From: Hyphomicrobiales bacterium
GTDB taxonomy: Bacteria > Pseudomonadota > Alphaproteobacteria > Rhizobiales > JAJFHR01
Length of the DNA: 64,000 nucleotides
Direction of reading: 5' to 3'
Assembly (NCBI GenBank): GCA_021775475.1
Contig: JAJFHS010000050.1
Location: 62,001-126,000, forward strand
Each line of letters opens with the position of its first letter. Positions within the stretch are counted from its first letter, which is position 1. Made by a program: the position numbers and the translations under genes. Below the pieces are notes generated by a model. It was not told the DNA's origin. It saw nothing but the letters and a program-made list of their open reading frames with translations, and made no database searches. Below are positions 1 through 64,000 of this stretch, piece by piece.

Positions 1-491
1 AGTTGCAGGGAAATGATTAACTCGCGTTTGAACAGTTTCGCCCGTCGATTGCCACCGCAGACGAGATTGGCAAGCGAATGCGGGGTAAAAAAATCACCAC
101 GAAACTTGCCATAATCGCTTTCAATTCCCCAAAGGGCAGTAACAAAATAGCGATTAACCCCATATTTTTTTTCAACAGCTTTTAGCGTACGACTATATTT
201 TTTCAACATCGCCCTGCCATCACGGATGCGCTTGGCATCAACCAGAAAAGCCATGTAATCCCAGATATAGGTAATTTTCTCAGGCTGACGTCGCGAAAAC
301 CGGGCGACTTTTTCATCATACTTGACGTTGGCAAATGCCAGGTTAGCCACATCTCGTCTAACACCAGCCTTTATCGCCGCACGTTTAAGGCCCGCCACAC
401 AGGATTTCAGAGAGGCGGAGGCCGGTTGAAATGTAAAAACCACAACAGCCGCAGCCAGCAGGAGGATGGTGATAGGGGGGCGAGTGTTCAT
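1..491 (-). CDS. Lytic murein transglycosylase, MltB/SLT_2 family (3' end outside window)
   Basis: The ORF runs off the left edge and is absent from the ORF track. Read on the minus strand from the ATG at 489-491 it gives an N-terminal hydrophobic Sec signal (TILLLAAAVVVFTF, then an ASAS-like cleavage region). A domain containing ALWGIESDYGKF and SLANLVCGGNRRAKLFKREL follows. These match the catalytic Glu region and the following helix of the SLT_2 (MltB-type) family, which cleaves the MurNAc-GlcNAc bond of peptidoglycan in the periplasm to leave 1,6-anhydroMurNAc. The Glu in GIES is the expected catalytic residue. About 163 residues are visible; the full family length is about 280-400, so more than a third of the protein is missing because of the window edge, not because of decay. 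It stands alone and transcribes away from the ABC-F gene. Confidence 0.85.
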   Translation of the reverse strand, partial: MNTRPPITILLLAAAVVVFTFQPASASLKSCVAGLKRAAIKAGVRRDVANLAFANVKYDEKVARFSRRQPEKITYIWDYMAFLVDAKRIRDGRAMLKKYSRTLKAVEKKYGVNRYFVTALWGIESDYGKFRGDFFTPHSLANLVCGGNRRAKLFKRELIISLQ

Positions 492-598
492 GTTTAAATT
501 CCTGGGTGTTGGTTTTGCGAAGTCTAAAGTTATTTCGTTCAACACTCCAGATCAGCAAAATCAGTTTTTTGCCTCAAGCGGCATAACACGGTCTCGGT

Positions 599-650
599 TC
601 CCTTCTCCCCATGGCTGAGAAGGTGGCAGCGCAGCTGACGGATGAGGGGT
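599..650. repeat. RIME-like palindromic intergenic repeat
   Basis: CCTTCTC (601-607) and GAGAAGG (617-623) form a short hairpin, followed by GGTGGC, a GC-rich stretch and CGGATGAGGGG. This hairpin plus GGATGAGGGG layout resembles the dispersed intergenic palindromes common in rhizobial genomes. It lies between the transglycosylase start and the ABC-F stop. Only one copy is seen in this window, so the family assignment rests on resemblance. Confidence 0.45.
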
Positions 651-658
651 TTCCACCA

Positions 659-2584
659 TCAAATTTGTGCCACCTTCTCGCGCGCTTCTTCGTATGTCTG
701 CGACAGGGCCAGCCAGTCTTCTTCTTTTTGCTCTTTGCTTTTTACCAGAAGCCCGCGTGATTTGGATAGGTCTTCGGCTTTTTTCGGATCATTGGTATAA
801 AGTGAGCTGTCACCGAGTTTTATGTCCAGTGCTTCAATTTCTCCGGTAATTTTGGCCACATCATTTTCGGCCCTGGCCACCTTGTTTTTCAACGGTGCCA
901 GTTGTTCGCGCAACCTTGCGCGCTCCTTGCGGCGTTCGGCTTTGTCTTTGACCTTCGGCTGAAGTGCCGCGTCCCCCTCCTGGCCATCTTCCGGTCGTGC
1001 CCGTTTTTTCTTCACCGAACTCTCAGAGATGATTAAAGAGCGATATTCTTCAAGATCGCCATCGAAAGGTTTGACGGAACCCTTATCGACCAGCCACAGA
1101 CGATCAACACACGCTTCGAGCAGATGCTGGTCATGGCTGATCAGGATTAACGCACCGCCATAATCATTAAGCGCATGGATCAGGGCTTCGCGACTGTCCA
1201 CATCGAGATGATTGGTAGGTTCATCAAAAATCATCAGGTGCGGCGAGAAAAACCCGGTAATGGCAAACAACAATCGTGCTTTTTCACCGCCTGACAGGTT
1301 TTCTGCGAATGAATTCTGCAGATTAATACCAAACCCATAAGACCCCAGCCGGGCTCGAACAGAGGCTTCGCTGGCATCAGGCATAAACGCGCGCAAATGA
1401 TCATATGGCGTTTGGTTGGCCTGGAGTTCATCCAGCTGGTGCTGGGCAAAATAGCCGCTGATCAGCTTTTTTGATTTATAAACATCACCCACAAGCGGCT
1501 TCAGCTTGCCCATGAGCAATTTAGCCAGCGTCGATTTACCGTTGCCGTTGGCCCCCAGAAGACCGATACGGTCATCATGATCAACGCGCAGATTAAGATC
1601 GCTCAACACCGGCTTGCCAACCTCGTATCCCGCTTGGGCATGTTCCACCCGGATCAACGGACTGGCTAGCAGCCTTTCAGGTGTAGGGAAATTGAATGAG
1701 GCCACCCGGCCTTCAATCTGCGCTGCAATCGGCTTCATTCGCGCCAGAGCTTTCAGGCGTGATTGTGCCTGCCGCGCCTTGTTGGCCTGAGCCCGGAAAC
1801 GGTTGATAAAGCTTTCCATGTGGCGGCGCACATCATCCTGCTTTTTCTTCAGTTTCAGCTGCAACGCCTGACGTTCACGTAAAGTGCGTTCAAACTGATC
1901 ATAGCCGCCCTGATAGAGCGTCAGCTTGGTATCATCGAGGTGGACGATTTCGGTCACGCATTTATTCAGCAACTCGCGATCATGGCTGATGATGACAACA
2001 GTGTAGGGATAACGCTGGAGATATGATTCGAGCCAGATGGTGCCTTCAAGATCAAGATAGTTTGTCGGCTCATCCAGCAGCAGAATATCAGGTTCGGCAA
2101 ACAGAGCCGCCGCCAGTGCCACACGCATGCGCCAGCCACCGGAAAATTCGCTGCATGCCCTGAGTTGCGCTGCGTGATCAAAGCCTAGCCCGTGCAAGAT
2201 GGTAGCGGCACGTGAGGGTGCACCATGAGCGTTTATGTCCACCAGACGCAATTGTATATCCGAAATTCGTTCGGGATCGGTGGCAACCTCTGCTTCTGCC
2301 AGCAGGTTGATGCGTTCCTTGTCAGCTGCCAGAACCGTATCGAGCAAACTGGTGTCATCACCGGGTGCTTCCTGGGCAACGCCGCCAATAGAAGCATTCC
2401 TCGGCGCCGAGACAGAGCCGTCATCGGAGGCTAACTCGCCCTGGATCATGCGGAAAAGGGTAGTTTTGCCCGAGCCGTTGCGACCGACCAGCCCGACCTT
2501 GTGGCCGGGAGGAATAGCCACAGTCGCCTCATCAAAAAGCAGGCGCTCGCCCATTCTGAAAGTAAGTCCGTTAATATGAAGCAT
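659..2584 (-). CDS. ABC-F family ATPase (YheS/Uup-like)
   Basis: Soluble protein with two fused ABC nucleotide-binding domains and no membrane segments, the layout of the ABC-F family, whose members act on the ribosome as translation factors. The first domain has Walker A GLVGRNGSGKTT and signature FSGGWRMR; the second has GANGNGKST, LSGGEKAR and FDEPTNHLD. A basic linker lies between them at about residues 235-300. The C-terminus is a charged coiled coil (about 540-641), as in YheS and Uup. The ORF track starts at 2683, but the conserved N-terminus begins at MLHINGLTF, so I place the start at 2584, giving 641 residues, close to E. coli YheS. Divergent from ndk. Which ABC-F subgroup it belongs to cannot be fixed by eye. 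Confidence 0.9.
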   Translation of the reverse strand: MLHINGLTFRMGERLLFDEATVAIPPGHKVGLVGRNGSGKTTLFRMIQGELASDDGSVSAPRNASIGGVAQEAPGDDTSLLDTVLAADKERINLLAEAEVATDPERISDIQLRLVDINAHGAPSRAATILHGLGFDHAAQLRACSEFSGGWRMRVALAAALFAEPDILLLDEPTNYLDLEGTIWLESYLQRYPYTVVIISHDRELLNKCVTEIVHLDDTKLTLYQGGYDQFERTLRERQALQLKLKKKQDDVRRHMESFINRFRAQANKARQAQSRLKALARMKPIAAQIEGRVASFNFPTPERLLASPLIRVEHAQAGYEVGKPVLSDLNLRVDHDDRIGLLGANGNGKSTLAKLLMGKLKPLVGDVYKSKKLISGYFAQHQLDELQANQTPYDHLRAFMPDASEASVRARLGSYGFGINLQNSFAENLSGGEKARLLFAITGFFSPHLMIFDEPTNHLDVDSREALIHALNDYGGALILISHDQHLLEACVDRLWLVDKGSVKPFDGDLEEYRSLIISESSVKKKRARPEDGQEGDAALQPKVKDKAERRKERARLREQLAPLKNKVARAENDVAKITGEIEALDIKLGDSSLYTNDPKKAEDLSKSRGLLVKSKEQKEEDWLALSQTYEEAREKVAQI

Positions 2585-2672
2585 AGGGTAGTTGGGCCTG
2601 CAAATTACTGTGCTGTTCAAATTCTGCCGCTGTATATCATGAGTTGGCGGATGAGTAATAAGAAAATGTATC

Positions 2673-2700
2673 TTGAATGCCACTTAAGGGATGGTTATAA
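2673..2700 (+). promoter_or_regulatory. Candidate sigma70-type promoter for ndk
   Basis: TTGAAT at 2673-2678 and TTATAA at 2695-2700 are separated by 16 bp and lie about 60 bp upstream of the ndk ATG. Assigned by consensus match only. Confidence 0.4.
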
Positions 2701-2758
2701 GCCCTCGAAGCAATATTGATTGCCCCATTTTTTTATCACATCAGAAGGACGTTGTCGC

Positions 2759-3181
2759 ATGTCACTTGAGCGGACATTTTCCATTATCAAACCCGATGCC
2801 ACCCGCCGCAATCTCACCGGCAAGATTATTGCCAAATTTGAAGATGCAGGCTTGCGCGTTGTCGCTTCCAAGCGCATCCAGTTAAGCAAAGATCAGGCTG
2901 AAGGCTTCTATGGTGTTCACAAAGAACGGCCATTTTTTAATGATCTTGTCGCTTTCATGATTTCCGGCCCTGTCGTTGTTCAGGTGCTTGAAGGTGAAAA
3001 TGCCGTTGCCAAAAATCGCGAGGTTATGGGCGCAACCAACCCGGCAGATGCAGATGCAGGTACCATCCGCAAGGAATTTGCTGAATCAATTGAAGCAAAT
3101 TCAGTGCATGGATCCGATGCGCCTGAAACTGCAAAAGAAGAAATCGCCTTTTTCTTCAGCGATGATGAAATCGTCGGTTGA
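2759..3181 (+). CDS. ndk: Nucleoside diphosphate kinase
   Basis: Transfers the gamma phosphate between NTPs and NDPs through a phosphohistidine, balancing nucleotide pools in the cytoplasm. The 140-residue product starting [13 protein letters not shown] is full family length. The catalytic histidine lies in the conserved NSVHGSDA motif near residue 117, and the N-terminal KPDATRRN signature is intact. The ORF track extends 13 residues upstream, but the family N-terminus and an AGAAGGA ribosome-binding sequence fix the ATG at 2759. Single gene, followed 32 bp later by the molybdopterin oxidoreductase on the same strand. Confidence 0.98.
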
Positions 3182-3213
3182 TTTTGTGAAGTATAGGGTG
3201 TGGTATCACGCCT

Positions 3214-5298
3214 ATGTCCGATACCTCTAAAATTCACTATTCCACCTGTCCTCATGACTGCCCGTCCACCTGCGCTCTGGAAGTGGAAGTGCTGGACGTG
3301 AATACAATTGGCCGCGTGCGAGGCGCACGCGGCCATACCTATACCGATGGCATCGTCTGCGAAAAAGTGGCGCGCTATGCCGAGCGTATTCACCACCGCG
3401 ACCGTTTGCTGTATCCCTTAAAACGCATTGGTGCCAAAGGCTCGGGTGCGTTTAAGCGTATCTCTTGGGATCAGGCGATGGCGGAAACAGCGCAAGCCCT
3501 GTTAAAGGCCGAAGCCGAATTTGGGGCCGAAAGCGTGTGGCCATACTTTTATGCCGGAACCATGGGCCACATCATGCGCGATGGCATTGAAAGACTGCGC
3601 AATGCCAAAAAATATTCGGGTCAGCATTCAACTGTTTGCGTCACCCTTTCTCAGGCGGGCTTTTTAGCCGGTACCGGCAAGCTTGCCGGACCGGACCCGC
3701 GTGAAATCGCTCACGCTGACGTGGTGGTGATCTGGGGCACAAATCCCGTTCATACGCAAGTCAACCTGATGAGCCACGTGATCAAGGCGCGCAAGAAAAA
3801 CCGCACTAAAATCGTCGTTGTTGACGTCTATGAAAATCCGACCATGGCGCAAGCAGATCTGGGCCTCTGCGTTAATCCGGGCAGTGATGGCGCACTTGCC
3901 TGCGCGGTAATGCACATTCTGTTTCGTGATTGCCTTGCGGACAGGGATTACCTTTTAAAATACAGTGATTACCCAAATGAGTTCGAGCAACATCTGAAGA
4001 ACAAAACACCGCAATGGGCAGCAGAAATCACCGGATTGCCGGTTGAGAAAATAGAAACTTTTGCCAAATTGCTGGGCACCAGCAAGCGCAGTTACTTACG
4101 TTTAGGTTACGGCTTCACCCGTTCGCGCAATGGGGCGGTAAACATGCATGCCGCAGCGTCGATTGCCACGGTTTTGGGCGCATGGCAGCACAAGGGTGGC
4201 GGGGCTTTTCACGGCAACAATCACATTTATCACTGGGATAAAACCCTGATTGAAGGCCTTGATGTGCGCGACAAAACCGTGCGCATTCTCGATCAGGCCC
4301 GCATTGGTGCCATTTTAACCGACGACCCTATCGACATAGGCGATGGCCCTCCAGTCAAAGCCCTGTTCATTCAAAGCACCAACCCGATGGTGATTGCACC
4401 CGAACAGGAAAAGGTAAAACAGGGATTTGCCCGCGAGGATCTGTTTGTGTGTGTGCATGAGCAGTTCATGACCGAAACCGCATTGATGGCTGATATTATC
4501 CTGCCAGCGACAATGTTTCTCGAACATGATGATCATTACCAGGGTGGTGGTCACCAACACATTTCACTCGGGCCAAAGATTATCGACGCGCCCGGTGAAT
4601 GCCGCAGCAATCACGATGTCTTAAGTGATCTGGCCAAACGGGTAGGCGCCGAGCATCGCGGCTTTGATATGACGTCGCGAGAGATTACAGCGGAGACCTT
4701 GGAAAAATCGGGTTGGCGCGGGCTTGAAAACCTTGAGCGTGAAAACTGGTTCGACTGCCAGCCGGATTTTGACACAGCGCATTATATCAATGGTTTTGCT
4801 CATGATGATGGCAAATTTAAATTCAAACCGGACTGGCACAAGATATCACCGGTTAAACCCGGTGGCCTTGGACCGGTTGAAAATATGCCGGAATTTCCCG
4901 ATTATTGGGACGTGACGGAAAAAGCCGACCACGACCATCCCTTCCGGCTGGTAACGTCACCCTCGCGCGGGTTTTTGAACACATCGTTTAATGAAACCCC
5001 GACCTCACAGCAAAAAGAGGGCAGGCCGACCGCCCTGATCCACCCGGAGGATATGGCCCAACTGGGGATTGCCGAAGGCGCGCCGATTATTCTTGGTAAC
5101 CAGCGCGGGCAGGTGAGGGTGCATGCTCAAGGTTTTGAAGGCGTCAATCGTGGTGTGGTTATTGTTGAAGGACTGCACCCAAATCACGCATTCATTGACG
5201 GAAAAGGCATAAACACCCTGACCTCAGCCGAGGTGAGCGCACCCAACGGTGGCGCACCTTACCATGACACCCATATCTGGGTGAGATCGTCAGAATAG
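3214..5298 (+). CDS. Molybdopterin-dependent oxidoreductase (formate dehydrogenase/BisC-type superfamily)
   Basis: A 694-residue bis-MGD enzyme of the DMSO reductase superfamily. The N-terminal [4Fe-4S] motif is CPHDCPSTC with the fourth cysteine in GIVCEKV. Then come the Molybdopterin domain (about 55-480, with VVIWGTNPVHTQ) and a C-terminal molydop-binding beta-barrel (about 575-690). There is no twin-arginine signal, so it should be cytoplasmic. No electron-transfer subunit or molybdenum-cofactor gene is adjacent, so the partner and substrate are unknown. Homologues are usually annotated only as molybdopterin oxidoreductase family. It follows ndk closely but lacks a strong ribosome-binding site. 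Confidence 0.85.
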   Translation: MSDTSKIHYSTCPHDCPSTCALEVEVLDVNTIGRVRGARGHTYTDGIVCEKVARYAERIHHRDRLLYPLKRIGAKGSGAFKRISWDQAMAETAQALLKAEAEFGAESVWPYFYAGTMGHIMRDGIERLRNAKKYSGQHSTVCVTLSQAGFLAGTGKLAGPDPREIAHADVVVIWGTNPVHTQVNLMSHVIKARKKNRTKIVVVDVYENPTMAQADLGLCVNPGSDGALACAVMHILFRDCLADRDYLLKYSDYPNEFEQHLKNKTPQWAAEITGLPVEKIETFAKLLGTSKRSYLRLGYGFTRSRNGAVNMHAAASIATVLGAWQHKGGGAFHGNNHIYHWDKTLIEGLDVRDKTVRILDQARIGAILTDDPIDIGDGPPVKALFIQSTNPMVIAPEQEKVKQGFAREDLFVCVHEQFMTETALMADIILPATMFLEHDDHYQGGGHQHISLGPKIIDAPGECRSNHDVLSDLAKRVGAEHRGFDMTSREITAETLEKSGWRGLENLERENWFDCQPDFDTAHYINGFAHDDGKFKFKPDWHKISPVKPGGLGPVENMPEFPDYWDVTEKADHDHPFRLVTSPSRGFLNTSFNETPTSQQKEGRPTALIHPEDMAQLGIAEGAPIILGNQRGQVRVHAQGFEGVNRGVVIVEGLHPNHAFIDGKGINTLTSAEVSAPNGGAPYHDTHIWVRSSE

Positions 5299-5308
5299 GA
5301 CTTCGCCT

Positions 5309-6544
5309 TCAAACCCTGCCCGTTGTATCGCCGCCGGGGGCATCCAGCCTGCGCACCTGATAGCCCTGATCCAGCAATGCCTGAATAATACCGTCAACAT
5401 GGTGGCGATCGCGCGCTTCCAGCATCACATCTATGCCCGCACCTTTTGCCGGTACATCAAGCAGCATACGGCGATGGGAGACCTCCAGAATGTTGGCACC
5501 CTGTTTGCCGAGCAGCGAAGAAATGGAGCCGAGGATGCCGGGGCGGTCGGGAATTTGAATGCGCAAGGATATAATGCGGTGTTCACGGGCGAGTTCGCGG
5601 TAGATGATAGAAGCCAGCATGCGCGGGTCGATGTTGCCGCCACATAAAATCAGGCCAACCTTTTTACCCGTGAACAGCTCGGGCCGTGCCAGCATGGCGG
5701 CCAGACCGGCAGCACCGGCGCCTTCGGCAAGGGTTTTTTGGTGGGTGAGAAAGGCGTGGACGGCTTGCTCGAAATGGCTTTCGGAAACTTCGATTATCTC
5801 TTCGGCAAACGCCCGCACATAGGCAATGGTGCGCTCGGTTACATTTTTGACCGCGATGCCTTCAGCCAGCGTCTGGCCACCACAATGGACAGGTTCTCCG
5901 CGCAAGGTTTGCGACATGGATGCATATAATTCAGCTTCCGCGCCATATATTTTGATTTCCCGCTTTATCGCCTTGGCAGCAACAGCATTGCCCGAAAACA
6001 ATCCACCACCACCTATGGGGATCACCATCACATCAAGTTCTGGTTGGTCCTCCAGCATTTCCAGCGCAATCGTACCCTGACCGGCTATAATCCGGTCGTC
6101 ATCATAAGGGTGCACCAGTGTCAAACCCTTGTCTGCTGCAATGGCAAGTGCGGCAGCTTGAGATTCGGCCAGTGTTTCGCCTTCGAGAACGGTCGTTGCT
6201 CCCAGCGCTTGTGTACTTTCAACTTTGACGAAGGGCGTATTTTCCGGCATGACGATGGTGGCGGGAATGCCGAGGCGGGCAGCATGATAGGCTACAGCTT
6301 GAGCGTGATTGCCCGCCGACATGGCAATAACGCCGTTGCGTTTTTCAGTGTCGCTCAAAGAGACCAGTTTTACAAAAGCCCCGCGCGCCTTGAACGAACT
6401 GGTCACTTGCATGTTTTCAAATTTGACGAAAACTTCCGCACCGGTTATCAACGAAAGACCACGTGATTTCATCATTGGCGTACGGCTTACTTCACCGCGC
6501 AAAAGCTGTGCAGCCGCCTGAATGTCTTCTAATTCTATAGTCAT
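5309..6544 (-). CDS. Threonine ammonia-lyase with ACT domain
   Basis: PLP-dependent deamination of threonine (or serine) to 2-oxobutyrate (or pyruvate) and ammonia. Of 411 residues, about 1-315 form the tryptophan-synthase-beta fold. The PLP lysine is in SSFKARGAFVKL, the SAGNHAQAVAY loop binds the substrate carboxylate, and GGGGLFSG binds the cofactor phosphate. A C-terminal ACT domain (about 330-400, RIQIPDRPGILGSISSLL) suggests allosteric control by an amino acid. This layout matches the shorter TIGR01127-type enzyme rather than the roughly 500-residue IlvA with two ACT-like repeats. The start at MTIELED is chosen over the track start because GAGG lies just upstream. Converges with the oxidoreductase at 3214-5298. 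Confidence 0.9.
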   Translation of the reverse strand: MTIELEDIQAAAQLLRGEVSRTPMMKSRGLSLITGAEVFVKFENMQVTSSFKARGAFVKLVSLSDTEKRNGVIAMSAGNHAQAVAYHAARLGIPATIVMPENTPFVKVESTQALGATTVLEGETLAESQAAALAIAADKGLTLVHPYDDDRIIAGQGTIALEMLEDQPELDVMVIPIGGGGLFSGNAVAAKAIKREIKIYGAEAELYASMSQTLRGEPVHCGGQTLAEGIAVKNVTERTIAYVRAFAEEIIEVSESHFEQAVHAFLTHQKTLAEGAGAAGLAAMLARPELFTGKKVGLILCGGNIDPRMLASIIYRELAREHRIISLRIQIPDRPGILGSISSLLGKQGANILEVSHRRMLLDVPAKGAGIDVMLEARDRHHVDGIIQALLDQGYQVRRLDAPGGDTTGRV

Positions 6545-6688
6545 TTTCGAAAACCTCGCGTTTTCGCCATGTGGTGACCTTATCACTTGACCTGCGGGTC
6601 GAGTATGCGATCAATAACAACAGTTCCATTCACGGTGATAGAAGCCTCACGCGTTAGGGGCAACCAAAAAATTTTAAGGAGTTTAACA

Positions 6689-7558
6689 ATGGCTGAGCAA
6701 GTTGCATTTTTGGGTTTGGGGGTTATGGGCTATCCGATGGCGGGCCATCTCGTTACGACAGGCCATGAGGTGACAGTCTATAACAGGACCACAGCAAAGG
6801 CGGAAAAATGGGCAGACGAACATGGCGGCTCCTTTAAAGAGACACCGGCGCAAGCAGCTGAAGGCAAAAGCATAGTCTTTGCCTGTGTTGGTAATGATGA
6901 TGATTTGCGTGCGATCACCATTGGCGGTGATGGTGCCTTTGACACCATGCAACCGGGCTCCATATTCGTTGATCACACCACAGCCTCAGCCAATGCCGCG
7001 CGCGAACTTTATGAGATTGCCAAAGGCAAAGGCATCGACTTCATTGACGCGCCCGTTTCAGGCGGGCAGGCCGGTGCCGAAAACGGCAAACTCACAGTTA
7101 TGTGCGGTGGCGACAGCCTGCCGTATGCCAAAGCGGCACCGCTGATAGATTCTTACGCCCAGCGCTGCGAACTCATGGGTGCTTCAGGGGCTGGACAATT
7201 GACCAAAATGGTCAATCAGATCTGTATTGCCGGATTGGTGCAGGGGCTTTCAGAAGCGGTCAATTTTGCCCAGAAGGCCGGTCTTGAAACTGATGCGGTC
7301 TTCAATGTTTTGTCCAAGGGTGCAGCACAATCATGGCAGATGGAAAACCGTCATGAGACTATGGCACGCGGCGAATTTGAACACGGGTTCGCTGTCGATT
7401 GGATGCGCAAGGATCTTGGCATTTGCCTCGAAATGGCCAACAAAATCGGTGCGCAATTGCCGGTAACAGCATTGGTTGATCAGTTCTACGCCGATGTTCA
7501 GGCCATGGGCGGCAACCGCTGGGATACCTCCAGCCTGCTGGCCCGGATCAACAAATAG
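6689..7558 (+). CDS. NAD(P)-dependent beta-hydroxyacid dehydrogenase (HIBADH family)
   Basis: A 289-residue 6-phosphogluconate dehydrogenase-like enzyme. The N-terminal Rossmann motif is FLGLGVMGYPMAGHL, the substrate motif is DAPVSGGQAGAENG, and the all-alpha C-terminal domain carries the catalytic lysine in GQLTKMVNQ. Family members oxidise or reduce 3-hydroxyisobutyrate, tartronate semialdehyde, glyoxylate or succinic semialdehyde, and sulfolactaldehyde reductase also belongs here, so the substrate is open. The start follows AAGGAG at a good distance (ATG 6689); the track start is 34 codons too early. It stands alone, divergent from the threonine ammonia-lyase. Confidence 0.88.
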   Translation: MAEQVAFLGLGVMGYPMAGHLVTTGHEVTVYNRTTAKAEKWADEHGGSFKETPAQAAEGKSIVFACVGNDDDLRAITIGGDGAFDTMQPGSIFVDHTTASANAARELYEIAKGKGIDFIDAPVSGGQAGAENGKLTVMCGGDSLPYAKAAPLIDSYAQRCELMGASGAGQLTKMVNQICIAGLVQGLSEAVNFAQKAGLETDAVFNVLSKGAAQSWQMENRHETMARGEFEHGFAVDWMRKDLGICLEMANKIGAQLPVTALVDQFYADVQAMGGNRWDTSSLLARINK

Positions 7559-7618
7559 GTCAATTCGCAAAACCAATTTGTACGTTGGACTAATTTGAAT
7601 TACTGGAAAGAAACCTGA

Positions 7619-8272
7619 ATGAAAAATGCATATGGGCTCCTGGGAGTTATCATCGTTGTAATTGTTTCCACATTCGTGCCGGTTTCCCGATCGTTTGCTT
7701 ATGAGACAGTGGGGGGAGTTTGTAACGAGGAGCCCTATGACAAGGCATCCGCAAACCTGCCCTGGTACGCCAAGGTAAAAGGTTTCTACAAAACAGTCGA
7801 CCCGATTGTACAGATAGTCGGACGCCTTGATCACCTGGTTGAAATCGCCCGGCGCGATGGCAGGGTTTTGTACCGTGCCTATGGCGAAAGCCGTAGCCAA
7901 ATGGGATTGGTCAAAAGCAGGCTGTCTTGTGTTGAGGATGTTAAATATTACAAAAACCTGATTATTGTCCGCATGGGCAGCAAAAATGATCAGTTGCAAA
8001 TGTATGGCATAAACCGATACAGATCGGGGAAAGTGGCGAGCCTTCAACAACTTGTCTGGAGCCCGCGAAAATCAACAGTAAGTATGGCTGTCAGAGTTGA
8101 TTCCGGTGCAATAACAGTTCGTGTCACCAATGGCAAAAACCGAAAACTGAAAAATACCTTCTGCTGGACACCGGGGAAATCATGGACCTACGCATCAAAG
8201 GCATCTGCAACAGGTGGATTTGGATCTTGTGACAAGATCTTTGGTGACCAAAAAATTATTGCCGTGCAATAG
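7619..8272 (+). CDS. Exported protein of unknown function
   Basis: 217 residues, not recognised. The first 28 or so residues form a Sec-type signal (LLGVIIVVIVSTFVPV, then SRSFAYE as a possible cleavage region). The mature part has four cysteines (in GGVCNEE, RLSCVED, NTFCWTP and GSCDKIF), which could make two disulfides in the periplasm. It is basic and rich in beta-prone stretches. No lipobox is seen. It sits between two unrelated genes, about 60 bp after the dehydrogenase, so context says little. Confidence 0.7.
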   Translation: MKNAYGLLGVIIVVIVSTFVPVSRSFAYETVGGVCNEEPYDKASANLPWYAKVKGFYKTVDPIVQIVGRLDHLVEIARRDGRVLYRAYGESRSQMGLVKSRLSCVEDVKYYKNLIIVRMGSKNDQLQMYGINRYRSGKVASLQQLVWSPRKSTVSMAVRVDSGAITVRVTNGKNRKLKNTFCWTPGKSWTYASKASATGGFGSCDKIFGDQKIIAVQ

Positions 8273-8307
8273 TGTGTGGGTGTGCTGAAAATCAGGTTGC
8301 GACGAAC

Positions 8308-8931
8308 CTATTTCACGCGCCCGCCATCTATCACCCGCAAGTGCTTAACTGCGGTGAACTGGTTGCCATCGATTTTTTCCAGATTTTCCGGGTACATCTC
8401 CGCAAACACATTGATGGCCGTGGCTTTTTCTCTGGCAGGCCACATCATTCGCAGGCTTGATATTTTATGATGTGAAATCTTTTCCGCATCATTTCCCACC
8501 CATACAGGCTGATTGAAAGCTGAAATAATTCCCAAAACCCGCGGCGGTTTACGCACCGGAGACTTTACCGGTAAAACCAGCATTTCCATGTTGCAGGAAC
8601 CTTGCTGGCTGGTATGAGCGCCAAAGCCGACAACACCCACAGCACTTTCTTCAATGACACTTTGCAACACGTGAGCAAGGCTGGTGCGATCCTGGCCATC
8701 CCAGAAATCACACATATTCAAGCCACGCAGTTCAGTGTCATAATGGTCGCATAATTCGGTGCCGGCCAGGGAAAAGGGAAATTTTTCTTTGCTTCTATAC
8801 TCGAGAAAAAACATCCCCGGCAGCAGCCATTTAATATCACTTGGATTAATTTGATCGCGTCGGGGCGCATTTTCATCGCCGCGCAATCTATTCCAGTATT
8901 CAAACAATGCACGTGTATTTGTATGCTTCAT
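8308..8931 (-). CDS. PAS_5 domain protein (alphaproteobacterial PAS family)
   Basis: A 207-residue soluble protein with one PAS-like fold (about 20-165), containing LPGMFFLEYR, FSLAGTELCDHYDTELRGLN and a terminal strand near RVLGIISAFNQP. This pattern matches PF07310 (PAS_5), small alphaproteobacterial proteins with no output domain and no known ligand. The C-terminal 35 residues are basic (SSLRMMWPAREKA). The ribosome-binding sequence AGGA lies directly against the ATG and directly follows the hairpin at 8941-8970, so expression may depend on that structure. Convergent with the exported protein upstream. Confidence 0.8.
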   Translation of the reverse strand: MKHTNTRALFEYWNRLRGDENAPRRDQINPSDIKWLLPGMFFLEYRSKEKFPFSLAGTELCDHYDTELRGLNMCDFWDGQDRTSLAHVLQSVIEESAVGVVGFGAHTSQQGSCNMEMLVLPVKSPVRKPPRVLGIISAFNQPVWVGNDAEKISHHKISSLRMMWPAREKATAINVFAEMYPENLEKIDGNQFTAVKHLRVIDGGRVK

Positions 8932-8940
8932 ATTCCTGCC

Positions 8941-8970
8941 GCCAGACCATGAGGGACATCATGATCTGGC
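8941..8970 (-). promoter_or_regulatory. Hairpin or operator at the PAS_5 leader
   Basis: GCCAGACCATGA (8941-8952) and TCATGATCTGGC (8959-8970) are 12-nt arms with one mismatch and a 6-nt loop. On the minus strand the hairpin ends a few bases before the AGGA ribosome-binding sequence of the PAS_5 gene. It could be a dyad operator or an RNA structure affecting initiation. Confidence 0.45.
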
Positions 8971-9156
8971 CATTCCATCGTTGAACTCAATCTGGTTGTG
9001 TAGGTAACAAAGCATATCGCGTGCCAACCGGGCGGGTTGGCTTGTCAATGGTGTTAATGGGAAAAAGTGGCATAATGCGGGCAATTTACAATCAGGCGTA
9101 TTGGTTTTTGGTTGACCAAAGTGTGTAAAATGGAGACTGGTTAAACGTGAGTTGTA

Positions 9157-9285
9157 TCAGAATGAACCAATCTTCGAAATTTCCGCCAGCTCAGCGTCAT
9201 TGTAAAAACAGTCAAGAAAATCTCTGGGTGGCAAAATTTCTAGCAAAGCGCTGTTGAGCGGTAGTTTAACGGGCCGAACAGGCAT
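9157..9285 (-). CDS. Doubtful 42-residue ORF, possible gene remnant
   Basis: Begins MPVRPVKLPLNSALLEIL after a well-placed GGAG (the ORF track gives a longer start at 9345). The pattern of a PV-LP-NS start followed by LPPRDFLDCF loosely recalls the N-terminus of DUF2867 proteins, which are about 150 residues or more, so this could be the stub of a decayed gene. It may equally be chance. No continuation in other frames was recognised downstream. Confidence 0.2.
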   Translation of the reverse strand: MPVRPVKLPLNSALLEILPPRDFLDCFYNDAELAEISKIGSF

Positions 9286-9425
9286 ATTATCTCCAATGGG
9301 GCTCGACCCTGGTTTAAAACTCTTCGAACAGTTGCAACTCCCCAATCAAAGTATCCCCTCTGGCCAAATCGAAATTTAGTCCCTATTTTGAATGCAACCA
9401 CCCGTAAACGGCACAATCACACACA

Positions 9426-10142
9426 GTGTCCTTCAACCAAGCGGAAACATCTTTGCAAAAAAATCCACCAATTTTCAACGTACCGACTGTGGTCTTTGCC
9501 TTTATCGCAGTCTTTGTCGGTGTTCATCTGCTGCGCCAGTTTTTGGAGCTTGAAGCCGGTTGGGAATTTCTTTTAACTTTCGCCTTCATTCCGCAAAGGT
9601 ATGCTGCGGCAGCTGCTGGTCATGCCGGTATGTTTCCCGGTGGCCTTGCTGCTGATATCTGGTCGTTCGTAACCTACATGTTTCTGCATGGCAGCTGGAC
9701 CCACCTTGCCATCAACAGTCTGTGGATGCTGGCGTTTGGCACGCCTTTGGCGGTGAGATTCGGGGCCTGGAGATTTATTGTATTCAGCTTTGTTTTGGCT
9801 GCTGCCGGAGCAGCGCTGCATTTGAGCGTTTATTGGGGAGAGATGGTGCCTGTCGTTGGCGCATCGGCGGCGATTTCGGGACACATGGCAGCCGTCATTC
9901 GCTTTTCCATGACTGCACCTGTCGATGCTCCTGCTCAACCATTGGTGCGGGTGCTGAGCAATCCGCGCGTGCTTATCTTCATTGCCATCTGGTTTGGTAT
10001 CAATTTTATTTTCGGCATCGGCATTGTAGACGTTACCGGAACCGGTGCTCAAATTGCCTGGGAAGCTCACCTTGGTGGATTTTTGGCAGGACTTCTGCTG
10101 TTTCCGTTTTTTGACCCTGTCGCCCGTACCCGTTCTAGCTAG
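9426..10142 (+). CDS. Rhomboid family intramembrane serine protease
   Basis: A 238-residue polytopic membrane protein with about six hydrophobic segments. The catalytic serine is expected in GASAAISG, and the partner histidine in EAHLGGFLAG near the C-terminus. The HGSWTHLAINSLWML segment matches the conserved rhomboid loop-1 and TM2 region (HxxxxHLxxN). Rhomboids cleave transmembrane substrates inside the inner membrane; the substrate here is unknown. The start codon is GTG. The 3' end overlaps the convergent transhydrogenase gene by 8 bp. Confidence 0.92.
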   Translation: MSFNQAETSLQKNPPIFNVPTVVFAFIAVFVGVHLLRQFLELEAGWEFLLTFAFIPQRYAAAAAGHAGMFPGGLAADIWSFVTYMFLHGSWTHLAINSLWMLAFGTPLAVRFGAWRFIVFSFVLAAAGAALHLSVYWGEMVPVVGASAAISGHMAAVIRFSMTAPVDAPAQPLVRVLSNPRVLIFIAIWFGINFIFGIGIVDVTGTGAQIAWEAHLGGFLAGLLLFPFFDPVARTRSS

Positions 10143-11535
10143 CCATTGTCGGCATTCTGTTCCAGGCATCAAGCGCGGCTATTTTGTAAGCTTCGGCAAG
10201 GGTCGGATAATTGAAAGTGTTTTCGACGAAATATTCTAAAGAGCCGTGCAAATTTAATACCGCCTGGCCAATATGGATCAGTTCCGTTGCCCCTTCGCCA
10301 ACAATATGAACACCTAAGAGCCTTCTGGTTTTGAGTGAAAACAGCATTTTCATCATGCCGGTATCAATCCCTAAAATTTGCCCGCGCGATGTTTCGCGAA
10401 AGCGCGCAATACCGGATTCATAGGGGATGCCACGCTCTTTAACTTCTTCTTCCGTCAGACCGATGGTTGATATCTCCGGCACTGAGTATATGCCGTAAGG
10501 GAAATATTCCGGTGGCTTGTGGGCGTTATGACCAAAAGCATGACACGCGGCAATCCGGCCCTGTTCCATGGAAGTGGATGCGAGGCTGGGAAAGCCGATT
10601 ACATCACCGGCAGCATAGATATGCGGGACATCGCATTGAAATGTCTGGGGATCAGTGGAAATGCGACCGCGATGATCAACCTCAATACCACATTTATCCA
10701 GCCCGATACTGTCGGTGGTGCCCATACGTCCAGCGGCAAACAACACCAGATCGGTGCGCACTGTTCGCCCGTCTTCCAACACAACTTCAGCGCCGTGTTC
10801 GCGCCGGTGAACTTCGACGGCCTTGGCCCCCAGCCGCATCAAGACCCCCCGGTCTCGCAACAGGTTGGTGAAGACGTCAATCAGTTCGCGGTCAATAAAA
10901 TCGAGAAATGTCGAGCGCGGTTCAATCACCGTAACGGCCACGTCAAGTGCGCTGAATATGGTGGCATATTCAATGCCGATAACTCCGGCACCAATAACCA
11001 CCATGGATTTGGGAATACTGGGAAGTTCGAGGATTTGATCGCTATCCAGAATAACTTCGCCGTCAAAGGGGATGTAGTCAGGCCGGAAGGGTTTTGTCCC
11101 CACAGCCAGAAGAAATTTGTCAGCTGAATATTGGCTCATCTCGCCGTCTTCAGAGGTGACCTCGATTGTGTTGGGGGCAACAAAACACGCGGTACCATGA
11201 ACAGTTTGCACCCGGTTGCGGTTAAACTGGTGTTCCAGCACCTCAACTTCATGGTTGAGCGTTATGTGCAGCCGATTGAGCAGGTCTTTCGCCGTCAGGT
11301 TTTCCTTGACCCGGTATGCCCGGCCATAAAACCCGCGTTCTCGCCAGCCTGACAGGTTGAGTACGGTTTCGCGCAACGTTTTGCTGGGAATGGTTCCGGT
11401 GTGGACAGAAACACCGCCAACGCGCCGACCTTTGTCTACAACGAGAACGGATTTGTCAATTTTGGCGGCTTGAATGGCAGCCCTGCGGCCTGCCGGACCA
11501 GAACCGATAACGATAAAATCAAAATGTTGCGACAT
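10135..11535 (-). CDS. sthA: Soluble pyridine nucleotide transhydrogenase (Si-specific)
   Basis: An FAD flavoprotein of 466 residues that interconverts NADPH + NAD+ and NADP+ + NADH in the cytoplasm. The FAD-binding motif is VIGSGPAGRRAA, the NAD(P) motif is VVIGAGVIGIEYA, and the C-terminal dimerisation domain has FNYPTLAEAYKIAALD. The key discriminator is GGVSVHTGTIPSKTLRE. Dihydrolipoamide dehydrogenase has the redox-active disulfide GGTCLNVGCIPS at this place; the cysteines are absent here, as in SthA. Length matches E. coli SthA. The start MSQHFDF is chosen 15 codons inside the track start. Confidence 0.95.
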   Translation of the reverse strand: MSQHFDFIVIGSGPAGRRAAIQAAKIDKSVLVVDKGRRVGGVSVHTGTIPSKTLRETVLNLSGWRERGFYGRAYRVKENLTAKDLLNRLHITLNHEVEVLEHQFNRNRVQTVHGTACFVAPNTIEVTSEDGEMSQYSADKFLLAVGTKPFRPDYIPFDGEVILDSDQILELPSIPKSMVVIGAGVIGIEYATIFSALDVAVTVIEPRSTFLDFIDRELIDVFTNLLRDRGVLMRLGAKAVEVHRREHGAEVVLEDGRTVRTDLVLFAAGRMGTTDSIGLDKCGIEVDHRGRISTDPQTFQCDVPHIYAAGDVIGFPSLASTSMEQGRIAACHAFGHNAHKPPEYFPYGIYSVPEISTIGLTEEEVKERGIPYESGIARFRETSRGQILGIDTGMMKMLFSLKTRRLLGVHIVGEGATELIHIGQAVLNLHGSLEYFVENTFNYPTLAEAYKIAALDAWNRMPTMAS

Positions 11536-11707
11536 ATTTTCAACCCCTGGCGATTGCCCATGATAATGTACACGCAACAAGGTTAATGAGTCCTAACCCT
11601 AAAAAACTGTCTCTTCATACCATTACCATAAATCTAATCTGCGCTGATAAGCGTATTCGCCCTTGGATACCTTTTCCTTCGCACGTTAGATGTTGAGCCA
11701 GAACCTG

Positions 11708-13678
11708 TTATTGAGTGGCCACGATATCTATTCGTTTCTGATCGCCAGATTTGATCGAAAATTCGGCTCTGAAGCGCTGGTTCTGATAGCGTACCACAAC
11801 AATGTACCTGCCAGCGGCGAAAATACGCTCAGGTGAGGGCTTGGCATCGCGACCGATTTCGGCACCCGAAATATCATAAAATGTCCAGTAAGGTCGCCCC
11901 GTTGGCGTGCCGCCTGAAACCGATTTCAATTTAAAACGCGCCCGCCCGGCGCGATGAACCACAGTTGCACTGGTCGGTTCTCCCGCTTTCACAACCGCAC
12001 TCATTGGCACTTTGGCGTTGGTTTTTCCCCAATGGCCTTCAATCAGGTATTCGCCTGGTGGCACACGAACAATCCCTTCGGCCTGGGCAGTGCTGAAAAC
12101 CTCACGATAATTGCCCTCGGTGTCCGCTTTGGCATCGTAAATCACATAGAGGATCTGTGAAGTCAGTTTTTCAGGCAACCCATCAATCTTTGAACTCAAG
12201 CGCAACGCCCCGGCATTGACTATGATGGTTTTTTCCGTCCGCCTGTTGGCTGTGATTTTCACCTCCATGTTGGCTGAGGCGAGACCGTAGGTAGCTGTTA
12301 TAAAATAGTTGCCGGTAGACAGCCACAAGGCGGGAGAGCTCTGGGTCAATTGCGCTATTTGTTGGCGCTTGCCCTCAAGACTAACCGCGCCTTTGTATAT
12401 AGCGTAGTGCACCTTGTCCTGCAAAATTTCAGCACCAATTGCCGGGCGGGCAAAAAGTTTGAGAAAACCCGCATTAAGATTTAAAACCAGCGCCTTGGTC
12501 TTGTTAGCTTCAATCTTGACGGTGCGCTCGATACTGGCCAGATCACTTTGAACCTTTAGGCGATAAGTACCCGCAGGCAGGGTGAAGGTGGGGCGGTTGT
12601 TTGAACTTCTGCTGATTTCGGTGAACTTGCCGCTAACGCCGTCTTGCGCCTGTAAAACTATGTAGGTGGCACCGTTAATGACAGCTCCGCCGATAGCGGC
12701 AACGGATGTAACTTCGAGGTTGCCGGTGTCAGAGCCCGGGTCTGATTGTTCCTCTGGGGTTTGTGGTGCCGTTGACGTTTCAGCTGGTTGTTCCTGTTTA
12801 GGTATATCGGCAGGCAGTGGAGGGGGCGCGGGGATTTTCGGTATTTTTTTGCCCAATCCGAAAAATGCTTCGAGTATCGATGCATCCGTTTCTTCAGGCT
12901 TGATGTCTGTTGACGGCTTTTCGGCTAGGGGGGCATTTTTTGTCCTGGCTTCACTTGCGTCCCGGGCCATTCGTCGCGGGCCAACTTGAGGCACGGGAAC
13001 ACCGCCACCTGAAGCTGTCACAAATACCTGGTCAATAGTTTGCCGTATGGCCTTTGGCGTGTTGGCAGCGATATATTTTCCACCGGTGCGTGCTGCCAGC
13101 TGGCGCAATGAGGTCATTTCCGCATCACTGGAGCGCAGGGCTATGACATAGATTTTCAGACCCAGGTTTTCATTTTTTAAATCCCGTCCCAGTGCGGCAA
13201 GGTTTTTATTGCAGGCGTCGAACCCGTCGGTAACCAGAATGATGCTGTTGAACTGCCCGCGTCGTTTTTTCAAAACCTCAGCCGCCATTCTGACAGCCTT
13301 CACGATTGGTGTCCGCCCTTTGGCGCCAATCGCGTCGATGGTTTTCATATACCGTTTGGGCGAGATCGCCCCCAGCTTGACAGTAAGCTCGATATCATCA
13401 CAGCCACCGCGGCGATTGCCATAGGTGATAACACCGAGCTGAAGACGCGAACGGACCAGTTTCAAAGTTGGTTCAAGCGCTTTTTTTACCAGTGAAATTT
13501 TACTTTTCCGCTCGATCCTCCCACCCATAGATATGGAGCCGTCAATAATCAGCATCGCATTGTGACGCGAGGATGCCAGCACGTGGCTCGTGCTCAGGCT
13601 GAAGTTGATTACGAACAGCGCGGCAAACATGCAGATGCCAAACATGTTGCGATAAAACACAAAATGCCCAGTAAACAC
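11708..13678 (-). CDS. Secreted von Willebrand factor A protein with C-terminal beta repeats
   Basis: 656 residues. The N-terminus is hydrophobic (MFGICMFAALFVINFSL), consistent with export. A VWA domain (about 38-215) has the metal-ion-dependent adhesion motif DGSISMGG. A Pro/Glu-rich linker follows (about 255-330), then roughly four tandem units of about 80 residues. Each unit has a Y-x-I/V-Y strand and a PAGTYRLKV- or PPGEYLIEG-like strand, with most followed by an NAGxLxL-type segment. These look like carboxypeptidase-regulatory or PEGA-like beta sandwiches. The start is GTG at 13678, because GGAGG lies 7 bp upstream; the track start adds six residues. Function is unknown, possibly surface binding. 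Monocistronic. Confidence 0.8.
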   Translation of the reverse strand: MFTGHFVFYRNMFGICMFAALFVINFSLSTSHVLASSRHNAMLIIDGSISMGGRIERKSKISLVKKALEPTLKLVRSRLQLGVITYGNRRGGCDDIELTVKLGAISPKRYMKTIDAIGAKGRTPIVKAVRMAAEVLKKRRGQFNSIILVTDGFDACNKNLAALGRDLKNENLGLKIYVIALRSSDAEMTSLRQLAARTGGKYIAANTPKAIRQTIDQVFVTASGGGVPVPQVGPRRMARDASEARTKNAPLAEKPSTDIKPEETDASILEAFFGLGKKIPKIPAPPPLPADIPKQEQPAETSTAPQTPEEQSDPGSDTGNLEVTSVAAIGGAVINGATYIVLQAQDGVSGKFTEISRSSNNRPTFTLPAGTYRLKVQSDLASIERTVKIEANKTKALVLNLNAGFLKLFARPAIGAEILQDKVHYAIYKGAVSLEGKRQQIAQLTQSSPALWLSTGNYFITATYGLASANMEVKITANRRTEKTIIVNAGALRLSSKIDGLPEKLTSQILYVIYDAKADTEGNYREVFSTAQAEGIVRVPPGEYLIEGHWGKTNAKVPMSAVVKAGEPTSATVVHRAGRARFKLKSVSGGTPTGRPYWTFYDISGAEIGRDAKPSPERIFAAGRYIVVVRYQNQRFRAEFSIKSGDQKRIDIVATQ

Positions 13679-13819
13679 GCAGCCCCCTCCAATCAATATG
13701 CTGATGACACTGAATTCAGTATTATCAGATTATACCAATTCTCTTTTAATTGTAAGCATTTGAATATAGTTTGGTCCAGATGAGATTAGCAAAGAAGTTA
13801 ACCGGAGAGATAAAAATTA

Positions 13820-14389
13820 ATGCCTGATACAATCGAATTGCTGCTGAAAAGACGGTCCACAGTCGCTGCTAACCTCAAAGACCCTGGACCCGACGCAGAA
13901 CAACTCAAAACCCTGCTTCGTATAGCTGCGCGTGTGCCCGATCATGGCAAGCTTGCGCCCTGGCGGTTCATTGTCTTTCAAGGCGTTGCTCGCGCTGATT
14001 TTGGGCGAATGCTGGCTGACGTTACCAAACGCAACACACCTGAAATCACCGACGAAAGAATTGAGCTGGAAGCTGCCCGTTTTATGCGTGCACCAGTGAT
14101 AATTGCCGTTATCTCAAGCAGTGAAATTCACCCCAAGATACCTCAGTGGGAGCAGGTGCTTTCTGCCGGTGCCGTGTGCCAGAACCTGTTGGTGGCGGCA
14201 TCTGCCATGGGATACGCAGCCCAATGGATCACCGAATGGTATGCCTATGATGAAGGCGTTCGTGCACCTTTGAAATTGACGGAAGATGAAAAAGTCGCAG
14301 GCTTCATTTATATCGGCAGTTCAGATGAAATCCCGGAAGATCGCAGGCGACCCAATCTTGATGAGTTGATCACTTACTGGAGCGACTAA
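13820..14389 (+). CDS. Nitroreductase family protein (YdjA-like)
   Basis: A 189-residue FMN-dependent oxidoreductase. The N-terminal KRRSTVAANL and the RVPDHGKLAPWRFIVF segment are typical of YdjA-type nitroreductases (usual length about 183), which bind FMN at the dimer interface and use NAD(P)H. The substrate is unknown. The ATG follows GGAGAG. Its 3' end faces the EamA transporter gene across 4 bp, and it forms a nitroreductase-rich neighbourhood with the gene at 15281-15871. Confidence 0.88.
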   Translation: MPDTIELLLKRRSTVAANLKDPGPDAEQLKTLLRIAARVPDHGKLAPWRFIVFQGVARADFGRMLADVTKRNTPEITDERIELEAARFMRAPVIIAVISSSEIHPKIPQWEQVLSAGAVCQNLLVAASAMGYAAQWITEWYAYDEGVRAPLKLTEDEKVAGFIYIGSSDEIPEDRRRPNLDELITYWSD

Positions 14390-14393
14390 AACC

Positions 14394-15284
14394 TCAGCGT
14401 CTGGTGATTTGTGCGGCAATTGTAATGGCAATACCACAAGCGATGATAGCAGCGCCGATCCAGGTCATGGTGCTATAGCGCTCGCCCAGAAAAACTGTCG
14501 CCGCCAACAGGCCAACGGCAGCAGCGATATAACCGATCTGGCTGAGCAACACCGGCCCGCCTTTTTGTTGCAACCGGAAATAGATCGGAAACATCAGGCC
14601 TGCGACAAACGCCTGAGCCAACGTTGCTCCGGGCTCTCTGGCCAGTTCGCTCAAGGGGACTGATCCCTGCGTTGCCAGCAATATAAGCACAAAAACCACA
14701 ACCGAAAATCCGTGGCTCCAGAATGCCAAAACATCCGGCAGCGCATTTTCGGGCCAATCCATTGTCCGGTAGATATTTCCACAGGCCAGAAATACCGGGA
14801 TTATGGCCGTTGCGATAATCCAGATGGCGGCGGGTGCTTCAGGCGCGCTGCCGCGCGTTATACTGACAATAGCAGCACCGATTAATCCGGTTGCAATGCC
14901 CAAAATCCCTATCCAGCCCGGTGTTTTTAATCGGAATAAAGCCGCCAGTGCCAGCGTGAAAACCGGGGACGTGGAAAATATCAACCCGGTAAACCCTGAG
15001 CCCGCATGGGGAATAACGCTGAACAGCAGTATATTGGGGATGACGAATGAAATCAGCGCCGAAATAACAACGTAACGGATCATCCGGCCTTTTGGCACCG
15101 CCAGCCGGTGTTTAAGTGCCAGCACTGGTAGCAACATCACACAAACGCCGATAGAAACAACCATCGCCCATAACACCGGTGAAATACTTGCGTCACCGGC
15201 AATTTTGCCCAGGGGAAAATTGAAACCGATTAAAACACCGGTGACCAGCAACAGAACAACCGGGCTTTGTGTGACATTTTTCAT
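14394..15284 (-). CDS. EamA family drug/metabolite transporter (DMT superfamily)
   Basis: 296 residues with about ten hydrophobic segments arranged as two EamA repeats (about 8-140 and 150-290). The glycine- and proline-rich helix ends, e.g. LIFSTSPVFTLALAAL and GYIAAAVGLLAATVFLGE, are typical. Such permeases export amino acids, nucleobases or toxic metabolites. Its ATG overlaps the stop of the upstream nitroreductase gene by 3 bp, so the two are translationally coupled and probably serve one process under the MarR-type regulator at 15971-16489. Confidence 0.9.
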   Translation of the reverse strand: MKNVTQSPVVLLLVTGVLIGFNFPLGKIAGDASISPVLWAMVVSIGVCVMLLPVLALKHRLAVPKGRMIRYVVISALISFVIPNILLFSVIPHAGSGFTGLIFSTSPVFTLALAALFRLKTPGWIGILGIATGLIGAAIVSITRGSAPEAPAAIWIIATAIIPVFLACGNIYRTMDWPENALPDVLAFWSHGFSVVVFVLILLATQGSVPLSELAREPGATLAQAFVAGLMFPIYFRLQQKGGPVLLSQIGYIAAAVGLLAATVFLGERYSTMTWIGAAIIACGIAITIAAQITRR

Positions 15285-15871
15285 GAAGAAAAGGAGCCTG
15301 AAAACGCAATGTCATTCAGTGGCATCCTCTGGCTTGGTTGTTCACGACAACCAAACTCTTTCGGTAACATCGAGGGATCAGCGCGCCTGCCAATAGCCAC
15401 AACAATTTCGATGCTGAATTGTTCCGGTGCAGCCAGACTTTTCCGCACCTGATCAAAATGAATTCCTGCCATCGCATGAGCATGATATCCAAGCGATGTC
15501 GCCTGTAGAGCCAACTGAGCCCAGGCTGCACCAGCATCAAAACTGTGCGTGCCGGATAGCTTTGGTTCACCATTGTCAACGCCAGGCACCATGGTGTCTG
15601 ATAAAACCACGACCAAAGCTGAGGCATGTAAAGCCCAGCTGGTATTAAACTCATCCAAAAGACTTAGATATAATTGCCAGTGAACATCATCGCGATGAGA
15701 ATACAAAAAACGCCATGGTTGAATATTATACGCAGATGGAGCCCAGCGCGCGGCTTCGAGTATGATCAGCAGATCGGCGGCTGGCATTGAAGTCGCATCA
15801 TACGCTCTTGGCGACCACCGGTTAAGAAACATCGCCTCGATCGGATGATCAGGACATCGTTCATTCGTCAT
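15281..15871 (-). CDS. Nitroreductase family protein
   Basis: A 196-residue FMN-binding oxidoreductase with FLNRWSPRAYD at the N-terminus and AARWAPSAYNIQPWRFLY, the conserved nitroreductase FMN-binding region. A central segment, FDAGAAWAQLALQATSLGYHAHAM, matches the dimer-interface helix. The start MTNERCPDHPIE is preceded by AAGGA 8 bp upstream; the track start is seven codons earlier. First gene of a two-gene operon with the EamA transporter and divergent from marR, a layout common for MarR-controlled detoxification loci. Confidence 0.88.
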   Translation of the reverse strand: MTNERCPDHPIEAMFLNRWSPRAYDATSMPAADLLIILEAARWAPSAYNIQPWRFLYSHRDDVHWQLYLSLLDEFNTSWALHASALVVVLSDTMVPGVDNGEPKLSGTHSFDAGAAWAQLALQATSLGYHAHAMAGIHFDQVRKSLAAPEQFSIEIVVAIGRRADPSMLPKEFGCREQPSQRMPLNDIAFSGSFSS

Positions 15872-15904
15872 CAGAAATTCCTTTACTCTCATGGGTTTTT
15901 ATCT

Positions 15905-15950
15905 TAGTTTGATATTAAATATTACTATATAGAATAGTTTGACATCAAAT
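15905..15950. promoter_or_regulatory. Two direct repeats of a palindromic operator, likely MarR sites
   Basis: TAGTTTGATATTAAAT (15905-15920) and TAGTTTGACATCAAAT (15935-15950) match at 14 of 16 positions and start 30 bp apart, about three helical turns. Each contains a dyad, TTTGAnnTCAAA in the second. They lie in the AT-rich divergent intergenic region between the nitroreductase and the MarR gene, and the second overlaps a good -35 hexamer, TTGACA. Confidence 0.6.
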
Positions 15951-15970
15951 TAAATAAGGTAATAGTTACC

Positions 15971-16489
15971 ATGCGTCAAGATAAAAAACCCGAATTGCGT
16001 GACAATGCCTCATGTGGTCCTTCCATGGCGTCCATCTTGTCGCAATGGCGGCGCGAGCGCCCCGATATTGATGCGTCCCCCATGGCCTTGTGCGGGGAGA
16101 TTTGGCGGGCGGGCGAAAGGTTACGTCAGGGCGTTCTGGCAAATCTGTCGGATTACGGTCTCGATCTTGCGGGTTTCGATGTGATTTTGACGCTGCGCCG
16201 ACAGGGGCGTGGTGAGGCCTTGTCGCCCTCGGTGCTGGCGGGTGAGATGATGCTGTCGACGTCAGCAATGACCAACCGGCTTGATCGTCTGGAAAAGCGC
16301 GGGCTGATCAAGCGATCTATCGATCCCCGTGACCGTCGCGGTCTTAAAATTACCCTGTCGGACGAAGGTTTTAAACTTGCCGATGAAATGGTTGTCTCCC
16401 ACGTCGAAACAGAAGAACGTATGTTGTGCCAACTGACGAAATCAGAACGTGACCATCTTCGCGCTCTTCTCACAAAGGTTGGGCTCTGA
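15971..16489 (+). CDS. MarR family transcriptional regulator
   Basis: A 172-residue winged-helix regulator. The recognition helix and wing are visible as LAGEMMLSTSAMTNRLDRLEKRGLIKRSIDPRDRRG, the MarR hallmark. An N-terminal extension of about 30 residues (RQDKKPELRDN) precedes the dimerisation helices. It is divergent from the nitroreductase-EamA operon, with two matching operator-like repeats between them, so autoregulation and control of that operon are likely. The inducer is unknown. The start has only a weak ribosome-binding sequence. Confidence 0.92.
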   Translation: MRQDKKPELRDNASCGPSMASILSQWRRERPDIDASPMALCGEIWRAGERLRQGVLANLSDYGLDLAGFDVILTLRRQGRGEALSPSVLAGEMMLSTSAMTNRLDRLEKRGLIKRSIDPRDRRGLKITLSDEGFKLADEMVVSHVETEERMLCQLTKSERDHLRALLTKVGL

Positions 16490-16500
16490 ACCCGGATATT

Positions 16501-16530
16501 TTGACTTGAAGCAGTCCAACGGCCTATATA
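16501..16530 (+). promoter_or_regulatory. Candidate sigma70-type promoter for the flavin reductase gene
   Basis: TTGACT (16501-16506) and TATATA (16525-16530) are separated by 18 bp and lie just after the MarR stop, about 40 bp before the flavin reductase ATG. This suggests transcription separate from the MarR gene. Confidence 0.45.
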
Positions 16531-16568
16531 GACACAACCTCCTATATTAAAATAAAAGGTCTGAATAT

Positions 16569-17171
16569 ATGTTTTATGATGCGGTTGAGAACAGCCACGG
16601 GCTGCCTCACGATCCCTTTAAGGCGCTTGTTGCCCCGCGGCCCATTGGCTGGATTTCCACCATCTCGAAAAGCGGGCAGGTGAACCTTGCTCCCTACAGT
16701 TTTTTCAACGGGGTTTCGACCGATCCCAATATCGTCATGTTCGCCAGCGGTGGCCACAAGGACAGTCTCGTAAACGCCGAAGAAACCGGCGAGTTTGTGT
16801 GCAGCCTGGCAACCTACGATTTGCGCGATCAAATGAACCAGACGTCAGCCGCACTCGCCCACGGTGAAAACGAAATGGACTTCGCCAACATTGAGGCCGC
16901 AGCCTCAAAGCTGGTAGCCCCACCCCGCGTGGCCGCCAGCCCGGTGTCACTTGAGTGCAAATTTATCCAGACCGTGGAAATGCCGATAAAAAGCAAATCG
17001 GGCACCACCTACCACGTGGTTTTTGGCCATGTAATAGGCGTTTACATCAATGACGATGTCATTGTTGACGGTCTCGTGGATGTCACAAAAATGCGCCCGC
17101 TGGCCAGACTGGGCTACCATGATTATTCAGTGGTAGACGAAGTCTTCTCGATAGCCCGTCCGCAGGCTTAG
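16569..17171 (+). CDS. Flavin reductase family protein (FMN-binding split barrel)
   Basis: 200 residues with APRPIGWISTISKSGQVNLAPYSFF, the conserved FMN-binding start of the Flavin_Reduct domain, and CSLATYDLRDQMNQTS after it. Some members reduce free flavin with NAD(P)H to feed two-component monooxygenases; others only bind FMN. No monooxygenase gene is adjacent. The ATG follows AAAGG. Its proximity to two nitroreductases and a MarR regulator suggests a shared redox or detoxification role, but it has its own promoter-like sequence. Confidence 0.88.
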   Translation: MFYDAVENSHGLPHDPFKALVAPRPIGWISTISKSGQVNLAPYSFFNGVSTDPNIVMFASGGHKDSLVNAEETGEFVCSLATYDLRDQMNQTSAALAHGENEMDFANIEAAASKLVAPPRVAASPVSLECKFIQTVEMPIKSKSGTTYHVVFGHVIGVYINDDVIVDGLVDVTKMRPLARLGYHDYSVVDEVFSIARPQA

Positions 17172-17179
17172 CGCTGCTC

Positions 17180-17423
17180 TTTTTAGTAGCGCTCAAGCGG
17201 CGCGCAGCCTGCGCTCGGCTTTGCTCGCTAGTCGTTCGCTGCGCTCCTCCGGTGCCACAATGACAGATTTTTCGTGTGTCATTCGGTGACTGCATGCCAG
17301 ATTTTCCGCATTGCTCCCGGAGACCACAACGCCAGATTATCGTTGTGGCACCGGGACGAGCGAAGCGTTGGACTCGGACCCAAGGGGTCCGCAGGCTGCG
17401 CGCCGCTTGAGCGCTACTAAAAA
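17180..17423. mobile_element. MITE-like element with 34 bp perfect terminal inverted repeats
   Basis: The sequence starting TTTTTAGTAGCGCTCAAGCG (17180-17213) returns as its exact reverse complement at 17390-17423. A second inner pair, GGTGCCACAA (17251-17260) and TTGTGGCACC (17343-17352), nests inside, with partly matching flanks, so the 244 bp could fold into one long interrupted hairpin. It encodes no protein and lies between the convergent flavin reductase and DUF934 genes. No clear target-site duplication was seen. Confidence 0.7.
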
Positions 17424-17440
17424 ACCCAATCTTCAAACCA

Positions 17441-17944
17441 TCACCCAACCCGCGAGGCAACAACTGCACGCGGGGAAAAGCCTGCGCGGGCGCGGTAGCC
17501 TTTCTGGTAGGCCAAAGACATGGCGTTGGCGAGGCTCAGCCACAGGTGAGGGGGCTGGTGTTCGTCAATCTCGAAGGCATCAAACCCGCAACGGCTCATA
17601 AACACGCCCTGGTCCGCCAGCACATTACCGGTGGCACGAAGTTCTCCGGTAAAATTCAGTTGCGTGGTGATGAGGCGGGCTTGCGAATAAGCCCGGCCAT
17701 CGGTGAATGCCGGGAATTCAAGCGCGATCAGTGCTAGATTGTTGATGTAGGGTGCAAGGTCATGCGCGTCTGCGTCGTTATCAAGACGAACGCCCAGGTA
17801 ACCTTTGCGCATGACAAGAATTTCGATGCTGTTTTTCAAGCGCTCGAAGCTTACCACAATATCACCCTGTACCGGGATATCGTCATCATCGCCGATAAAT
17901 TGCCAATGATCTTCAACAATTCGACCGTCTTTAAGCAGTGGCAT
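17441..17944 (-). CDS. DUF934 protein of the sulfite reductase operon
   Basis: 167 residues starting MPLLKDGRIVEDHWQFIGDD, the typical DUF934 N-terminus. The family is found almost only in proteobacterial assimilatory sulfate operons next to CysI or CysH. Its biochemical role is not established. The conserved ALIALEFPAFTDGRAYSQAR motif is present. The start overlaps the end of cysI by 14 bp, so it is translationally coupled. Last gene of the minus-strand operon, ending next to the MITE-like element. Confidence 0.9.
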   Translation of the reverse strand: MPLLKDGRIVEDHWQFIGDDDDIPVQGDIVVSFERLKNSIEILVMRKGYLGVRLDNDADAHDLAPYINNLALIALEFPAFTDGRAYSQARLITTQLNFTGELRATGNVLADQGVFMSRCGFDAFEIDEHQPPHLWLSLANAMSLAYQKGYRARAGFSPRAVVASRVG

Positions 17945-19586
17945 AGAGAGCCTCCTTGAACGGGGTGACACCGAGGCGGGAATATGTAGACGCGAATGTC
18001 TCATTTTCCTGACGCAGTTCCACATAGGTATCAACCAGGGTTTCAACCGCATCAATTACTTCTGTTCCCGAAAACCCGCGGCCGATGACGGTGCCGATTG
18101 CGGTGTTTTCTCCAGCTTCACCACCCATGGTGATCTGGTAAAACTCAACGCCCTTTTTCTCCAGGCCCAATATGCCGATATTGGCCACATGGTGGTGGCC
18201 ACAGGCATTGATGCAACCGGAAATTTTTATCTTGAGTTCACCAACGTCATGCTGGCGTTCAAGATCGGCAAAACGATTGGAAATATCCTGTGCAATCGGT
18301 ATCGAACGCGCAGTCGCTAACGCGCAATAATCCATACCGGGACACGCGATAATATCACTTGCCAGGCCCACATTCGGTGTTGCCAGATCAAGTTTTTTCA
18401 ACCCTTGCCAAAGCTCAAACAAATCCTGTTTTTTGACAAAGGGCAAAACAAGGTTTTGTTCATGGCTCACTCTGATTTCACTCAACGAGAATTTTTCCGC
18501 GCAAGTGGCAACACCATGCATCTGTTCAGCGCTGGCGTCACCTGGAATACCACCGATGGGCTTGAGCGAAACTGTGACAATCGAATACCCGCGTTGCCTG
18601 TGCTCGCTCAGAGAACTGTTGAGCCACAGATTGAACTGCGGGTGCTGTTTGCGTTTTTCATCGAATGCGTCCAAATTAAAATCAGTGTCTTCATACGCCG
18701 GGTCCTGGAAGTAGGCAGCTATGCGCTCATATTCTGCCGGGCTGACAGCATCATTTTGTTTTTTGAGCTGGTCGAACTCCTTTTCCACCAGCCGGGTAAC
18801 TTCCTGCTTGCCGGTCTCATGCAGCAGGATTTTTATCCGTGCTTTATACTTGTTATCGCGCCGCCCAATCAGGTTATAAACGCGGATAATGGCTTCAAGG
18901 TAATTCAGTAGATCAGGGCGGGGCAAAAACGCGCGGATCAATCGGGACACCATGGGCGTGCGGCCAAGACCACCACCCACATGCACTTCATAGCCGGTGT
19001 CGCCACCATCGTTACGAACGATGCGCAAGCCAATGTCGTGTGATTTCATTACCGCACGATCTTCGCGAGTGCCGATAACGGCAATTTTGAATTTCCGCGG
19101 CAGGAAGGTGAATTCCGGGTGCAGACTTGACCATTGACGGATCAACTCGGCTACGGGTCGCGGGTCTTCCACTTCGCCCACAGCGACGCCGGCAAAATGA
19201 TCGGCGGTAACATTGCGAATGCAATTACCGCTGGTCTGGATGGCATGCATTTCAACATCAGCCAGTTCATCGAGAAGATCGGGTACGTCTTTTAATTCGG
19301 GCCAGTTGAACTGAATATTCTGGCGCGTGGTGAAGTGGCCGTAGCCTTTGTCGTACTTGACCGAAATATCAGCAAGCTTGTGCATTTGTCGTGATGATAG
19401 GGTGCCATAGGGAATGGCCACGCGCAGCATATAGGCATGCAGCTGGAGGTAGAGCCCGTTCATCAGGCGCAGAGGTTTGAACTCGTCTTCGCTCAGTCCA
19501 CCTTCGAGGCGACGGGCAACTTGTTCGCGAAATTGCGCGACGCGCTGGCGCACAAAAGTTGCGTCAAACTCATCATAACGATACAT
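17931..19586 (-). CDS. cysI: Nitrite/sulfite reductase hemoprotein (CysI type)
   Basis: A 551-residue siroheme/[4Fe-4S] enzyme that reduces sulfite to sulfide with six electrons in the cytoplasm. Two ferredoxin-like and two siroheme-binding repeats are present. Cluster ligands are in ACPGMDYCALAT and KISGCINACGHHHVANIG; siroheme phosphate contacts are expected in RQNIQFNW. The true start MYRYDEFD lies 58 codons inside the track start and is followed by the family-typical N-terminus. The operon holds a ferredoxin and a ferredoxin reductase instead of the CysJ flavoprotein, suggesting ferredoxin as electron donor. Sulfite rather than nitrite is favoured by the operon. Confidence 0.92.
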   Translation of the reverse strand: MYRYDEFDATFVRQRVAQFREQVARRLEGGLSEDEFKPLRLMNGLYLQLHAYMLRVAIPYGTLSSRQMHKLADISVKYDKGYGHFTTRQNIQFNWPELKDVPDLLDELADVEMHAIQTSGNCIRNVTADHFAGVAVGEVEDPRPVAELIRQWSSLHPEFTFLPRKFKIAVIGTREDRAVMKSHDIGLRIVRNDGGDTGYEVHVGGGLGRTPMVSRLIRAFLPRPDLLNYLEAIIRVYNLIGRRDNKYKARIKILLHETGKQEVTRLVEKEFDQLKKQNDAVSPAEYERIAAYFQDPAYEDTDFNLDAFDEKRKQHPQFNLWLNSSLSEHRQRGYSIVTVSLKPIGGIPGDASAEQMHGVATCAEKFSLSEIRVSHEQNLVLPFVKKQDLFELWQGLKKLDLATPNVGLASDIIACPGMDYCALATARSIPIAQDISNRFADLERQHDVGELKIKISGCINACGHHHVANIGILGLEKKGVEFYQITMGGEAGENTAIGTVIGRGFSGTEVIDAVETLVDTYVELRQENETFASTYSRLGVTPFKEALYATA

Positions 19587-19953
19587 GGGCGAACTCCTGT
19601 TGGACCTCATGGTGATTTTGAGCGGCGAGGGGGCTTTGGCCGCTGCGTAAACCGCCGGAGCCATAGACATTGGCCTGCTTGCCAAGATCGCCGCGCACTG
19701 TCGGACCTTTGGTGCGCATGATTTCACGGTAATGAGTGGCTTCGATCCTGCCTTCAACAATTACCACATCAACCAGATAACAGCCGACAACATGAGCAGA
19801 CTTATCGGCTTTGGTTCCGATATCTTCCAATCGGCAAGCCTCTGTCTGGTCCCGGGCTATGCTGGCATCATTGATTTCAATTGACCAGTCATAGTTCCCG
19901 GTCAGGAAAACAACATCACCATCTACAAGACGATTGGCGGTTAAGATTTGCAT
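19573..19953 (-). CDS. DUF2849 protein of the sulfite reductase operon
   Basis: 126 residues starting MQILTANRLVDGDVVFL, typical of DUF2849, an alphaproteobacterial family nearly always placed between cysG and cysI. Its function is unknown; position suggests a role in assembly of, or electron transfer to, the reductase. It starts 5 bp after cysG and its end overlaps the cysI start by 14 bp. Confidence 0.9.
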   Translation of the reverse strand: MQILTANRLVDGDVVFLTGNYDWSIEINDASIARDQTEACRLEDIGTKADKSAHVVGCYLVDVVIVEGRIEATHYREIMRTKGPTVRGDLGKQANVYGSGGLRSGQSPLAAQNHHEVQQEFAHVSL

Positions 19954-19958
19954 TGATT

Positions 19959-21029
19959 TTATCCTTCTGTAGTCACAGCTTGCGTGCGTAACCTGGTTGA
20001 TTGCATTTTAATTGAACCGAGCGGTTGCGACCCCACACCGGGAACAACCTCTGTTTCAATTCCCAGTTGAGACAATGGTTTCAGTGCTTCAATATCGCGG
20101 GCGAAATGAAGATCATCGCCGCCCTGCAGACGCACCACGTTTGAGCCCGCCAGCGCTTCTTGCGCTACTACCGCAATGATCCGACTTTGTCTGATAGAGG
20201 CCTTGTCCGCTGTTTTGCCGACATATATCCTGCGGGCATCGCGTCGGGAAAATTCCAGAATTTCAGCATTGACCAGACCATCAAGAACAATGACATCTGC
20301 TTCCTGCAGCAACCTTTGCGCCTTGAGTGTCAAAAGATCAGGATCGCCGGGGCCAACGCCAACCAGCGACACCCGGCCGGTGGCATTGGTGTCTTCAAGG
20401 CTGGCCGCGATTTCTTTGCCGCTAACCTTCCAGGCGTCATTCTCGCGGCCTTGCAATATGAGATTGCGTGCAGGGCCTTTGAAAAAACGTTGCCAGAACT
20501 GGCGTCTGGTACCGGTGTTTTGGATATGTCGGGCAACAATCGGGCGTAACTTTGCCGCAAACCGGGCAAGGGCGCCAAAGTTCATCGGCAACGTGGCTTC
20601 GAGTTTTGATTTTATCTCCCGCGCCAGAACCGGTGCTGCCCCTTCAGTGGAAATAGCAATAACCACCGGAGAGCGATCGACAATCGCCGGGGTGATGAAA
20701 CTGCACGCGTCCGGTCTGTCGACCACATTAACCGGAATATTTAACTTGTGGGCTGTATCGGATACCGCATAATCCACAACTCTGTTGCCGGTGGCCGCAT
20801 AAATCAATCGCGCCGAATTCAGATCAGAGGGTTTGAAGTTGCGATTAATAGTCGTGATCCTGTCAGCTGCCGCAAACCCTTTCAACTCCGCTGTCAGCAC
20901 TGGAGCAATGACAATCACCCGGGCATCGGTTTTCAGCAGCAGACGAACCTTCTGCGTCGCTGTTTCGCCGCCACCGATGACAACAACCTTTTGATTGAGC
21001 GTGTCGATAAAGATGGGAAAATAGCGCAT
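19959..21029 (-). CDS. cysG: Siroheme synthase with truncated methyltransferase domain
   Basis: 356 residues; bifunctional or trifunctional CysG is about 460-480. The N-terminal half (about 1-205) looks like an intact precorrin-2 dehydrogenase/ferrochelatase (Met8p-like). It has the NAD motif VVIGGGETATQKVRLLL, the catalytic Asp region NVVDRPDACSFITPAIV, and the ISTEGAAPVLAREIK dimer segment. The C-terminal SUMT domain begins normally (SLVGVGPGDPDLLTLKA) but its GGDPFxFGRG motif reads GGDDLHFARD. It ends shortly after EVVPGV with an unrelated tail of about 25 residues, directly followed by DUF2849. The whole second subdomain of SUMT is missing. If expressed, it could still oxidise precorrin-2 and insert iron, but methylation of uroporphyrinogen III would need another enzyme. 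Confidence 0.85.
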   Translation of the reverse strand: MRYFPIFIDTLNQKVVVIGGGETATQKVRLLLKTDARVIVIAPVLTAELKGFAAADRITTINRNFKPSDLNSARLIYAATGNRVVDYAVSDTAHKLNIPVNVVDRPDACSFITPAIVDRSPVVIAISTEGAAPVLAREIKSKLEATLPMNFGALARFAAKLRPIVARHIQNTGTRRQFWQRFFKGPARNLILQGRENDAWKVSGKEIAASLEDTNATGRVSLVGVGPGDPDLLTLKAQRLLQEADVIVLDGLVNAEILEFSRRDARRIYVGKTADKASIRQSRIIAVVAQEALAGSNVVRLQGGDDLHFARDIEALKPLSQLGIETEVVPGVGSQPLGSIKMQSTRLRTQAVTTEG

Positions 21030-21341
21030 CTATCCCCCCGCCAGTGTCAATTGCAGACCATTGAGTTCTTGGCTCCAGATGATCTGGCAGCTCAAACGCG
21101 ATGTCTGGCTGATTTCGGGCAACTCATCGAGCATGTCCTCTTCGTCTTCGCGGGCGGGAAACAGCTTTTCCTGCCACTCAGGTGCTACATAAACATGGCA
21201 GGTTGCACATTCACACGCACCGCCGCATACGGCTTCGATTGGCAGCCCGTGTTCGCGGATAATCTCCATCACCCGCCAGCCTTCAACCGCTTCAAGGTTG
21301 TGGGTCTTGCCGTGTCTGTCTGTCACGTGAATATAACCCAT
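21030..21341 (-). CDS. [2Fe-2S] ferredoxin
   Basis: A 103-residue ferredoxin of the adrenodoxin/ISC-like class, with cluster ligands in CGGACECATCH (C-x5-C-x2-C) and the fourth in RLSCQI. It is acidic around DEEDMLDELPE, as expected for docking to a basic reductase. Its ATG overlaps the stop of the upstream ferredoxin reductase (TGATG), and its stop abuts cysG. Likely electron carrier from the reductase to the CysI protein. Confidence 0.93.
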   Translation of the reverse strand: MGYIHVTDRHGKTHNLEAVEGWRVMEIIREHGLPIEAVCGGACECATCHVYVAPEWQEKLFPAREDEEDMLDELPEISQTSRLSCQIIWSQELNGLQLTLAGG

Positions 21342-22426
21342 CAGGCCACTCCAAGTTTTTCGTGCAGGTCGCTGGATGATGTGGTGTAGCGAAACACCAG
21401 TTTTTCATCAGGCCGCGCAATTTTAAACGCAGCTTGTGCCGCCAGAGCGCTTTCGTGAAAGCCCGATAAAATGAGTTTGAGCTTGCCCGGATACCAGTTG
21501 ATATCGCCAATGGCGAAAATCCCCGGTGTCGATGTCTCAAACCTTTCGGTGTCAACCTCAATCAGTTTTGAGTTGAGATTGAGGCCCCATTCAGCAATCG
21601 GTCCCAATTCGATATTGAGACCAAAGAAAGCCAGCGCCCGGTCGGCTTTTAAGTCCTCAATTGTGCCGTCAGATGTTTTGACAGATATTGTTTCCAGCTC
21701 GCCATCTCCTCCAGCAAGCCCATTCAGCTGGCCGAACACCAGACGCAGGCGCTTGTCCTCTACTGCCTTGCGCATGGCTTCGATGGACGCAGGGGCGGCA
21801 CGAAACTTGTCGCGGCGATGAACCAGCGTCAGTGATTTCACCTGAGGTAAAATATCTAATGTCCAGTCAAGCGCACTATCGCCACCGCCAAAGATCACCA
21901 CATCGCGATTGAGAAAAGTGTTGCGGTTGCGCACGGCATAGAAGAACGATTTTTCTTCAAAGGCTGCAAGATTTTCCACTTTGGGCTTGCGCGGCACAAA
22001 ACTACCTGCCCCGGCGGCGATAAACACGGCTGGCGCTGAAATCGAAATCCCCTGTGTGGTCACCAGTTCAAAAGTGCCTTCGCTGGTCTTGGACAGACTG
22101 GCAACCTGCTGTGAATACAGAAATTCAGGTGCAAACGGCTTGATCTGTTCCATCAACCTGTCAGTGAGTTCCTGACCGCTGATGACCGGATAGGCCGGAA
22201 TGTCATATATGGGTTTTTCCGGGTAGAGTTCGCTGCATTGGCCTCCGGGTCGTTCAAGCGCATCTACAAGAATGCATTTCAGCCCCAGCAGCCCCGCCTG
22301 AAACACGGCGAACAGGCCAACCGGTCCCGCCCCGATAATAGCGATATCGCAACTCCGGGTGCAATTTGCCCGGGCTGTGTATTCCTCTATGCTGACAATC
22401 TCTCCACTCATTGCTATACTGCTCAC
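21341..22426 (-). CDS. Ferredoxin-NADP+ reductase, thioredoxin-reductase-like type
   Basis: 361 residues, FAD-binding GAGPVGLFAVFQ near residue 33, then PGGQCSELYPEKPIYDIPAYP, which is characteristic of the TrxR-like ferredoxin-NADP+ reductases (YumC type) and lacks the CxxC redox pair of thioredoxin reductase. The NADP motif is FGGGDSALDW. The C-terminal FAD motif is IFAIGDINWYPGK. It moves electrons from NADPH to ferredoxin. First gene of the six-gene sulfite operon, so it probably powers the sulfite reductase. The start could be M1 or M6. Confidence 0.9.
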   Translation of the reverse strand: MSSIAMSGEIVSIEEYTARANCTRSCDIAIIGAGPVGLFAVFQAGLLGLKCILVDALERPGGQCSELYPEKPIYDIPAYPVISGQELTDRLMEQIKPFAPEFLYSQQVASLSKTSEGTFELVTTQGISISAPAVFIAAGAGSFVPRKPKVENLAAFEEKSFFYAVRNRNTFLNRDVVIFGGGDSALDWTLDILPQVKSLTLVHRRDKFRAAPASIEAMRKAVEDKRLRLVFGQLNGLAGGDGELETISVKTSDGTIEDLKADRALAFFGLNIELGPIAEWGLNLNSKLIEVDTERFETSTPGIFAIGDINWYPGKLKLILSGFHESALAAQAAFKIARPDEKLVFRYTTSSSDLHEKLGVA

Positions 22427-22608
22427 TCCAAAGTCTGGTTAATCGAATTAATGTTCATTTTACAGAACAATACGTATGTCTTCGCTGCTTTCGGCACTAG
22501 GATCGTTAATTATCAAATCCGGAAACCCTTTAAAACAAGGAGATAAAACAAGATAATTAATACCGTACTACAAAAAGAACAATTAGTATTTTATAAAGGA
22601 CATAGTGA

Positions 22609-23232
22609 ATGTCAAGACCACCAAGGCGAAAAAATGCTTCCTCAAAGAAAAGTGATGGCGAGGGCGCCTATTCACCGGAGCTGGGTAAAACCATTCAGCG
22701 GCTGCGAAAAGCCTACAATCTGTCGCTGGGAGAATTGTCCGATCAATCGGGCGTCGCCAAGTCAATTATCTCGCAAATAGAGCGCAACGAGACCAACCCC
22801 ACTCTGGCCACGGTGTGGCGTCTGAGCAAAGCGCTTGATACGACGATTGATCAGGTTTTAACCTCCGAAGAACATTCAAATATTATCGAAAAAAGCAGCG
22901 TTTCCGCCATTCCGGTGCTGACCAGCGAAGATGGATTATGCACCATGGCAATCATTGGCTGGCTCAAAACCGTGGATTGGGTGCAATGGTATGATTTCAA
23001 GGCGCAAGCTGGCGGCGTGCTCGAATCAGATCCCCACCCCAAAGGCTCGGTTGAAAACCTTTCCGTATTGCAAGGAGAGCTGGAAGTCTGGGTTGACGGC
23101 GACAGTAACACCATCAAGCAGGGCGAAACCTTGCGTTACCGTGGCGATCTTCCGCACAGAATTACAAATATCGGTGACGGCCCGGCCCATGCCACCATGG
23201 TCAATCTGGTCAAATCTTCCGTCATGACTTGA
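22609..23232 (+). CDS. XRE-cupin transcriptional regulator
   Basis: 207 residues: a basic N-terminal tail, an HTH_3 domain (about 27-82, with LSLGELSDQSGVAKSIISQIERNETNPTLATVWRLSKAL) and a C-terminal cupin (about 105-200, with NLSVLQGELEVWVDG and YRGDLPHRITN). Such regulators sense small ligands, often amines or amino acids, through the cupin. It is divergent from the sulfite operon and upstream of an IclR regulator, so its target cannot be settled. TTAATTATC (22506-22514) and GATAATTAA (22552-22560) in its upstream region form a possible operator. Confidence 0.9.
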   Translation: MSRPPRRKNASSKKSDGEGAYSPELGKTIQRLRKAYNLSLGELSDQSGVAKSIISQIERNETNPTLATVWRLSKALDTTIDQVLTSEEHSNIIEKSSVSAIPVLTSEDGLCTMAIIGWLKTVDWVQWYDFKAQAGGVLESDPHPKGSVENLSVLQGELEVWVDGDSNTIKQGETLRYRGDLPHRITNIGDGPAHATMVNLVKSSVMT

Positions 23233-23256
23233 GGTTTGTTGATGTTTTTGAGATGT

Positions 23257-23275
23257 GTTTCCAGTACATGGAAAC
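23257..23275. promoter_or_regulatory. Inverted repeat upstream of the iclR gene
   Basis: GTTTCCA and TGGAAAC, separated by GTACA, form a perfect 7 bp dyad about 125 bp before the IclR start. IclR-type regulators often bind short dyads built from TGGAAA/TTTCCA half-sites, so this is a candidate autoregulatory site. It could also be a weak hairpin ending the XRE transcript; there is no T-run. Confidence 0.4.
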
Positions 23276-23397
23276 TGGCAAAGCCCAATAAAACATCGAA
23301 TAATCGACGTTTTTTTCATGGTATTTGCAATTTCAGGAAAAACCTTCTATTCGTGTGACCGGATGAATTGAGCCCAATCAACAGTAGGGAATTTCCT

Positions 23398-24252
23398 ATG
23401 CCAGACAATATCATGCTGGACGACGAGTTGCGCGGTGCAAAGCCCAAGCCGGCCAAAAAAGACCGGACTGGTCAGGTTCAATCTCTGTCACGCGCACTCA
23501 GTATTCTCAATACCCTGGCTGACTCTGACGGTGGTTTTTCACTCAGTGATCTGGCGTTGACAGTGGGTCTTGCCCCTTCCACCACCCACAGATTGCTGAC
23601 CACGCTACAAAACGAAAGATATGTTGCCTTTGATGCCGAACGGCGGGTGTGGAATGTTGGCGTTCAGGCGTTTCAGACCGGTAATGCCTTCCTCAAAACC
23701 CGCGATCTGGTGTCATTGTCGCGACCTTTGATGCGCCGTTTGATGGAGACCAGCGGCGAGACGGTAAATCTTGGTATCTTTGATCATGGTGAAGTTATCT
23801 ATCTTGCTCAGGTTGAGTGTTTGAAATTGATGCGGGCAATAACGCGTCCCGGTGGTCGCGTGCCGATGCATTGTTCAGGCATTGGCAAAGCCTTGCTGGC
23901 GTGGATTTCAGACCGCGAGGTCAATTCAATTTTACACGCACGCGGTCTGCAACGCATTACCTCCACAACCATTGATACGCCGGCAAAACTGCGTGAAGAT
24001 CTGGAGAAAATTCGCGTCCGTGGATATTCCTTTGATGACGAGGAAAATGGTGTCGGTCTGCGTTGTGTCGCCAGTGTTATCTTTGACGAAAATGGTATGC
24101 CGCTGGCGGGTGTTTCTCTGTCCGGCCCCACTGCACGCCTTAAGGATGACAGGATCCAGATACTGGGTGCCAATGTGGTTGAAGCAGCGGTTCGGATTAC
24201 CCATGCCATGGGCGGACGAATTCCCAAAAACCACCCTTTAACGTTGAATTAG
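23398..24252 (+). CDS. IclR family transcriptional regulator
   Basis: 284 residues: N-terminal winged HTH (about 30-90, LSRALSILNTLADSDGGFSLSDLALTVGLAPSTTHRLLTTL) and a C-terminal effector-binding domain (about 105-275, with MHCSGIGKALLAW and RVRGYSFDDEENGVGLRCVASVIFD). The ATG at 23398 follows AGGGA; the track start is an upstream TTG. It is 11 bp before the glycerate 2-kinase gene and so probably cotranscribed with it, which suggests it responds to a glycerate-related or other small carboxylate. Confidence 0.93.
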   Translation: MPDNIMLDDELRGAKPKPAKKDRTGQVQSLSRALSILNTLADSDGGFSLSDLALTVGLAPSTTHRLLTTLQNERYVAFDAERRVWNVGVQAFQTGNAFLKTRDLVSLSRPLMRRLMETSGETVNLGIFDHGEVIYLAQVECLKLMRAITRPGGRVPMHCSGIGKALLAWISDREVNSILHARGLQRITSTTIDTPAKLREDLEKIRVRGYSFDDEENGVGLRCVASVIFDENGMPLAGVSLSGPTARLKDDRIQILGANVVEAAVRITHAMGGRIPKNHPLTLN

Positions 24253-24263
24253 AGCACTTCTAA

Positions 24264-25526
24264 ATGCCGAAAAACCAACGCGAATTTCTTGAGGCCTTAT
24301 TTCAGGCAAGCGTAAAGGCTGCTGATCCGCTTCATTGTCTTGCCCCCTTCCTGCCACCAAAACCCGCAGGCCGCACAATCGTTCTGGGTGCGGGAAAAGC
24401 TGCGGCCTCAATGGCAAAGGCTGTGGAAAATGCCTGGGGAAACGACGTTGAGGGCCTGGTCGTCACCCGCTATGATCATGGCGCTGCTCTTGACCACATT
24501 GAAGTGGTTGAGGCTGCCCACCCGGTGCCTGATGTTGCCGGTGTGGATGCCGCCAAACGCATATTTGAACTGGCCTGCAGTGCGCGCCAGGGGGACTTGG
24601 TTTTGTGCCTGATGTCGGGCGGAGCCTCTTCTTTATTGTCGCTTCCTGGTGGGGACCTGGATTTAAGCCACAAACAGTCGATTAACAAAGCATTGCTTAA
24701 ATCCGGTGCCGATATCACCGAAATGAATTGCGTGCGCAAACACCTCTCCGCCATAAAAGGCGGTCGACTGGCGGTGGCTGCTTACCCGGCTTCTGTTATC
24801 ACCCTGGCAATCTCGGACATACCCGGAGATGACCCCGCCACCATCGGCTCGGGCCCCAGTCTCGGTGATAAAACCACAGTTGCCGAGGCTGTTGCGATTT
24901 TGGATAAATACGCCATCGAAGTACCTGAGCCGGTGAGGGTGCATCTTCAAAGTGATGCCGGAAAAACACCGGCGCCTGATGATGCAAGGTTTGGTGATAA
25001 CCGGTTTGAAATGATCGCCACACCACAGATATCGCTCAATGCCGCAGCGGAATTTGCAAAAACCAGAGGCATAACGCCGATAATTCTTGGGGATAGTATA
25101 GAAGGCGAAGCCCGCGAAGTCGCCATCGTTATGGCCGGTATCGCGCGTCAGGTGGCAAAATTTAATCAACCTGCACCTGCACCTTGTGTTCTGCTTTCGG
25201 GCGGAGAAACCACCGTCACGGTAAAGGGCGGGGGCCGTGGGGGCCGCAACGCTGAATTTTTACTGGCACTTTTGCATGAAATTAAAGATACCCCGCGTAT
25301 TTATGCTGTCGCCTGTGATACCGATGGCATTGATGGTTCCGAAGATAACGCCGGTGCCTATATTAACCCGGATAGCCACCGGCGGGCATGTCTGGCAGGA
25401 CTTGATGCCGGTGCCTATTTGAGCCGCAATGATGGCTATGGTTTTTTTGCGACTTTGGAAGATTTGATCATTACCGGGCCGACGCTGACCAACGTCAATG
25501 ATTTCCGGGCAATTCTGATTGAATGA
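24264..25526 (+). CDS. Glycerate 2-kinase (DUF4147/MOFRL type)
   Basis: 420 residues. The N-terminal DUF4147 domain has VLGAGKAAASMAKAVE and LMSGGASSLLSLP; the C-terminal MOFRL domain has LSGGETTVTVKGGGRGGRNAEF and VACDTDGIDGSEDNAGA. These enzymes phosphorylate D-glycerate with ATP, usually to 2-phosphoglycerate, in the serine cycle, tartronate or hydroxypyruvate pathways (names GckA, TtuD). It follows an IclR regulator in one operon and precedes a Phn-type importer after a 200 bp gap, suggesting that one imported compound may end in glycerate. This link is inference. Confidence 0.92.
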   Translation: MPKNQREFLEALFQASVKAADPLHCLAPFLPPKPAGRTIVLGAGKAAASMAKAVENAWGNDVEGLVVTRYDHGAALDHIEVVEAAHPVPDVAGVDAAKRIFELACSARQGDLVLCLMSGGASSLLSLPGGDLDLSHKQSINKALLKSGADITEMNCVRKHLSAIKGGRLAVAAYPASVITLAISDIPGDDPATIGSGPSLGDKTTVAEAVAILDKYAIEVPEPVRVHLQSDAGKTPAPDDARFGDNRFEMIATPQISLNAAAEFAKTRGITPIILGDSIEGEAREVAIVMAGIARQVAKFNQPAPAPCVLLSGGETTVTVKGGGRGGRNAEFLLALLHEIKDTPRIYAVACDTDGIDGSEDNAGAYINPDSHRRACLAGLDAGAYLSRNDGYGFFATLEDLIITGPTLTNVNDFRAILIE

Positions 25527-25533
25527 CCGATTT

Positions 25534-25580
25534 TGAAAGAAATCTTTCACCCGCACAAAATTTGTAACAATTGTGACAAA
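25534..25580. promoter_or_regulatory. Two palindromes between glycerate kinase and phnD
   Basis: TGAAAGAAATCTTTCA (25534-25549) is a perfect dyad. TTTGTAACAATTGTGACAAA (25561-25580) is palindromic at 18 of 20 positions, centred on AATT. They lie 150-190 bp upstream of phnD. The second has the size and symmetry of a dimeric repressor operator; the first could be a short hairpin ending the kinase transcript. Confidence 0.45.
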
Positions 25581-25728
25581 TGCCCGTCTACACCGCATTT
25601 TTCCAACATTAATCCACAACAAGACTCACCTTGAAGTTCCTTGTGATGGTCACACCCGTGAGGAAATTTGATTGTCATAAACATGGATAAATGCTAGTCG
25701 ATATAGATAACTTATTAGGGAGAGAAAA

Positions 25729-26727
25729 ATGTCACTTAAAAATATGCTGCTTGGTGCGGCTGCCGCCATTGCCTTTAGTGTGTTGGGGACGGGAGCACCG
25801 ATTTTGAGTATCGATGGTGCATCTGCCCAGACAGCGGAGTGCAACCGTGGTACGCTGGACAAGGCTTATTGCGACCGGAATTTTGATCAGACTGCGGATT
25901 TGCCGCTTGATCCAAAAGACTGGATCAACCCGGATACCATTATCTTCACCTATACACCGGTTGAAGATCCTGCTGTTTATGCCAGCATCTGGGATGGATT
26001 TGTCAAACACATGTCTAAAGTCACTGGCAAAAAAGTCGTATTTTTCCCTGTTCAATCAAATGCAGCACAATTGGAAGCCATGCGTTCGGGCCGTTTGCAT
26101 GTTGCCGGATTTAACACGGGCTCCAATCCAATCGCCGTCAGCTGTGCCGGATTTGTACCTTTTGGCATGATGGCCAAGAACGATGGATCCTTCGGCTACG
26201 AGATGGAAATCATTGTTCCCGCAGATTCCAAAATGCAGTCCCCTGCCGACATCAAAGGCAAGACAATGGCCTTTACCTCGCCAACTTCCAATTCCGGTTT
26301 CAAAGCGCCTTCAGCGATTTTGAAAGGTGAATTCGGTCTCGTGGCGAAAAAGGATTTCACCCCGGTATTCTCCGGTAAACACGATAATTCCATTCTTGGT
26401 GTTTACAATGGTGATTATGAAGTTGCAGCTATTGCCAACTCGGTACTGCAACGCATGATTCGTCGTGGTGGTATTATTGAAGCAGGAAAAATCCGCACAA
26501 TCTACAAGTCGCAAACTTTCCCGACCACAGGCTATGGTATCGCCTACAATATTGATCCGGCCCTGGCTGCCAAGATCAAGCAGGCGTTCTGGACCTACAA
26601 GTGGGATGATAACTTCAAAAAAGAGTTCAAGAAAGCTGATCGCTTTATTGGCATCACACACAAATTCGACTGGTCGGTTATTCGCCAGATCGACAAAGCA
26701 AATGGCGTAAGTTACGACTGTAAGTAA
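25729..26727 (+). CDS. phnD: Phosphonate-type ABC transporter substrate-binding protein
   Basis: A 332-residue periplasmic protein with a signal peptide (about 1-36, ending near GASAQTAE). The mature part is typical of the phosphate/phosphite/phosphonate binding family, with TYTPVEDPAVYASIWDGF and the ligand loop FTSPTSNSGFKAPSAILK (Ser/Thr residues bind the phospho group). The family binds phosphonates, phosphite or phosphate esters; the exact ligand cannot be read from sequence. Strong GGAGAG ribosome-binding site. Separated from phnC by a 12 bp-stem hairpin, which could raise its mRNA level over the membrane components. Confidence 0.9.
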   Translation: MSLKNMLLGAAAAIAFSVLGTGAPILSIDGASAQTAECNRGTLDKAYCDRNFDQTADLPLDPKDWINPDTIIFTYTPVEDPAVYASIWDGFVKHMSKVTGKKVVFFPVQSNAAQLEAMRSGRLHVAGFNTGSNPIAVSCAGFVPFGMMAKNDGSFGYEMEIIVPADSKMQSPADIKGKTMAFTSPTSNSGFKAPSAILKGEFGLVAKKDFTPVFSGKHDNSILGVYNGDYEVAAIANSVLQRMIRRGGIIEAGKIRTIYKSQTFPTTGYGIAYNIDPALAAKIKQAFWTYKWDDNFKKEFKKADRFIGITHKFDWSVIRQIDKANGVSYDCK

Positions 26728-26749
26728 TACGTCTGCTTCATTAATTAAC

Positions 26750-26784
26750 CAGCTGGTTCACTGCATTAGGTGGTGAACCAGCTG
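26750..26784 (+). terminator. Intercistronic hairpin between phnD and phnC
   Basis: CAGCTGGTTCAC (26750-26761) pairs perfectly with GTGAACCAGCTG (26773-26784) around an 11-nt loop and is followed by only a weak T-run (TTATTGG). Its place between binding-protein and ATPase genes fits a partial terminator or mRNA-stabilising structure. Confidence 0.65.
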
Positions 26785-26832
26785 TTATTGGTGAGCTACA
26801 TAAATTAGCACGAAAAATTGGTGGGAGGGCAC

Positions 26833-27693
26833 ATGCTGCGTCTTGAGGGATTGAGCAAACGATACAAGACCGGGGATCAGGCGTTGACCGACATCAATCT
26901 GGTCGTACCCAATGGCCAGGTGATGGCGCTAATCGGCCCTTCAGGAGCGGGGAAATCCACACTCATCAGATGTGTAAACCGGCTGGTGGAACCTACCAAG
27001 GGTAAAGTATTTCTGGGTGATCTGGAGTTGACCAAACTGGGTTCAGGTGCCTTGCGCCGCGCCCGGCGTAAAATGGGCATGATCTTTCAGGAGTACGCTT
27101 TGGTAGAGCGCCTGACAGTGATGGAAAACGTACTTTCCGGTCGCCTGGGATACGTCGGTTTTTGGACCAGCTGGACACGTAAATTTCCTAAAAAAGATAT
27201 TCAGGAAGCCTACCGGCTACTCGACCGTGTCGGGCTTATGCATATGGCTGACAAGCGTGCTGACCAACTTTCCGGTGGTCAGCGCCAGCGCGTTGGCATT
27301 TGCCGGGCGTTGATACAGAATCCCGATTTGCTATTGGTGGATGAACCTACGGCGAGCCTCGATCCCAAGACGTCGCGCCAGATCATGCGACTTATCAATG
27401 AATTGTGCGCCGAACGCGGGTTGGCTGCAATTATCAACATTCATGATGTGCTGCTGGCCCAGATGTATTCCCAGCGTGTGGTTGGACTGGAATTGGGAAA
27501 TGTCGTCTATGACGGACCACCTGATGGCCTGACACCGGAAGTGTTGACGAGAATTTACGGTGAAGAAGATTGGGAAGCAACCATCGAAAAGGTTGAGGAT
27601 GAAGATGAGGACGAAATTGGCGAAGAGATTGACGCCATATCTTCCCCCACCAAACCTGAACAAAAGACTATAGTCGCCAGCGGGGAAAGCTGA
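26833..27693 (+). CDS. phnC: Phosphonate-type ABC transporter ATP-binding protein
   Basis: 286 residues: Walker [14 protein letters not shown]-loop [17 protein letters not shown] (characteristic of PhnC), signature [11 protein letters not shown], Walker [13 protein letters not shown]. The C-terminal 35 residues are strongly acidic ([16 protein letters not shown]), an extension beyond the usual roughly 260-residue PhnC. I choose the ATG at 26833 after GGGAGG; the track start is a TTG 15 bp upstream. It leads a tightly spaced phnC-phnE-phnE-HAD operon. Confidence 0.92.
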
Positions 27694-27695
27694 TC

Positions 27696-28535
27696 ATGAG
27701 TGATACCTCTGCCGCAAATCCCGGCTCCAGTGGTGTTGGCATTACCTATCCCGCTAAATGGAAAAAACCACCCCTGATTACCAACCCCACATTGCGCTGG
27801 GGGCTGATACTGGGTTTTGCCATTTATCTGGCTCTGGCATTGGGAACAATGGACGTCAACTGGGGCAGGGTCTGGGAAGGGTTACCTCGCGGCCAACGCT
27901 TTATCGCGGCATTTTTTCCACCTGATTTCTCTGATAGCCGCAATGTGGTGTGGGATGGCATTCTGGAAAGCATGTGGATGGCTATTATTGCCACGGTGGC
28001 AGGAATTGCCCTTTCGGTCCCCGTTGGCCTGGGCGCGGCCAGTAACCTTGCCCCCAAATGGGTTTACCTGGCGTGCCGTTCTATTGTCGCTGGCTCGCGG
28101 ACATTTCCCGAAGTTATTCTGGCGATCTTTGCCGTTAAACTTTTTGGCTTTGGACCCTTTGCAGGCTTTATTGCACTTTCAATAGGAACCATTGGGTTTT
28201 TTGCCAAGCTGTTGGCGGAAGACATCGAAAACATGAGCGCTTCACAAGCCGAAGCGATCAAGGCCACCGGGGCATCATGGTTCCAGTGGGTCAATTACGC
28301 CATTCAACCACAAGTTATGCCACGCATGATCGGGCTTTCGGTCTATCGTCTGGACATCAATTTTCGCGAATCAGCCGTTGTCGGCATCGTTGGCGGCGGC
28401 GGTATCGGGGCTACCTTGAATACTGCGTTTGACCGCTATGAGTTTGATACCGCTGCTGCAATCCTATTGATTATCATTGGCATTGTTATGGTGCTGGAAT
28501 ACGCCTCGGGTTATTTGAGAAAGTGGGTGCAGTAA
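27696..28535 (+). CDS. phnE: Phosphonate-type ABC transporter permease 1
   Basis: 279 residues with about six membrane segments. The PhnE-specific coupling region is visible as SASQAEAIKATGASWFQWVNYAIQPQVMP (EAA loop contacting PhnC), followed by the conserved FRESAVVGIVGGGGIGATL. It begins 2 bp after phnC. Two PhnE genes in tandem suggest a heterodimeric channel. Confidence 0.92.
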   Translation: MSDTSAANPGSSGVGITYPAKWKKPPLITNPTLRWGLILGFAIYLALALGTMDVNWGRVWEGLPRGQRFIAAFFPPDFSDSRNVVWDGILESMWMAIIATVAGIALSVPVGLGAASNLAPKWVYLACRSIVAGSRTFPEVILAIFAVKLFGFGPFAGFIALSIGTIGFFAKLLAEDIENMSASQAEAIKATGASWFQWVNYAIQPQVMPRMIGLSVYRLDINFRESAVVGIVGGGGIGATLNTAFDRYEFDTAAAILLIIIGIVMVLEYASGYLRKWVQ

Positions 28536-28536
28536 T

Positions 28537-29349
28537 ATGCCATTGATTGAAACCAGTGATGGACCGATGTGGCGTCGTCGTGCCACCAAAAAACAACTCT
28601 TGATTTGGCTGGGATGGTTGGTTGGCATCGCGATTGCAACCTATGCATGGCAGTTGATTTCTGAAAAAACCATTTGGTTTTTTGTCGAGGACGCTCCCCG
28701 GCAGGCAGCTGATATTGGCACCCGCATGATCCCGCCAAAATGGTCCTATATGAATGAATTGTGGCGCCCGGTGTGGGATACACTCAATATTGCCACTCTG
28801 GGCACAGTGATAGCGCTGATTATAGCCATTCCGGTAGCCTTTGCCGCTGCAAAAAACACAACCCCCCATCCCCTGGTTCGCGCTGTGGCGCTGTTTATCA
28901 TCGTGTCTTCACGCTCAGTCAATTCATTGGTCTGGGGCTTGATCCTGGTGCTTATTGTCGGCCCCGGTGTGTTGGCCGGGACAATCGCCATCGGCCTCAG
29001 GTCAATCGGGTTTTGTGCCAAGCTGTTGTACGAAGGCATTGAAGAAATCGATCATACTCAAGTTGAAGCCATTGAAGCCACCGGAGCGAGCCGGGCGCAG
29101 CAGATGCTTTATGGCATTGTGCCGCAGGTATTGCCAACCTTCGCCGGTGTCGGCGTCTTTCGCTGGGATATCAATATTCGTGAATCGACTATTTTGGGGC
29201 TGGTGGGTGCTGGTGGCATCGGACTGGAACTGAATGGCTCCATCAATACGCTGGCCTGGACGCAGGTATCGATGATCCTGCTGGTTATTCTGGTGACGGT
29301 GATCATCTCCGAGTGGGTCTCAGCCAGAGTGCGTGGCGCCATCATTTAG
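28537..29349 (+). CDS. phnE: Phosphonate-type ABC transporter permease 2
   Basis: 270 residues, PhnE family, with the coupling loop HTQVEAIEATGASRAQQMLYGIVPQVLP and INIRESTILGLVGAGGIGLEL. It starts 1 bp after the first permease gene and shares its fold but is clearly diverged, as expected for the second half of a heterodimer. An AYAWQ-containing first helix near residues 20-45 is preceded by a basic cytoplasmic tail (WRRRATKKQ). Confidence 0.92.
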   Translation: MPLIETSDGPMWRRRATKKQLLIWLGWLVGIAIATYAWQLISEKTIWFFVEDAPRQAADIGTRMIPPKWSYMNELWRPVWDTLNIATLGTVIALIIAIPVAFAAAKNTTPHPLVRAVALFIIVSSRSVNSLVWGLILVLIVGPGVLAGTIAIGLRSIGFCAKLLYEGIEEIDHTQVEAIEATGASRAQQMLYGIVPQVLPTFAGVGVFRWDINIRESTILGLVGAGGIGLELNGSINTLAWTQVSMILLVILVTVIISEWVSARVRGAII

Positions 29350-29352
29350 ACC

Positions 29353-30270
29353 ATGACCGATACCCTGTCTTTAACGCAAGCCTTTGACCTGTATGAAAAA
29401 GCCCGACGCTTTATGCCGAAGGCTGAGTTTCCGGTCGCCACAGACGAGATTTCGGGCCTGATGGATATCGCTGATCAATTTGATGTGGCCGTTCTTGATT
29501 CATTCGGCGTTCTCAATGTGGGTGAGGGCGCTATCCCCGGTGTTGCTGATACCGTTGAGGCTTTGCGCCAATCAGGCAAACACATCATCGTTTTGACCAA
29601 TGGCGCAACGCTGGATCAACCCGGTGCGGTGGCAAAGGTTCAGGGTTTTGGTTTTGACATCGACAGTGATGATGTCATCTCCAGCCGTTCCGCTCTCAAA
29701 TTCGGACTACAATCTTTCGATCGCCACATGCTCTGGGGTATCACAGCTCCCGCCCACTCCAATTGCCAAACACTCGGCATTGAATTTGAATACCTTGGCG
29801 ATAACCCCGAAACCTACTCGAAGGCTGATGGGTTTATCCTGTTGAGTACCCATGATGCGCAACCTGCGCACCACAGACTTTTGCAGGATGCACTGCTTGC
29901 CAAAATGCGGCCGGTGCTGGTGGGTAATCCTGATCTGGTGGCCCCGCGCGGGAGTTACATGTCAACTGAGCCGGGATATTTTGCCTGGTTGCTGCACGAG
30001 ACAACCGGCGTTGAGCCACAAAATTTCGGCAAACCCCATGCTCAGGTTTTTGAACAGGCAAAACAGCGTATCCAACAGGTTCTGGGTGCGATTGATCCAG
30101 CGCGGGTTTTAATGGTCGGCGACAGCCTGCATACAGATATTATCGGTGGTGCTGCCGCAGGTTTCACCACAGTTCTCACCACTCAGGATGGTTTTTTCGC
30201 CGGTGCCGACCCTCATAAATATTTTGCAGCTTGCGGTATCAGGCCTAACTATATGCTGCCGCGCATATAG
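29353..30270 (+). CDS. HAD class IIA protein, TIGR01459-like
   Basis: 305 residues, NagD-like HAD fold. Motif I reads VLDSFGVLNVG: the nucleophile Asp is present but the +2 position is Phe instead of the Asp that normally acts as general acid. Motif II is VLTNGA, the motif III region lies in NFGKPHAQVF, and motif IV is MVGDSLHTDIIGG. A DxWG/DxFG variant of motif I is a feature of the TIGR01459 group, whose substrate is not settled. It is 3 bp after phnE and thus in the transporter operon, suggesting it acts on the imported compound. Phosphatase activity is possible but unproven. Confidence 0.82.
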   Translation: MTDTLSLTQAFDLYEKARRFMPKAEFPVATDEISGLMDIADQFDVAVLDSFGVLNVGEGAIPGVADTVEALRQSGKHIIVLTNGATLDQPGAVAKVQGFGFDIDSDDVISSRSALKFGLQSFDRHMLWGITAPAHSNCQTLGIEFEYLGDNPETYSKADGFILLSTHDAQPAHHRLLQDALLAKMRPVLVGNPDLVAPRGSYMSTEPGYFAWLLHETTGVEPQNFGKPHAQVFEQAKQRIQQVLGAIDPARVLMVGDSLHTDIIGGAAAGFTTVLTTQDGFFAGADPHKYFAACGIRPNYMLPRI

Positions 30271-30274
30271 GAAC

Positions 30275-30949
30275 TCATTCGTCCCCCGGAACGCCATAGG
30301 AAGGCGCCTGGTCAGGTGCAATAGCACGCGTGACATAAGCTTCCATTTCCGGCTCCCAGTCTAGCCAAAGAGCGCTCAGATCACCAATTGGATCATCCGA
30401 TTGATCCACACGCAAATCCGCCAGAGGCCAATCCTGAGTGTCGGCAATCAACATTCCGGCAGAAGATAACGGACCGGCTTCCCCACCGGCTTTTAGCCCG
30501 GCATTCAGGGCTGCAATCAGCCGTGTCCCTAGATGTTCGCTCCCGGTTTCAAGAAAACCGTCAATCATTGCCTCAGGGACTTTGGTTGATTTTAAAAGGT
30601 TTCCGGCAGCAATTGCATGGTCGCTTTGCGCCAGATGATTGATCCCCAAAGTTTCGCTGCCGGAAAATTGCGCAACCTGTCCAAGACGATCGATAATCAG
30701 CAATTGGCGGTAATCTATATTGGCGGCTGTTCGAATAATTTCATCTCTTGCCTGTGACGCGGATTTGCCTCCCGCCATCAAATCAAGCGCCAGAGTGCCC
30801 AGGCGCGGATCGGTGATGTTCTGTGAGGCTACCGCTCCAACCTGAGCGCGCACGAACGCACATCGTGCTGCAACACACAAGCTGGAAGATGAAATCGCAA
30901 CACCAAACTGACCACTACGGGCACATTTTGCCACTATCGAAAATGTCAT
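30275..30949 (-). CDS. DUF1028 family protein (Ntn-hydrolase-like)
   Basis: 224 residues. MTFSIVAKCARSGQFGVAISSSSLCVAARC is the hallmark N-terminus of DUF1028, thought to be Ntn-hydrolase-like, with GAVASQNITDPRLGTLALDLM following. The function is unknown; members often sit near peptide or amino acid catabolism genes. Convergent with the HAD gene across 4 bp, and therefore not in its operon. Confidence 0.88.
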   Translation of the reverse strand: MTFSIVAKCARSGQFGVAISSSSLCVAARCAFVRAQVGAVASQNITDPRLGTLALDLMAGGKSASQARDEIIRTAANIDYRQLLIIDRLGQVAQFSGSETLGINHLAQSDHAIAAGNLLKSTKVPEAMIDGFLETGSEHLGTRLIAALNAGLKAGGEAGPLSSAGMLIADTQDWPLADLRVDQSDDPIGDLSALWLDWEPEMEAYVTRAIAPDQAPSYGVPGDE

Positions 30950-31073
30950 TCATTGTTCCCCGGTAATACTGTTGACGATGAGATTTGTTGAAACGGGAAA
31001 TATTCTTTTACGCCATTTATCCAACGTGTGAAAGACCGGTGGCCGGTCAATTGTAGCATTGCAGATTTGTTTC

Positions 31074-31541
31074 TTAACTGACAATTATGGTGCCGAGCAT
31101 GCCCGCACCTTCATGCGGGATGCAGAAATAGTGATAGGCACCGGCAACTGTGAAGGTGTGGCGCCAGGACTTGCCACCATTAATACGACCGGAGTTAAAG
31201 GCTTTGGCACCTGGTGGCAGTTTTGAATTGGCCGGGTTCTGCACCAGTGCCGGATCAGCGGTGACGGAATGGGGGTATGATTCGAGATTATGCCATTCCA
31301 CCGTGGTGCCGATTTTGATGGTGATGTTATCGGGAACGAACTGCAGAGCGTTATTCATATCCACTCTGACGGTGTTACCGGAGGCTGGCTCAATCAGTAT
31401 CCCTGTAGTATCATTGCTCATGGCCTGTACCGCCCATGGCGACAGGCTGGCGACAGTGGCGCTGGCCAGCGACAGAACAATCGCCCGCCGTGAGGGCGCA
31501 CGGGCGAGATCTGGTGACTGGATGATTGGTTTTTTGGACAT
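31074..31541 (-). CDS. Exported blue-copper (cupredoxin) protein
   Basis: 155 residues. The N-terminus has SRRAIVLSLASATVASL, a possible Tat signal (paired arginines, then a hydrophobic core). The mature domain has plastocyanin/pseudoazurin features: SYPHSVTAD gives the first His ligand, and YFCIPHEGAGMLG gives Cys, His and Met of the type 1 copper site. It is a likely periplasmic electron carrier; a partner such as a nitrite or amine-oxidising enzyme is not encoded nearby. A single gene with ribosome-binding AGGAG. Confidence 0.9.
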   Translation of the reverse strand: MSKKPIIQSPDLARAPSRRAIVLSLASATVASLSPWAVQAMSNDTTGILIEPASGNTVRVDMNNALQFVPDNITIKIGTTVEWHNLESYPHSVTADPALVQNPANSKLPPGAKAFNSGRINGGKSWRHTFTVAGAYHYFCIPHEGAGMLGTIIVS

Positions 31542-31657
31542 GGCTCAACTCCTGTGTATCGATTGCGGTAGCTAAGCGGTCGGTCACTTAAATTAACCAG
31601 AAAACCTAAAATGAATTTGGTTTGCGGCAGGAGTGTGGCGTCGCAATTCACCGGCTG

Positions 31658-32584
31658 TTAGCGCAGTTCATCTTGACCGGAGATTATCATCGCCAGTGCC
31701 GCCGCTGTTATTCTGGCTTGCGGCGGGTCGGCGCGCGAAGTCAGCACGATCGGAACTTTTGCGCCCATAACCAGCCCGGCGGCACAGGCACTATTGAAAT
31801 AGACCATCATTTTGAACATCGCATTACCGGTTTCTATATTGGGAACCACGACAATGTCGGCATGTCCGGCAACCGGATGGGTGATGTTCTTGAGGGCGGC
31901 TGCTTGCGGCGATATAGCGTTGTCGAAGGCGAACGGTCCGCCAACAGTGGCCCCGGCAATTTCTGCTTCAGTCCGCTTGACCACTTCGGCCGCTCGCCCG
32001 CTCGACGGCATGGCGTCAAGGACACTTTCGCTTGCCGACAGCATGGCAACCTTTGGGTCATCAAGTCCGAGACCATGGGCGAGTTTTACCGCATTGCGGA
32101 CAATATGGAGCATTGTTTCAACGTCGGGCGCTATATTGATGGCGGCATCCGTAATCAGCAGTGTTTTGTCCGAGCCGGGCATGGTCATGTGAAAAACATG
32201 GCTCAAACGGGTGCCGGTGGTAAGACCAAATTCCTTATTTAAAACAGCTCGCAGCAACGTATCGGTATGTATCTGTCCCTTCATCAAGGACGACACTTCG
32301 CCGTCAAATGCGAGTTTGACGGCTATCTCGGCGCATGCCTTTTCGTCTGCTGCATCGATAATTTGAAAGGTTGAAACACCCACATTGCGGGCGTTGAGCA
32401 AAGCTGTGATTTTATCCCTGCTGCCGATAAGCACAGGCTCTATCAGCCTGGCTTTTTGGCAGGCCAGTGCGCTATCCAGAGCGACTTCATGATCTGCCCC
32501 GGCAATAGCCATGGCGCAAGGTGTCAGGTTTTGAGCTTTTTTCAAAACACTGTCAGGAACTTCAAAGGGCGCGGTGCTCAGCAT
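31658..32584 (-). CDS. Phosphate acyltransferase of the PTA/PTB family
   Basis: 308 residues, matching the Pta/Ptb-type domain (as in phosphate butyryltransferases and the C-terminal half of MaoC-Pta fusions) but without an N-terminal hydratase. LMKGQIHTDTLLRAVLN, ITDAAINIAPD and PVAGHADIVVVPNIETGN are conserved family motifs. It would interconvert acyl-CoA and acyl phosphate. No acetate or butyrate kinase is adjacent, so the direction and acyl group are unknown. It lies 5 bp after the IclR gene on the same strand and divergent from a SucCD-like ligase, so the three probably share one pathway. Confidence 0.85.
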   Translation of the reverse strand: MLSTAPFEVPDSVLKKAQNLTPCAMAIAGADHEVALDSALACQKARLIEPVLIGSRDKITALLNARNVGVSTFQIIDAADEKACAEIAVKLAFDGEVSSLMKGQIHTDTLLRAVLNKEFGLTTGTRLSHVFHMTMPGSDKTLLITDAAINIAPDVETMLHIVRNAVKLAHGLGLDDPKVAMLSASESVLDAMPSSGRAAEVVKRTEAEIAGATVGGPFAFDNAISPQAAALKNITHPVAGHADIVVVPNIETGNAMFKMMVYFNSACAAGLVMGAKVPIVLTSRADPPQARITAAALAMIISGQDELR

Positions 32585-32589
32585 TTTTT

Positions 32590-33378
32590 TCAGCTTGTTT
32601 TAGGTGTTCTTTTAAAGCGGGGTTTGATATAGCCGATTTTTCTCGATATATTTTTCGCTGCCCGCACGACTATAGGGGCAAATTCCATTAACGACGCATG
32701 ATCCAGACGTTCGGCTGGACCGGTAATGCCAATTCCGGCACAGACCTCGCGTGTTGCATCCCAGATGGGGGCTGCCACTCCATTTACACCCGTGCGCCAT
32801 TCTCCCATATTTATGGCATAGCCTTTGGTCGAGACCTGCTCCAGCTCTTCCAGGAGTTGTTCTTTGCTGATTGTCGTTGTCGTGGTGTAGGCTTCCAGCC
32901 GTTCGGGCAGGATTTTGTCAAGCGCCTGGGTAGTTTGATGGGCCAGAATTGCCTTGCCGGTTGCCACAGCATGTATAGGAGCGCGTGCGCCCAACTGCGA
33001 GTAGGCCTGGATTGGTAGGCGACTGTCAATTTTACCAATGTAAATGATATCCTGGTGATCAAGGATGGAGAGGTGGATGGTCTCCCTGGATGCCCGCCCG
33101 AGTGAGTGCATGTCGTCGAAGGCCGCTGCGTGAATATTTGTGTGCGATAAGTACGCACTGCCGATTTCCCACATTTTTGGCGTCAGTTCATAAGCCGGAG
33201 ACGTAGCGCATTGCCGAATATATCCAAGGGTTTTTAACGACTGCAACAAGCGGTGCACATTGCTTTTGGTCAGGTTGTTAGAATTGGCAAGCTCGCTGAC
33301 GCCGACGGGACGATCCATTTGCGACATTTTTTCGAGTATGGCCAATCCCTTGGTGAGCGTTTTGTCGATATTTGTCAT
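32590..33378 (-). CDS. IclR family transcriptional regulator
   Basis: 262 residues: HTH (about 5-65, GLAILEKMSQMDRPVGVSELANSNNLTKSNVHRLLQSLK) and IclR effector domain (about 80-250, APIHAVATGKAILAH and GEWRTGVNGVAAPIWD). The ATG at 33378 is chosen by the family N-terminus, the track start being 23 codons upstream. It shares the intergenic region with the divergent sucCD-like genes, where a 10 bp palindrome (CAGCATGCTG, 33425-33434) could be an operator, and is cotranscribed with the PTA/PTB gene. Confidence 0.93.
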   Translation of the reverse strand: MTNIDKTLTKGLAILEKMSQMDRPVGVSELANSNNLTKSNVHRLLQSLKTLGYIRQCATSPAYELTPKMWEIGSAYLSHTNIHAAAFDDMHSLGRASRETIHLSILDHQDIIYIGKIDSRLPIQAYSQLGARAPIHAVATGKAILAHQTTQALDKILPERLEAYTTTTTISKEQLLEELEQVSTKGYAINMGEWRTGVNGVAAPIWDATREVCAGIGITGPAERLDHASLMEFAPIVVRAAKNISRKIGYIKPRFKRTPKTS

Positions 33379-33546
33379 TATTATTATTTCCGACGTTTTT
33401 CTGCATTTGTATTGGTATTTAGAACAGCATGCTGAAATATGCAACAACTGCTTGATGTTTTCTATCTCCCGTACTACAGAATTTTAATGTGACTGAAGGT
33501 CGCAACCTTAATGGGATAGGGCGCAAAACAAGAAAAAGAGAGCGCA

Positions 33547-34674
33547 ATGAATTTTGCCGAACATGCCGCCAAACCACTTCTGCGCGAAGTTGGTATTGCC
33601 ACACCAGAGGGACACCTGGCGACAAATCCCGAGCACGCGGCTGAAATCGCGCAAACGCTTGGGCCTTGTGTGGTCAAAGCGCAAGTGCCGACCGGAAAGC
33701 GTGGCAAAGCCGGTGGTATTAAATTGGTCGACGGGGCAGACGCCGCCGCCACCGCTGCTCGCGATATTATAGGTATGGAAATCGCCGGTCACACGGTTGA
33801 TACGGTTTTGATTGAGCAACAGGTCGCGATAAAAGCAGAATATTATGCAGCCGTCCTCACCAATGCCATCAGCAAGGGAGCGTTGATGCTGTTCTCCACC
33901 GAAGGCGGAATGGATATTGAAGAAGTGGCTGCAAATACGCCCGAAAAACTTCTGCAATTGGAAATCGATATAAATCACGGCGCAGCGATTGCCGATGTCC
34001 GGCAAATGTTGTCTTTAGCTGAACTGGGCGAGGCTGAACCGGAAATAGCGCAAACATTGTGCCGTCTCTATGAGGTTTTTACCCGTTACGATGCAGAGCT
34101 GGTTGAAGTTAATCCGCTTGTTGTCACCCGTGATGATCAAATAATCGCACTGGATTGCAAATTTTCAATGGATGACAGCGCCATTGCGCGCCAGCCGGAA
34201 ATCGCAGCCTCGGGGTCTGGGGAAAAACTGAGCCAACTGGAAGTGCGTGGGGTGGAACTTGGCCTCAAGTATATCGAGCTTGATGGCGACGTTGGCATTA
34301 TTGCCAATGGCGCAGGTCTTACCATGACCACCATGGACGTGGTCAGCTTCTATGGTGGCAGGCCGGCAAATTTTCTCGAAATCGGCGGCGATGCCTATAC
34401 CAAAGCCAAACCGGCTTTGGAACTGGTATTGTCTAACCCGTCGGTCAAAAGCCTGGTGGTAAATTTCTGTGGTGCCTTTGCCCGCTGTGATGTGATGACG
34501 CAAGGTATCATTGATGCCTGGCTTGAACTTAAACCCGAAATCCCGGTTTTTTTCTCCATCCATGGCACCGGTGATGTCGAGGCCGTGGCCATGTTGAAAC
34601 AGCGTATGGACATGGAACCCTTTAGCGATATGGACAGCGCCAGCAAGGCCGCAGTGGAGGCAGCAAGGCAATGA
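33547..34674 (+). CDS. ADP-forming acyl-CoA ligase, SucC-like beta subunit
   Basis: 375 residues: ATP-grasp domain (about 1-230) with VVKAQVPTGKRGKAGGIKLV and ELVEVNPLVV, then a CoA-ligase domain with ANGAGLTMTTMDVVSFYGG, the power helix region of succinyl-CoA synthetase beta. Slightly shorter than SucC (about 388). The locus is not linked to TCA genes but to an IclR regulator and a PTA/PTB enzyme, so it is probably a paralogue acting on another acid, e.g. malate (MtkA-like), a sulfonated acid or another dicarboxylate. Confidence 0.85.
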   Translation: MNFAEHAAKPLLREVGIATPEGHLATNPEHAAEIAQTLGPCVVKAQVPTGKRGKAGGIKLVDGADAAATAARDIIGMEIAGHTVDTVLIEQQVAIKAEYYAAVLTNAISKGALMLFSTEGGMDIEEVAANTPEKLLQLEIDINHGAAIADVRQMLSLAELGEAEPEIAQTLCRLYEVFTRYDAELVEVNPLVVTRDDQIIALDCKFSMDDSAIARQPEIAASGSGEKLSQLEVRGVELGLKYIELDGDVGIIANGAGLTMTTMDVVSFYGGRPANFLEIGGDAYTKAKPALELVLSNPSVKSLVVNFCGAFARCDVMTQGIIDAWLELKPEIPVFFSIHGTGDVEAVAMLKQRMDMEPFSDMDSASKAAVEAARQ

Positions 34675-35549
34675 TTATTCGCTCATCCGATAAAGTGCTG
34701 GTTCAGGGAATTACCGGAAGGCAAGGTACGTTCTGGACCGAACGCATGCAGGAATACGGCACCAATGTTGTCGCCGGTGTTAATCCTAAAAAAGCCGGAA
34801 CAATTCATTGCGGTGTGCCGGTAACAGCAAGTGCTGTTGAAGCGATGGAGCAGGTGGGATTTGATTATTCGGTTCTCTTTATCCCGCCGATGCTGGTCAA
34901 GGGTGCTGCCCTTGATGCGATTGAAGCTGGTGCTAAAGGCGTATGCATTTTAACCGAGCATATTCCGGTGCGCGACGTCATGTACATTATGTCGGCAGCC
35001 AAAGAGCGCGGTGTCCAGATTCTCGGCCCCAACACCGCTGGCTGCGTCACACCTGACGAAGGTTTTTTGGGCTTTATGCCCGCGTTTAACAGCAAGATTT
35101 TCAAAAAAGGCCACATAGGTATTTTGTCGCGCAGCGGCAGTCTTGGCACCCTGTTCTGCCTCAATGTGGTTTCCGCCGGGTTTGGTCAATCTGCCTTCAT
35201 CGGTATTGGTGGTGATCCCATCATCGGTACCACCGCCCGCGATGCATTGATGGCGCTGGATCAGTTGCCGCAAACCAAAGCCATCGTCATGGTGGGGGAA
35301 ATCGGTGGAACCATGGAGGAAGAAGCAGCCCAATATGCCGCCTCCATGGCGAAGCCGGTCATCGCCTTTATTGCTGGCGGCGCTGCACCGGCAGGCAAAA
35401 AAATGGGTCACGCCGGAGCCATCGTCGTCGGCAACAAAGGTACATACAAATCAAAACGCGATGCCCTCGAAGCCGCAGGCGTTAGCGTGCTCGACACACC
35501 GGCAGGGGCGGTGGATGTTTTGCGCGAGCGCCTGGACGGTATTGCCTGA
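34671..35549 (+). CDS. ADP-forming acyl-CoA ligase, SucD-like alpha subunit
   Basis: 292 residues: CoA-binding Rossmann domain starting [18 protein letters not shown], then a ligase domain with the phosphohistidine in [16 protein letters not shown]. Against typical SucD, two ligand loops differ: [10 protein letters not shown] where SucD has GPNCPGVITP, and SRSGSLGTL where SucD has SRSGTLTYE. These changes support a different acyl substrate. It overlaps the beta-subunit gene by 4 bp (ATGA), as expected for an obligate complex. Confidence 0.87.
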
Positions 35550-35566
35550 CGACGGGAGTTATTCCC

Positions 35567-36583
35567 TCATCTTTGCAATAGTCCCGGATTACTGGCCAGA
35601 TCCATGATATATTTCGTCGAAAATTCGCAGGAATACGGCCCCTCTACATAGGGTCCAATGGCGTAGGGGTCGAAACCTATGACAGCGCCTTTTTTGGTGA
35701 AGCGCCACTTGGACATATCCAAAACATGTGATTTTACCGCGCCGGGATAGGATTGTTCCAAATCGACGCGGGCATCTTCGATGCTACTGTCAAATCTCCC
35801 CGCTTTGGTTTCAACAATCATGTCGCTGCATTTAGAAATCAGGGATTTTATTGACGTATCAGAAAACAAGTCTCCGGTTTTCATTGGCCTGCCGGTTTGC
35901 AGATTGATGTTTATGGATCGCGACCAGCTGTTGGGATGGGCACCGTCGGAATAGTCATAAGTTGTGGCGGTGGCGGAGATCATTCGGGCAGTCAGTCGGC
36001 TTACTCTCAAATCGGTCTCCCGCTCCCACGAACCAATCGTTTGATCGTCGGTTGTTTCTCCCCAGGGTGCTTCGGCAATTGCTCTGTCAATCGCGCGGTT
36101 AAAGGCAGACCGGCCCGCGGATTGATCTGTGGTGTCGGAATAAGCGAATTTCAAACCGGAAAACCTGATAAAATAGGAGTTTTCCCCACCTGGCTGCCAC
36201 CTGAAAACAGGCACCATGGCAGGTTGATAGCTGGAAATTTCAGCAAGTGTCGCAGCCCGGTTCCGGGTTTCATCAAGTAGGCAGTTTGGCTCTGCCTGAC
36301 ACAGGAAATCACGATATTTCAACCAGTTTCGCTGGCTGGTTTTTAAAAGTGCAACAGACCTTTGCACCAAATTGTCCCTGAAGGTGAAATAGGCTCTTTC
36401 CATGGCAGCATCCACCTGTTTTACTTTCGGGGTGGCGCAAATCGCCAGTTCTGTTTTCGTTGCCGCCTTGTTGCAGGGAAAGGCCAGAGCGGGAAGGGGG
36501 AGCGTAACGTAAACGGCAGGTAAAATTCCCAATAAATTTACCAGAACAATTCCCAGAGGAATGTTTGGGTTAAAAAGTTTCAT
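35567..36583 (-). CDS. Exported protein with LprI-like and DUF3298-like domains
   Basis: 338 residues after correcting the start to MKLFNPNIPLGIVLV (GGGAA upstream; the track start is 62 codons earlier). A signal peptide spans about 1-33. Next is an LprI-like region (about 35-105) with AFPCNKAATKTELAICATPKVKQVD and paired cysteines. The C-terminus (about 150-330) resembles the DUF4163/DUF3298 pair seen in RsiV and PdaC, with YDYSDGAHPNSWSRSINI. LprI-type domains can bind lysozyme, so a cell-envelope role is possible. It is convergent with sucD and divergent from the cysteine synthase gene. Confidence 0.75.
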   Translation of the reverse strand: MKLFNPNIPLGIVLVNLLGILPAVYVTLPLPALAFPCNKAATKTELAICATPKVKQVDAAMERAYFTFRDNLVQRSVALLKTSQRNWLKYRDFLCQAEPNCLLDETRNRAATLAEISSYQPAMVPVFRWQPGGENSYFIRFSGLKFAYSDTTDQSAGRSAFNRAIDRAIAEAPWGETTDDQTIGSWERETDLRVSRLTARMISATATTYDYSDGAHPNSWSRSININLQTGRPMKTGDLFSDTSIKSLISKCSDMIVETKAGRFDSSIEDARVDLEQSYPGAVKSHVLDMSKWRFTKKGAVIGFDPYAIGPYVEGPYSCEFSTKYIMDLASNPGLLQR

Positions 36584-36741
36584 ATGAATTTCCCTTTCGT
36601 GCATACTGTTTCTTATCGGTTTTGCCATGCTTTCGAATTTTTTGTAAGTGCAGCGCAAAGTCGAGACTTTCAGTAGTGATGAAACCACTGATACGATAAT
36701 CGAATTCAGGGGCTGTCGATAGATTAACAAGGATGAAGAAT

Positions 36742-37827
36742 ATGAGCTCTCAAGCCAAAATACGTACAAGTGATGGACGCGGTAAATTGTTCGACAGCAT
36801 TTTGGATACTGTGGGCGATACGCCCTGTGTCCGGATCAACAATCTCGCACCCGAAGGAGTGAGGCTTTACGTCAAGGCGGAATTTTTTAATCCCGCAGGT
36901 TCGGTAAAGGACCGTCTTGCCCTCAACATCATCGAAGAAGGCGAGCGCAATGGCAGCCTCAAACCGGGCCAGACCGTGGTTGAAGCAACCAGCGGCAACA
37001 CCGGCATTGGTCTGGCAATGGTGTGTGCGCAAAAGGGTTATCCGCTGGTGGTCACCATGGCTGACAGTTTTTCGATTGAGCGGCGCAAGTTGATGCGGAT
37101 ACTGGGCGCTAAAGTGGTGTTGACACCACGGGCGCAAAAGGGCTTTGGCATGTATCAAAAAGCAGTTGAACTGGCTGAGGCCAACGGCTGGTTTCTCGCC
37201 AGTCAGTTTGAAACCGCCGCCAATGCCGATATTCATGAAAGCACAACGGGGCCTGAGATTATCGCCGATTTTGCTGGCGACCGTCTGGATTATTTTGTTA
37301 CCGGGTTTGGCACCGGCGGTACCGTAACCGGTGTTGCCAGGGTTTTGCGCAAAGAACGACCCGAAACAAAAATCATCCTGTGCGAGCCTGCGAATGCGCA
37401 ACTCATTGGCAGTGGCAATGAGCAGGAGCGCAATGACAGAGGTGCACCGGCAAGCAGTCATTCAGCCTTTGAACCTCACCCCATACAAGGCTGGAGCCCG
37501 GATTTTATTCCGCTGGTTTTGCAGGAAACCCTTGATAACAACAACTATGATGAACTGATACCGATTGCCGGTGGCGAAGGTGTTGAATGGGCACAGAAGC
37601 TTGCTCGCAACGAAGGTATCCTGACCGGGATTTCCGGTGGCGCAACATTTGCGGTGGCGATGAAAATTGCTGAAAAAGCCGAACCGGGTTCGGTCATTCT
37701 GTGCATGTTGCCCGATACCGGTGAACGCTATATGACCACACCTTTGTTCGAGACAATTGCCGAAGACATGGATGATGAAGAAGTGGCTTTGTCGAAATCA
37801 ACCCCGGGCTACCAGATGGACGGCTAG
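36742..37827 (+). CDS. PLP-dependent cysteine synthase family protein
   Basis: 361 residues of the fold-type II beta-family. GSVKDRLALNIIEE holds the PLP lysine, EATSGNTGIGLAMV binds the substrate carboxylate, GFGTGGTVTGVARVL binds the PLP phosphate, and GISGGATFAVAMKIA follows. It is longer than standard CysK (about 310-330), mainly through the acidic C-terminal tail EDMDDEEVALSK. Likely makes cysteine from O-acetylserine and sulfide, but a cystathionine synthase-like or related reaction is possible. The ATG at 36742 is preferred because AGGA lies 8 bp before it. It stands alone, ending at a strong palindrome. Confidence 0.87.
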   Translation: MSSQAKIRTSDGRGKLFDSILDTVGDTPCVRINNLAPEGVRLYVKAEFFNPAGSVKDRLALNIIEEGERNGSLKPGQTVVEATSGNTGIGLAMVCAQKGYPLVVTMADSFSIERRKLMRILGAKVVLTPRAQKGFGMYQKAVELAEANGWFLASQFETAANADIHESTTGPEIIADFAGDRLDYFVTGFGTGGTVTGVARVLRKERPETKIILCEPANAQLIGSGNEQERNDRGAPASSHSAFEPHPIQGWSPDFIPLVLQETLDNNNYDELIPIAGGEGVEWAQKLARNEGILTGISGGATFAVAMKIAEKAEPGSVILCMLPDTGERYMTTPLFETIAEDMDDEEVALSKSTPGYQMDG

Positions 37828-37854
37828 AGCGTTTCGCTTTTGTATAGATTCACA

Positions 37855-37909
37855 CCCCCCTCTCTTCGTCATCCTCGGGTCAAGCCCGAGGATGACGAAG
37901 AGAGGGGGG
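37855..37909. repeat. Palindromic repeat copy A (single hairpin)
   Basis: A perfect 25 bp stem whose inner arm is CGTCATCCTCGGG, with loop TCAAG and an outer arm of CCCCCCTCTCTT paired with its complement. It lies between the convergent cysteine synthase and the 89-residue gene and may act as a bidirectional transcription stop, although it lacks T-runs. It shares its core with elements B-E. Confidence 0.85.
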
Positions 37910-37932
37910 CATTAAATGCGAAACGTATTAAA

Positions 37933-38202
37933 TCAATCGTCATCACTATCATCAGCTGTGGGCAGATTTATAACCCGTCCTGTGTCTTTTTCGGGATCAA
38001 TTTTAAAGCCTTTGCGTACCTCAACATTACGCAAAATGACATTGAGTGCGGTTGAATCAAACGGGTCGGGTGATTGCGGATCGGTGTATTTGGCCTTGAT
38101 CGAGTGCAACATTTCAAGCTCGTTTGGCATCAGCGTATCTTCGATTTTATCAAGCTCCGAGAGCAAAACCCTGAGTTGAGCATAGGCGGTCATATCAAAC
38201 AT
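37933..38202 (-). CDS. Small conserved-looking protein of unknown function
   Basis: 89 residues, not recognised. It is acidic and mostly helical, starting MFDMTAYAQLRVLLSELD and ending with DDSDDD. The segment NELEMLHSIKAKYTDPQSPD looks like an ordered domain and codon use fits the neighbours. It lies 45 bp after the TauE permease on the same strand and could be the last gene of that transcription unit. Confidence 0.6.
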   Translation of the reverse strand: MFDMTAYAQLRVLLSELDKIEDTLMPNELEMLHSIKAKYTDPQSPDPFDSTALNVILRNVEVRKGFKIDPEKDTGRVINLPTADDSDDD

Positions 38203-38247
38203 GATGATCGTCTTTCAAATTTTGAAGATTGAAACCATCATAGCAGT

Positions 38248-39006
38248 TTAAAACACAGCGCGGCGTAATAAATTGAGGCCGATGATAATCAGGAATAACA
38301 GGATTGCGGTGCGAAAGACTTTTTGCCCGATAAACTGGCGTACATAAGCACCGATGTAAAAGCCCGCTACAGCTGGCAATGTGGCAGCAGCAGAAATCCT
38401 CCAGGTGTCTTCATTGAGGATATCATAGGCGATATATGCCAGTATCATTGGCACTGAGGCGCACAGCCAGATTAATCCGATACTGCGGATCATTTCATCC
38501 TTGTCGAGCTTGAGCGCAACCAGATACATGGTGATTGGCGGGCCCCAGATTGTCGAGATGCCACCGAGAAAACCGCCCAGCGCACCGGCAAAAAACCCCG
38601 CCGGTTTTTCGTAATCACGTGACAATCGAAATTCCGGCTGCAACAAGCTGATAGTGCTGAAGACAACCACGGTGACACCTATAAGACCATAGACAAAGCG
38701 CGGATCAAAATCTGTCACCAGACGCGCACTTATCAAAATCCCTGCGACCAGAGGCACAATAACCGGCCAGAAGCGTTTGGCGGGGACAGCTGGGTTTCCC
38801 GCCTGAAGTGTTTGCGTCAGATTGGTGATAATCAACGGTATGGCCATATAGCCAAGCACCACCGGTACCGGTAAAACAGAAGATAAAACGCCGAATGAAA
38901 TGATCGGCAACGCAATGCCGATGATGCCCTTGATCAGGCCACCAAAAAAGAAGGTAGCGCCAACCAGTGCCGCAATCTGCCAGGAGATGCCAAACACCGC
39001 TTCCAT
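38248..39006 (-). CDS. TauE/SafE family permease, possible sulfite exporter
   Basis: 252 residues with about seven or eight hydrophobic segments and the TauE/SafE pattern FFFGGLIKGIIGIALPIISF at the N-terminus, then a GGFLGGISTIWGPPITMYLV repeat-like segment. Members export sulfite, sulfoacetate or other small anions. It follows the MatB-like gene by about 160 bp on the same strand, with palindromic element B between. If the SuyAB assignment is right, it is well placed to export sulfite. Confidence 0.85.
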   Translation of the reverse strand: MEAVFGISWQIAALVGATFFFGGLIKGIIGIALPIISFGVLSSVLPVPVVLGYMAIPLIITNLTQTLQAGNPAVPAKRFWPVIVPLVAGILISARLVTDFDPRFVYGLIGVTVVVFSTISLLQPEFRLSRDYEKPAGFFAGALGGFLGGISTIWGPPITMYLVALKLDKDEMIRSIGLIWLCASVPMILAYIAYDILNEDTWRISAAATLPAVAGFYIGAYVRQFIGQKVFRTAILLFLIIIGLNLLRRAVF

Positions 39007-39014
39007 AGATCAAC

Positions 39015-39132
39015 CCTCCTTCGTCATCCCCGGGCTTGTCCCGGGGATCCATACCGCTACACGTACGAATACAATAAAACTGTCTTTTGGCCGAAAGTAT
39101 TGAGGAATGGATCCCCGGGACAACGAAGGAGG
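39015..39132. repeat. Palindromic repeat copy B (double hairpin)
   Basis: Two arms flank a centre of about 70 bp. The left starts CCTCCTTCGTCATCCCCGGG; the right ends in CCCGGGACAACGAAGGAGG. The outer 10 bp (CCTCCTTCGT) pair exactly. The centre, read on the minus strand, matches the centres of C, D and E (CCATTCCTCAAT, then GCGGTATGGATCC). Lies between the TauE and MatB-like genes. Confidence 0.85.
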
Positions 39133-39165
39133 AATATTCCTAATTCTCCATTACTCACTATCGAA

Positions 39166-40701
39166 TTAGGAACTTTGTATTAAAAACAGGTCTTTATGTT
39201 GTTCGCGCAATATATTTTTCTGCACCTTGCCCATGGTATTGCGCGGCAGTTCGTCAACGAAAAATACGCGTTTTGGCAGTTTGAAGCGCGCAAGTCTGCC
39301 GTTAAGAGGATCAACGATATCGTTTTGCAAAAGCTCGCATCCCGGTTTGGCGACAACCACGGCGACAACACTTTCACCAAAATCGGGATGAGGTACTCCG
39401 ATGATGGCAGATTCGGTGACACCGTCGAGGTCATCAATTTCGGTTTCGATCTCTTTGGGATAAATATTAAGCCCGCCGGAAATGATCAAGTCTTTGTTGC
39501 GCCCGACAATCGACACCCTGCCGTCCTCATCCATAGTGGCGATATCGCCGGTGATGAAGTAGCCATCGGCGCGAAATTCCTCGGCTGTTTTTTCCGGCAT
39601 ATTGCGATAGCCCTTGAAGACGTTAGGCCCTTTGATCTCCAGCACTCCAATGTCACCGGCTTTGAGTATTTTACCATTCTCATCAGCAATGCGCGCCTCA
39701 ACACCGGGCAGGGCAAAGCCTACTGTTCCAGCCACACGCTCACCACGGTACGGGTTGGAGGTGACCATACCGGCTTCGGTCATGCCATAGCGCTCCAGGA
39801 TACGATGGCCGGTGCGCTGTTCGAATTCGATGTGGGTCTCGGCCAGCAGCGGTGCTGAGCCTGAGATAAACAACCGCATGTTGGCGCAAAGCTCTTTAGT
39901 GAACCTGTCATCGCTCAAAAGCCTTGTGTAAAATGTCGGCACTCCCATCATAACCGTTGATGTGGCCAGACGCTCCAGCACTTTGCCGATCTCAAACTTG
40001 GCCATAAAATACATCGGTGAGCCATTCAGCAATGCGCAGTGGCAGGCTACAAACAGCCCGTGAACGTGATAGATCGGCAGCGCATGTAACAGCACGTCTC
40101 CAGGCACAAACTGCCAGTACTCATGCAATACCCGGGCGTTGGAAATAAGGTTGTTGTGGCTCAGCATCGCCCCTTTGGAGCGCCCTGTTGTTCCTGATGT
40201 GTAAATGATTGCGGCCACATCATCTTCATTCGCCGCGACAATATCATCGCTGCTTTCAGCGCCGCTGGCCAGATCACAAGCTGACCCCGCACCTTCGTTA
40301 TCAAGACACAAAACATGTTTGACGTTATATCTTGAAGAAATTTCTTTTGTACCGGTTTCAGTCTTTGGATCACAGACCACCACATGGGGGTGTGCATCTG
40401 AGATGAAATATTCCAGCTCGGATTGCGTGTAGGCAGTGTTGAGGGGATTATACGTCCCCCCGGCCTGAATGACGCCGAGGTATAAAAACAGACTTTCGAT
40501 TGATTTTTCGGCCTGTACGCTCACCCGGTCCTGGCGTTTGAGGCCGAGTTGTTTCAGGGCAGTAGCGTATTGCCCAATTCTTTTGCGTGCCTCACCATAG
40601 GTGATGACTGAATTATCGGGCAGGATCAGACAAGGCGCATTATCTATGCCAAAACCGCGCCGCAGGTGGGTGTAGAGATTATTTTCCGGGGAGAGTGTCA
40701 T
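39166..40701 (-). CDS. matB: Malonyl-CoA synthetase-type AMP-forming ligase
   Basis: 511 residues of the ANL superfamily. The ATP P-loop is IIYTSGTTGRSKGAMLSHNN, A5 is LERYGMTEAGM, A8 is GLNIYPKEIE, and the catalytic lysine is in PRNTMGKVQKN. Comparison with remembered rhizobial MatB shows unusually close agreement (GSAPLLAETHxEFxxRTGH), so malonate or a methylmalonate-like acid is the best substrate guess. It follows the ComC-like gene by 23 bp and so is cotranscribed with suyAB, an unusual partner; no malonyl-CoA decarboxylase or malonate transporter lies nearby. Confidence 0.85.
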   Translation of the reverse strand: MTLSPENNLYTHLRRGFGIDNAPCLILPDNSVITYGEARKRIGQYATALKQLGLKRQDRVSVQAEKSIESLFLYLGVIQAGGTYNPLNTAYTQSELEYFISDAHPHVVVCDPKTETGTKEISSRYNVKHVLCLDNEGAGSACDLASGAESSDDIVAANEDDVAAIIYTSGTTGRSKGAMLSHNNLISNARVLHEYWQFVPGDVLLHALPIYHVHGLFVACHCALLNGSPMYFMAKFEIGKVLERLATSTVMMGVPTFYTRLLSDDRFTKELCANMRLFISGSAPLLAETHIEFEQRTGHRILERYGMTEAGMVTSNPYRGERVAGTVGFALPGVEARIADENGKILKAGDIGVLEIKGPNVFKGYRNMPEKTAEEFRADGYFITGDIATMDEDGRVSIVGRNKDLIISGGLNIYPKEIETEIDDLDGVTESAIIGVPHPDFGESVVAVVVAKPGCELLQNDIVDPLNGRLARFKLPKRVFFVDELPRNTMGKVQKNILREQHKDLFLIQSS

Positions 40702-40724
40702 AGTAGCTATTTTAGCAAGCCCGA

Positions 40725-41741
40725 TCAGAGAGAAGAAGCAATTTTTTGCACATCCGCCAGAATAGCCCGCGAAACCGTCACACCATCTTTCAATGCTACT
40801 TGTTTTAGCGCTTGCGAACGCGTTCCAGGCAGGCGCACCCCTTCTTGAGAAGCCACAAGACCAAGCAGTGCCTCGAGCCGGTCAGCAAAAACGCCCTCGT
40901 CACGAATACCGTCTGTCGCAAAGGCAATGAGGATTTGCCCGACACCGGGCCTGTCACCTTCAGCTTCAAAGAACGAACTGGCTTCATAACCGAAATTTGC
41001 CCCGGTAAGAGCAACGGCCAGAATTTCGAACACCATCGCCAGAGCCGCACCCTTGGCATCCCCAATCGGTAACATAGTACCCTTCAGGGCAAGGTGTGGG
41101 TCAGTTGTGGGTTCTCCATCGGGGCCAAGCGCCCAGCCTTGGGGAATAGCCTCATCGTTTTTGGCAGCAACCATTATTTTGCCGCGTGCCACTTTGGTCA
41201 AAGACAGATCCACAACCAGTGGGGATGCATCCTTGCGCGGTGCAGCAAAGGCCAGCGGATTAGTGCCATAGACCGGAGTGGTCGAACCCCACGGCGCAAT
41301 GGCCTGAGGCGAGTTGCCAAACATCATGGCAATAACGCCTTGCTGCGCCAGTCTTTCCACATGATAACCAGCCTGGCCCGAATGATGGGAGTGATTGATG
41401 CCGACAGCACTTAAACCATGTTCCCGGGTCAACGCGGGCAGGGTTTCAATTGCCAAATCAATCGCGGGATAGGCAAACCCGTGGTTGGCATCAATGTGCA
41501 CTGTTGCAGTTTTCACCGCCGTCAATGTTGGTGTTGCGTGACCATCCACTTTGCCGCTGCGGGCCTGAGCCGAATAACTCGCCACGCGGGAAATACCGTG
41601 ACCTTTTTGTCCGGCACATTCAGCAGTCACCAAAGCCCGGGCAACGCTGCCAGCAGTGTTTTCGCTTGTGTTACTGGCAACAAGAGCCCGGCGAACAAGG
41701 GTTTCAAGTTCGCCGGGGTTAAGGGTGATTGTTTCGCTCAT
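40725..41741 (-). CDS. Ldh2-family oxidoreductase, likely sulfolactate dehydrogenase (ComC-like)
   Basis: 338 residues of the malate/L-lactate dehydrogenase (Ldh_2) family, which has its own NAD(P) fold. [34 protein letters not shown] and [15 protein letters not shown] are family signatures. This family includes ComC, the (R)-sulfolactate dehydrogenase, and also malate, ureidoglycolate and diketogulonate enzymes. The choice of ComC rests on the 4 bp overlap with suyB. It would equilibrate sulfolactate with sulfopyruvate. SlcC, the partner (S)-sulfolactate dehydrogenase, is not in the window. Confidence 0.75.
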
Positions 41742-42907
41742 GCGCTGCGATAGAGTTTGGTCATGACAAATTCTCTGTGCCCAAGCGCTTCAGCCGCGGT
41801 GCTGCGGCCATTGGCAGTGCGTCTGATCATCTCAATCAGATTGTCGCCCGCTGAATCAATGGTCAGGTCGCGGCGCAGAATGCCCGATACATCCACATCA
41901 ATGTGTTCCGACATGGTGCGGACGGTGCGCGGATTGGCCGAGATTTTAATTACCGGAATAATCGGATTGCCGATGATGTTGCCCTGACCGGTAGGAAACG
42001 TGTGTACCACATAACCGGCAGCTGCCATCAAGGTAACGCATTCAGCCGCCGCTGACGATGTATCCATATAATAAAGTCCGGCACCTTTGGCGGGTTCTTC
42101 GGCAGGTCCAAGCACATCGATATAAGTAGACGTACGGCCGATTTTTTCGAGGTTGCCAAGCGCCTTTTCCTCAATCGTTGTCAGGCCACCTTCGATATTG
42201 CCTTTGGTCGGCTGGCTGTCGGACAGGTCATCAACCTTAAACGGCTCAATCACATCATCCATATAGGCCTGCCAGGTCGCCATGAATTTTTTGCCAACCT
42301 CAGGTGTGGCAGCGCGTGCCTCACATAAGTGTTCGCCACCGGTAATTTCTGACGTTTCACCAAAGCAGCCATAAATGCCGCGCGGCAGTAATTTGTCATA
42401 CATATTACCAACCGTGGGGCACGATCCCAGACCGGTAGTGGTATCGGATTCACCGCATTTGGTTGAAATCCAAAGGTTTTCAATCGGGCATTCCTCGCGC
42501 TGTAGCTCTGTTGCCCAGTGGACGAATTCCTTGGCTTTGCGACCGGCTGTTGCAATGGTGTTCAAATCACCATTCTGCTCAATCCAGAAGCCTTCGACCG
42601 GCTTGCCGGTTTTGGCTATGCCGTCGACGATTTTCTTGGTCCACTCAGGTTCAATACCAATAACGATACAAGCGGCCACATTGGGGTTGGCGCCAGTGCC
42701 AATCATGGTGCGGAAATGCAAATCAAGATCTTCGCCAAACTGCAAACGTCCATAGGAATGGGGCAGGGCGATGGTGCCTTTGATATTGTTGGCAACCGCT
42801 TCACACGCGGCATTGGAAATATCATCCACCGGCAAAATCACCACATGGTTGCGCACACCCACACGGCCGTTTTCACGCCGGTAGCCAAAAATTGTCTGAT
42901 TACTCAT
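41738..42907 (-). CDS. suyB: Sulfolactate sulfo-lyase large subunit (SuyB, UxaA family)
   Basis: 389 residues, the size of SuyB; single-chain altronate or galactarate dehydratases are about 490-520 because they carry the small SAF domain fused. The motifs [68 protein letters not shown] and [16 protein letters not shown] agree with SuyB. With SuyA it splits (R)-3-sulfolactate to pyruvate and sulfite in the cytoplasm, probably with an Fe centre. A related split dehydratase of a sugar acid is the main alternative. Second gene of the operon, 9 bp after suyA. Confidence 0.75.
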
Positions 42908-42916
42908 GAGTGTCTC

Positions 42917-43204
42917 CTACCAGCGTTTGGTTTTAATGTTATGGACGTGGGCGTGTTCGCCCTTGGCAATGTCAGCCACCGCTTTGCCAATGTCCTGGCC
43001 ATATTTGATGATGGTGTCGCCATTGGCGATATCCACCAGAGCCACTTTGTGACCAATAGGAATATCGTGTTTGGTGTTCAAGGTGAAGGTGGTGTCATCT
43101 TCGGTAATCAGGCCCAGCATTTCGGTGCCGGCCTTCAAACCTTCAATGACAACAACACCGACGGAATCTTTTGGACTGTGCACAAGAAAATGCGGTTCGG
43201 CCAT
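42917..43204 (-). CDS. suyA: Sulfolactate sulfo-lyase small subunit (SuyA, SAF domain)
   Basis: 95 residues, a lone SAF domain of the UxaA family: HSPKDSVGVVVIEGLKAGTE, then HDIPIGHKVALVDIANGDTIIKYGQDIG, with C-terminal GEHAHVHNIKTKR, where histidines may bind the metal. First gene of the minus-strand suyA-suyB-comC-like-matB series. The ATG has GGGAG 7 bp upstream, and a LacI-type dyad lies about 50 bp upstream of the start. Confidence 0.75.
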   Translation of the reverse strand: MAEPHFLVHSPKDSVGVVVIEGLKAGTEMLGLITEDDTTFTLNTKHDIPIGHKVALVDIANGDTIIKYGQDIGKAVADIAKGEHAHVHNIKTKRW

Positions 43205-43253
43205 GAATTGTCTCCCGGTAAGTTGTTGATTGTCGCGCTGGCACGAAAAAAAA

Positions 43254-43267
43254 TGTAAACGTTTCCA
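43254..43267. promoter_or_regulatory. LacI/GalR-type operator upstream of suyA
   Basis: TGTAAACGTTTCCA matches the LacI-family dyad (TGnAAnCGnTTnCA) with its central CG. It lies 50 bp upstream of the suyA ATG. No LacI-family gene is present in the window, so the regulator would be encoded elsewhere. Confidence 0.6.
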
Positions 43268-43341
43268 ACGGGCAGGTTTTTTTTTAATATCACCTGTGCT
43301 GGTCTAAAGATGTTTGCGCTGACCGTCAAGGGTTGCACCAA

Positions 43342-43372
43342 TCAAAAACGGCTGCCCGGAATGAGCAGCCGT
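43342..43372 (-). terminator. Intrinsic terminator of the L,D-transpeptidase gene
   Basis: On the minus strand ACGGCTGC and GCAGCCGT form an 8 bp stem around a 9-nt loop, followed directly by TTTTTGAT. It begins about 30 bp after the transpeptidase stop, a textbook rho-independent arrangement, and isolates that gene from suyA. Confidence 0.85.
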
Positions 43373-43402
43373 TAATTCGCAGTAAAGCTGTACAGGTTGG
43401 AT

Positions 43403-43987
43403 TTAGCGCAGAACAACCACGCGTGTGCCGACTTTTACGCGCTCGTAAAGATCCTCAACATCCTTGTTATGCAGGCGAATACAGCCACTTGAAACTGCCC
43501 CGCCGATTGTCCTGCCTTCGTTGGTGCCATGGATGCGATATAGTGTTGTGCCAAGATAGAGCGCACGTGCACCTAACGGATTTGTGATGCCGCCCTTCAT
43601 GGTAATCGGCAGTCCTGGTATGCGTTTGCGCATGTTGGCGGTCGGTGTCCAGCTCGGCCATTTGGCTTTGCGTGAAATCTTCATGGAACCGCCCCATTCA
43701 AATCCTGGCCGCGCGGTACCGATACCATAACGCATGGCCTTGCCGCCTGTTTCGACCAGATAAAGATACTTGGCTTTTGTATCAACAATTACAGATCCAG
43801 GCCTGTACTTGCTGGAATAACTGACCCGGGAGCGAGCGCTCGTTGGCGTGAATAGGCCACCGGAGTGCGATACACTGGCACTGCTGCCGGTTATATCATT
43901 GAATATGTCACTGTCATCAACACCGGCAAAAGCAGCGCTGGCAAACCCGGTTACCATGCAGCCAGCTAGTAAAATTTTTTTAAACAT
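43403..43987 (-). CDS. L,D-transpeptidase (YkuD domain)
   Basis: 194 residues with a Sec signal (1-21, GCMVTGFASAAFAG). The YkuD domain (about 65-190) has IVDTKAKYLYLVETGGKAMRY at its start and the active-site signature HGTNEGRTIGGAVSSGCIRLHNKDV, with the catalytic Cys in SSGCIRL. Such enzymes form 3-3 crosslinks in peptidoglycan or anchor proteins in the periplasm. No LysM or other binding domain is present. Monocistronic, with its own terminator. Confidence 0.94.
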   Translation of the reverse strand: MFKKILLAGCMVTGFASAAFAGVDDSDIFNDITGSSASVSHSGGLFTPTSARSRVSYSSKYRPGSVIVDTKAKYLYLVETGGKAMRYGIGTARPGFEWGGSMKISRKAKWPSWTPTANMRKRIPGLPITMKGGITNPLGARALYLGTTLYRIHGTNEGRTIGGAVSSGCIRLHNKDVEDLYERVKVGTRVVVLR

Positions 43988-44156
43988 TATTGATCCCCAA
44001 TGTTCAGATGTCGGAATTCACCGAAATTGAGCCAGCCGACCCAAACACCCGGTGAATATGTTAAATACTGAAGTTTCGCCGTTATAATACAGGTTCAAAG
44101 GTGTTTTTCTGGTAAATTTTTCATCAAATGCGATATTTGTGGAAAGGTCATGATCA

Positions 44157-45233
44157 ATGAAAAATATAGCCATGTTTATTGCTCGAAAAAACAGGAAAAA
44201 ACCGGCGTTTTTTAGTGTAAAAACTTACCGGATGACACTGTTGATTCTGGTGTTCGTGACGATGCCGGTAGTGGGCAAGGAAGCCTTGCCACAGGTGTCG
44301 ACGAATCAAACCTATGTCGAACAGTTACTATCTCCAGCATCACTAAACGTTAGCGATGCTTCATCGGTAATGTCATACATCCTAAACTCTCTCCTTGATG
44401 AAGTTGTGGTCTACCCAACCGAAAATTACTATTATTTCAGTTTTTACCAGGGTGGCCTGAAGTACAATGGAAACCTCAGGCTGGATGCGTCCGATCGTGA
44501 TAGCGGTAAAATTCACATTTCCTATTTCCGCGCCAATACCGAATGGGGCGACACTCCAACAGGGATATCAAAAACATTCTCTCAAAAAGATGGATTAGCG
44601 ATTGTAGCTGTGGGTCGGCTCAGGTACCGGGTTACATTTCGCGACCGCAGCGTATTGTTTAAATTAAACGATTTATCCAGGGTCCAGCCGCCAACAGAAA
44701 CCCTGGCCGCTGGAGAGGAATACATCGGGCCGGTTTTTGATGAATCTGCCACACAATTCTTTTTGATTTACAAGAAAGAAACAAGGGGATTTCTTTATGT
44801 TCTCAATGAGATAAATAAAACTCCTGATGTTTTAGTATCGATAAAAACACATCCACGCCTGCGTCTGGCCCAACGCACCGGATTTGTGTTTTATCAGGAC
44901 CATTTTTTGGACCGGCTTATTCTGGTCGGCGTATTCGAACGCAATGTTGTTTTGAACAATTATTTTGATGGACCGTTCGACCAGTTGCCGGATAATTATA
45001 TCAAAGGCGACAGGTTAAAAAACGCATTCATTGATCAAAACCCAGAGCGGGCAGGCACCATAGATCGCTTTGGCAAAATGCTGGATAGCGACAACCGTAC
45101 CTCGATTTCGCCTTATCTCAATTACCTGTCACTGGATGAATTATACGGCTTTGACGATTGTGCACAAAAATTCCGGGCCTTACCGAATAAATATTACACC
45201 TGCTTTGATGCCAGAAATTTAAGTAACGAATAA
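44157..45233 (+). CDS. Putative exported protein of unknown function
   Basis: 358 residues, not recognised. A basic stretch (ARKNRKKPAFFSVKTYR) precedes one hydrophobic segment, MTLLILVFVTMPVVG, at about residues 26-40, consistent with a signal peptide or membrane anchor. The rest has beta-rich stretches (e.g. YYYFSFYQGGLKYNGNLRLD) and two cysteines near the C-terminus (FDDCAQKF, YYTCFDA) that could form a disulfide. AAAGG precedes the ATG. Convergent with the ArgE-like gene across 6 bp. Confidence 0.7.
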   Translation: MKNIAMFIARKNRKKPAFFSVKTYRMTLLILVFVTMPVVGKEALPQVSTNQTYVEQLLSPASLNVSDASSVMSYILNSLLDEVVVYPTENYYYFSFYQGGLKYNGNLRLDASDRDSGKIHISYFRANTEWGDTPTGISKTFSQKDGLAIVAVGRLRYRVTFRDRSVLFKLNDLSRVQPPTETLAAGEEYIGPVFDESATQFFLIYKKETRGFLYVLNEINKTPDVLVSIKTHPRLRLAQRTGFVFYQDHFLDRLILVGVFERNVVLNNYFDGPFDQLPDNYIKGDRLKNAFIDQNPERAGTIDRFGKMLDSDNRTSISPYLNYLSLDELYGFDDCAQKFRALPNKYYTCFDARNLSNE

Positions 45234-45239
45234 TCGAGT

Positions 45240-46409
45240 TCAGTCTTTTTGAACCGCTTCCAGCAATCGCTGCATGAAGGCTTCACACTTGGCAATTTGC
45301 TCAATGTCGATAAATTCGTCGGGCGTATGAGCTTGGGCAATGTAGCCGGGGCCACAGACAATCGTTTCAATACCGCCATCCTGCTGAAACAATCCACCTT
45401 CAGTACCAAAATCCACCTTGCCGTGGGTATTGCGTTGGCACAGGCCTTTGCCAAAGCTGACGATATCAGCATCGGGCGAGGTGTTCAGGCCGGGGTAGGC
45501 CAGGGTCTCAATGATTTCAATCCTGGCATCAGGCGCATTTTTCCGCATTTCTGCTTCAAGCGTATTTTTGGCAAACTCCTGTATCGGCGCCAGAAGATCA
45601 GCCGGGTTCTGGTCGGGTAAAAATCTGAATTCGAATGTGAAATCACAGGTTTCTGGAACAATGTTTTGCGCAACGCCACCTTGAATAAGGCTGGTAAGAC
45701 AGGTGGTGTGGCTGATGTTGAACATGTCATCAAATGGGCCGTCGCTGGCAAACTTCGCGTTCATGTCGGCAATAAAGGCAATCAGCCGGGCTGCATTTTC
45801 AATGGCGTTGACCCCTTCAGGGGCGCGGCTGGTGTGGGCAGGTTTGCCCTTGACCCTGACCTGATAAGCACGTTTGCCTTTGTGACTTATGACCACTTCC
45901 ATACCGGTCGGCTCACCAACCAGACACATTGCCGGTTTGTTTCCCTTTTTGTTGAGCGCATCAATCAGTCCGCGCACACCGAGGCAGCCAACTTCTTCAT
46001 CATAAGAAAAAGCAATGTGCACGGGCGTGACAAGTTCTTGCGCCTTAAACAGCGGTACATAGCCAAGAACCACGCCCAAAAAGCTTTTCATGTCCGAGGT
46101 GCCACGGCCAATTAACCGGCCGTCTTTTTCCACCACATCGAAAGGATCGCTAGTCCAGTTCTGGCCATCAACCGGAACCACATCCGTGTGCCCGGACAGG
46201 ATAATGCCACCGGCAACATCCGGTCCAATGGTGGCATACAGATTGGCCTTGGTGCCCTCATCATTGTAGTGCAGCTCGCTGGCGACGCCATGACTGTCAA
46301 GATAATCCGTAACATAGCTCACCAGTTTCAGGTTGCTGTCTCTGCTGGTGGTATCAAAGGCGATAAGGTCGTTAATAATATTGCGACTGATAATATGAGA
46401 TGTGGTCAA
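45240..46409 (-). CDS. argE: Acetylornithine deacetylase-like M20 metallopeptidase
   Basis: 389 residues, dinuclear-zinc M20 amidohydrolase. Metal ligands are in SGHTDVVPVDG and GRGTSDMKSFLG, catalytic Glu in SYDEEVGCLGV, and VGEPTGMEVVI completes the site; the dimerisation lid is at about 180-290. Length and motifs fit ArgE, which hydrolyses N-acetylornithine to ornithine. Since it is divergent from an M81 peptidase and a peptide-type importer, it may instead deacylate a modified amino acid taken up by that system. Confidence 0.85.
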   Translation of the reverse strand: MTTSHIISRNIINDLIAFDTTSRDSNLKLVSYVTDYLDSHGVASELHYNDEGTKANLYATIGPDVAGGIILSGHTDVVPVDGQNWTSDPFDVVEKDGRLIGRGTSDMKSFLGVVLGYVPLFKAQELVTPVHIAFSYDEEVGCLGVRGLIDALNKKGNKPAMCLVGEPTGMEVVISHKGKRAYQVRVKGKPAHTSRAPEGVNAIENAARLIAFIADMNAKFASDGPFDDMFNISHTTCLTSLIQGGVAQNIVPETCDFTFEFRFLPDQNPADLLAPIQEFAKNTLEAEMRKNAPDARIEIIETLAYPGLNTSPDADIVSFGKGLCQRNTHGKVDFGTEGGLFQQDGGIETIVCGPGYIAQAHTPDEFIDIEQIAKCEAFMQRLLEAVQKD

Positions 46410-46510
46410 CGGTGCTTCCTGTTGCGCTTTTTATGGAGGGAGTGTTTATTGAATATCGATTATACACTCGACTCTAAAACAATACATGAAAACATGAAAG
46501 TTGGGAAATA

Positions 46511-48040
46511 ATGCCTGCGATAAAACGAATTGCCATCATCGGGCTTGCTCTTGAAAGCAACAGGTTTGCTCCGCCAACCACCGCCCAGGATTTTTTTCAA
46601 TCCTGTTATCTCGAAGGCGCTGATATTTTAACCGAAGCACAAAAAGACGCCCCCGCCATGCCGCAGGAAGTACCTGCCTTCATTGATGAAATTAATAGGC
46701 TGGGAGAGTGGCAACCGGTGCCGGTGATTGTCACCGCAACCTCACCGGGAGGTCCGGCTGATCAAATGTTCTTCGCCCGGTTTTTAAGCCAGACGCTGGA
46801 GTGCTTGAGAGGCGCACGCGGACTTTCAGGTGTCTACATTTGCAGCCATGGTGCCATGACAGCCACTGGTGACCATGATCCCGATGGTACATTATATCTC
46901 GAGGTGAGGGCGCTACTTGGTCCCGATGTCCCTATTGTGGCGACCATAGATTTGCACGCCAATATCTCTGAAACCATGGTTGAAAACGCCGATGCAATAA
47001 TACCCTACCGCACCAATCCTCATATTGATCAGGCACCGTGTGCACGCGAAGGTGCGCAATTGTTGTGGCGGTTGATGGACAGCGGCGAAAAACTCGACAG
47101 CGCCTGTGTCAGGCTACCCATTGTTGCCCCGACAATCAGCCTGTTGACCAATGATGGCGGTATTTTTGCCCAACTGGTGGAAAACAGTAAGGCCGCACAG
47201 ACCAAAGATGTTCCCGCGGTATGCGTTGCCGGTGGTTTTGCCTTTTCCGACACCAGTTACAATGGCATTACAATTTCTGCTTTTGGCGATAGCAGCAAGG
47301 CCAAACGGATTGTCCACGATCTGGCCCAATGGACCTGGGCCAATCGGACCGGATTTAAAAAAGAACTGACCTCGGTTGAACGTGCAATTGAATTGGCGAC
47401 AAGTGAGGGGCCAAATGTTCTGCTCGGCGATATGGGGGATAATCCCGGTGGCGGCGGGCGTGGCAATACCACAGAAATTCTCGAGGCATTGTTGGCCGCT
47501 GGAGTCAAAAAAGTTCTGTTTGGATTGTTTATTGATGCCGATCTGGCGCAACAATGCCATGAGCAAGGCGAGGGGGCGGAATTTGAGGCTGTCTTTAATC
47601 GTCAATGTGACGATGTAAACGCCAATCGATTATCCCTGAGCATCAAAGTGCTGAAGCTGTCGGACGGGCTGGTCGAGGGCAGGCGCGGGCTTTATGCCGG
47701 GCGCACCGTAAAGCTTGGCGCATCTGCGGCTATTCGCGTCAACGGCATCCACATGGTTGTCATCAGCTATCGTACACAGTGCGCTGATCCCGGATTTTTT
47801 GAACACTTCGGGTTTGATATCGCTTCGTACAAAGCAGTTGTGGTGAAATCGCGCGGCCACTTCAGGGCGGGCTTTGACGAGTTTTTTACCGACGGGCAAA
47901 TCTATGAAGTTGATGCAGACGGGCTGACCACACCGGTGTTTTCACGATTGAAATTTAAAAACCTGCCGCGCCCTGTTTATCCGATGGATGAAGATACTGA
48001 ATGGCACGGTGCGGGTTGGGGAAAAATGCATAACCTGTGA
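46511..48040 (+). CDS. M81 family metallopeptidase (MlrC-like)
   Basis: 509 residues. IIGLALESNRFAPPTT stands where the family has G-x-x-x-E-T-N-T-F near the N-terminus, and TIDLHANISETM holds the metal-binding Asp and His. GDMGDNPGGGGRGNT and YRTQCADPGFFEHFGFD are also typical of the DUF1485/MlrC_C halves. MlrC degrades linearised microcystin, but most alphaproteobacterial members have unknown peptide or amide substrates. It immediately precedes a Dpp-type transporter, suggesting that the imported compound is its substrate. Confidence 0.87.
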   Translation: MPAIKRIAIIGLALESNRFAPPTTAQDFFQSCYLEGADILTEAQKDAPAMPQEVPAFIDEINRLGEWQPVPVIVTATSPGGPADQMFFARFLSQTLECLRGARGLSGVYICSHGAMTATGDHDPDGTLYLEVRALLGPDVPIVATIDLHANISETMVENADAIIPYRTNPHIDQAPCAREGAQLLWRLMDSGEKLDSACVRLPIVAPTISLLTNDGGIFAQLVENSKAAQTKDVPAVCVAGGFAFSDTSYNGITISAFGDSSKAKRIVHDLAQWTWANRTGFKKELTSVERAIELATSEGPNVLLGDMGDNPGGGGRGNTTEILEALLAAGVKKVLFGLFIDADLAQQCHEQGEGAEFEAVFNRQCDDVNANRLSLSIKVLKLSDGLVEGRRGLYAGRTVKLGASAAIRVNGIHMVVISYRTQCADPGFFEHFGFDIASYKAVVVKSRGHFRAGFDEFFTDGQIYEVDADGLTTPVFSRLKFKNLPRPVYPMDEDTEWHGAGWGKMHNL

Positions 48041-48166
48041 GCCAAGCCACTAACGCTTTGCGCAACTGCGCAATTAATGCAAAAATACCGACGCGAACGA
48101 CATCATGCGGGAAATTCCGACCGTGTCGCAACAATAATCTGTAGTACCAATATTAGGGAGGACTAA

Positions 48167-49741
48167 ATGTTTAAGCAGAAATTGCTGATTGGTTTGGCGC
48201 TTGCTGTTTCTCTGGTTTTTGCCGGAACAGCCTATGCGCAGACACTGAAAATCGGGCTCAAAAGCGAACCGAGCTCGATGGACCCGCATTATCACAACTT
48301 AACCCCCAACAATATGATGGCACTCTATGTGTTTGACCGGCTCATATTGCAGGATTCAAAACAGAATCTTAAACCCGGTCTCGCTGTGTCATGGAAAAAC
48401 GTCGATGACCTGACCTGGGAATTCAAGCTGCGCAGTGGTGTCAAATGGCATGATGGCTCGGATTTCACAGCCGATGATGTCGCCTTTACCATCGGCCGCG
48501 CTCCCAATGTACCCAACAGCCCTTCATCGCTTGGCCGCTATATCAAGCAGGTCACTGGTGTTGAAGTCGTCGATGCTTTAACAATCCGCATGAAGACAGC
48601 AAAACCGTTCCCGCTGATGCCAACCTACATGAGCACATTTGGTATCATTTCCAAAAAAACCGGAAGCGGTGCAACCACAGCTGATTATAATTCCGGCAAG
48701 GCCATGAATGGTACCGGACCTTTCAAGTCCGTTGAATGGGTTCCCGGTGACCGCATTGTCTACAAGCGCAATGAAAACTACTGGGGTAACAAGCCTGAGT
48801 GGAGTGATATCATCGTCAAGCCATTGTCGAACAATTCATCGCGCGTTGCAGCGCTTCTCGCCGGTGACGTCGACATGATCGACTTTGTACCGACTGCCGA
48901 CATTGAAACCCTGAAGAAAAACGACAAAGTGTCAATTTCCCAGACGGTTTCAAACCGCGTCATCTACCTGCATATTGATACAGCGCGTGACAAATCTCCA
49001 TTTGTTACCGATATCAACGGCAAACCGATGGATAAAAACCCGTTGAAAGATTTGCGCGTGCGCAAAGCCATTTCCAAGGCCATAAACCGTAAAGGCATTG
49101 TGGAAAAAGTGATGGAAGGTGTCGCCATTCCTGCCGGGCAGCTGCTGCCGGATGGTTTCTTTGCCATTAGCCCCAACCTTAAAGTTGAGCCTTATGATCC
49201 CGAAGGCGCCAAAGCCCTGCTGAAAGAAGCAGGCTGGGGTGATGGCTTTGGCCTCACCATTCAAGGGCCCAACAACCGCTACGTCAATGATGCCAAGATT
49301 GTTCAGGCAATTGCGCAGATGTTGACCCGTATCGGCATCAAGACCAAAGTTGACACCATGCCCAAGAATGTTTTCTTTCCGCGTGGCTCAAAACTGGAGT
49401 TCTCGCTTATGCTGGTCGGCTGGGGAGCTGGTTCGGGTGAGCCGTCTTCGCCTCTGGGGTCTTTGCTGCACACCTATGACAAGTCCAAAGGCTTTGGCTC
49501 ATCGAACCGCGGTCGTTTCTCCAATGCCGAACTGGATGCAGCACTTGAAGAAGCGCTGGCAACAGTTGACCGTAAAAAGCACGGTGATCTGCTCATCAAG
49601 GCCACCGAAATCGGCATCAACAACCTCGGTATCATTCCGCTGCATTTCCAGGTCAATACCTGGGCCACGCGCAAAGGTCTGAAGTATGATGCCCGTACCG
49701 ATGAACAAACGCTTGCTGTTGGTGTGAAAACCGCCAACTAG
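48167..49741 (+). CDS. Peptide-type ABC transporter substrate-binding protein
   Basis: 524 residues, SBP_bac_5 (DppA/OppA) family, with a signal peptide ending at AYAQTLKIG. It carries conserved family segments such as WEFKLRSGVKWHDGSDFTADDVAFT and GTGPFKSVEWVPGDRIVYKRNENYWG. Members bind peptides, opines, nickel chelates or glutathione. The ribosome-binding site AGGGAGG is very strong. It is followed by palindromic element C before the permease genes, a layout that could give higher binding-protein mRNA. Confidence 0.93.
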   Translation: MFKQKLLIGLALAVSLVFAGTAYAQTLKIGLKSEPSSMDPHYHNLTPNNMMALYVFDRLILQDSKQNLKPGLAVSWKNVDDLTWEFKLRSGVKWHDGSDFTADDVAFTIGRAPNVPNSPSSLGRYIKQVTGVEVVDALTIRMKTAKPFPLMPTYMSTFGIISKKTGSGATTADYNSGKAMNGTGPFKSVEWVPGDRIVYKRNENYWGNKPEWSDIIVKPLSNNSSRVAALLAGDVDMIDFVPTADIETLKKNDKVSISQTVSNRVIYLHIDTARDKSPFVTDINGKPMDKNPLKDLRVRKAISKAINRKGIVEKVMEGVAIPAGQLLPDGFFAISPNLKVEPYDPEGAKALLKEAGWGDGFGLTIQGPNNRYVNDAKIVQAIAQMLTRIGIKTKVDTMPKNVFFPRGSKLEFSLMLVGWGAGSGEPSSPLGSLLHTYDKSKGFGSSNRGRFSNAELDAALEEALATVDRKKHGDLLIKATEIGINNLGIIPLHFQVNTWATRKGLKYDARTDEQTLAVGVKTAN

Positions 49742-49791
49742 GCATGTGTAGCAAAAGGGGCGAACTTTAACCGGTTCGCTCCCGCCACCAC

Positions 49792-49912
49792 CGTCGTCAT
49801 CCTCGGGCTTGACCCGAGGATCCATTCCTCAATGCTCTCAACTTGGAAGCACTTTCTTTGTTTTGAAAGCTCAGCGGTATGGATCCCCGGGTCAGGCCCG
49901 AGGATGACGACG
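49792..49912. repeat. Palindromic repeat copy C, inside the dpp-like operon
   Basis: Arms of 34 nt (starting CGTCGTCATCCTCGGG, ending with its complement CCCGAGGATGACGACG) with two mismatches flank a centre of about 55 nt. Each arm also folds alone (CTCGGGCTTGACCCGAG). It lies between the binding-protein and first permease genes. Confidence 0.88.
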
Positions 49913-49947
49913 AAAATATTTGATCATCCACGGGCGGGGAGGCTGGT

Positions 49948-50925
49948 TTGGTTGCATTTTTGATCAGGCGGTTGATGCAGAGCGGTCTCGTTCTGCTGGT
50001 GATGTCACTGCTGGTTTTCGTTGGTGTTTTTGCCATCGGCAACCCGGTCGACATATTGATAAATCCTGATGCGGACCAAGCTGAGATCGAGCGTGCAATC
50101 AAAGCCCTTGGTCTCGATAAACCAATGTGGGAGCAATACTGGATTTTCCTGGTTAATGCCTTGCAAGGCGATCTCGGCCGCTCGTTTGTCTTTAACATCC
50201 CCGCCCTGCAACTGATCTGGCAACGCATGCCCGCAACGCTGGAGCTGGCAGCATTTGCCATGTTCCTGGCAATTTTCATGGGCCTGCCCTTAGGAATGAT
50301 TGCCGGTCTTAAGCCCGGCAGCTGGATCGGGCGCACCATCATGACCGGGTCCATACTTGGTTTCAGTCTGCCGACGTTCTGGGTCGGCTTGATGATGATA
50401 TTGCTGTTTGCGGTCTATCTTGGCTGGCTGCCAGCTTCCGGTCGCGGCGAGACCGTTGATCTGTTTGGCGTACCCGTCAGCTTCCTTACCCTGAATGGTC
50501 TGTCGCATCTTTTGTTGCCGGCGATTAATCTGGCTTTGTTCAAACTGTCACTGACCATTCGTCTGGCCCGTGCGGGCACGCGCGAAGCCATGTTGATGGA
50601 TTATGTAAAATTCGCCAAGGCCAAAGGTCTGTCAAACGCCCGCGTCATCCTGGTTCATGTATTTAAAAACATTATGATACCGGTGGTAACGGTGCTCGGG
50701 CTCGAGTTGGGCAATGTCATCGCCTTTTCCGTCGTCACCGAAACAATATTTGCCTGGCCGGGCATGGGAAAACTGATTATTGATTCGATCAATGTTCTCG
50801 ATCGCCCGGTCATAGTCGCTTACCTGTTGATGACCGTTACCATGTTCATTGTCATTAATCTCGTGGTGGATGTGATTTACTCCCTGCTCGATCCACGCGT
50901 CAGGCTGGGAGACCTCAAATCATGA
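49948..50925 (+). CDS. Peptide-type ABC transporter permease 1 (DppB-like)
   Basis: 325 residues, six membrane segments, with the binding-protein-dependent permease coupling loop REAMLMDYVKFAKAKGLSNARVILVHVFKN (EAA motif). The C-terminus ends DVIYSLLDPRVRLGDLK, the usual DppB tail. The start is TTG at 49948, with GGGAGG 5 bp upstream. It overlaps the next permease gene by 4 bp. Confidence 0.92.
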   Translation: MVAFLIRRLMQSGLVLLVMSLLVFVGVFAIGNPVDILINPDADQAEIERAIKALGLDKPMWEQYWIFLVNALQGDLGRSFVFNIPALQLIWQRMPATLELAAFAMFLAIFMGLPLGMIAGLKPGSWIGRTIMTGSILGFSLPTFWVGLMMILLFAVYLGWLPASGRGETVDLFGVPVSFLTLNGLSHLLLPAINLALFKLSLTIRLARAGTREAMLMDYVKFAKAKGLSNARVILVHVFKNIMIPVVTVLGLELGNVIAFSVVTETIFAWPGMGKLIIDSINVLDRPVIVAYLLMTVTMFIVINLVVDVIYSLLDPRVRLGDLKS

Positions 50926-51821
50926 CGGTAGGCGTGGAAATCATTAAAGAAGAAACCCTGTTGCGCCGGTTTATCTCTGACTTTGCTCAGAGCAAAATTG
51001 CCGTTGCCGGTCTGTGCACAATCGTTGTAATTATCCTCATTGCCATCTTTGCCCCGCTATTGTCATCCCAGAACCCCTATGATCTGGGGCAACTGGATAT
51101 TATGGATGGCCGCCTGCCGCCGGGAGAGGTTGGCGGCGCGGGCTTTACTTTCTGGCTCGGTTCCGACGATCAGGGCCGCGACATGTTGAGCGGTATTTTC
51201 TATGGCCTCAGGACTTCTCTGGGTGTCGGTGCCATGAGCGCTTTCATCGCACTGTTTATTGGCAGTTCTTTCGGCCTGCTTGCGGCATATTTTGGTGGCC
51301 GCGTCGACAGTATCATCATGCGCATTGTCGATATTCAACTGTCGTTTCCAGCCGTGCTCGTAGCGTTAGTGTTGCTGGCCATTTTGGGCAAGGGCGTGGA
51401 TAAAATCATCATCGCTCTGGTGGCGGTACAATGGGCGTATTATGCCCGCACCGTGCGCGGCACGGCTCTGGTTGAGCGCTCCAAGGAATATATGGAGGCT
51501 GCGCGGTGTCTGGCCTTAAACCATAAGCGCATCGTATTCCGCCATCTTCTTCCCAACTGCATGCCACCATTGATAGTGGTGGTGACGGTACAGGTGGCCC
51601 ACGCCATATCTTTGGAGGCAACCCTGTCCTTTCTCGGTATCGGCCTGCCAGTAACCGAGCCGTCTTTGGGCCTGCTGATCGCCAATGGCTTTGAATACAT
51701 GTTGAGCGGTAAATACTGGATCAGCTTTTTCCCCGGTATAGCCCTGCTGGTCACCATTGTTTCCATCAATCTGGTTGGAGATCAATTGCGCGACGTCATG
51801 AACCCGCGATTGCAGAAATAA
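50922..51821 (+). CDS. Peptide-type ABC transporter permease 2 (DppC-like)
   Basis: 299 residues with an N-terminal cytoplasmic tail and first helix (about 25-45, OppC_N type). The GSDDQGRDMLSGIFYGLRTSL segment is conserved in DppC proteins, and the EAA loop is YMEAARCLALNHKRIVFRHLLPN. The C-terminus is LVGDQLRDVMNPRLQK. Pairs with the preceding permease to form the channel. Confidence 0.93.
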   Translation: MTVGVEIIKEETLLRRFISDFAQSKIAVAGLCTIVVIILIAIFAPLLSSQNPYDLGQLDIMDGRLPPGEVGGAGFTFWLGSDDQGRDMLSGIFYGLRTSLGVGAMSAFIALFIGSSFGLLAAYFGGRVDSIIMRIVDIQLSFPAVLVALVLLAILGKGVDKIIIALVAVQWAYYARTVRGTALVERSKEYMEAARCLALNHKRIVFRHLLPNCMPPLIVVVTVQVAHAISLEATLSFLGIGLPVTEPSLGLLIANGFEYMLSGKYWISFFPGIALLVTIVSINLVGDQLRDVMNPRLQK

Positions 51822-51831
51822 GGATGATGAG

Positions 51832-52815
51832 GTGAGCCAATCCGAATTAACCCTGCAGGTTGAAGACCTCCAGACCTATTTTTACACCCGCGAAGGGGCG
51901 GTTAAAGCTGTCGACGGCATTAACTTTGATGTTAAAAAAGGTGAGATTATCGGGCTGGTGGGGGAAAGCGGGTCGGGCAAATCCGTCACCGGGTTTTCGA
52001 TCATGGGCCTGATTGATCCACCCGGCAGAATTGCCGGTGGCCGCATAATGTTCAACGGCACTGATCTGGTCAAGTTGCCGGAAGCTGAGATGCGCGATAT
52101 TCGGGGTAAAAAAATAGCCCTGATTTTCCAGGACCCGATGATGACGCTGAATCCGGTGTTGCGCATCGATACGCAAATGACCGAAGCAATTCTGGCGCAT
52201 GAAAAAATTAGTAAAGAAGATGCTCGCCAACGGGCGCGTGATGCGCTTGGGCAGGTGGGTATTTCTTCGCCCGATCAACGTTTGAAATCCTATCCGCACC
52301 AGTTTTCCGGCGGCATGCGCCAGCGCGTCGCCATCGCCATCGCCTTGTTGAACAAACCCGATCTGATCATCGCCGATGAACCAACAACCGCACTTGACGT
52401 TACCATTCAGGCGCAAATTCTGTTTGAAGCACAAAAACTGTGTCGCGAAACCGGTACCGCGATGATCTGGATTACCCACGACTTGACGGTCGTTGCCGGA
52501 CTGGCCAGCCGTATTTGTGTTATGTATGCAGGCCGGATTGTTGAAAAGGGAGACATCGATGAAGTGCTTGATGACCCGCGCCACCCCTACACCTATGGGC
52601 TCATAGGTTCGGTGCCCAGCCGCAACAAGCGCGGGATGCCGCTCTACCAGATACCCGGCATGACGCCGTCGCTGCTAAAACTAGCACCGGGTTGCGCTTT
52701 TCGCCAAAGGTGCGAGCGTGCCACGGATACGTGTCTTGTTATGCCCGAGCCGCAACAGCCACAGCCGGGCCGTGAAGTGCGGTGTTTTCATCCTTACGGG
52801 GGAGGGGGTGAATGA
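51832..52815 (+). CDS. Peptide-type ABC transporter ATPase 1 (DppD-like)
   Basis: 327 residues: Walker [13 protein letters not shown], signature [12 protein letters not shown], Walker [13 protein letters not shown]. The C-terminal oligopeptide domain has cysteines in [17 protein letters not shown], the region where some Opp/Dpp ATPases bind a [4Fe-4S] cluster. GTG start after AAGGATGATGAG. Overlaps the next ATPase gene by 4 bp. Confidence 0.94.
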
Positions 52816-53831
52816 TGGTCAAAACCTCCTCGACCCCACCTATTCTGGAGCTGCGTAACATCTCCAAAAGGTTCGTCAAAAGTCTTGATTTTGCCGGTCG
52901 CATGGCAGAACGCCTGGGCGCTGATATTCACGAAGAAACCGTCCATGCCGTAGATAATGTCTCCCTGAAAATCGAAGAAGGTCAGGTTGTCGGTCTCGCT
53001 GGCGAAAGTGGCTGTGGCAAGTCAACGCTGGGACGCATCGTCGCCGGTATTCTTGAAGCAACCGAAGGTCAGGTGTTTTACCGTGGTGAAGATGTTGCTT
53101 TGATGCCACCGGAACAGGCACAACAAACCGCTCTTAAAATTCAGATGATCTTTCAGGATCCTTTTGCGTCGCTTAACCCGCGAATGCGAGTTGAAGACAT
53201 CATCGGTGAAGCACCGGTGGTGCACGGTATTATTTCGAAAAATGAACGTGATGATTACCTTGACGATATCATGATTAAATGTGGCCTCGACCCCAGCTTC
53301 AAGCGCCGCTACCCGCACCAGTTTTCCGGTGGCCAGCGCCAGCGCATCGGTATTGCGCGTGCTTTGGCGGTCAAACCTGAATTTATCGTGTGTGATGAAT
53401 CGGTAGCCGCATTGGATGTGTCGATACAAGCGCAGGTACTAAATCTGTTTATGGAGCTGCGCCAGGAATTCAAACTCACCTATCTTTTTATCAGCCATGA
53501 TCTCGGCGTTATTGAACACATCAGCGATCACATCGCGATTATGTATCTGGGGCGCATTGTCGAAACAGCCACCACCGAAGCCTTGTTCGAAAATCCTTCC
53601 CATCCCTATACCGATGCCCTGTTGCGCGAGGTGCCTCGCCTGGAAAACCGCCACGCAACCTTCGCCCCCATCAAAGGCGAAGTACCATCGCCGATAAATC
53701 CGCCATCAGGTTGCCACTTCCACCCCCGCTGCCCCAAAGCCTTCGAGCCATGCGCCAAATCAGCACCGGCACTTGAGACCACAGGGCAGGGGCGATCAGT
53801 AGCCTGTTTTTTGAATGAAACTGATCGTTGA
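52812..53831 (+). CDS. Peptide-type ABC transporter ATPase 2 (DppF-like)
   Basis: 339 residues: Walker A GESGCGKSTLGR, signature FSGGQRQRIGIA, Walker B FIVCDESVAALD (Ser replaces the usual Pro-like context after Asp-Glu, common in DppF). The C-terminus has SGCHFHPRCPKAFEPCAK. Last gene of the transporter operon; its 3' end overlaps the convergent DUF3750 gene by 36 bp. Confidence 0.94.
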   Translation: MMVKTSSTPPILELRNISKRFVKSLDFAGRMAERLGADIHEETVHAVDNVSLKIEEGQVVGLAGESGCGKSTLGRIVAGILEATEGQVFYRGEDVALMPPEQAQQTALKIQMIFQDPFASLNPRMRVEDIIGEAPVVHGIISKNERDDYLDDIMIKCGLDPSFKRRYPHQFSGGQRQRIGIARALAVKPEFIVCDESVAALDVSIQAQVLNLFMELRQEFKLTYLFISHDLGVIEHISDHIAIMYLGRIVETATTEALFENPSHPYTDALLREVPRLENRHATFAPIKGEVPSPINPPSGCHFHPRCPKAFEPCAKSAPALETTGQGRSVACFLNETDR

Positions 53832-54590
53832 CCCCGGTGTCGTCACTTTTGAGCTGCCAATTCTGCCGAAGCCGGGCAGTTTGATCGCGGGATTGAGAAA
53901 GTCTATTCCCGCTACCAGTCCCAGGATGTTTATTTCAAACCCCTCAACCGCCGCCAGACTGATGCCTGCATAGCCTCCTAATGAGACTTGCCAGCCGGTG
54001 TTGCTCGGCGTTGGTGAGATCCAGGTGTCATAGCCGATAAAGTCTTTTCCCATGGCGGTGGGGGGCAGGGTGGTTTGCAGTTCAGGTACACTTCTTATCA
54101 CATGAGCGATAAAGGAATTGGAGTTGGGCCCGGGCCACAACCGATAGCTGCCGTATTCAAAGTACGGATAATTACGGATTGCGGTTTCTATTTTGGGAAT
54201 CAGTGCCTGAGCTTGTGGACCGGAGACTTCAAACTGCAGTTCGGGCTTTGACGAATACCAGTAACCGTCAGCAGGATAATTATCCTGCCGCACCGGACTA
54301 CCCCAGCCCACCACTTCAAAGCGATGGTATCGCGCTTCCGAGCGGCGTTTCAGCACCAGCCAGGTATGAACTGCGAGTATTCCTTTCCAGCGTCCGGTGC
54401 GCGCCGAAAAAATCTTCACAGTCGCCTCGGTGCTTTGCTGCGCATCGGGCAGGATACCAGCGCTCGACCAATCAGCCACACTCCAGTTGTCGGGCCACGG
54501 ATTTTGCCAATAGACCACAGCGTAGACAGCCAGCGGGCTCAGGAAAAAAATCACGAAACCCAAAATCAATCGGCGTATCAGTTTTTTCAT
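53796..54590 (-). CDS. DUF3750 family membrane-anchored protein
   Basis: 264 residues. One N-terminal membrane segment (LILGFVIFFLSPLAVYAVVYW) is followed by a soluble domain typical of DUF3750: AVHTWLVLKRRSEARYHRFEVVGWG, then YRLWPGPNSNSFIAHVIR and GKDFIGYDTWISPTPSNTGWQVSLGGYAG. The GPNSNSF segment resembles an NlpC/P60-like or LRAT-like active-site region, but catalytic residues are not evident. Function unknown. Confidence 0.85.
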   Translation of the reverse strand: MKKLIRRLILGFVIFFLSPLAVYAVVYWQNPWPDNWSVADWSSAGILPDAQQSTEATVKIFSARTGRWKGILAVHTWLVLKRRSEARYHRFEVVGWGSPVRQDNYPADGYWYSSKPELQFEVSGPQAQALIPKIETAIRNYPYFEYGSYRLWPGPNSNSFIAHVIRSVPELQTTLPPTAMGKDFIGYDTWISPTPSNTGWQVSLGGYAGISLAAVEGFEINILGLVAGIDFLNPAIKLPGFGRIGSSKVTTPGSTISFIQKTGY

Positions 54591-54749
54591 TTTCGTCAGG
54601 AGGACCAGAATTGAGTTTTACAGAAAAATACAGTGTCACATAAATGTGGCGCAAAAGGTGTGTTTAGTTAAAATTAATACTTAAAGTTTAAAAAATAAAA
54701 ATACCACCTTAACGTGCAGTGAATAATTTTATGGAATTGTCAGCGCCCG

Positions 54750-56225
54750 ATGAATACAACCGAGCAGAATAAAAACCCTCCATCAAAGAACATGAAACAG
54801 GTCTTCCTGTCCTGGTGGTCTGCGAATAACGTGTCGTATATTCTACTGGCGATAGTTTTCGCAAGCGTGCTCAGCAGCGGCTATTATTATACATCCAGCT
54901 ATAAATTCAGCCAGAGAATTAGTGAAAACAAAAAAACACTACTCGAACTTGTCACGGCATTTGTTTCGATATATTCGCAGCAAAGAACATTGGACAATAA
55001 ACAGCATCTGCCCATGCCAGATGCATTCAGGAAATCATCCCTGAGGCTTTTTGATAAAGTAAATTCTGTTGATTATGGTATCCGCATCAAAATTATTAAG
55101 CTGGCTGGATCGGCGGTAAGACCCAATCCACCTGATGAGCAGATTACCAAAATTATTACCCGAATGTCGACTGAGCAATCCCCCGAAATCTGGAGTGGGT
55201 ATGTTGGTGGGGTTGGTAAAGAGATACTGCGAACCATCGAACCGGTGCTGATTGCCGGGAAAAGCGGCATAACCGGCTCGGTGACGAGCGCCTACGTTAT
55301 TGATGTGCCAACCAGTGGGTTTTTTAAAAAACTACGTCTCGAAGCGGGTGCTTTGGCCCTTGTCGCGTTCCTGTTTTTGTGGGGCAGCATTGCCTATTTC
55401 ATGCAGCAACAGGCCCGCATCGTGTCAGTTAAAGCAGAAAACCTGCGCGGAAGTGAACGAAGGTCCATGCTTTCAGAGGCAAAAAAGCAGGCGGAAAATG
55501 AGACCGCAAAACTCTCTGCCCAGGTTCGTAAAGCCTACGAAGACCTGCGACAGGCATTAACCAAGGAAAGAGAGCTCAACGCCCTCCAGCGCCTGGAACG
55601 CCGTGCTGAAAAATTTGACAATTCTGTCGAAATTACCAAACGCGCCGTAAAAATAAGAGGTGCTGTTGAACGCATGACCAGAGTGATGGAAAGCACCTTG
55701 ACGGCGGCGAGCCTGGATATTGGCAGGCTGTCTATAAATGTCGAGCCGTGTGATATAGCCCAGCAGTTAAATGACGCATGTCAGCGCCAGATGGAGTTGA
55801 CCGGGTCGCACAATATTTCCTGCGATGTTTCCGACCTGCCGGCAACAATCCAGGCCGACCCCGGGTCTTTGGAGCAGATATTCTCCAATTTGCTGTCAAA
55901 TGCCGTTAAATATTCGCCCAACGCACCGGATATTAATGTGCGGGCTTACTGCGAAGGCGACGAGGTGGTGCTGAGCGTCTGTGATCAAGGGCTTGGTATT
56001 GATGAAGAAGATTTACCACGCGTGTTTGAACGATTTTTCCGCGCCAGAACCGCAACCGGCATAGCGGGGTCCGGTATCGGTCTCAATCTGATTAAGATCC
56101 TGATTGAGTTGCATGATGGATCGATAACTCTGGAAAGCATCATTAACAAAGGAAGCACCTTCACAGTACGCTTGCCTATAGACGGGCCTGAAGAAATTGC
56201 TGCCAAAAGCGATGAGGCCGCTTGA
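54750..56225 (+). CDS. Sensor histidine kinase lacking a recognisable H-box
   Basis: 491 residues. Membrane segments at about 27-50 and 203-225 enclose a sensor region of about 150 residues. A coiled coil follows (about 230-290). The ATPase domain is complete: N-box NLLSNAVKYSPN, G1 DQGLGID, F-box FERFFRA, G2 GSGIGLNL. The dimerisation helix should carry a SHEFRTPL-type phosphoacceptor motif, but the sequence passes straight from LNALQ to RLERRAEKFDNS near residue 280. No histidine is present until well past the helix. Related kinases, as I remember them, have about 21 residues with the H-box here, so an in-frame deletion is likely. It is paired with the receiver gene at 56311. Confidence 0.85.
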   Translation: MNTTEQNKNPPSKNMKQVFLSWWSANNVSYILLAIVFASVLSSGYYYTSSYKFSQRISENKKTLLELVTAFVSIYSQQRTLDNKQHLPMPDAFRKSSLRLFDKVNSVDYGIRIKIIKLAGSAVRPNPPDEQITKIITRMSTEQSPEIWSGYVGGVGKEILRTIEPVLIAGKSGITGSVTSAYVIDVPTSGFFKKLRLEAGALALVAFLFLWGSIAYFMQQQARIVSVKAENLRGSERRSMLSEAKKQAENETAKLSAQVRKAYEDLRQALTKERELNALQRLERRAEKFDNSVEITKRAVKIRGAVERMTRVMESTLTAASLDIGRLSINVEPCDIAQQLNDACQRQMELTGSHNISCDVSDLPATIQADPGSLEQIFSNLLSNAVKYSPNAPDINVRAYCEGDEVVLSVCDQGLGIDEEDLPRVFERFFRARTATGIAGSGIGLNLIKILIELHDGSITLESIINKGSTFTVRLPIDGPEEIAAKSDEAA

Positions 56226-56310
56226 AAATTTGGGTCGTCCAAAATATCTACATTTTATAGTAACCATTTTGAATGTACTTTGAATTCAGCGCTACAAAGG
56301 AGCAGAAAAT

Positions 56311-56727
56311 ATGCCAACCATTCTGTGTATTGAAGATGAACTTTTGGTTCGGGAAGACATTGTTGAAGAACTGGAAGATTCCGGTTACGACGTTCTGGTA
56401 GCCGATGATGGCGCCAAAGGGCTGGAAATGATCCTTGGACACAAACCAGATCTCGTTATATGCGACATTACAATGCCGCAAATGGATGGTTTTCAGTTGC
56501 TGCAAGAAATTCGCGGTAAATACAAATTGATGGCTGATATGCCATTCATTTTTCTTTCCGCCCTGGCAGATGAAGAACACGTGATAGACGGTTTGAAAGA
56601 GGGGGCGGACAACTATCTTACCAAACCGGTTGATTTTGACATGCTCAAAGCCACGGTTGAATCCTCTTTGCGGCAAATTGCCCGCATCAAATACAAAAAC
56701 GAAGACATCTGCGTTCTCGATATCTGA
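56311..56727 (+). CDS. Single-domain response regulator (receiver)
   Basis: 138 residues, one REC domain and a short tail without a DNA-binding module. Acidic pocket IEDELL, phosphoacceptor Asp in LVICDITMPQMDG, conserved Ser in FLSALAD, and Lys in YLTKPVD. The tail (IARIKYKNEDICVLDI) is too short for an output domain. It follows the kinase by 85 bp on the same strand, with AAAGGAG before the ATG. It may act by protein contact or as a phosphate relay. Confidence 0.93.
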   Translation: MPTILCIEDELLVREDIVEELEDSGYDVLVADDGAKGLEMILGHKPDLVICDITMPQMDGFQLLQEIRGKYKLMADMPFIFLSALADEEHVIDGLKEGADNYLTKPVDFDMLKATVESSLRQIARIKYKNEDICVLDI

Positions 56728-56779
56728 GACGTGCTCTAAAACACGTTCGACTAAAATTGGTAAGAAAAAACGTCCTTCT

Positions 56780-56897
56780 CCGTCATCCTCGGGCTTGACC
56801 CGGGAATCCATTACTCAATTTTCTCGGCCACAAGACAGTATCGTGGTTTTCGAAAGCTCAACGCTATGGATCCCCGGGTCAAGCCCGAGGATGACGG
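56780..56897. repeat. Palindromic repeat copy D
   Basis: Arms of about 32 nt (CCGTCATCCTCGGGCTTGAC and its complement) with one mismatch flank a centre closely like those of C and E (TTTTCGAAAGCTCAACGCTATGGATCC region). It lies between the convergent response regulator and radC genes. Confidence 0.88.
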
Positions 56898-56928
56898 ATT
56901 GGGTGGCTTTGAAAGGACGCGATAGGCA

Positions 56929-57633
56929 TCAGATCAAACCCAGGCCACGAAAACTGGCGTGGCCCTGTTTGCCGACAATGATGTGGTCGTGAATTTTTAT
57001 GTTCAGTTTTTCCGCCGCTTCGATAATTTTCTGTGTCATAATTATATCGGGTTGTGACGGTGTTGGATCGCCCGAGGGGTGATTGTGTACGAGAATGATG
57101 CTGGAAGCAGCTAATTCGAGCGCACGTTTGACCACTTCGCGGGTATAGACCGGGGTATGATCGACAGTGCCTTCTTGTTGAACCTCATCAGCAATCAGTA
57201 TATTTTTCTTGTCCAGAAACAATATCCTGAACTGTTCTTTTTCATTAAATGCCATGCTGGCCCGGCAGTAATCAATCAACAATGACCATGACGACAGGGC
57301 CGGGCGCTGCATGATTTCTCCTTGAGAAAGACGCAAGGCAGCCGCGTGTACAAGTTTGATCTCGGTGACGACATTTTCGCCAATGCCTTTGATTTCCTTC
57401 AACCTTTCAGGATTAGCGGAAATAACCTCGGCAAAGCTGCCAAACCGTTCGATTAATAATTTTGCCAATGGCTTGGTATCCCGCCTGGGCAGGGCGCGGA
57501 ACAATATCAGCTCCAGCAACTCATAATCGGGCAGGGCATCGCTGCCGCCTTTACGGAACCGCTCACGCAAGCGCTCGCGGTGGCCACTGTAATGCGGTTT
57601 AGGGGGTGTGTTATCTGGCCCGCAATCGTTCAT
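56929..57633 (-). CDS. radC: RadC/JAB-domain protein
   Basis: 234 residues: an N-terminal UPF0758 helix-hairpin-helix region (about 15-95, with [32 protein letters not shown]), then a JAB/MPN metal-binding domain (about 110-232) with [17 protein letters not shown], the HxHPSGxxxPSxxD zinc motif. Despite the name, a direct DNA-repair role is not established for this family. It lies 23 bp downstream of map on the same strand. Confidence 0.93.
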
Positions 57634-57656
57634 TGTACAAACCTAGCAGAAGCCCC

Positions 57657-58487
57657 CTAATCCGTCACAATGTATGGCGGTTTATGCAGGCCTTTTGGGG
57701 ATATTGTGAATATATCGCAGCCGGTGGCACTGACACCGATGGTATGCTCAAACTGGGCCGACAGCGATTTGTCACGCGTAACCGCGGTCCAGCCATCGCC
57801 AAGAACCTTGACTTGCGGTTTGCCGGTGTTGAGCATGGGTTCCACCGTAAACAGCATGCCCTGGCGCAGCTCAAAGCCTTCGCCCTTGCGGCCATAATGC
57901 AAAATGTTGGGCACGTCATGAAACAATTTCCCAAGCCCGTGGCCACAAAAATCACGAACCACGCTTGTGCGTTCAGCCTCGGCATACTCCTGAATAGCAG
58001 CACCGATATCACCGGTAAATGCACCGGGTTTGATGACCTCCAGCCCCTTCATCAAGGATGTGTATGTGACTTCTATCAGGCGTTCTGCCTTGCGGTTGAT
58101 CTTGCCGACCGGATACATGCGGCTGGTATCACCATGCCAGCCGTCAACCACCAGTGTGATGTCGATATTGACTATATCGCCTTCTTTCAGAACTTTTGAT
58201 CCGGGAATACCGTGACAGACTACATGATTGATTGATGTGCAGATCGAGGCCGGGAATCCCATATAAAACAAAGTGGCGGGATAGGCATTGTGATCACAGG
58301 CGAACTGATAGGCCAGATCATCCAGTCTTTTGGTGGTGACACCCGGCACGACGTAAGGTGCCAGCATATCGAGCGCTTCAGCGGCCAGTTGACCAGCTTT
58401 TAACATGCCAGCAAAAGCCTGGGGGCCGTGGATTTTAATCTGGCCGGTGTTGCGCTGCGGTGCCAGTGCTGCATCAATATAACTCAA
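57657..58487 (-). CDS. map: Methionine aminopeptidase type I
   Basis: 276 residues. Removes the initiator methionine from new proteins. Metal ligands are visible: two Asp in NIDITLVVDGWHGDTSRM, His in CGHGLGKLFHD, Glu in FTVEPML, Glu in AQFEHTIGVS. The substrate-contact His is in NHVVCHGIPG. The start codon is TTG at 58487 with AGAGGA 7 bp before it; no in-frame ATG upstream fits. A TTG start for an essential gene would lower initiation. Confidence 0.95.
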   Translation of the reverse strand: MSYIDAALAPQRNTGQIKIHGPQAFAGMLKAGQLAAEALDMLAPYVVPGVTTKRLDDLAYQFACDHNAYPATLFYMGFPASICTSINHVVCHGIPGSKVLKEGDIVNIDITLVVDGWHGDTSRMYPVGKINRKAERLIEVTYTSLMKGLEVIKPGAFTGDIGAAIQEYAEAERTSVVRDFCGHGLGKLFHDVPNILHYGRKGEGFELRQGMLFTVEPMLNTGKPQVKVLGDGWTAVTRDKSLSAQFEHTIGVSATGCDIFTISPKGLHKPPYIVTD

Positions 58488-58504
58488 TTGGATATCCTCT
58501 AATA

Positions 58505-59215
58505 TCAGGTCATGGGAATGGGTGCGTCGATATCAATTCCCTCGGGCGAGATTGTACAGGAATAGGCATATGCCTCAACACCTGACTTTATTGCGTCATC
58601 AAAAGTATGCGCATAATCATTATCAATATCGCGCGCAAGGCTGAAAGTCTCCGCATCGGTACGCTGAATGAGATAGAACATGACACAGCGATAGCCCTGT
58701 TGGGCGTAAGCTGCAAGTTCTATCAAGTGTTTTTTGCCGCGCGTAGTCACCGAATCGGGGAACTCGGCAAGTCCGGCTTTACGCATCAGATGAACATTCT
58801 TTATCTCCACATAGCAATCGGGTCGGTTCTCCTCCTGCAACAAAATATCAATGCGGCTGTTTTTGCCGTATTTGACCTCGCGGCGCAGGGAGCTGTATCC
58901 GGCAAGCTCAGGTATTCGGCTATCTGCAATGGCATCGGCTACAATTTTGTTGGGAAGATTGGTGTTGATGCCGACTAAATGTGGACCACAGCCCAGATCA
59001 ACCTCAAGCAGTTCCCATGAATATTTCAGTTTGCGTTTGGGATTATCACTTGTAGACAGCCACACACGGCTACCGGCCTCCTTCAGGCCCATCATTGATC
59101 CGGGGTTGGCACAGTGAGCGGTGACCACCTCACCACTATCAAGCCTGACATCGGCTAAAAAGCGTTTGTAGCGTTTGATCAAGGTGCCGGTGAGCAGGGG
59201 AGTGGGAAACTTCAT
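58505..59215 (-). CDS. sfsA: SfsA family nuclease/sugar fermentation stimulation protein
   Basis: 236 residues from MKFPTPLLTGTLIKRYKRFL, the typical SfsA N-terminus with an OB-like fold (about 1-80). Next is a PD-(D/E)XK-like domain, with NSRIDILL, YVEIKNVHL and RGKKHLIEL. It binds DNA and may act as a nuclease. The start is corrected 22 codons inside the track start. It lies 17 bp upstream of map, so map, radC and sfsA may be cotranscribed. Confidence 0.95.
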   Translation of the reverse strand: MKFPTPLLTGTLIKRYKRFLADVRLDSGEVVTAHCANPGSMMGLKEAGSRVWLSTSDNPKRKLKYSWELLEVDLGCGPHLVGINTNLPNKIVADAIADSRIPELAGYSSLRREVKYGKNSRIDILLQEENRPDCYVEIKNVHLMRKAGLAEFPDSVTTRGKKHLIELAAYAQQGYRCVMFYLIQRTDAETFSLARDIDNDYAHTFDDAIKSGVEAYAYSCTISPEGIDIDAPIPMT

Positions 59216-59280
59216 TGAGTTAAGATGGCCGAATGCGATAAGATGAGGATTGAATTTTGAACATAAGCATCGGGGCCGCA

Positions 59281-60021
59281 ATGAGCAAGCAGGATAATCT
59301 GGTAACCGCCGCCGTCATCCTCATTGGCGATGAGGTGTTGTCAGGGCGCACGCAAGACAAAAACCTTGCGTTCATTGCCGGATTTCTCGGTGAAATAGAT
59401 ATTCAGGTTGCAGAAGCCCGCATCGTTCCAGACAAGCAATCCCGCATCGTTGAAGCGGTAAATGCGCTGCGGCCGCAATATAATTATATTTTCACCACCG
59501 GCGGTATCGGCCCCACCCACGACGACATAACCGCCGACGCCATCGCCGCTGCCTTCAACGTTGGCATTGATTACAACGACGAGGCGATAGCAATTTTACG
59601 TGAGCGCTACGAGGAAAAAGACTTCAATGATGCCCGCATGCGCATGACACGCATTCCCCATGGCGCCAGCCTGATCGAAAACCCGGTGAGCAAAGCGCCG
59701 GGTTTCCAGATAGAAAATGTATTTGTTATGGCCGGAGTTCCAAAAATCATGCAGGCGATGATGGGATGTCTTGCACCCAGACTCAAAGGCGGGGCAAAAA
59801 TGATGAGCCGTACCGTCAGGTGCGACATCGGCGAGGGCTGGATTGCCGCCAGCCTGGAAACCCTGCAAAGCCAGTTTCCCAACGTATCTCTGGCCAGCTA
59901 CCCGTTTTTTGAAAAAACCGGCATGGGCACCAATCTTGTAGCCCGCTCAACCGATGAAGCCGCTCTCAACCAGGTTGAAGCCGCCCTGATCGAGATGGTT
60001 GCCAGCGCCAGCAGTCATTAG
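59281..60021 (+). CDS. CinA N-terminal domain (molybdopterin-binding-like) protein
   Basis: 246 residues, MoCF_biosynth fold. AAVILIGDEVLSGRTQDKN at the start and IFTTGGIGPTHDDITADAIAAAF are signatures of the N-terminal half of CinA. The C-terminal nicotinamide-nucleotide deamidase domain is absent. Such stand-alone forms may act as ADP-ribose pyrophosphatase-like hydrolases. ATG at 59281 is preferred to the upstream TTG. Divergent from sfsA. Confidence 0.88.
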   Translation: MSKQDNLVTAAVILIGDEVLSGRTQDKNLAFIAGFLGEIDIQVAEARIVPDKQSRIVEAVNALRPQYNYIFTTGGIGPTHDDITADAIAAAFNVGIDYNDEAIAILRERYEEKDFNDARMRMTRIPHGASLIENPVSKAPGFQIENVFVMAGVPKIMQAMMGCLAPRLKGGAKMMSRTVRCDIGEGWIAASLETLQSQFPNVSLASYPFFEKTGMGTNLVARSTDEAALNQVEAALIEMVASASSH

Positions 60022-60098
60022 GCGAATAATGCGCTGGACAGACCAGCTGCAACAATTTATCACCAGCGCTTGAGAAGTTCCAATACCCAGGACCAAAT

Positions 60099-60185
60099 GC
60101 GGGCGTGGTGGAATGGTAGACACACAGGACTTAAAATCCTGAGGACTTAAAGTCCGTGCGAGTTCGACTCTCGCCGCCCGCACCA
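60099..60185 (+). tRNA. tRNA-Leu (UAA)
   Basis: An 87-nt gene with acceptor GCGGGCG/CGCCCGC, anticodon stem CAGGA/TCCTG with loop CTTAAAA (anticodon TAA), long variable arm GGACTTAAAGTCC, T-arm GCGAG-TTCGACT-CTCGC, discriminator A and encoded CCA. A class II tRNA reading UUA. It precedes the interrupted gene at 60285-61643. Confidence 0.98.
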
Positions 60186-60284
60186 ATTGAACAGTTGTAA
60201 CTTTTTCGACCCTTGATTTTTCTATAGTTTCTTGGTTTGCTTGTTTCCTGCCAGCAAGAATTATAGCATCGGGAGGGGTTTTAA

Positions 60285-61643
60285 GTGTCTGAGAATTTAC
60301 CCGCATATTTGACACAAGGTGAAGTTGCGCGCTTGTTTCCTGTGCTGTCGACAACATCAAAAGAAGGTCGCACCACCTCAATTGTGTTGGCATGTTTATC
60401 TAAAATAGAAGAATTTGGCAAAAGCCTTTTGGGTACCGTTGGGCAGCGTGTCGGGAAATTATCACGGATTGAAACTTACACGGAAGTTGGATTTCAAAAA
60501 CAACCAAACGAACACAAAGACAGGCCCGATGGCCTCATTGTTTTAAAAGTCGGTTCGCGTGAATGGCGCGCATTGGTTGAGGCAAAAGTCGGCAACAATG
60601 ATCTGGATGCTGGTCAGATCGAAAGATACCGCGCCTTAGCTAAAGATAATGGCATTGATTGCGTCATAACGATTTCAAATCAGTTTGCAACAAGTCCAGC
60701 CGACCATCCTATGGAAGCTGTACGAAAAAGCCGTTCAAAAATCCCAGTTTACCATTGGTCTTGGATGCATGTTCTTACGTCAGCTCATTTGTTGATAAGC
60801 CAGGATGGTGTTGCCGATGGAGACCAGCTTGTTCTTTTGAATGAGCTGCGCCGCTTTTTGGGTCATGAAAGCGCTGGAGTAAAAGGCTTCGACCGCATGC
60901 CCAAGGAGTGGGCGGACCTGAATAGGTTAGTATCAAGTGGCGGTGTTATACCTACCAAATCCAAAGAGGCTGCAACCGTTCTTCAGGCATGGCATCAAGA
61001 AACGCGTGATTTATCGCTTATCTTAAGTCGATTGACTAAAACAAATGTATCGGAGAAATTACCACGCAAACACGCAAAAGATGCTGTCCAACGTCAGAAA
61101 GATGAAATGGATAATTTGCGTGATGCTCATCAACTTTGATGCACACTGGATGTAAAAGATGCAGCGTCACCCGTTGAAGTCGTGGCAGACATGAACCGCC
61201 GTTGTGTCGACGTTGGAATGAGTTTGCGCGCACCCGAAGACAAGAAAACCACGAAGGCCCGTGTGAATTGGCTTCTAAGGCAGATTAAAACTGAGGCAAT
61301 TGAAGATTTGTATGTCCGGTTGCTTTGGCCGGGAACGAGTGAACCCACTCAATTCTTGGTGTCTGATTTACGGGAGAATATTGAAATTTGCATTGCGGAA
61401 AAAAAACATCTGACCACACATGGATTTCACGTCTTTAAGTCCAAGCGGATCGGCGCACGATTTACACAACAAGTAAATTTTATAGCGGATTTGGAAAAAC
61501 ATGTGCCTGAATTTTATCATACAATTGGTTCAAATCTTGATGCATGGAAAAGGAGTCCTCCAAAAATGATGTCCGAAAAAATAGCAGCTGATGATGTTTC
61601 ACCAGAAGCTATTTTTGATGAAGCGGAGGGATTTGAGCCCTAG
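60285..61643 (+). pseudogene. PD-(D/E)XK-like protein gene interrupted by an in-frame TGA
   Basis: The ORF track shows two ORFs, 60285-61139 and 61182-61643. Both are in the same reading frame and are separated only by one TGA at 61137-61139; the codons after it (C-T-L-D-V-K-D-A-A-S) join smoothly to the second ORF. As one reading it is about 452 residues. The N-terminal part has RPDGLIVLKVGSREWRALVEAKVGNND, fitting the D...ExK core of the PD-(D/E)XK fold; a basic, helical C-terminal half follows. GTG start with GGGAGGGG upstream. A CGA to TGA change would explain the stop (inference). Function unknown. If no read-through occurs, the upstream piece ends at about 284 residues. Confidence 0.75.
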
Positions 61644-61772
61644 CCGAGTGAGTGGATTTAACCCCATCAAATGAGCCAGTAATTACGTCTTTTGGTATAA
61701 CATGTGATAGGATGGAAATTCGCAGCTTTTAGCAAAATTTCATTTTTAAATACGGTTTTGGGCAATTGATTG

Positions 61773-63467
61773 ATGCAGTATATTTTTTCGTACCTTTTAG
61801 CACTCCGAAGTCTGGTTAGCGCCTTGACGCTGATACTCCTGATATCAGCAAGTGCAAACGCGCAAACCTTGACCGCTGAGGAGCAGGCGGCGACAGAGCA
61901 AAAGGCCAAAGTGATCGAGGCTTCAATCAAAGCCATCGGCAATATTCTTGATGCTCAAAAAGCCAAACAGAAAATCATCAAAGACCTGCGAAGGGCCATC
62001 GATAAGGCGCAGACAGATGTCGACAAAAAACAGATTGGTGAAGAGTTAAAAGTTCAAAATGCAGAATTGGCGCAGCTGCGCGATCAGGTGATTATCCTTG
62101 CCACCGGTGTTTCACAAACCGATATTGATCCGGTCAATGAGGGCTTTAATCTGCAAAAAGAACTGGAATTGCTGATACGGCCTTTTGTCTGGATTTTAAA
62201 ATCAGCGACCGAGAATGCCCGTCAGATCGAATATCTTAAACGCACGCTGCTGGCCGCCACCAAACAGCAACAAACTGCAGCTGACGCAATCGAGCGAATT
62301 CAACTGATCATTGACAAAGTCCCTAAAGATAAGCGCGTCGCCAAACAACTGCATACAATTCTTCAAGACTGGAAGGACCGTCAACTTACAGCAAAGGACA
62401 AGGCAACGACAGCTGAGCAGCAATTGCAGTCGCGATTGTCAAAACGCGTTGATGCGGGCGATACCACCAAGCAGGCGTTTACGTCGTTTTTCAACGACCG
62501 CGGCCGCAATCTGATTTATGGAATTTTGGGGTTTTCGGCCGTTCTGGTTGTCATGCGCCTGCTGCGCCGAATTATTCTGTCTTCAATCGGTGCGCCCAGA
62601 AACAGAACCTTCCCGGTGCGAGTGGGTGCATTGATTTTTGACCTTGCCACAGCCGCCACAGCCTTTGGCACCACCATTGCCATCTTCAATAGTTACAATG
62701 ACTGGCTCTTGACCGGTTTTATGTTGCTGCTTTTTATAGCGATTGGCTGGATCACTCTCAAATCACTTCCAAACCTGCTTGAGCAGGTAACCTTGTTGCT
62801 CAATCTTGGTGCCGTGCAGGAAGGTGAGCGCCTGGTGATCAATGGCGTTCCCTGGCGCGTTGCCAAGCTTGATCTTTATACGTCCCTTGTTAATCCGTCG
62901 CTCAGAGGCGGCTCGTTCACGGTTCCGGTACGTGAATTAAAAGGCCAGCACTCGCGCTTAGTTGATGACAAGGAAAAATGGTTTCCGTCCGAAGAAGGCG
63001 ACTGGGTCGTTCTCGATAACGGCCTGTGGGCAGAAGTTGTTTTGCAAAGCCCCGAAGCTGTTCAATTGCGCGAAGAAGGCGGCGCCATTTTTTATTATAC
63101 CGTTCAAAGTTTCCTTGATCAAAATCCCAAGAACGTCTCCACCGATTATCGCGTCACCATCGAGTTCGGCATTGATTATTCCCATCAGGCCATTGCTGCT
63201 GACGAGATACCAAAAATCCTGCGCGAGTATATCGAATGTGAAATTTGTAAAATGGTTGATCCTGAAAAGATTCTGGGGGTCTATGTGACCCTGTTTCGTG
63301 CCGGTGCGTCTTCACTTGATTATGAAATTGAAGTGGATGTGGGTGAGGGTATGGGCCATCTTTATGAGCCCATTGAACATGGCCTTGCCCGCTTTGCAGT
63401 GCAATGCTGCACAAAAAACGGCTGGACCATCCCGTTCCCGCAATTGACGCTGCATCGGGGTGACTAG
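61773..63467 (+). CDS. MscS-like mechanosensitive channel family protein
   Basis: 564 residues from the ATG at 61773 (the track begins at an overlapping TTG). Signal peptide (about 1-30, ASANAQTLT), a long charged coiled-coil periplasmic region (about 35-235), then about three membrane segments (LIYGILGFSAVLVVMRLL; a second near 285; WLLTGFMLLLFIAIGWITL). The C-terminal beta domain (about 345-410, VQEGERLVINGVPWRVAKLD) is MscS-like but diverged at the usual LVTIPNS loop. A terminal alpha/beta domain follows. It likely gates solute efflux on hypo-osmotic shock. Confidence 0.82.
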   Translation: MQYIFSYLLALRSLVSALTLILLISASANAQTLTAEEQAATEQKAKVIEASIKAIGNILDAQKAKQKIIKDLRRAIDKAQTDVDKKQIGEELKVQNAELAQLRDQVIILATGVSQTDIDPVNEGFNLQKELELLIRPFVWILKSATENARQIEYLKRTLLAATKQQQTAADAIERIQLIIDKVPKDKRVAKQLHTILQDWKDRQLTAKDKATTAEQQLQSRLSKRVDAGDTTKQAFTSFFNDRGRNLIYGILGFSAVLVVMRLLRRIILSSIGAPRNRTFPVRVGALIFDLATAATAFGTTIAIFNSYNDWLLTGFMLLLFIAIGWITLKSLPNLLEQVTLLLNLGAVQEGERLVINGVPWRVAKLDLYTSLVNPSLRGGSFTVPVRELKGQHSRLVDDKEKWFPSEEGDWVVLDNGLWAEVVLQSPEAVQLREEGGAIFYYTVQSFLDQNPKNVSTDYRVTIEFGIDYSHQAIAADEIPKILREYIECEICKMVDPEKILGVYVTLFRAGASSLDYEIEVDVGEGMGHLYEPIEHGLARFAVQCCTKNGWTIPFPQLTLHRGD

Positions 63468-63497
63468 GTTGGAGTATGTCGAGTTCAAACAAACTCA

Positions 63498-63628
63498 CCT
63501 TTTTCATCATCCTCGGGCTTGACCCGGGGATCCATTCCTCAGTTCCCTCGACTAAAACGCAGTATCGTTGTTTTCGACAAGTTCAACGCTATGGATCCTC
63601 GGGTCAAGCCCGAGGATGATGAAAAAGG
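63498..63628. repeat. Palindromic repeat copy E
   Basis: The longest copy. Arms of about 38 nt (starting CCTTTTTCATCATCCTCGGG) pair with one mismatch around a centre of about 55 nt containing AGTATCGTTGTTTTCGAC and CAACGCTATGGATCC. Lies between the convergent MscS-like and SRPBCC genes. Confidence 0.88.
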
Positions 63629-63710
63629 GTGATTCTATATCCTGATGACTTAGGGCAGGATGAAGCAAAATTAAGACCTCTGGGCATTGCCGGTGTCATT
63701 ACACGGTTCT

Positions 63711-64000
63711 TTAATCCGCCTGCAACTCGGCAAAAATCTCATCCATAACAGCGTAACCACCTTCCCAGCCTTTGCCCATATTGTTAACGGCATCCGTGAA
63801 GCAGGTGATTTCGGCGTCGGTGGCATCCAGCGGTTCCCATACCAGTCTTACTTTGGTTTTGCTGCCTTCATCCTCGAATGTCACAGTCGTCAATAAGATG
63901 CGCGGCCAATCGGGCATCATTGGGTTCGATGTGGTGTTCCAGTCTGAATCGGTTGTGGAGTGGTGGTGCCAGACCAGGCGTTTCAGTGGTGTTACTTCTG
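63711..64000 (-). CDS. SRPBCC/AHSA1 family protein (5' end outside window)
   Basis: The track lists only 63711-63920, but the minus-strand frame stays open to the window edge, giving LVWHHHSTTDSDWNTTSNP before the listed Met. With RILLTTVTFEDEG and the C-terminal helix AVNNMGKGWEGGYAVMDEIF, it matches the C-terminal half of the AHSA1 (activator of Hsp90 ATPase-like) SRPBCC fold, a hydrophobic ligand-binding cavity domain. About 96 residues are seen of roughly 150. Confidence 0.85.
   Translation of the reverse strand, partial: EVTPLKRLVWHHHSTTDSDWNTTSNPMMPDWPRILLTTVTFEDEGSKTKVRLVWEPLDATDAEITCFTDAVNNMGKGWEGGYAVMDEIFAELQAD

Follow-up and report, generated by a model that had tools for sequence, protein, structure and literature searches.

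In the 64,000-nucleotide stretch of a Hyphomicrobiales genome analysed here (the window; contig JAJFHS010000050.1, positions 62,001 to 126,000), a sensor histidine kinase of 491 residues lacks its phosphoacceptor H-box, and comparison with an orthologue supports a clean in-frame loss of 69 bp between short direct repeats. It is likely that this is a recent loss-of-function deletion in a dispensable sensor kinase that was already eroding. The features discussed are collected in Table 1.

Table 1. Features of the kinase-regulator locus (window coordinates).
Feature	Position	Strand	Evidence
H-box-less sensor histidine kinase gene, 491 aa	54750..56225	+	ORF and translation, Pfam, 528-aa orthologue in G002
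Sensor junction; Cys-x-x-Cys loop of probable c-haem Cache-type sensor missing, 14 residues net	55260..55293	+	Alignments with orthologue and 8 sensor homologues
Linker helix into junction, residues 216-280, dN/dS 0.04	55395..55589	+	
Deletion junction, single CCAGCGCC left	55586..55593	+	DNA alignment, BLASTN breakpoints, own-genome single-copy check, position check
DHp remainder (alpha1 end and alpha2), residues 281-326, dN/dS 0.05	55590..55727	+	
N-box NLLSNAVKY, intact	55887..55913	+	Sequence read, position check
G1 box DQGLGI, intact	55983..56000	+	Sequence read, position check
F box ERFFRA, intact	56028..56045	+	Sequence read, position check
G2 box GSGIGL, intact	56067..56084	+	Sequence read, position check
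Partner single-domain response regulator, 138 aa, intact receiver	56311..56727	+	Pfam Response_reg E 1e-28

The kinase starts with an apparent TM segment at its N-terminus, followed by a sensor region and another TM segment; a long linker helix then leads to the end of the DHp region and to a full HATPase_c domain (Pfam, E 4e-28). A Pfam match to HisKA is absent at E<=1. Around the junction the translation reads ...KERELNALQRLERRAEKFDNSVEITKRAVKIRGAVERM..., with ELNALQ followed immediately by RLERRAEKFDN, and its inspection revealed neither SHExRTPL nor any histidine in the dimerisation helix. Of the features of a functional HisKA-type kinase, the protein thus has the HATPase_c domain with N, G1, F and G2 boxes and lacks the phosphoacceptor histidine in DHp alpha1. 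Annotation from the ATPase domain alone would make it a normal histidine kinase, which in the canonical sense the 491-aa protein cannot be.

We searched 60 related genomes, two of them congeneric, as well as a genome collection, and found one clear orthologue, a 528-aa kinase from the congener G002 (JAJRTY010000002.1, MAG Dive96_bin10.136) with a HisKA match at E 1e-10. The collection scan for further orthologues returned the same congener and one distant kinase. Where the window kinase reads LQRLERR the orthologue has LQRQFISMASHEFRTPLAIIDGAAQRLERR; the DNA alignment shows that exactly 23 codons, or 69 bp, are missing, corresponding to the peptide RQFISMASHEFRTPLAIIDGAAQ. In the orthologue this piece is flanked by two CAGCGCC direct repeats 69 bp apart (CTTCAGCGCCAGTTC...GCCCAGCGCCTCGAACGC, against CTCCAGCGCCTGGAACGC in the window). 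The window retains a single CAGCGCC at 55587..55593, the other copy and the DNA between the repeats being gone. BLASTN places the break identically: one piece ends at 55593 (G002:28800) and the next starts at 55586 (G002:28738), leaving 69 bases missing. At a random junction, a match of at least 7 bp would be expected with a probability of about 4e-4, assuming uniform base composition. Short-repeat deletion is therefore a good explanation, with the caveat that the orthologue compared is not the ancestor; slipped-strand or other short-repeat deletion is the mechanism we infer. The 69 bp took with them the H-box and the phosphatase Thr, as well as the greater part of DHp alpha1 beyond the His. 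To our knowledge, it is uncommon for the H-box segment alone to be cut out so precisely, the rest staying in frame. An identical H-box-deleted kinase did not surface among the titles and abstracts covered by a literature search that was not systematic.

The preliminary description of this gene is borne out in what it observed and in part of its interpretation. It reported intact N, G1, F and G2 boxes, in agreement with the Pfam HATPase_c match and the boxes as read, and the absence of SHExRTPL and of any helix histidine, in agreement with the translation and the missing HisKA match. Its Gln-Arg on either side of the junction is confirmed, and its suggestion of in-frame recombination between short repeats is supported by the CAGCGCC repeats and the exact 69-bp gap. 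The in-frame loss of the H-box stands, but its estimate of about 21 residues has to be corrected to 23. The frame and the partner receiver gene are preserved as stated, the latter by its Response_reg match and by an orthologue in G002 that occupies the same place and is 95% identical.

The genome is a draft of 76 contigs, which leaves some room for an artefact in which 69 bp were dropped from the assembly or the deletion belongs to a minority strain. We consider this improbable. The junction is exact, single-copy in its own genome and lies inside a 160-kb contig, and no second copy of the deleted-region segment was found in that genome. The repeats are merely 7-8 bp long, and an exact 69-bp drop is atypical of short- or long-read error. 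Among the window ORF pairs compared with the congener, this kinase is the sole gene with protein gaps of more than 10 residues, having two, of 14 and 23 residues, and neighbouring orthologues show no similar gap. The comparison used BLASTP local alignments of stop-to-stop ORFs, from which a gap near an ORF end could escape; it was aimed at large gaps rather than at every indel or frameshift, and so backs the assembly quality in part only.

The preliminary description had raised the question of whether homologues share the H-box loss. They do not: SHE[FL]RTPL is present in the orthologue and in all sampled family members, and the paralogues on contigs C15, C57 and C67 of the same genome retain SHEFRTPL. 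The idea that the kinase belongs to a family natively lacking the H-box, or using another phosphoacceptor, is therefore rejected for the relatives sampled. No helix histidine replaces the missing one, nothing was found in favour of the idea, and we give it next to no credence. The C15 and C57 kinases have nearly the same alpha1 sequence, and the C57 kinase has its own receiver, 59% identical to the receiver at 56311. The C67 kinase is itself frameshifted at the N-box (G000:C67 near 15165), the G002 counterpart (C99) being open. In another region of the same genome, G000:C44:22446-22811, a receiver match within a hybrid kinase region runs through one TGA, which the G002 counterpart (C120) does not have.

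The H-box gap was the only lesion known from the preliminary description; the sensor domain has eroded as well. The orthologue sensor has SCTDCNGLPPKFDKTGKPHAV where the window kinase has SGITGSV, a net loss of 14 residues. Other families of the class gave nine sensor matches, the homologues being 22-30% identical, and eight of the nine could be aligned. All eight contain CxxCH, seven as CxxCHN. The orthologue has CTDCN, lacking the motif's His, and in the window kinase the whole loop is missing. CxxCH is the defining motif of DUF3365/Tll0287, a Cache domain with covalently bound c-haem that has NO-sensor properties when fused to signalling modules (PMC12889525). The orthologue matches PF11845 (Tll0287-like) weakly, at E 0.03 and below the cut-off, and the window protein has no such match. 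The window sensor, in which the haem-attachment motif is absent, probably descends from a c-haem sensor and has probably lost the haem-binding sensing loop too. The c-haem Cache HisKA kinases (DUF3365/Tll0287, sCache_heme; PMC12889525) resemble the window protein in an apparent two-TM sensor, the linker, DHp alpha2, a HATPase_c domain in which every ATP box is present, and a partner receiver gene downstream; the orthologue has HisKA intact. The window protein differs from them in having neither an H-box nor a CxxCH loop, and in having lost the greater part of DHp alpha1 beyond the His. A diverged junction in the sensor, set against the clean one at the H-box, suggests that the sensor loss came before the H-box loss.

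Autophosphorylation of HisKA kinases requires the His. The adjacent E/D is needed for kinase activity and the T/N for phosphatase activity (PMC3510030). Altering the docking module of DivL disrupts its binding of the receiver, and positions immediately following the phosphoacceptor site are among those with this effect (PMC4211667). The alpha1 residues next to the His, equivalent to the RR-docking residues of DivL, fall within the deleted 23, and with most of its alpha1 part deleted the RR-docking module (alpha1C and alpha2N) is not retained. The phosphatase Thr/Asn of H-E/D-x-x-T/N is likewise gone. Because the His, the phosphatase Thr and the docking alpha1 residues are deleted, we expect none of the canonical activities (kinase, phosphotransfer or phosphatase) to survive. 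The phosphatase role entertained in the preliminary description is therefore unlikely judging from the sequence; the in-frame deletion, the intact ATPase core and the intact receiver hold. Cross-phosphorylation of the 56311 receiver by paralogous kinases is plausible, given the near-identical alpha1 of the C15 and C57 kinases and the similarity of the C57 receiver.

We calculated Nei-Gojobori dN/dS between the window and the orthologue. The TM and sensor region gave 0.25, the linker 0.04, the DHp remainder 0.05, the ATPase domain 0.08 and the receiver ORF 0.07; residues 216-478, from linker to ATPase, gave 0.064. These low values mean that the kinase core was constrained for most of the divergence, so that either the deletion is recent or the shortened protein is still under selection. 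With the upper Poisson bound, and assuming equal branch lengths, neutral evolution can account for no more than about 9-19% of the window branch, according to the background chosen, which fits a recent loss. Changes in the core, polarised with paralogues, number 10 on the window side and six on the orthologue side (p = 0.45), a crude comparison with outgroups only about 50% identical.

The locus has a history of its own in the genus. In the third congener, G001 (83% complete), radC (C143:2840-3541) and a 264-aa neighbour (C143:3640-4395) are separated by 98 bp of a single contig, and the kinase-regulator pair is absent from between them, with nothing in its place (region C143:1000-6500). The best kinase and receiver matches in G001 are a different pair, on C398. 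Because this locus lacks the pair, the genome comparison indicates that the pair is dispensable in the genus; either G001 would have lost it, or the common ancestor of the window's genome and G002 would have acquired it. In G002, radC (2863..3324) is cut by a stop to 153 aa, compared with 234 aa in the window and an open frame of 237 aa in G001. Elsewhere in the window, three consecutive genes (26809..29346) have dS values against the congener of 1.6-2.3, the rest of the window having about 0.2-0.9, as if the stretch had come into one of the genomes by another route, through replacement or horizontal transfer.

The explanation we prefer, recent decay, draws on the orthologue with its intact H-box and exact 69-bp difference, on SHEFRTPL in every sampled paralogue, on the second lesion in the sensor loop, the loss of the phosphatase Thr, the dispensability of the pair and the C67 frameshift. 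The 69-bp in-frame deletion between CAGCGCC repeats would have inactivated a HisKA-type kinase gene in this lineage. Its product would be unable to autophosphorylate, to transfer phosphate or to dephosphorylate its regulator, leaving the pathway through this kinase dead, and the 56311 receiver, if still used, would be phosphorylated by the same-genome paralogous kinases with a near-identical alpha1 docking helix. The gene would be an early-stage unitary pseudogene, owing its still gene-like appearance to a lesion that is recent and keeps the frame. Counting against decay are the absence of a later stop codon or frameshift in the kinase gene, core substitutions without a clear excess on the window branch, and a sensor loss that looks older than the H-box loss, yet left the core constrained. 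These points also fit a protein still in use.

Such a protein could be a maintained pseudokinase. Bound to the membrane, it would still bind ATP and, transferring no phosphate, would serve a paralogous kinase or the 56311 receiver as an allosteric partner or an ATP-dependent switch; DivL (PMC4211667) and the ChrS pseudokinase (PMC9491836) are precedents. The four intact ATPase boxes, the dN/dS of 0.04-0.08 from linker to ATPase domain next to 0.07 for the receiver, and the paralogous kinases with near-identical alpha1 are all compatible with this. We nevertheless hold it to be unlikely, as the low dN/dS may entirely predate the deletion and the sensor cofactor motif has been lost too. DivL binds DivK~P while acting neither as kinase nor as phosphatase (PMC4211667). 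It is also alphaproteobacterial and also keeps its HATPase without the phosphoacceptor His. In DivL, however, the His is changed to Tyr, the DHp fold and docking module are intact, and the Tyr is conserved across orthologues; in the window kinase the segment homologous to the docking residues is deleted, in one genome only, and the single orthologue found keeps the His. AlphaFold models of the deleted and full-length forms, built from two sequences, had mean pLDDT values of 41 and 39, too low to judge dimerisation through a DHp four-helix bundle. The ChrS pseudokinase, from Corynebacterium laboratory evolution, raised output via cross-phosphorylation by HrrS (PMC9491836), and as in the window a recent lesion disables a kinase whose regulator can be served by a paralogous one; in ChrS, though, a frameshift took away the ATPase domain and the His stayed, the reverse of the present case. 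A little less likely again is that selection keeps the H-box-less protein specifically as an ATP-binding, non-phosphotransferring membrane regulator of a paralogous kinase or its own receiver, the haem loop and phosphoacceptor having been shed. The intact boxes and the paralogues with intact His would also allow a trans-acting ATPase that phosphorylates the His of a paralogous kinase within a heterodimer. This is very improbable: such a heterodimer needs a matching DHp bundle, 23 alpha1 residues are lost, and the C15 and C57 paralogues have, on our reading, PAS-like, non-matching N-terminal regions. Simple decay fits the parallel erosion of the sensor better than a pseudokinase or trans-ATPase role would.

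Degenerate histidine kinases are of a known kind, and the present one is probably a case of decay rather than of a new mechanism. Should the deleted form prove to be maintained, one could learn from it, as a natural test, whether a kinase remains of use when the whole DHp phosphoacceptor segment is missing. As a decaying gene, it would clearly capture a two-component system in the process of falling apart: the cofactor loop and the phosphoacceptor are lost, the ATPase core and the regulator stay, and the pair is absent in the third congener.

What the first reader, a model, noticed from the sequence alone, without database searches (positions are those of the whole stretch)
60285..61643. Long nuclease-like gene split only by one in-frame TGA, beside tRNA-Leu
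The two track ORFs share a frame and are joined by a single stop; codons after it give a continuous, well-ordered sequence. The ribosome-binding site is strong. The tRNA-adjacent position and lack of similarity to neighbours suggest an acquired cargo gene. A recent C to T change would explain TGA.
Basis: partly seen in the sequence, partly recalled or inferred. Interest (0 to 1): 0.6.

Follow-up and report, generated by a model that had tools for sequence, protein, structure and literature searches.

The report
Nonsense-interrupted PD-(D/E)XK nuclease gene beside tRNA-Leu
A mobile DNA-cutting-enzyme gene, probably an anti-virus defence gene that travels with tRNA genes, is interrupted here by one stop codon, as about one in nine of its relatives also is by other kinds of damage; the stop itself is ordinary, but the gene family has no name in the libraries searched.

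Summary
Window 60285-61643 is one 452-codon frame with a single TGA at codon 285 (61137-61139). Every intact relative examined is one continuous ~440-530-codon gene. None stops at residue 284, and no separate second gene was found. The residue at that position varies (Gln, Ser, Lys, Arg, Thr, Leu...), and the genome has no SelB above the curated cut-off, so the TGA is a nonsense mutation (or sequencing error), not recoding. Conserved residues survive on both sides of it, so the break is recent, or the sequence is wrong.

The family is an unnamed PD-(D/E)XK nuclease with a helical middle domain and a C-terminal alpha/beta domain; the TGA falls at the first strand of that last domain. In Streptomyces and Rhodococcus plasmids it is fused behind a TerD domain. 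Neighbours elsewhere include a complete Zorya system, PDC-S37/Hhe, an AriA-like ATPase gene and TerY-P genes, which suggests anti-phage defence. Nine of about 73 copies lie within 500 bp of a tRNA 3' end (about ten times expectation); one is a 1.9-kb single-gene island between direct repeats. At least eight copies are broken, by different lesions. In the sister species the same tRNA-Leu slot holds an adenylate cyclase instead.

The parts
60099..60185 (+). tRNA-Leu (anticodon TAA); its 3' end marks the left edge of the variable slot
   Evidence: ARAGORN; collinearity with the sister genome G002 (88% DNA identity) ends at this 3' end
60271..60278 (+). GGGAGGGG, purine-rich ribosome-binding-site-like sequence before the GTG start
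   Evidence: sequence; no expression test
60285..61643 (+). whole interrupted gene, 452 codons plus stop, one in-frame TGA
60285..60800 (+). PD-(D/E)XK nuclease domain (about residues 1-172; E67, D82, E99-x-K101, Q111)
   Evidence: invariant columns in 24 homologues; AlphaFold model; Foldseek to PaqCI, BamHI and EcoT38I
60819..61127 (+). helical middle domain (about residues 179-281)
   Evidence: AlphaFold model
61137..61139 (+). in-frame TGA, codon 285, at the first strand of the C-terminal domain
61140..61643 (+). open frame after the stop: C-terminal alpha/beta domain (residues 283-413) and tail
   Evidence: never found as a separate intact gene
61770..63467 (+). neighbouring 565-aa gene in the same slot, membrane-protein-like by its hydrophobic stretches; absent from both genus relatives
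   Evidence: no Pfam family
63711..63920 (-). C-terminal part of a conserved gene (ending MGKGWEGGYAVMDEIFAELQAD) at which collinearity with the sister genome resumes: right edge of the variable slot

Best explanation
This is a horizontally acquired single-gene nuclease, most likely an anti-phage defence effector, recently inactivated by a nonsense mutation. The intact protein (about 450-470 aa) has an N-terminal PD-(D/E)XK nuclease domain, a helical middle domain and a C-terminal alpha/beta domain that probably senses or positions the target; TerD-fused relatives add a further sensing module. Shown: one continuous gene family, preserved catalytic residues, a stop at the C-domain boundary, a variable residue at the stop, no Sec machinery, tRNA-end placement, defence neighbours in several genomes, and repeated independent breakage. 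Inferred: DNA cleavage, defence function, and that loss of the C-terminal domain abolishes it. The recurrent breakage fits a gene that is costly when phages are absent and is readily lost and regained.
For: Intact relatives are single ORFs of 438-529 codons (further ones). The residue at codon 285 is Q, S, K, R, T, L, I, E, C, Y, H or A in relatives. Conserved columns judged without this protein: 1 of 91 changed before the stop, 2 of 33 after it. No separate C-terminal gene in 100 genomes; all seven hits lie in one longer frame, apart from the already broken G072 copy. SelB: best 99 bits against a cut-off of 242. AlphaFold pLDDT 86; TGA at strand 283-290. Foldseek matches the nuclease domain to PaqCI and BamHI, probability near 1.0. 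Broken relatives: L033, L019, L046, L048, L049, G456 (IS3-like insertion), G818 (remnant). tRNA 3' ends within 500 bp of 9 copies; direct repeats and an integrase. Zorya, PDC-S37/Hhe, AriA-like and TerY-P neighbours. TerD fusion.
Against: No closer relative than about 70% identity exists in the data, so recency rests on preserved conserved columns only. A sequencing or assembly error is not excluded. No biochemical or phage data exist for the family here. Most Ruegeria copies have no obvious defence neighbours. The two changes at conserved positions after the stop, and a C/N identity ratio at the low end (0.855; others 0.83-0.94), allow slight relaxation of the C-terminal part.
Confidence: 0.7

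Rival explanations
1. The TGA is a sequencing, assembly or consensus error and the gene is intact.
For: Nothing is wrong with the frame on either side; the genome is a 76-contig draft; a single codon is all that interrupts the frame.
Against: Other members are broken by clear-cut lesions, so a real break has a substantial prior. No other sign of frame damage in this gene.
Confidence: 0.17
2. Programmed read-through or selenocysteine makes some full-length protein, and the stop acts as a regulator.
For: The downstream frame is preserved and the stop sits at a domain boundary.
Against: No relative has a stop at this codon and the column is not conserved. No SelB above the cut-off. No stable RNA structure after the stop (z = +1.2). 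TGA is the commonest normal stop of the window's long ORFs (19 of 39).
Confidence: 0.04
3. The 284-aa truncated protein is itself functional as a shorter nuclease (nuclease plus helical domain).
For: The stop falls between two domains, so both upstream domains could fold whole; catalytic residues are intact.
Against: No relative is truncated there and otherwise intact. The C-terminal domain is kept even in TerD-fused relatives at 26-29% identity.
Confidence: 0.08
4. Two separate genes.
For: A GTG start exists at 61182.
Against: Relatives are fused without exception apart from broken copies. The GTG lies inside the C-terminal domain, after its first strand, with no good ribosome-binding site.
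Confidence: 0.01

Closest known systems
PD-(D/E)XK restriction-type nucleases (PaqCI, BamHI, EcoT38I)
   Same: Same catalytic core by fold search and by E...D...E-x-K residues
   Different: No significant sequence match; the helical and C-terminal domains have no clear match in the PDB; no accompanying methyltransferase in most loci
Ter-dependent stress/defence systems (TerD, TerY-P triad; Anantharaman et al. 2012, as cited in PMC11090510)
   Same: Actinobacterial relatives are TerD fusions; two relatives lie near a TerY-like VWA gene, one of them with the adjoining PP2C and kinase/zinc-ribbon genes
   Different: Most alphaproteobacterial copies, this one included, are solitary and carry no TerD domain
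tRNA-associated integrative islands and defence cargo
   Same: Placement at tRNA 3' ends, direct repeats, and an integrase in one relative
   Different: No integrase and no repeat of the tRNA end are left at this locus

Membership tests
PD-(D/E)XK nuclease superfamily | Core fold | tested here: met
   AlphaFold pLDDT 86; Foldseek to PaqCI, BamHI and BFVD PD-(D/E)XK proteins at probability near 1.0, though no E-value below 0.001
PD-(D/E)XK nuclease superfamily | Catalytic D...(D/E)xK motif | tested here: met
   E67, D82, E99, K101 invariant in 24 homologues including this one
PD-(D/E)XK nuclease superfamily | Curated Pfam profile above cut-off | tested here: not met
   Mrr_cat 12.4 bits against 21; VRR_NUC and PDDEXK_4 only weak; placed at superfamily level by fold and motif, not in any Pfam family
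PD-(D/E)XK nuclease superfamily | Nuclease activity | not testable with these tools
   needs biochemistry
Known anti-phage defence system (PADLOC) | Match to a PADLOC model | tested here: not met
   best E = 0.004 for single members; no consistent family
Known anti-phage defence system (PADLOC) | Location among defence genes | tested here: inconclusive
   Met in relatives: Zorya ZorABCD directly downstream in L044; PDC-S37/Hhe in L038; AriA-like ATPase in L047; not met at this locus itself
TerD-linked (Ter) systems | TerD domain in the protein or operon | tested here: not met
   absent here; present as an N-terminal fusion in Streptomyces and Rhodococcus relatives at 26-29% identity
Selenoprotein | Conserved Cys/Sec at the TGA and SelB in the genome | tested here: not met
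Integrative element at a tRNA | Direct repeat of the tRNA 3' end flanking the insert | tested here: not met
   none of 11 nt or more found here; present in relatives L013 (16 bp), L040 (33 bp) and L034 (14 bp)

The most novel reading that the evidence does not exclude
The intact family is an undescribed stand-alone anti-phage nuclease, related to the Ter stress systems, that moves as a minimal one-gene island between tRNA 3' ends and is repeatedly switched off by mutation; this window holds a freshly dead copy.
Probability: 0.45. Interest if true: 0.5.

Novelty: new member of a known kind. Interest (0 to 1): 0.3.

Why it matters
A single nonsense codon is common. The useful part is the family behind it: a conserved PD-(D/E)XK protein with no Pfam, NCBIfam or PADLOC family, present in roughly 3-6% of the genomes sampled from its phylum, class and order, fused to TerD in actinobacteria and found next to known defence systems. 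It is a cheap candidate for a phage-challenge test, and its recurrent breakage makes it a case for studying the cost of carrying defence genes.

Tried and rejected
Selenocysteine and alternative code: rejected. A downstream RNA structure for read-through: none. Direct repeats of the tRNA-Leu 3' end around this insert: none. Phage records: no match. Viral contigs: only two relatives, so it is not a typical phage gene. Pfam, NCBIfam and PADLOC: no family. PDB by sequence: no match. A conserved partner gene: none across genera, only a divergent 220-aa gene of no Pfam or PADLOC family upstream in seven loci, mostly Ruegeria. The 2012 Ter paper is not held, so whether it already lists this TerD-nuclease fusion could not be checked.

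Full report
What is there. Window 60285-61643 is a 452-codon frame with one TGA, at codon 285 (61137-61139). The start is GTG, preceded by GGGAGGGG. tRNA-Leu(TAA) ends 99 bp upstream on the same strand.

One gene, not two. In 298 genomes of the order, 18 have a match; those that cover most of the protein are single frames of 438-529 codons, apart from the window's own and one with an internal TAA. A genome-collection scan found 26 more loci, up to 70% identical. A search with the C-terminal part alone in 100 genomes found seven hits, all within a longer frame; one of these (G072) is the copy already broken by an upstream TAA.

The stop is a mutation or an error, not recoding. At codon 285 relatives have Gln (14), Ser (7), Lys (4), Arg (4), Thr, Leu, Ile, Glu, Cys, Tyr, His or Ala, and never a stop. 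The genome has no SelB over the cut-off (99 against 242 bits). TGA ends 19 of 39 long ORFs in the window. RNA after the stop folds no better than shuffles. Because the column is so variable, the ancestral codon, and hence a C-to-T change, cannot be read from the alignment.

How recent. Taking columns that are at least 90% conserved in the other 23 proteins, this one departs at 1 of 91 before the stop and 2 of 33 after it, and at none of the invariant ones. In-frame codon scores are the same on both sides. No second lesion is present. The break is therefore recent, or a sequence error; reads would decide. No relative nearer than about 70% was found, and the two genus relatives lack the gene, so it cannot be dated better.

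What the protein is. The AlphaFold model (pLDDT 86) has an N-terminal nuclease domain (about 1-172), a helical domain (about 179-281) and a C-terminal alpha/beta domain (283-413). Foldseek matches the first to PaqCI, BamHI and EcoT38I with probability near 1 but no E-value below 0.001. E67, D82, E99-x-K101 are invariant. No Pfam, NCBIfam or PADLOC family claims it. The TGA lies at the first strand of the C-terminal domain, so the 284-residue product would keep the nuclease and helical domains and lose the last domain. In Streptomyces and Rhodococcus plasmids the whole family is fused behind a TerD domain (E = 2e-43 and 9e-48 in the two checked).

Where it lives. In the sister genome G002 the DNA is collinear (88%) up to the 3' end of tRNA-Leu. 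It then differs for 3.5 kb here (nuclease plus a 565-aa gene) against 1.6 kb there (an adenylate cyclase), and becomes collinear again at window 63708. Across about 73 loci, nine copies lie within 500 bp of a tRNA 3' end that faces them (window Leu; L031 His; L034 Ser; L041 Tyr; L048 Leu; L026 Ala; L013 Ser; L099 Leu; L111 Ser). The expectation is about one (Poisson about 1e-6 to 1e-8 computed for 62 loci; relatedness among loci ignored). L013 is a 1.9-kb island holding little but this gene between 16-bp repeats. L040 carries it in a 6.5-kb island at tRNA-Tyr, between 33-bp repeats, with a tyrosine recombinase. No repeat of 11 nt or more remains at the window's own locus.

Defence setting. In L044 the gene is followed directly by a complete ZorABCD set. 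In L038 it lies beside a PDC-S37/Hhe protein and in L047 near an AriA-like ATPase. L028 and L042 have a TerY-like VWA gene nearby, and L042 also the PP2C and kinase/zinc-ribbon genes of a TerY-P triad. [quoted passage not shown] Defence is thus the best-supported function, but it is inferred.

Recurrent breakage. Besides the window: L033 has two in-frame stops, L019 one TAA, L046 a frameshifting small duplication, L048 a transposase-bearing insertion after residue 172, L049 a truncation near residue 180, G456 a 1.2-kb IS3-like insertion at residue 96, and G818 is a 60-residue remnant with a TGA. That makes eight of about 73 copies, each damaged differently. This supports a real break here, and a gene that is often dispensable or costly. 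The count is a lower bound, because copies cut by contig ends were left out.

Verdict. As a finding it is an ordinary nonsense-broken accessory gene; the family is a reasonable untested candidate for a stand-alone defence nuclease.

Noticed in passing
window 63498-63628: A 38-nt inverted repeat (97% complementary, 55-nt loop, ATCCTCGGGTCAAGCCCGAGGAT) between the 565-aa gene and the conserved gene at the right edge of the slot; looks like a repeated intergenic element or terminator.
   Followed up: no
window 61770-63467: 565-aa gene, membrane-protein-like, no Pfam match, found in 1 of 20 relatives (40% identity) and absent from both genus relatives; shares the variable slot with the nuclease.
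   Followed up: partly
L013 (reverse complement, about 1240-3190): A minimal island holding little but this nuclease gene between two copies of CCACCCCATCCGCCAT, one of them the tRNA-Ser 3' end, with no integrase inside.
   Followed up: partly
L044 326-8691: The nuclease gene overlaps the start of ZorA of a complete Zorya type I set by one base, as if in one operon.
   Followed up: partly
L025 7171-7842 and six further loci, mostly Ruegeria: A divergent gene of about 223 aa with no Pfam or PADLOC family lies just upstream of the nuclease in seven loci; possible partner or regulator.
   Followed up: partly
L024 (record titled Chloroflexi): A contig labelled Chloroflexi carries a copy 70% identical to this alphaproteobacterial gene and much like the Ruegeria copies; suggests a contaminated bin.
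   Followed up: no
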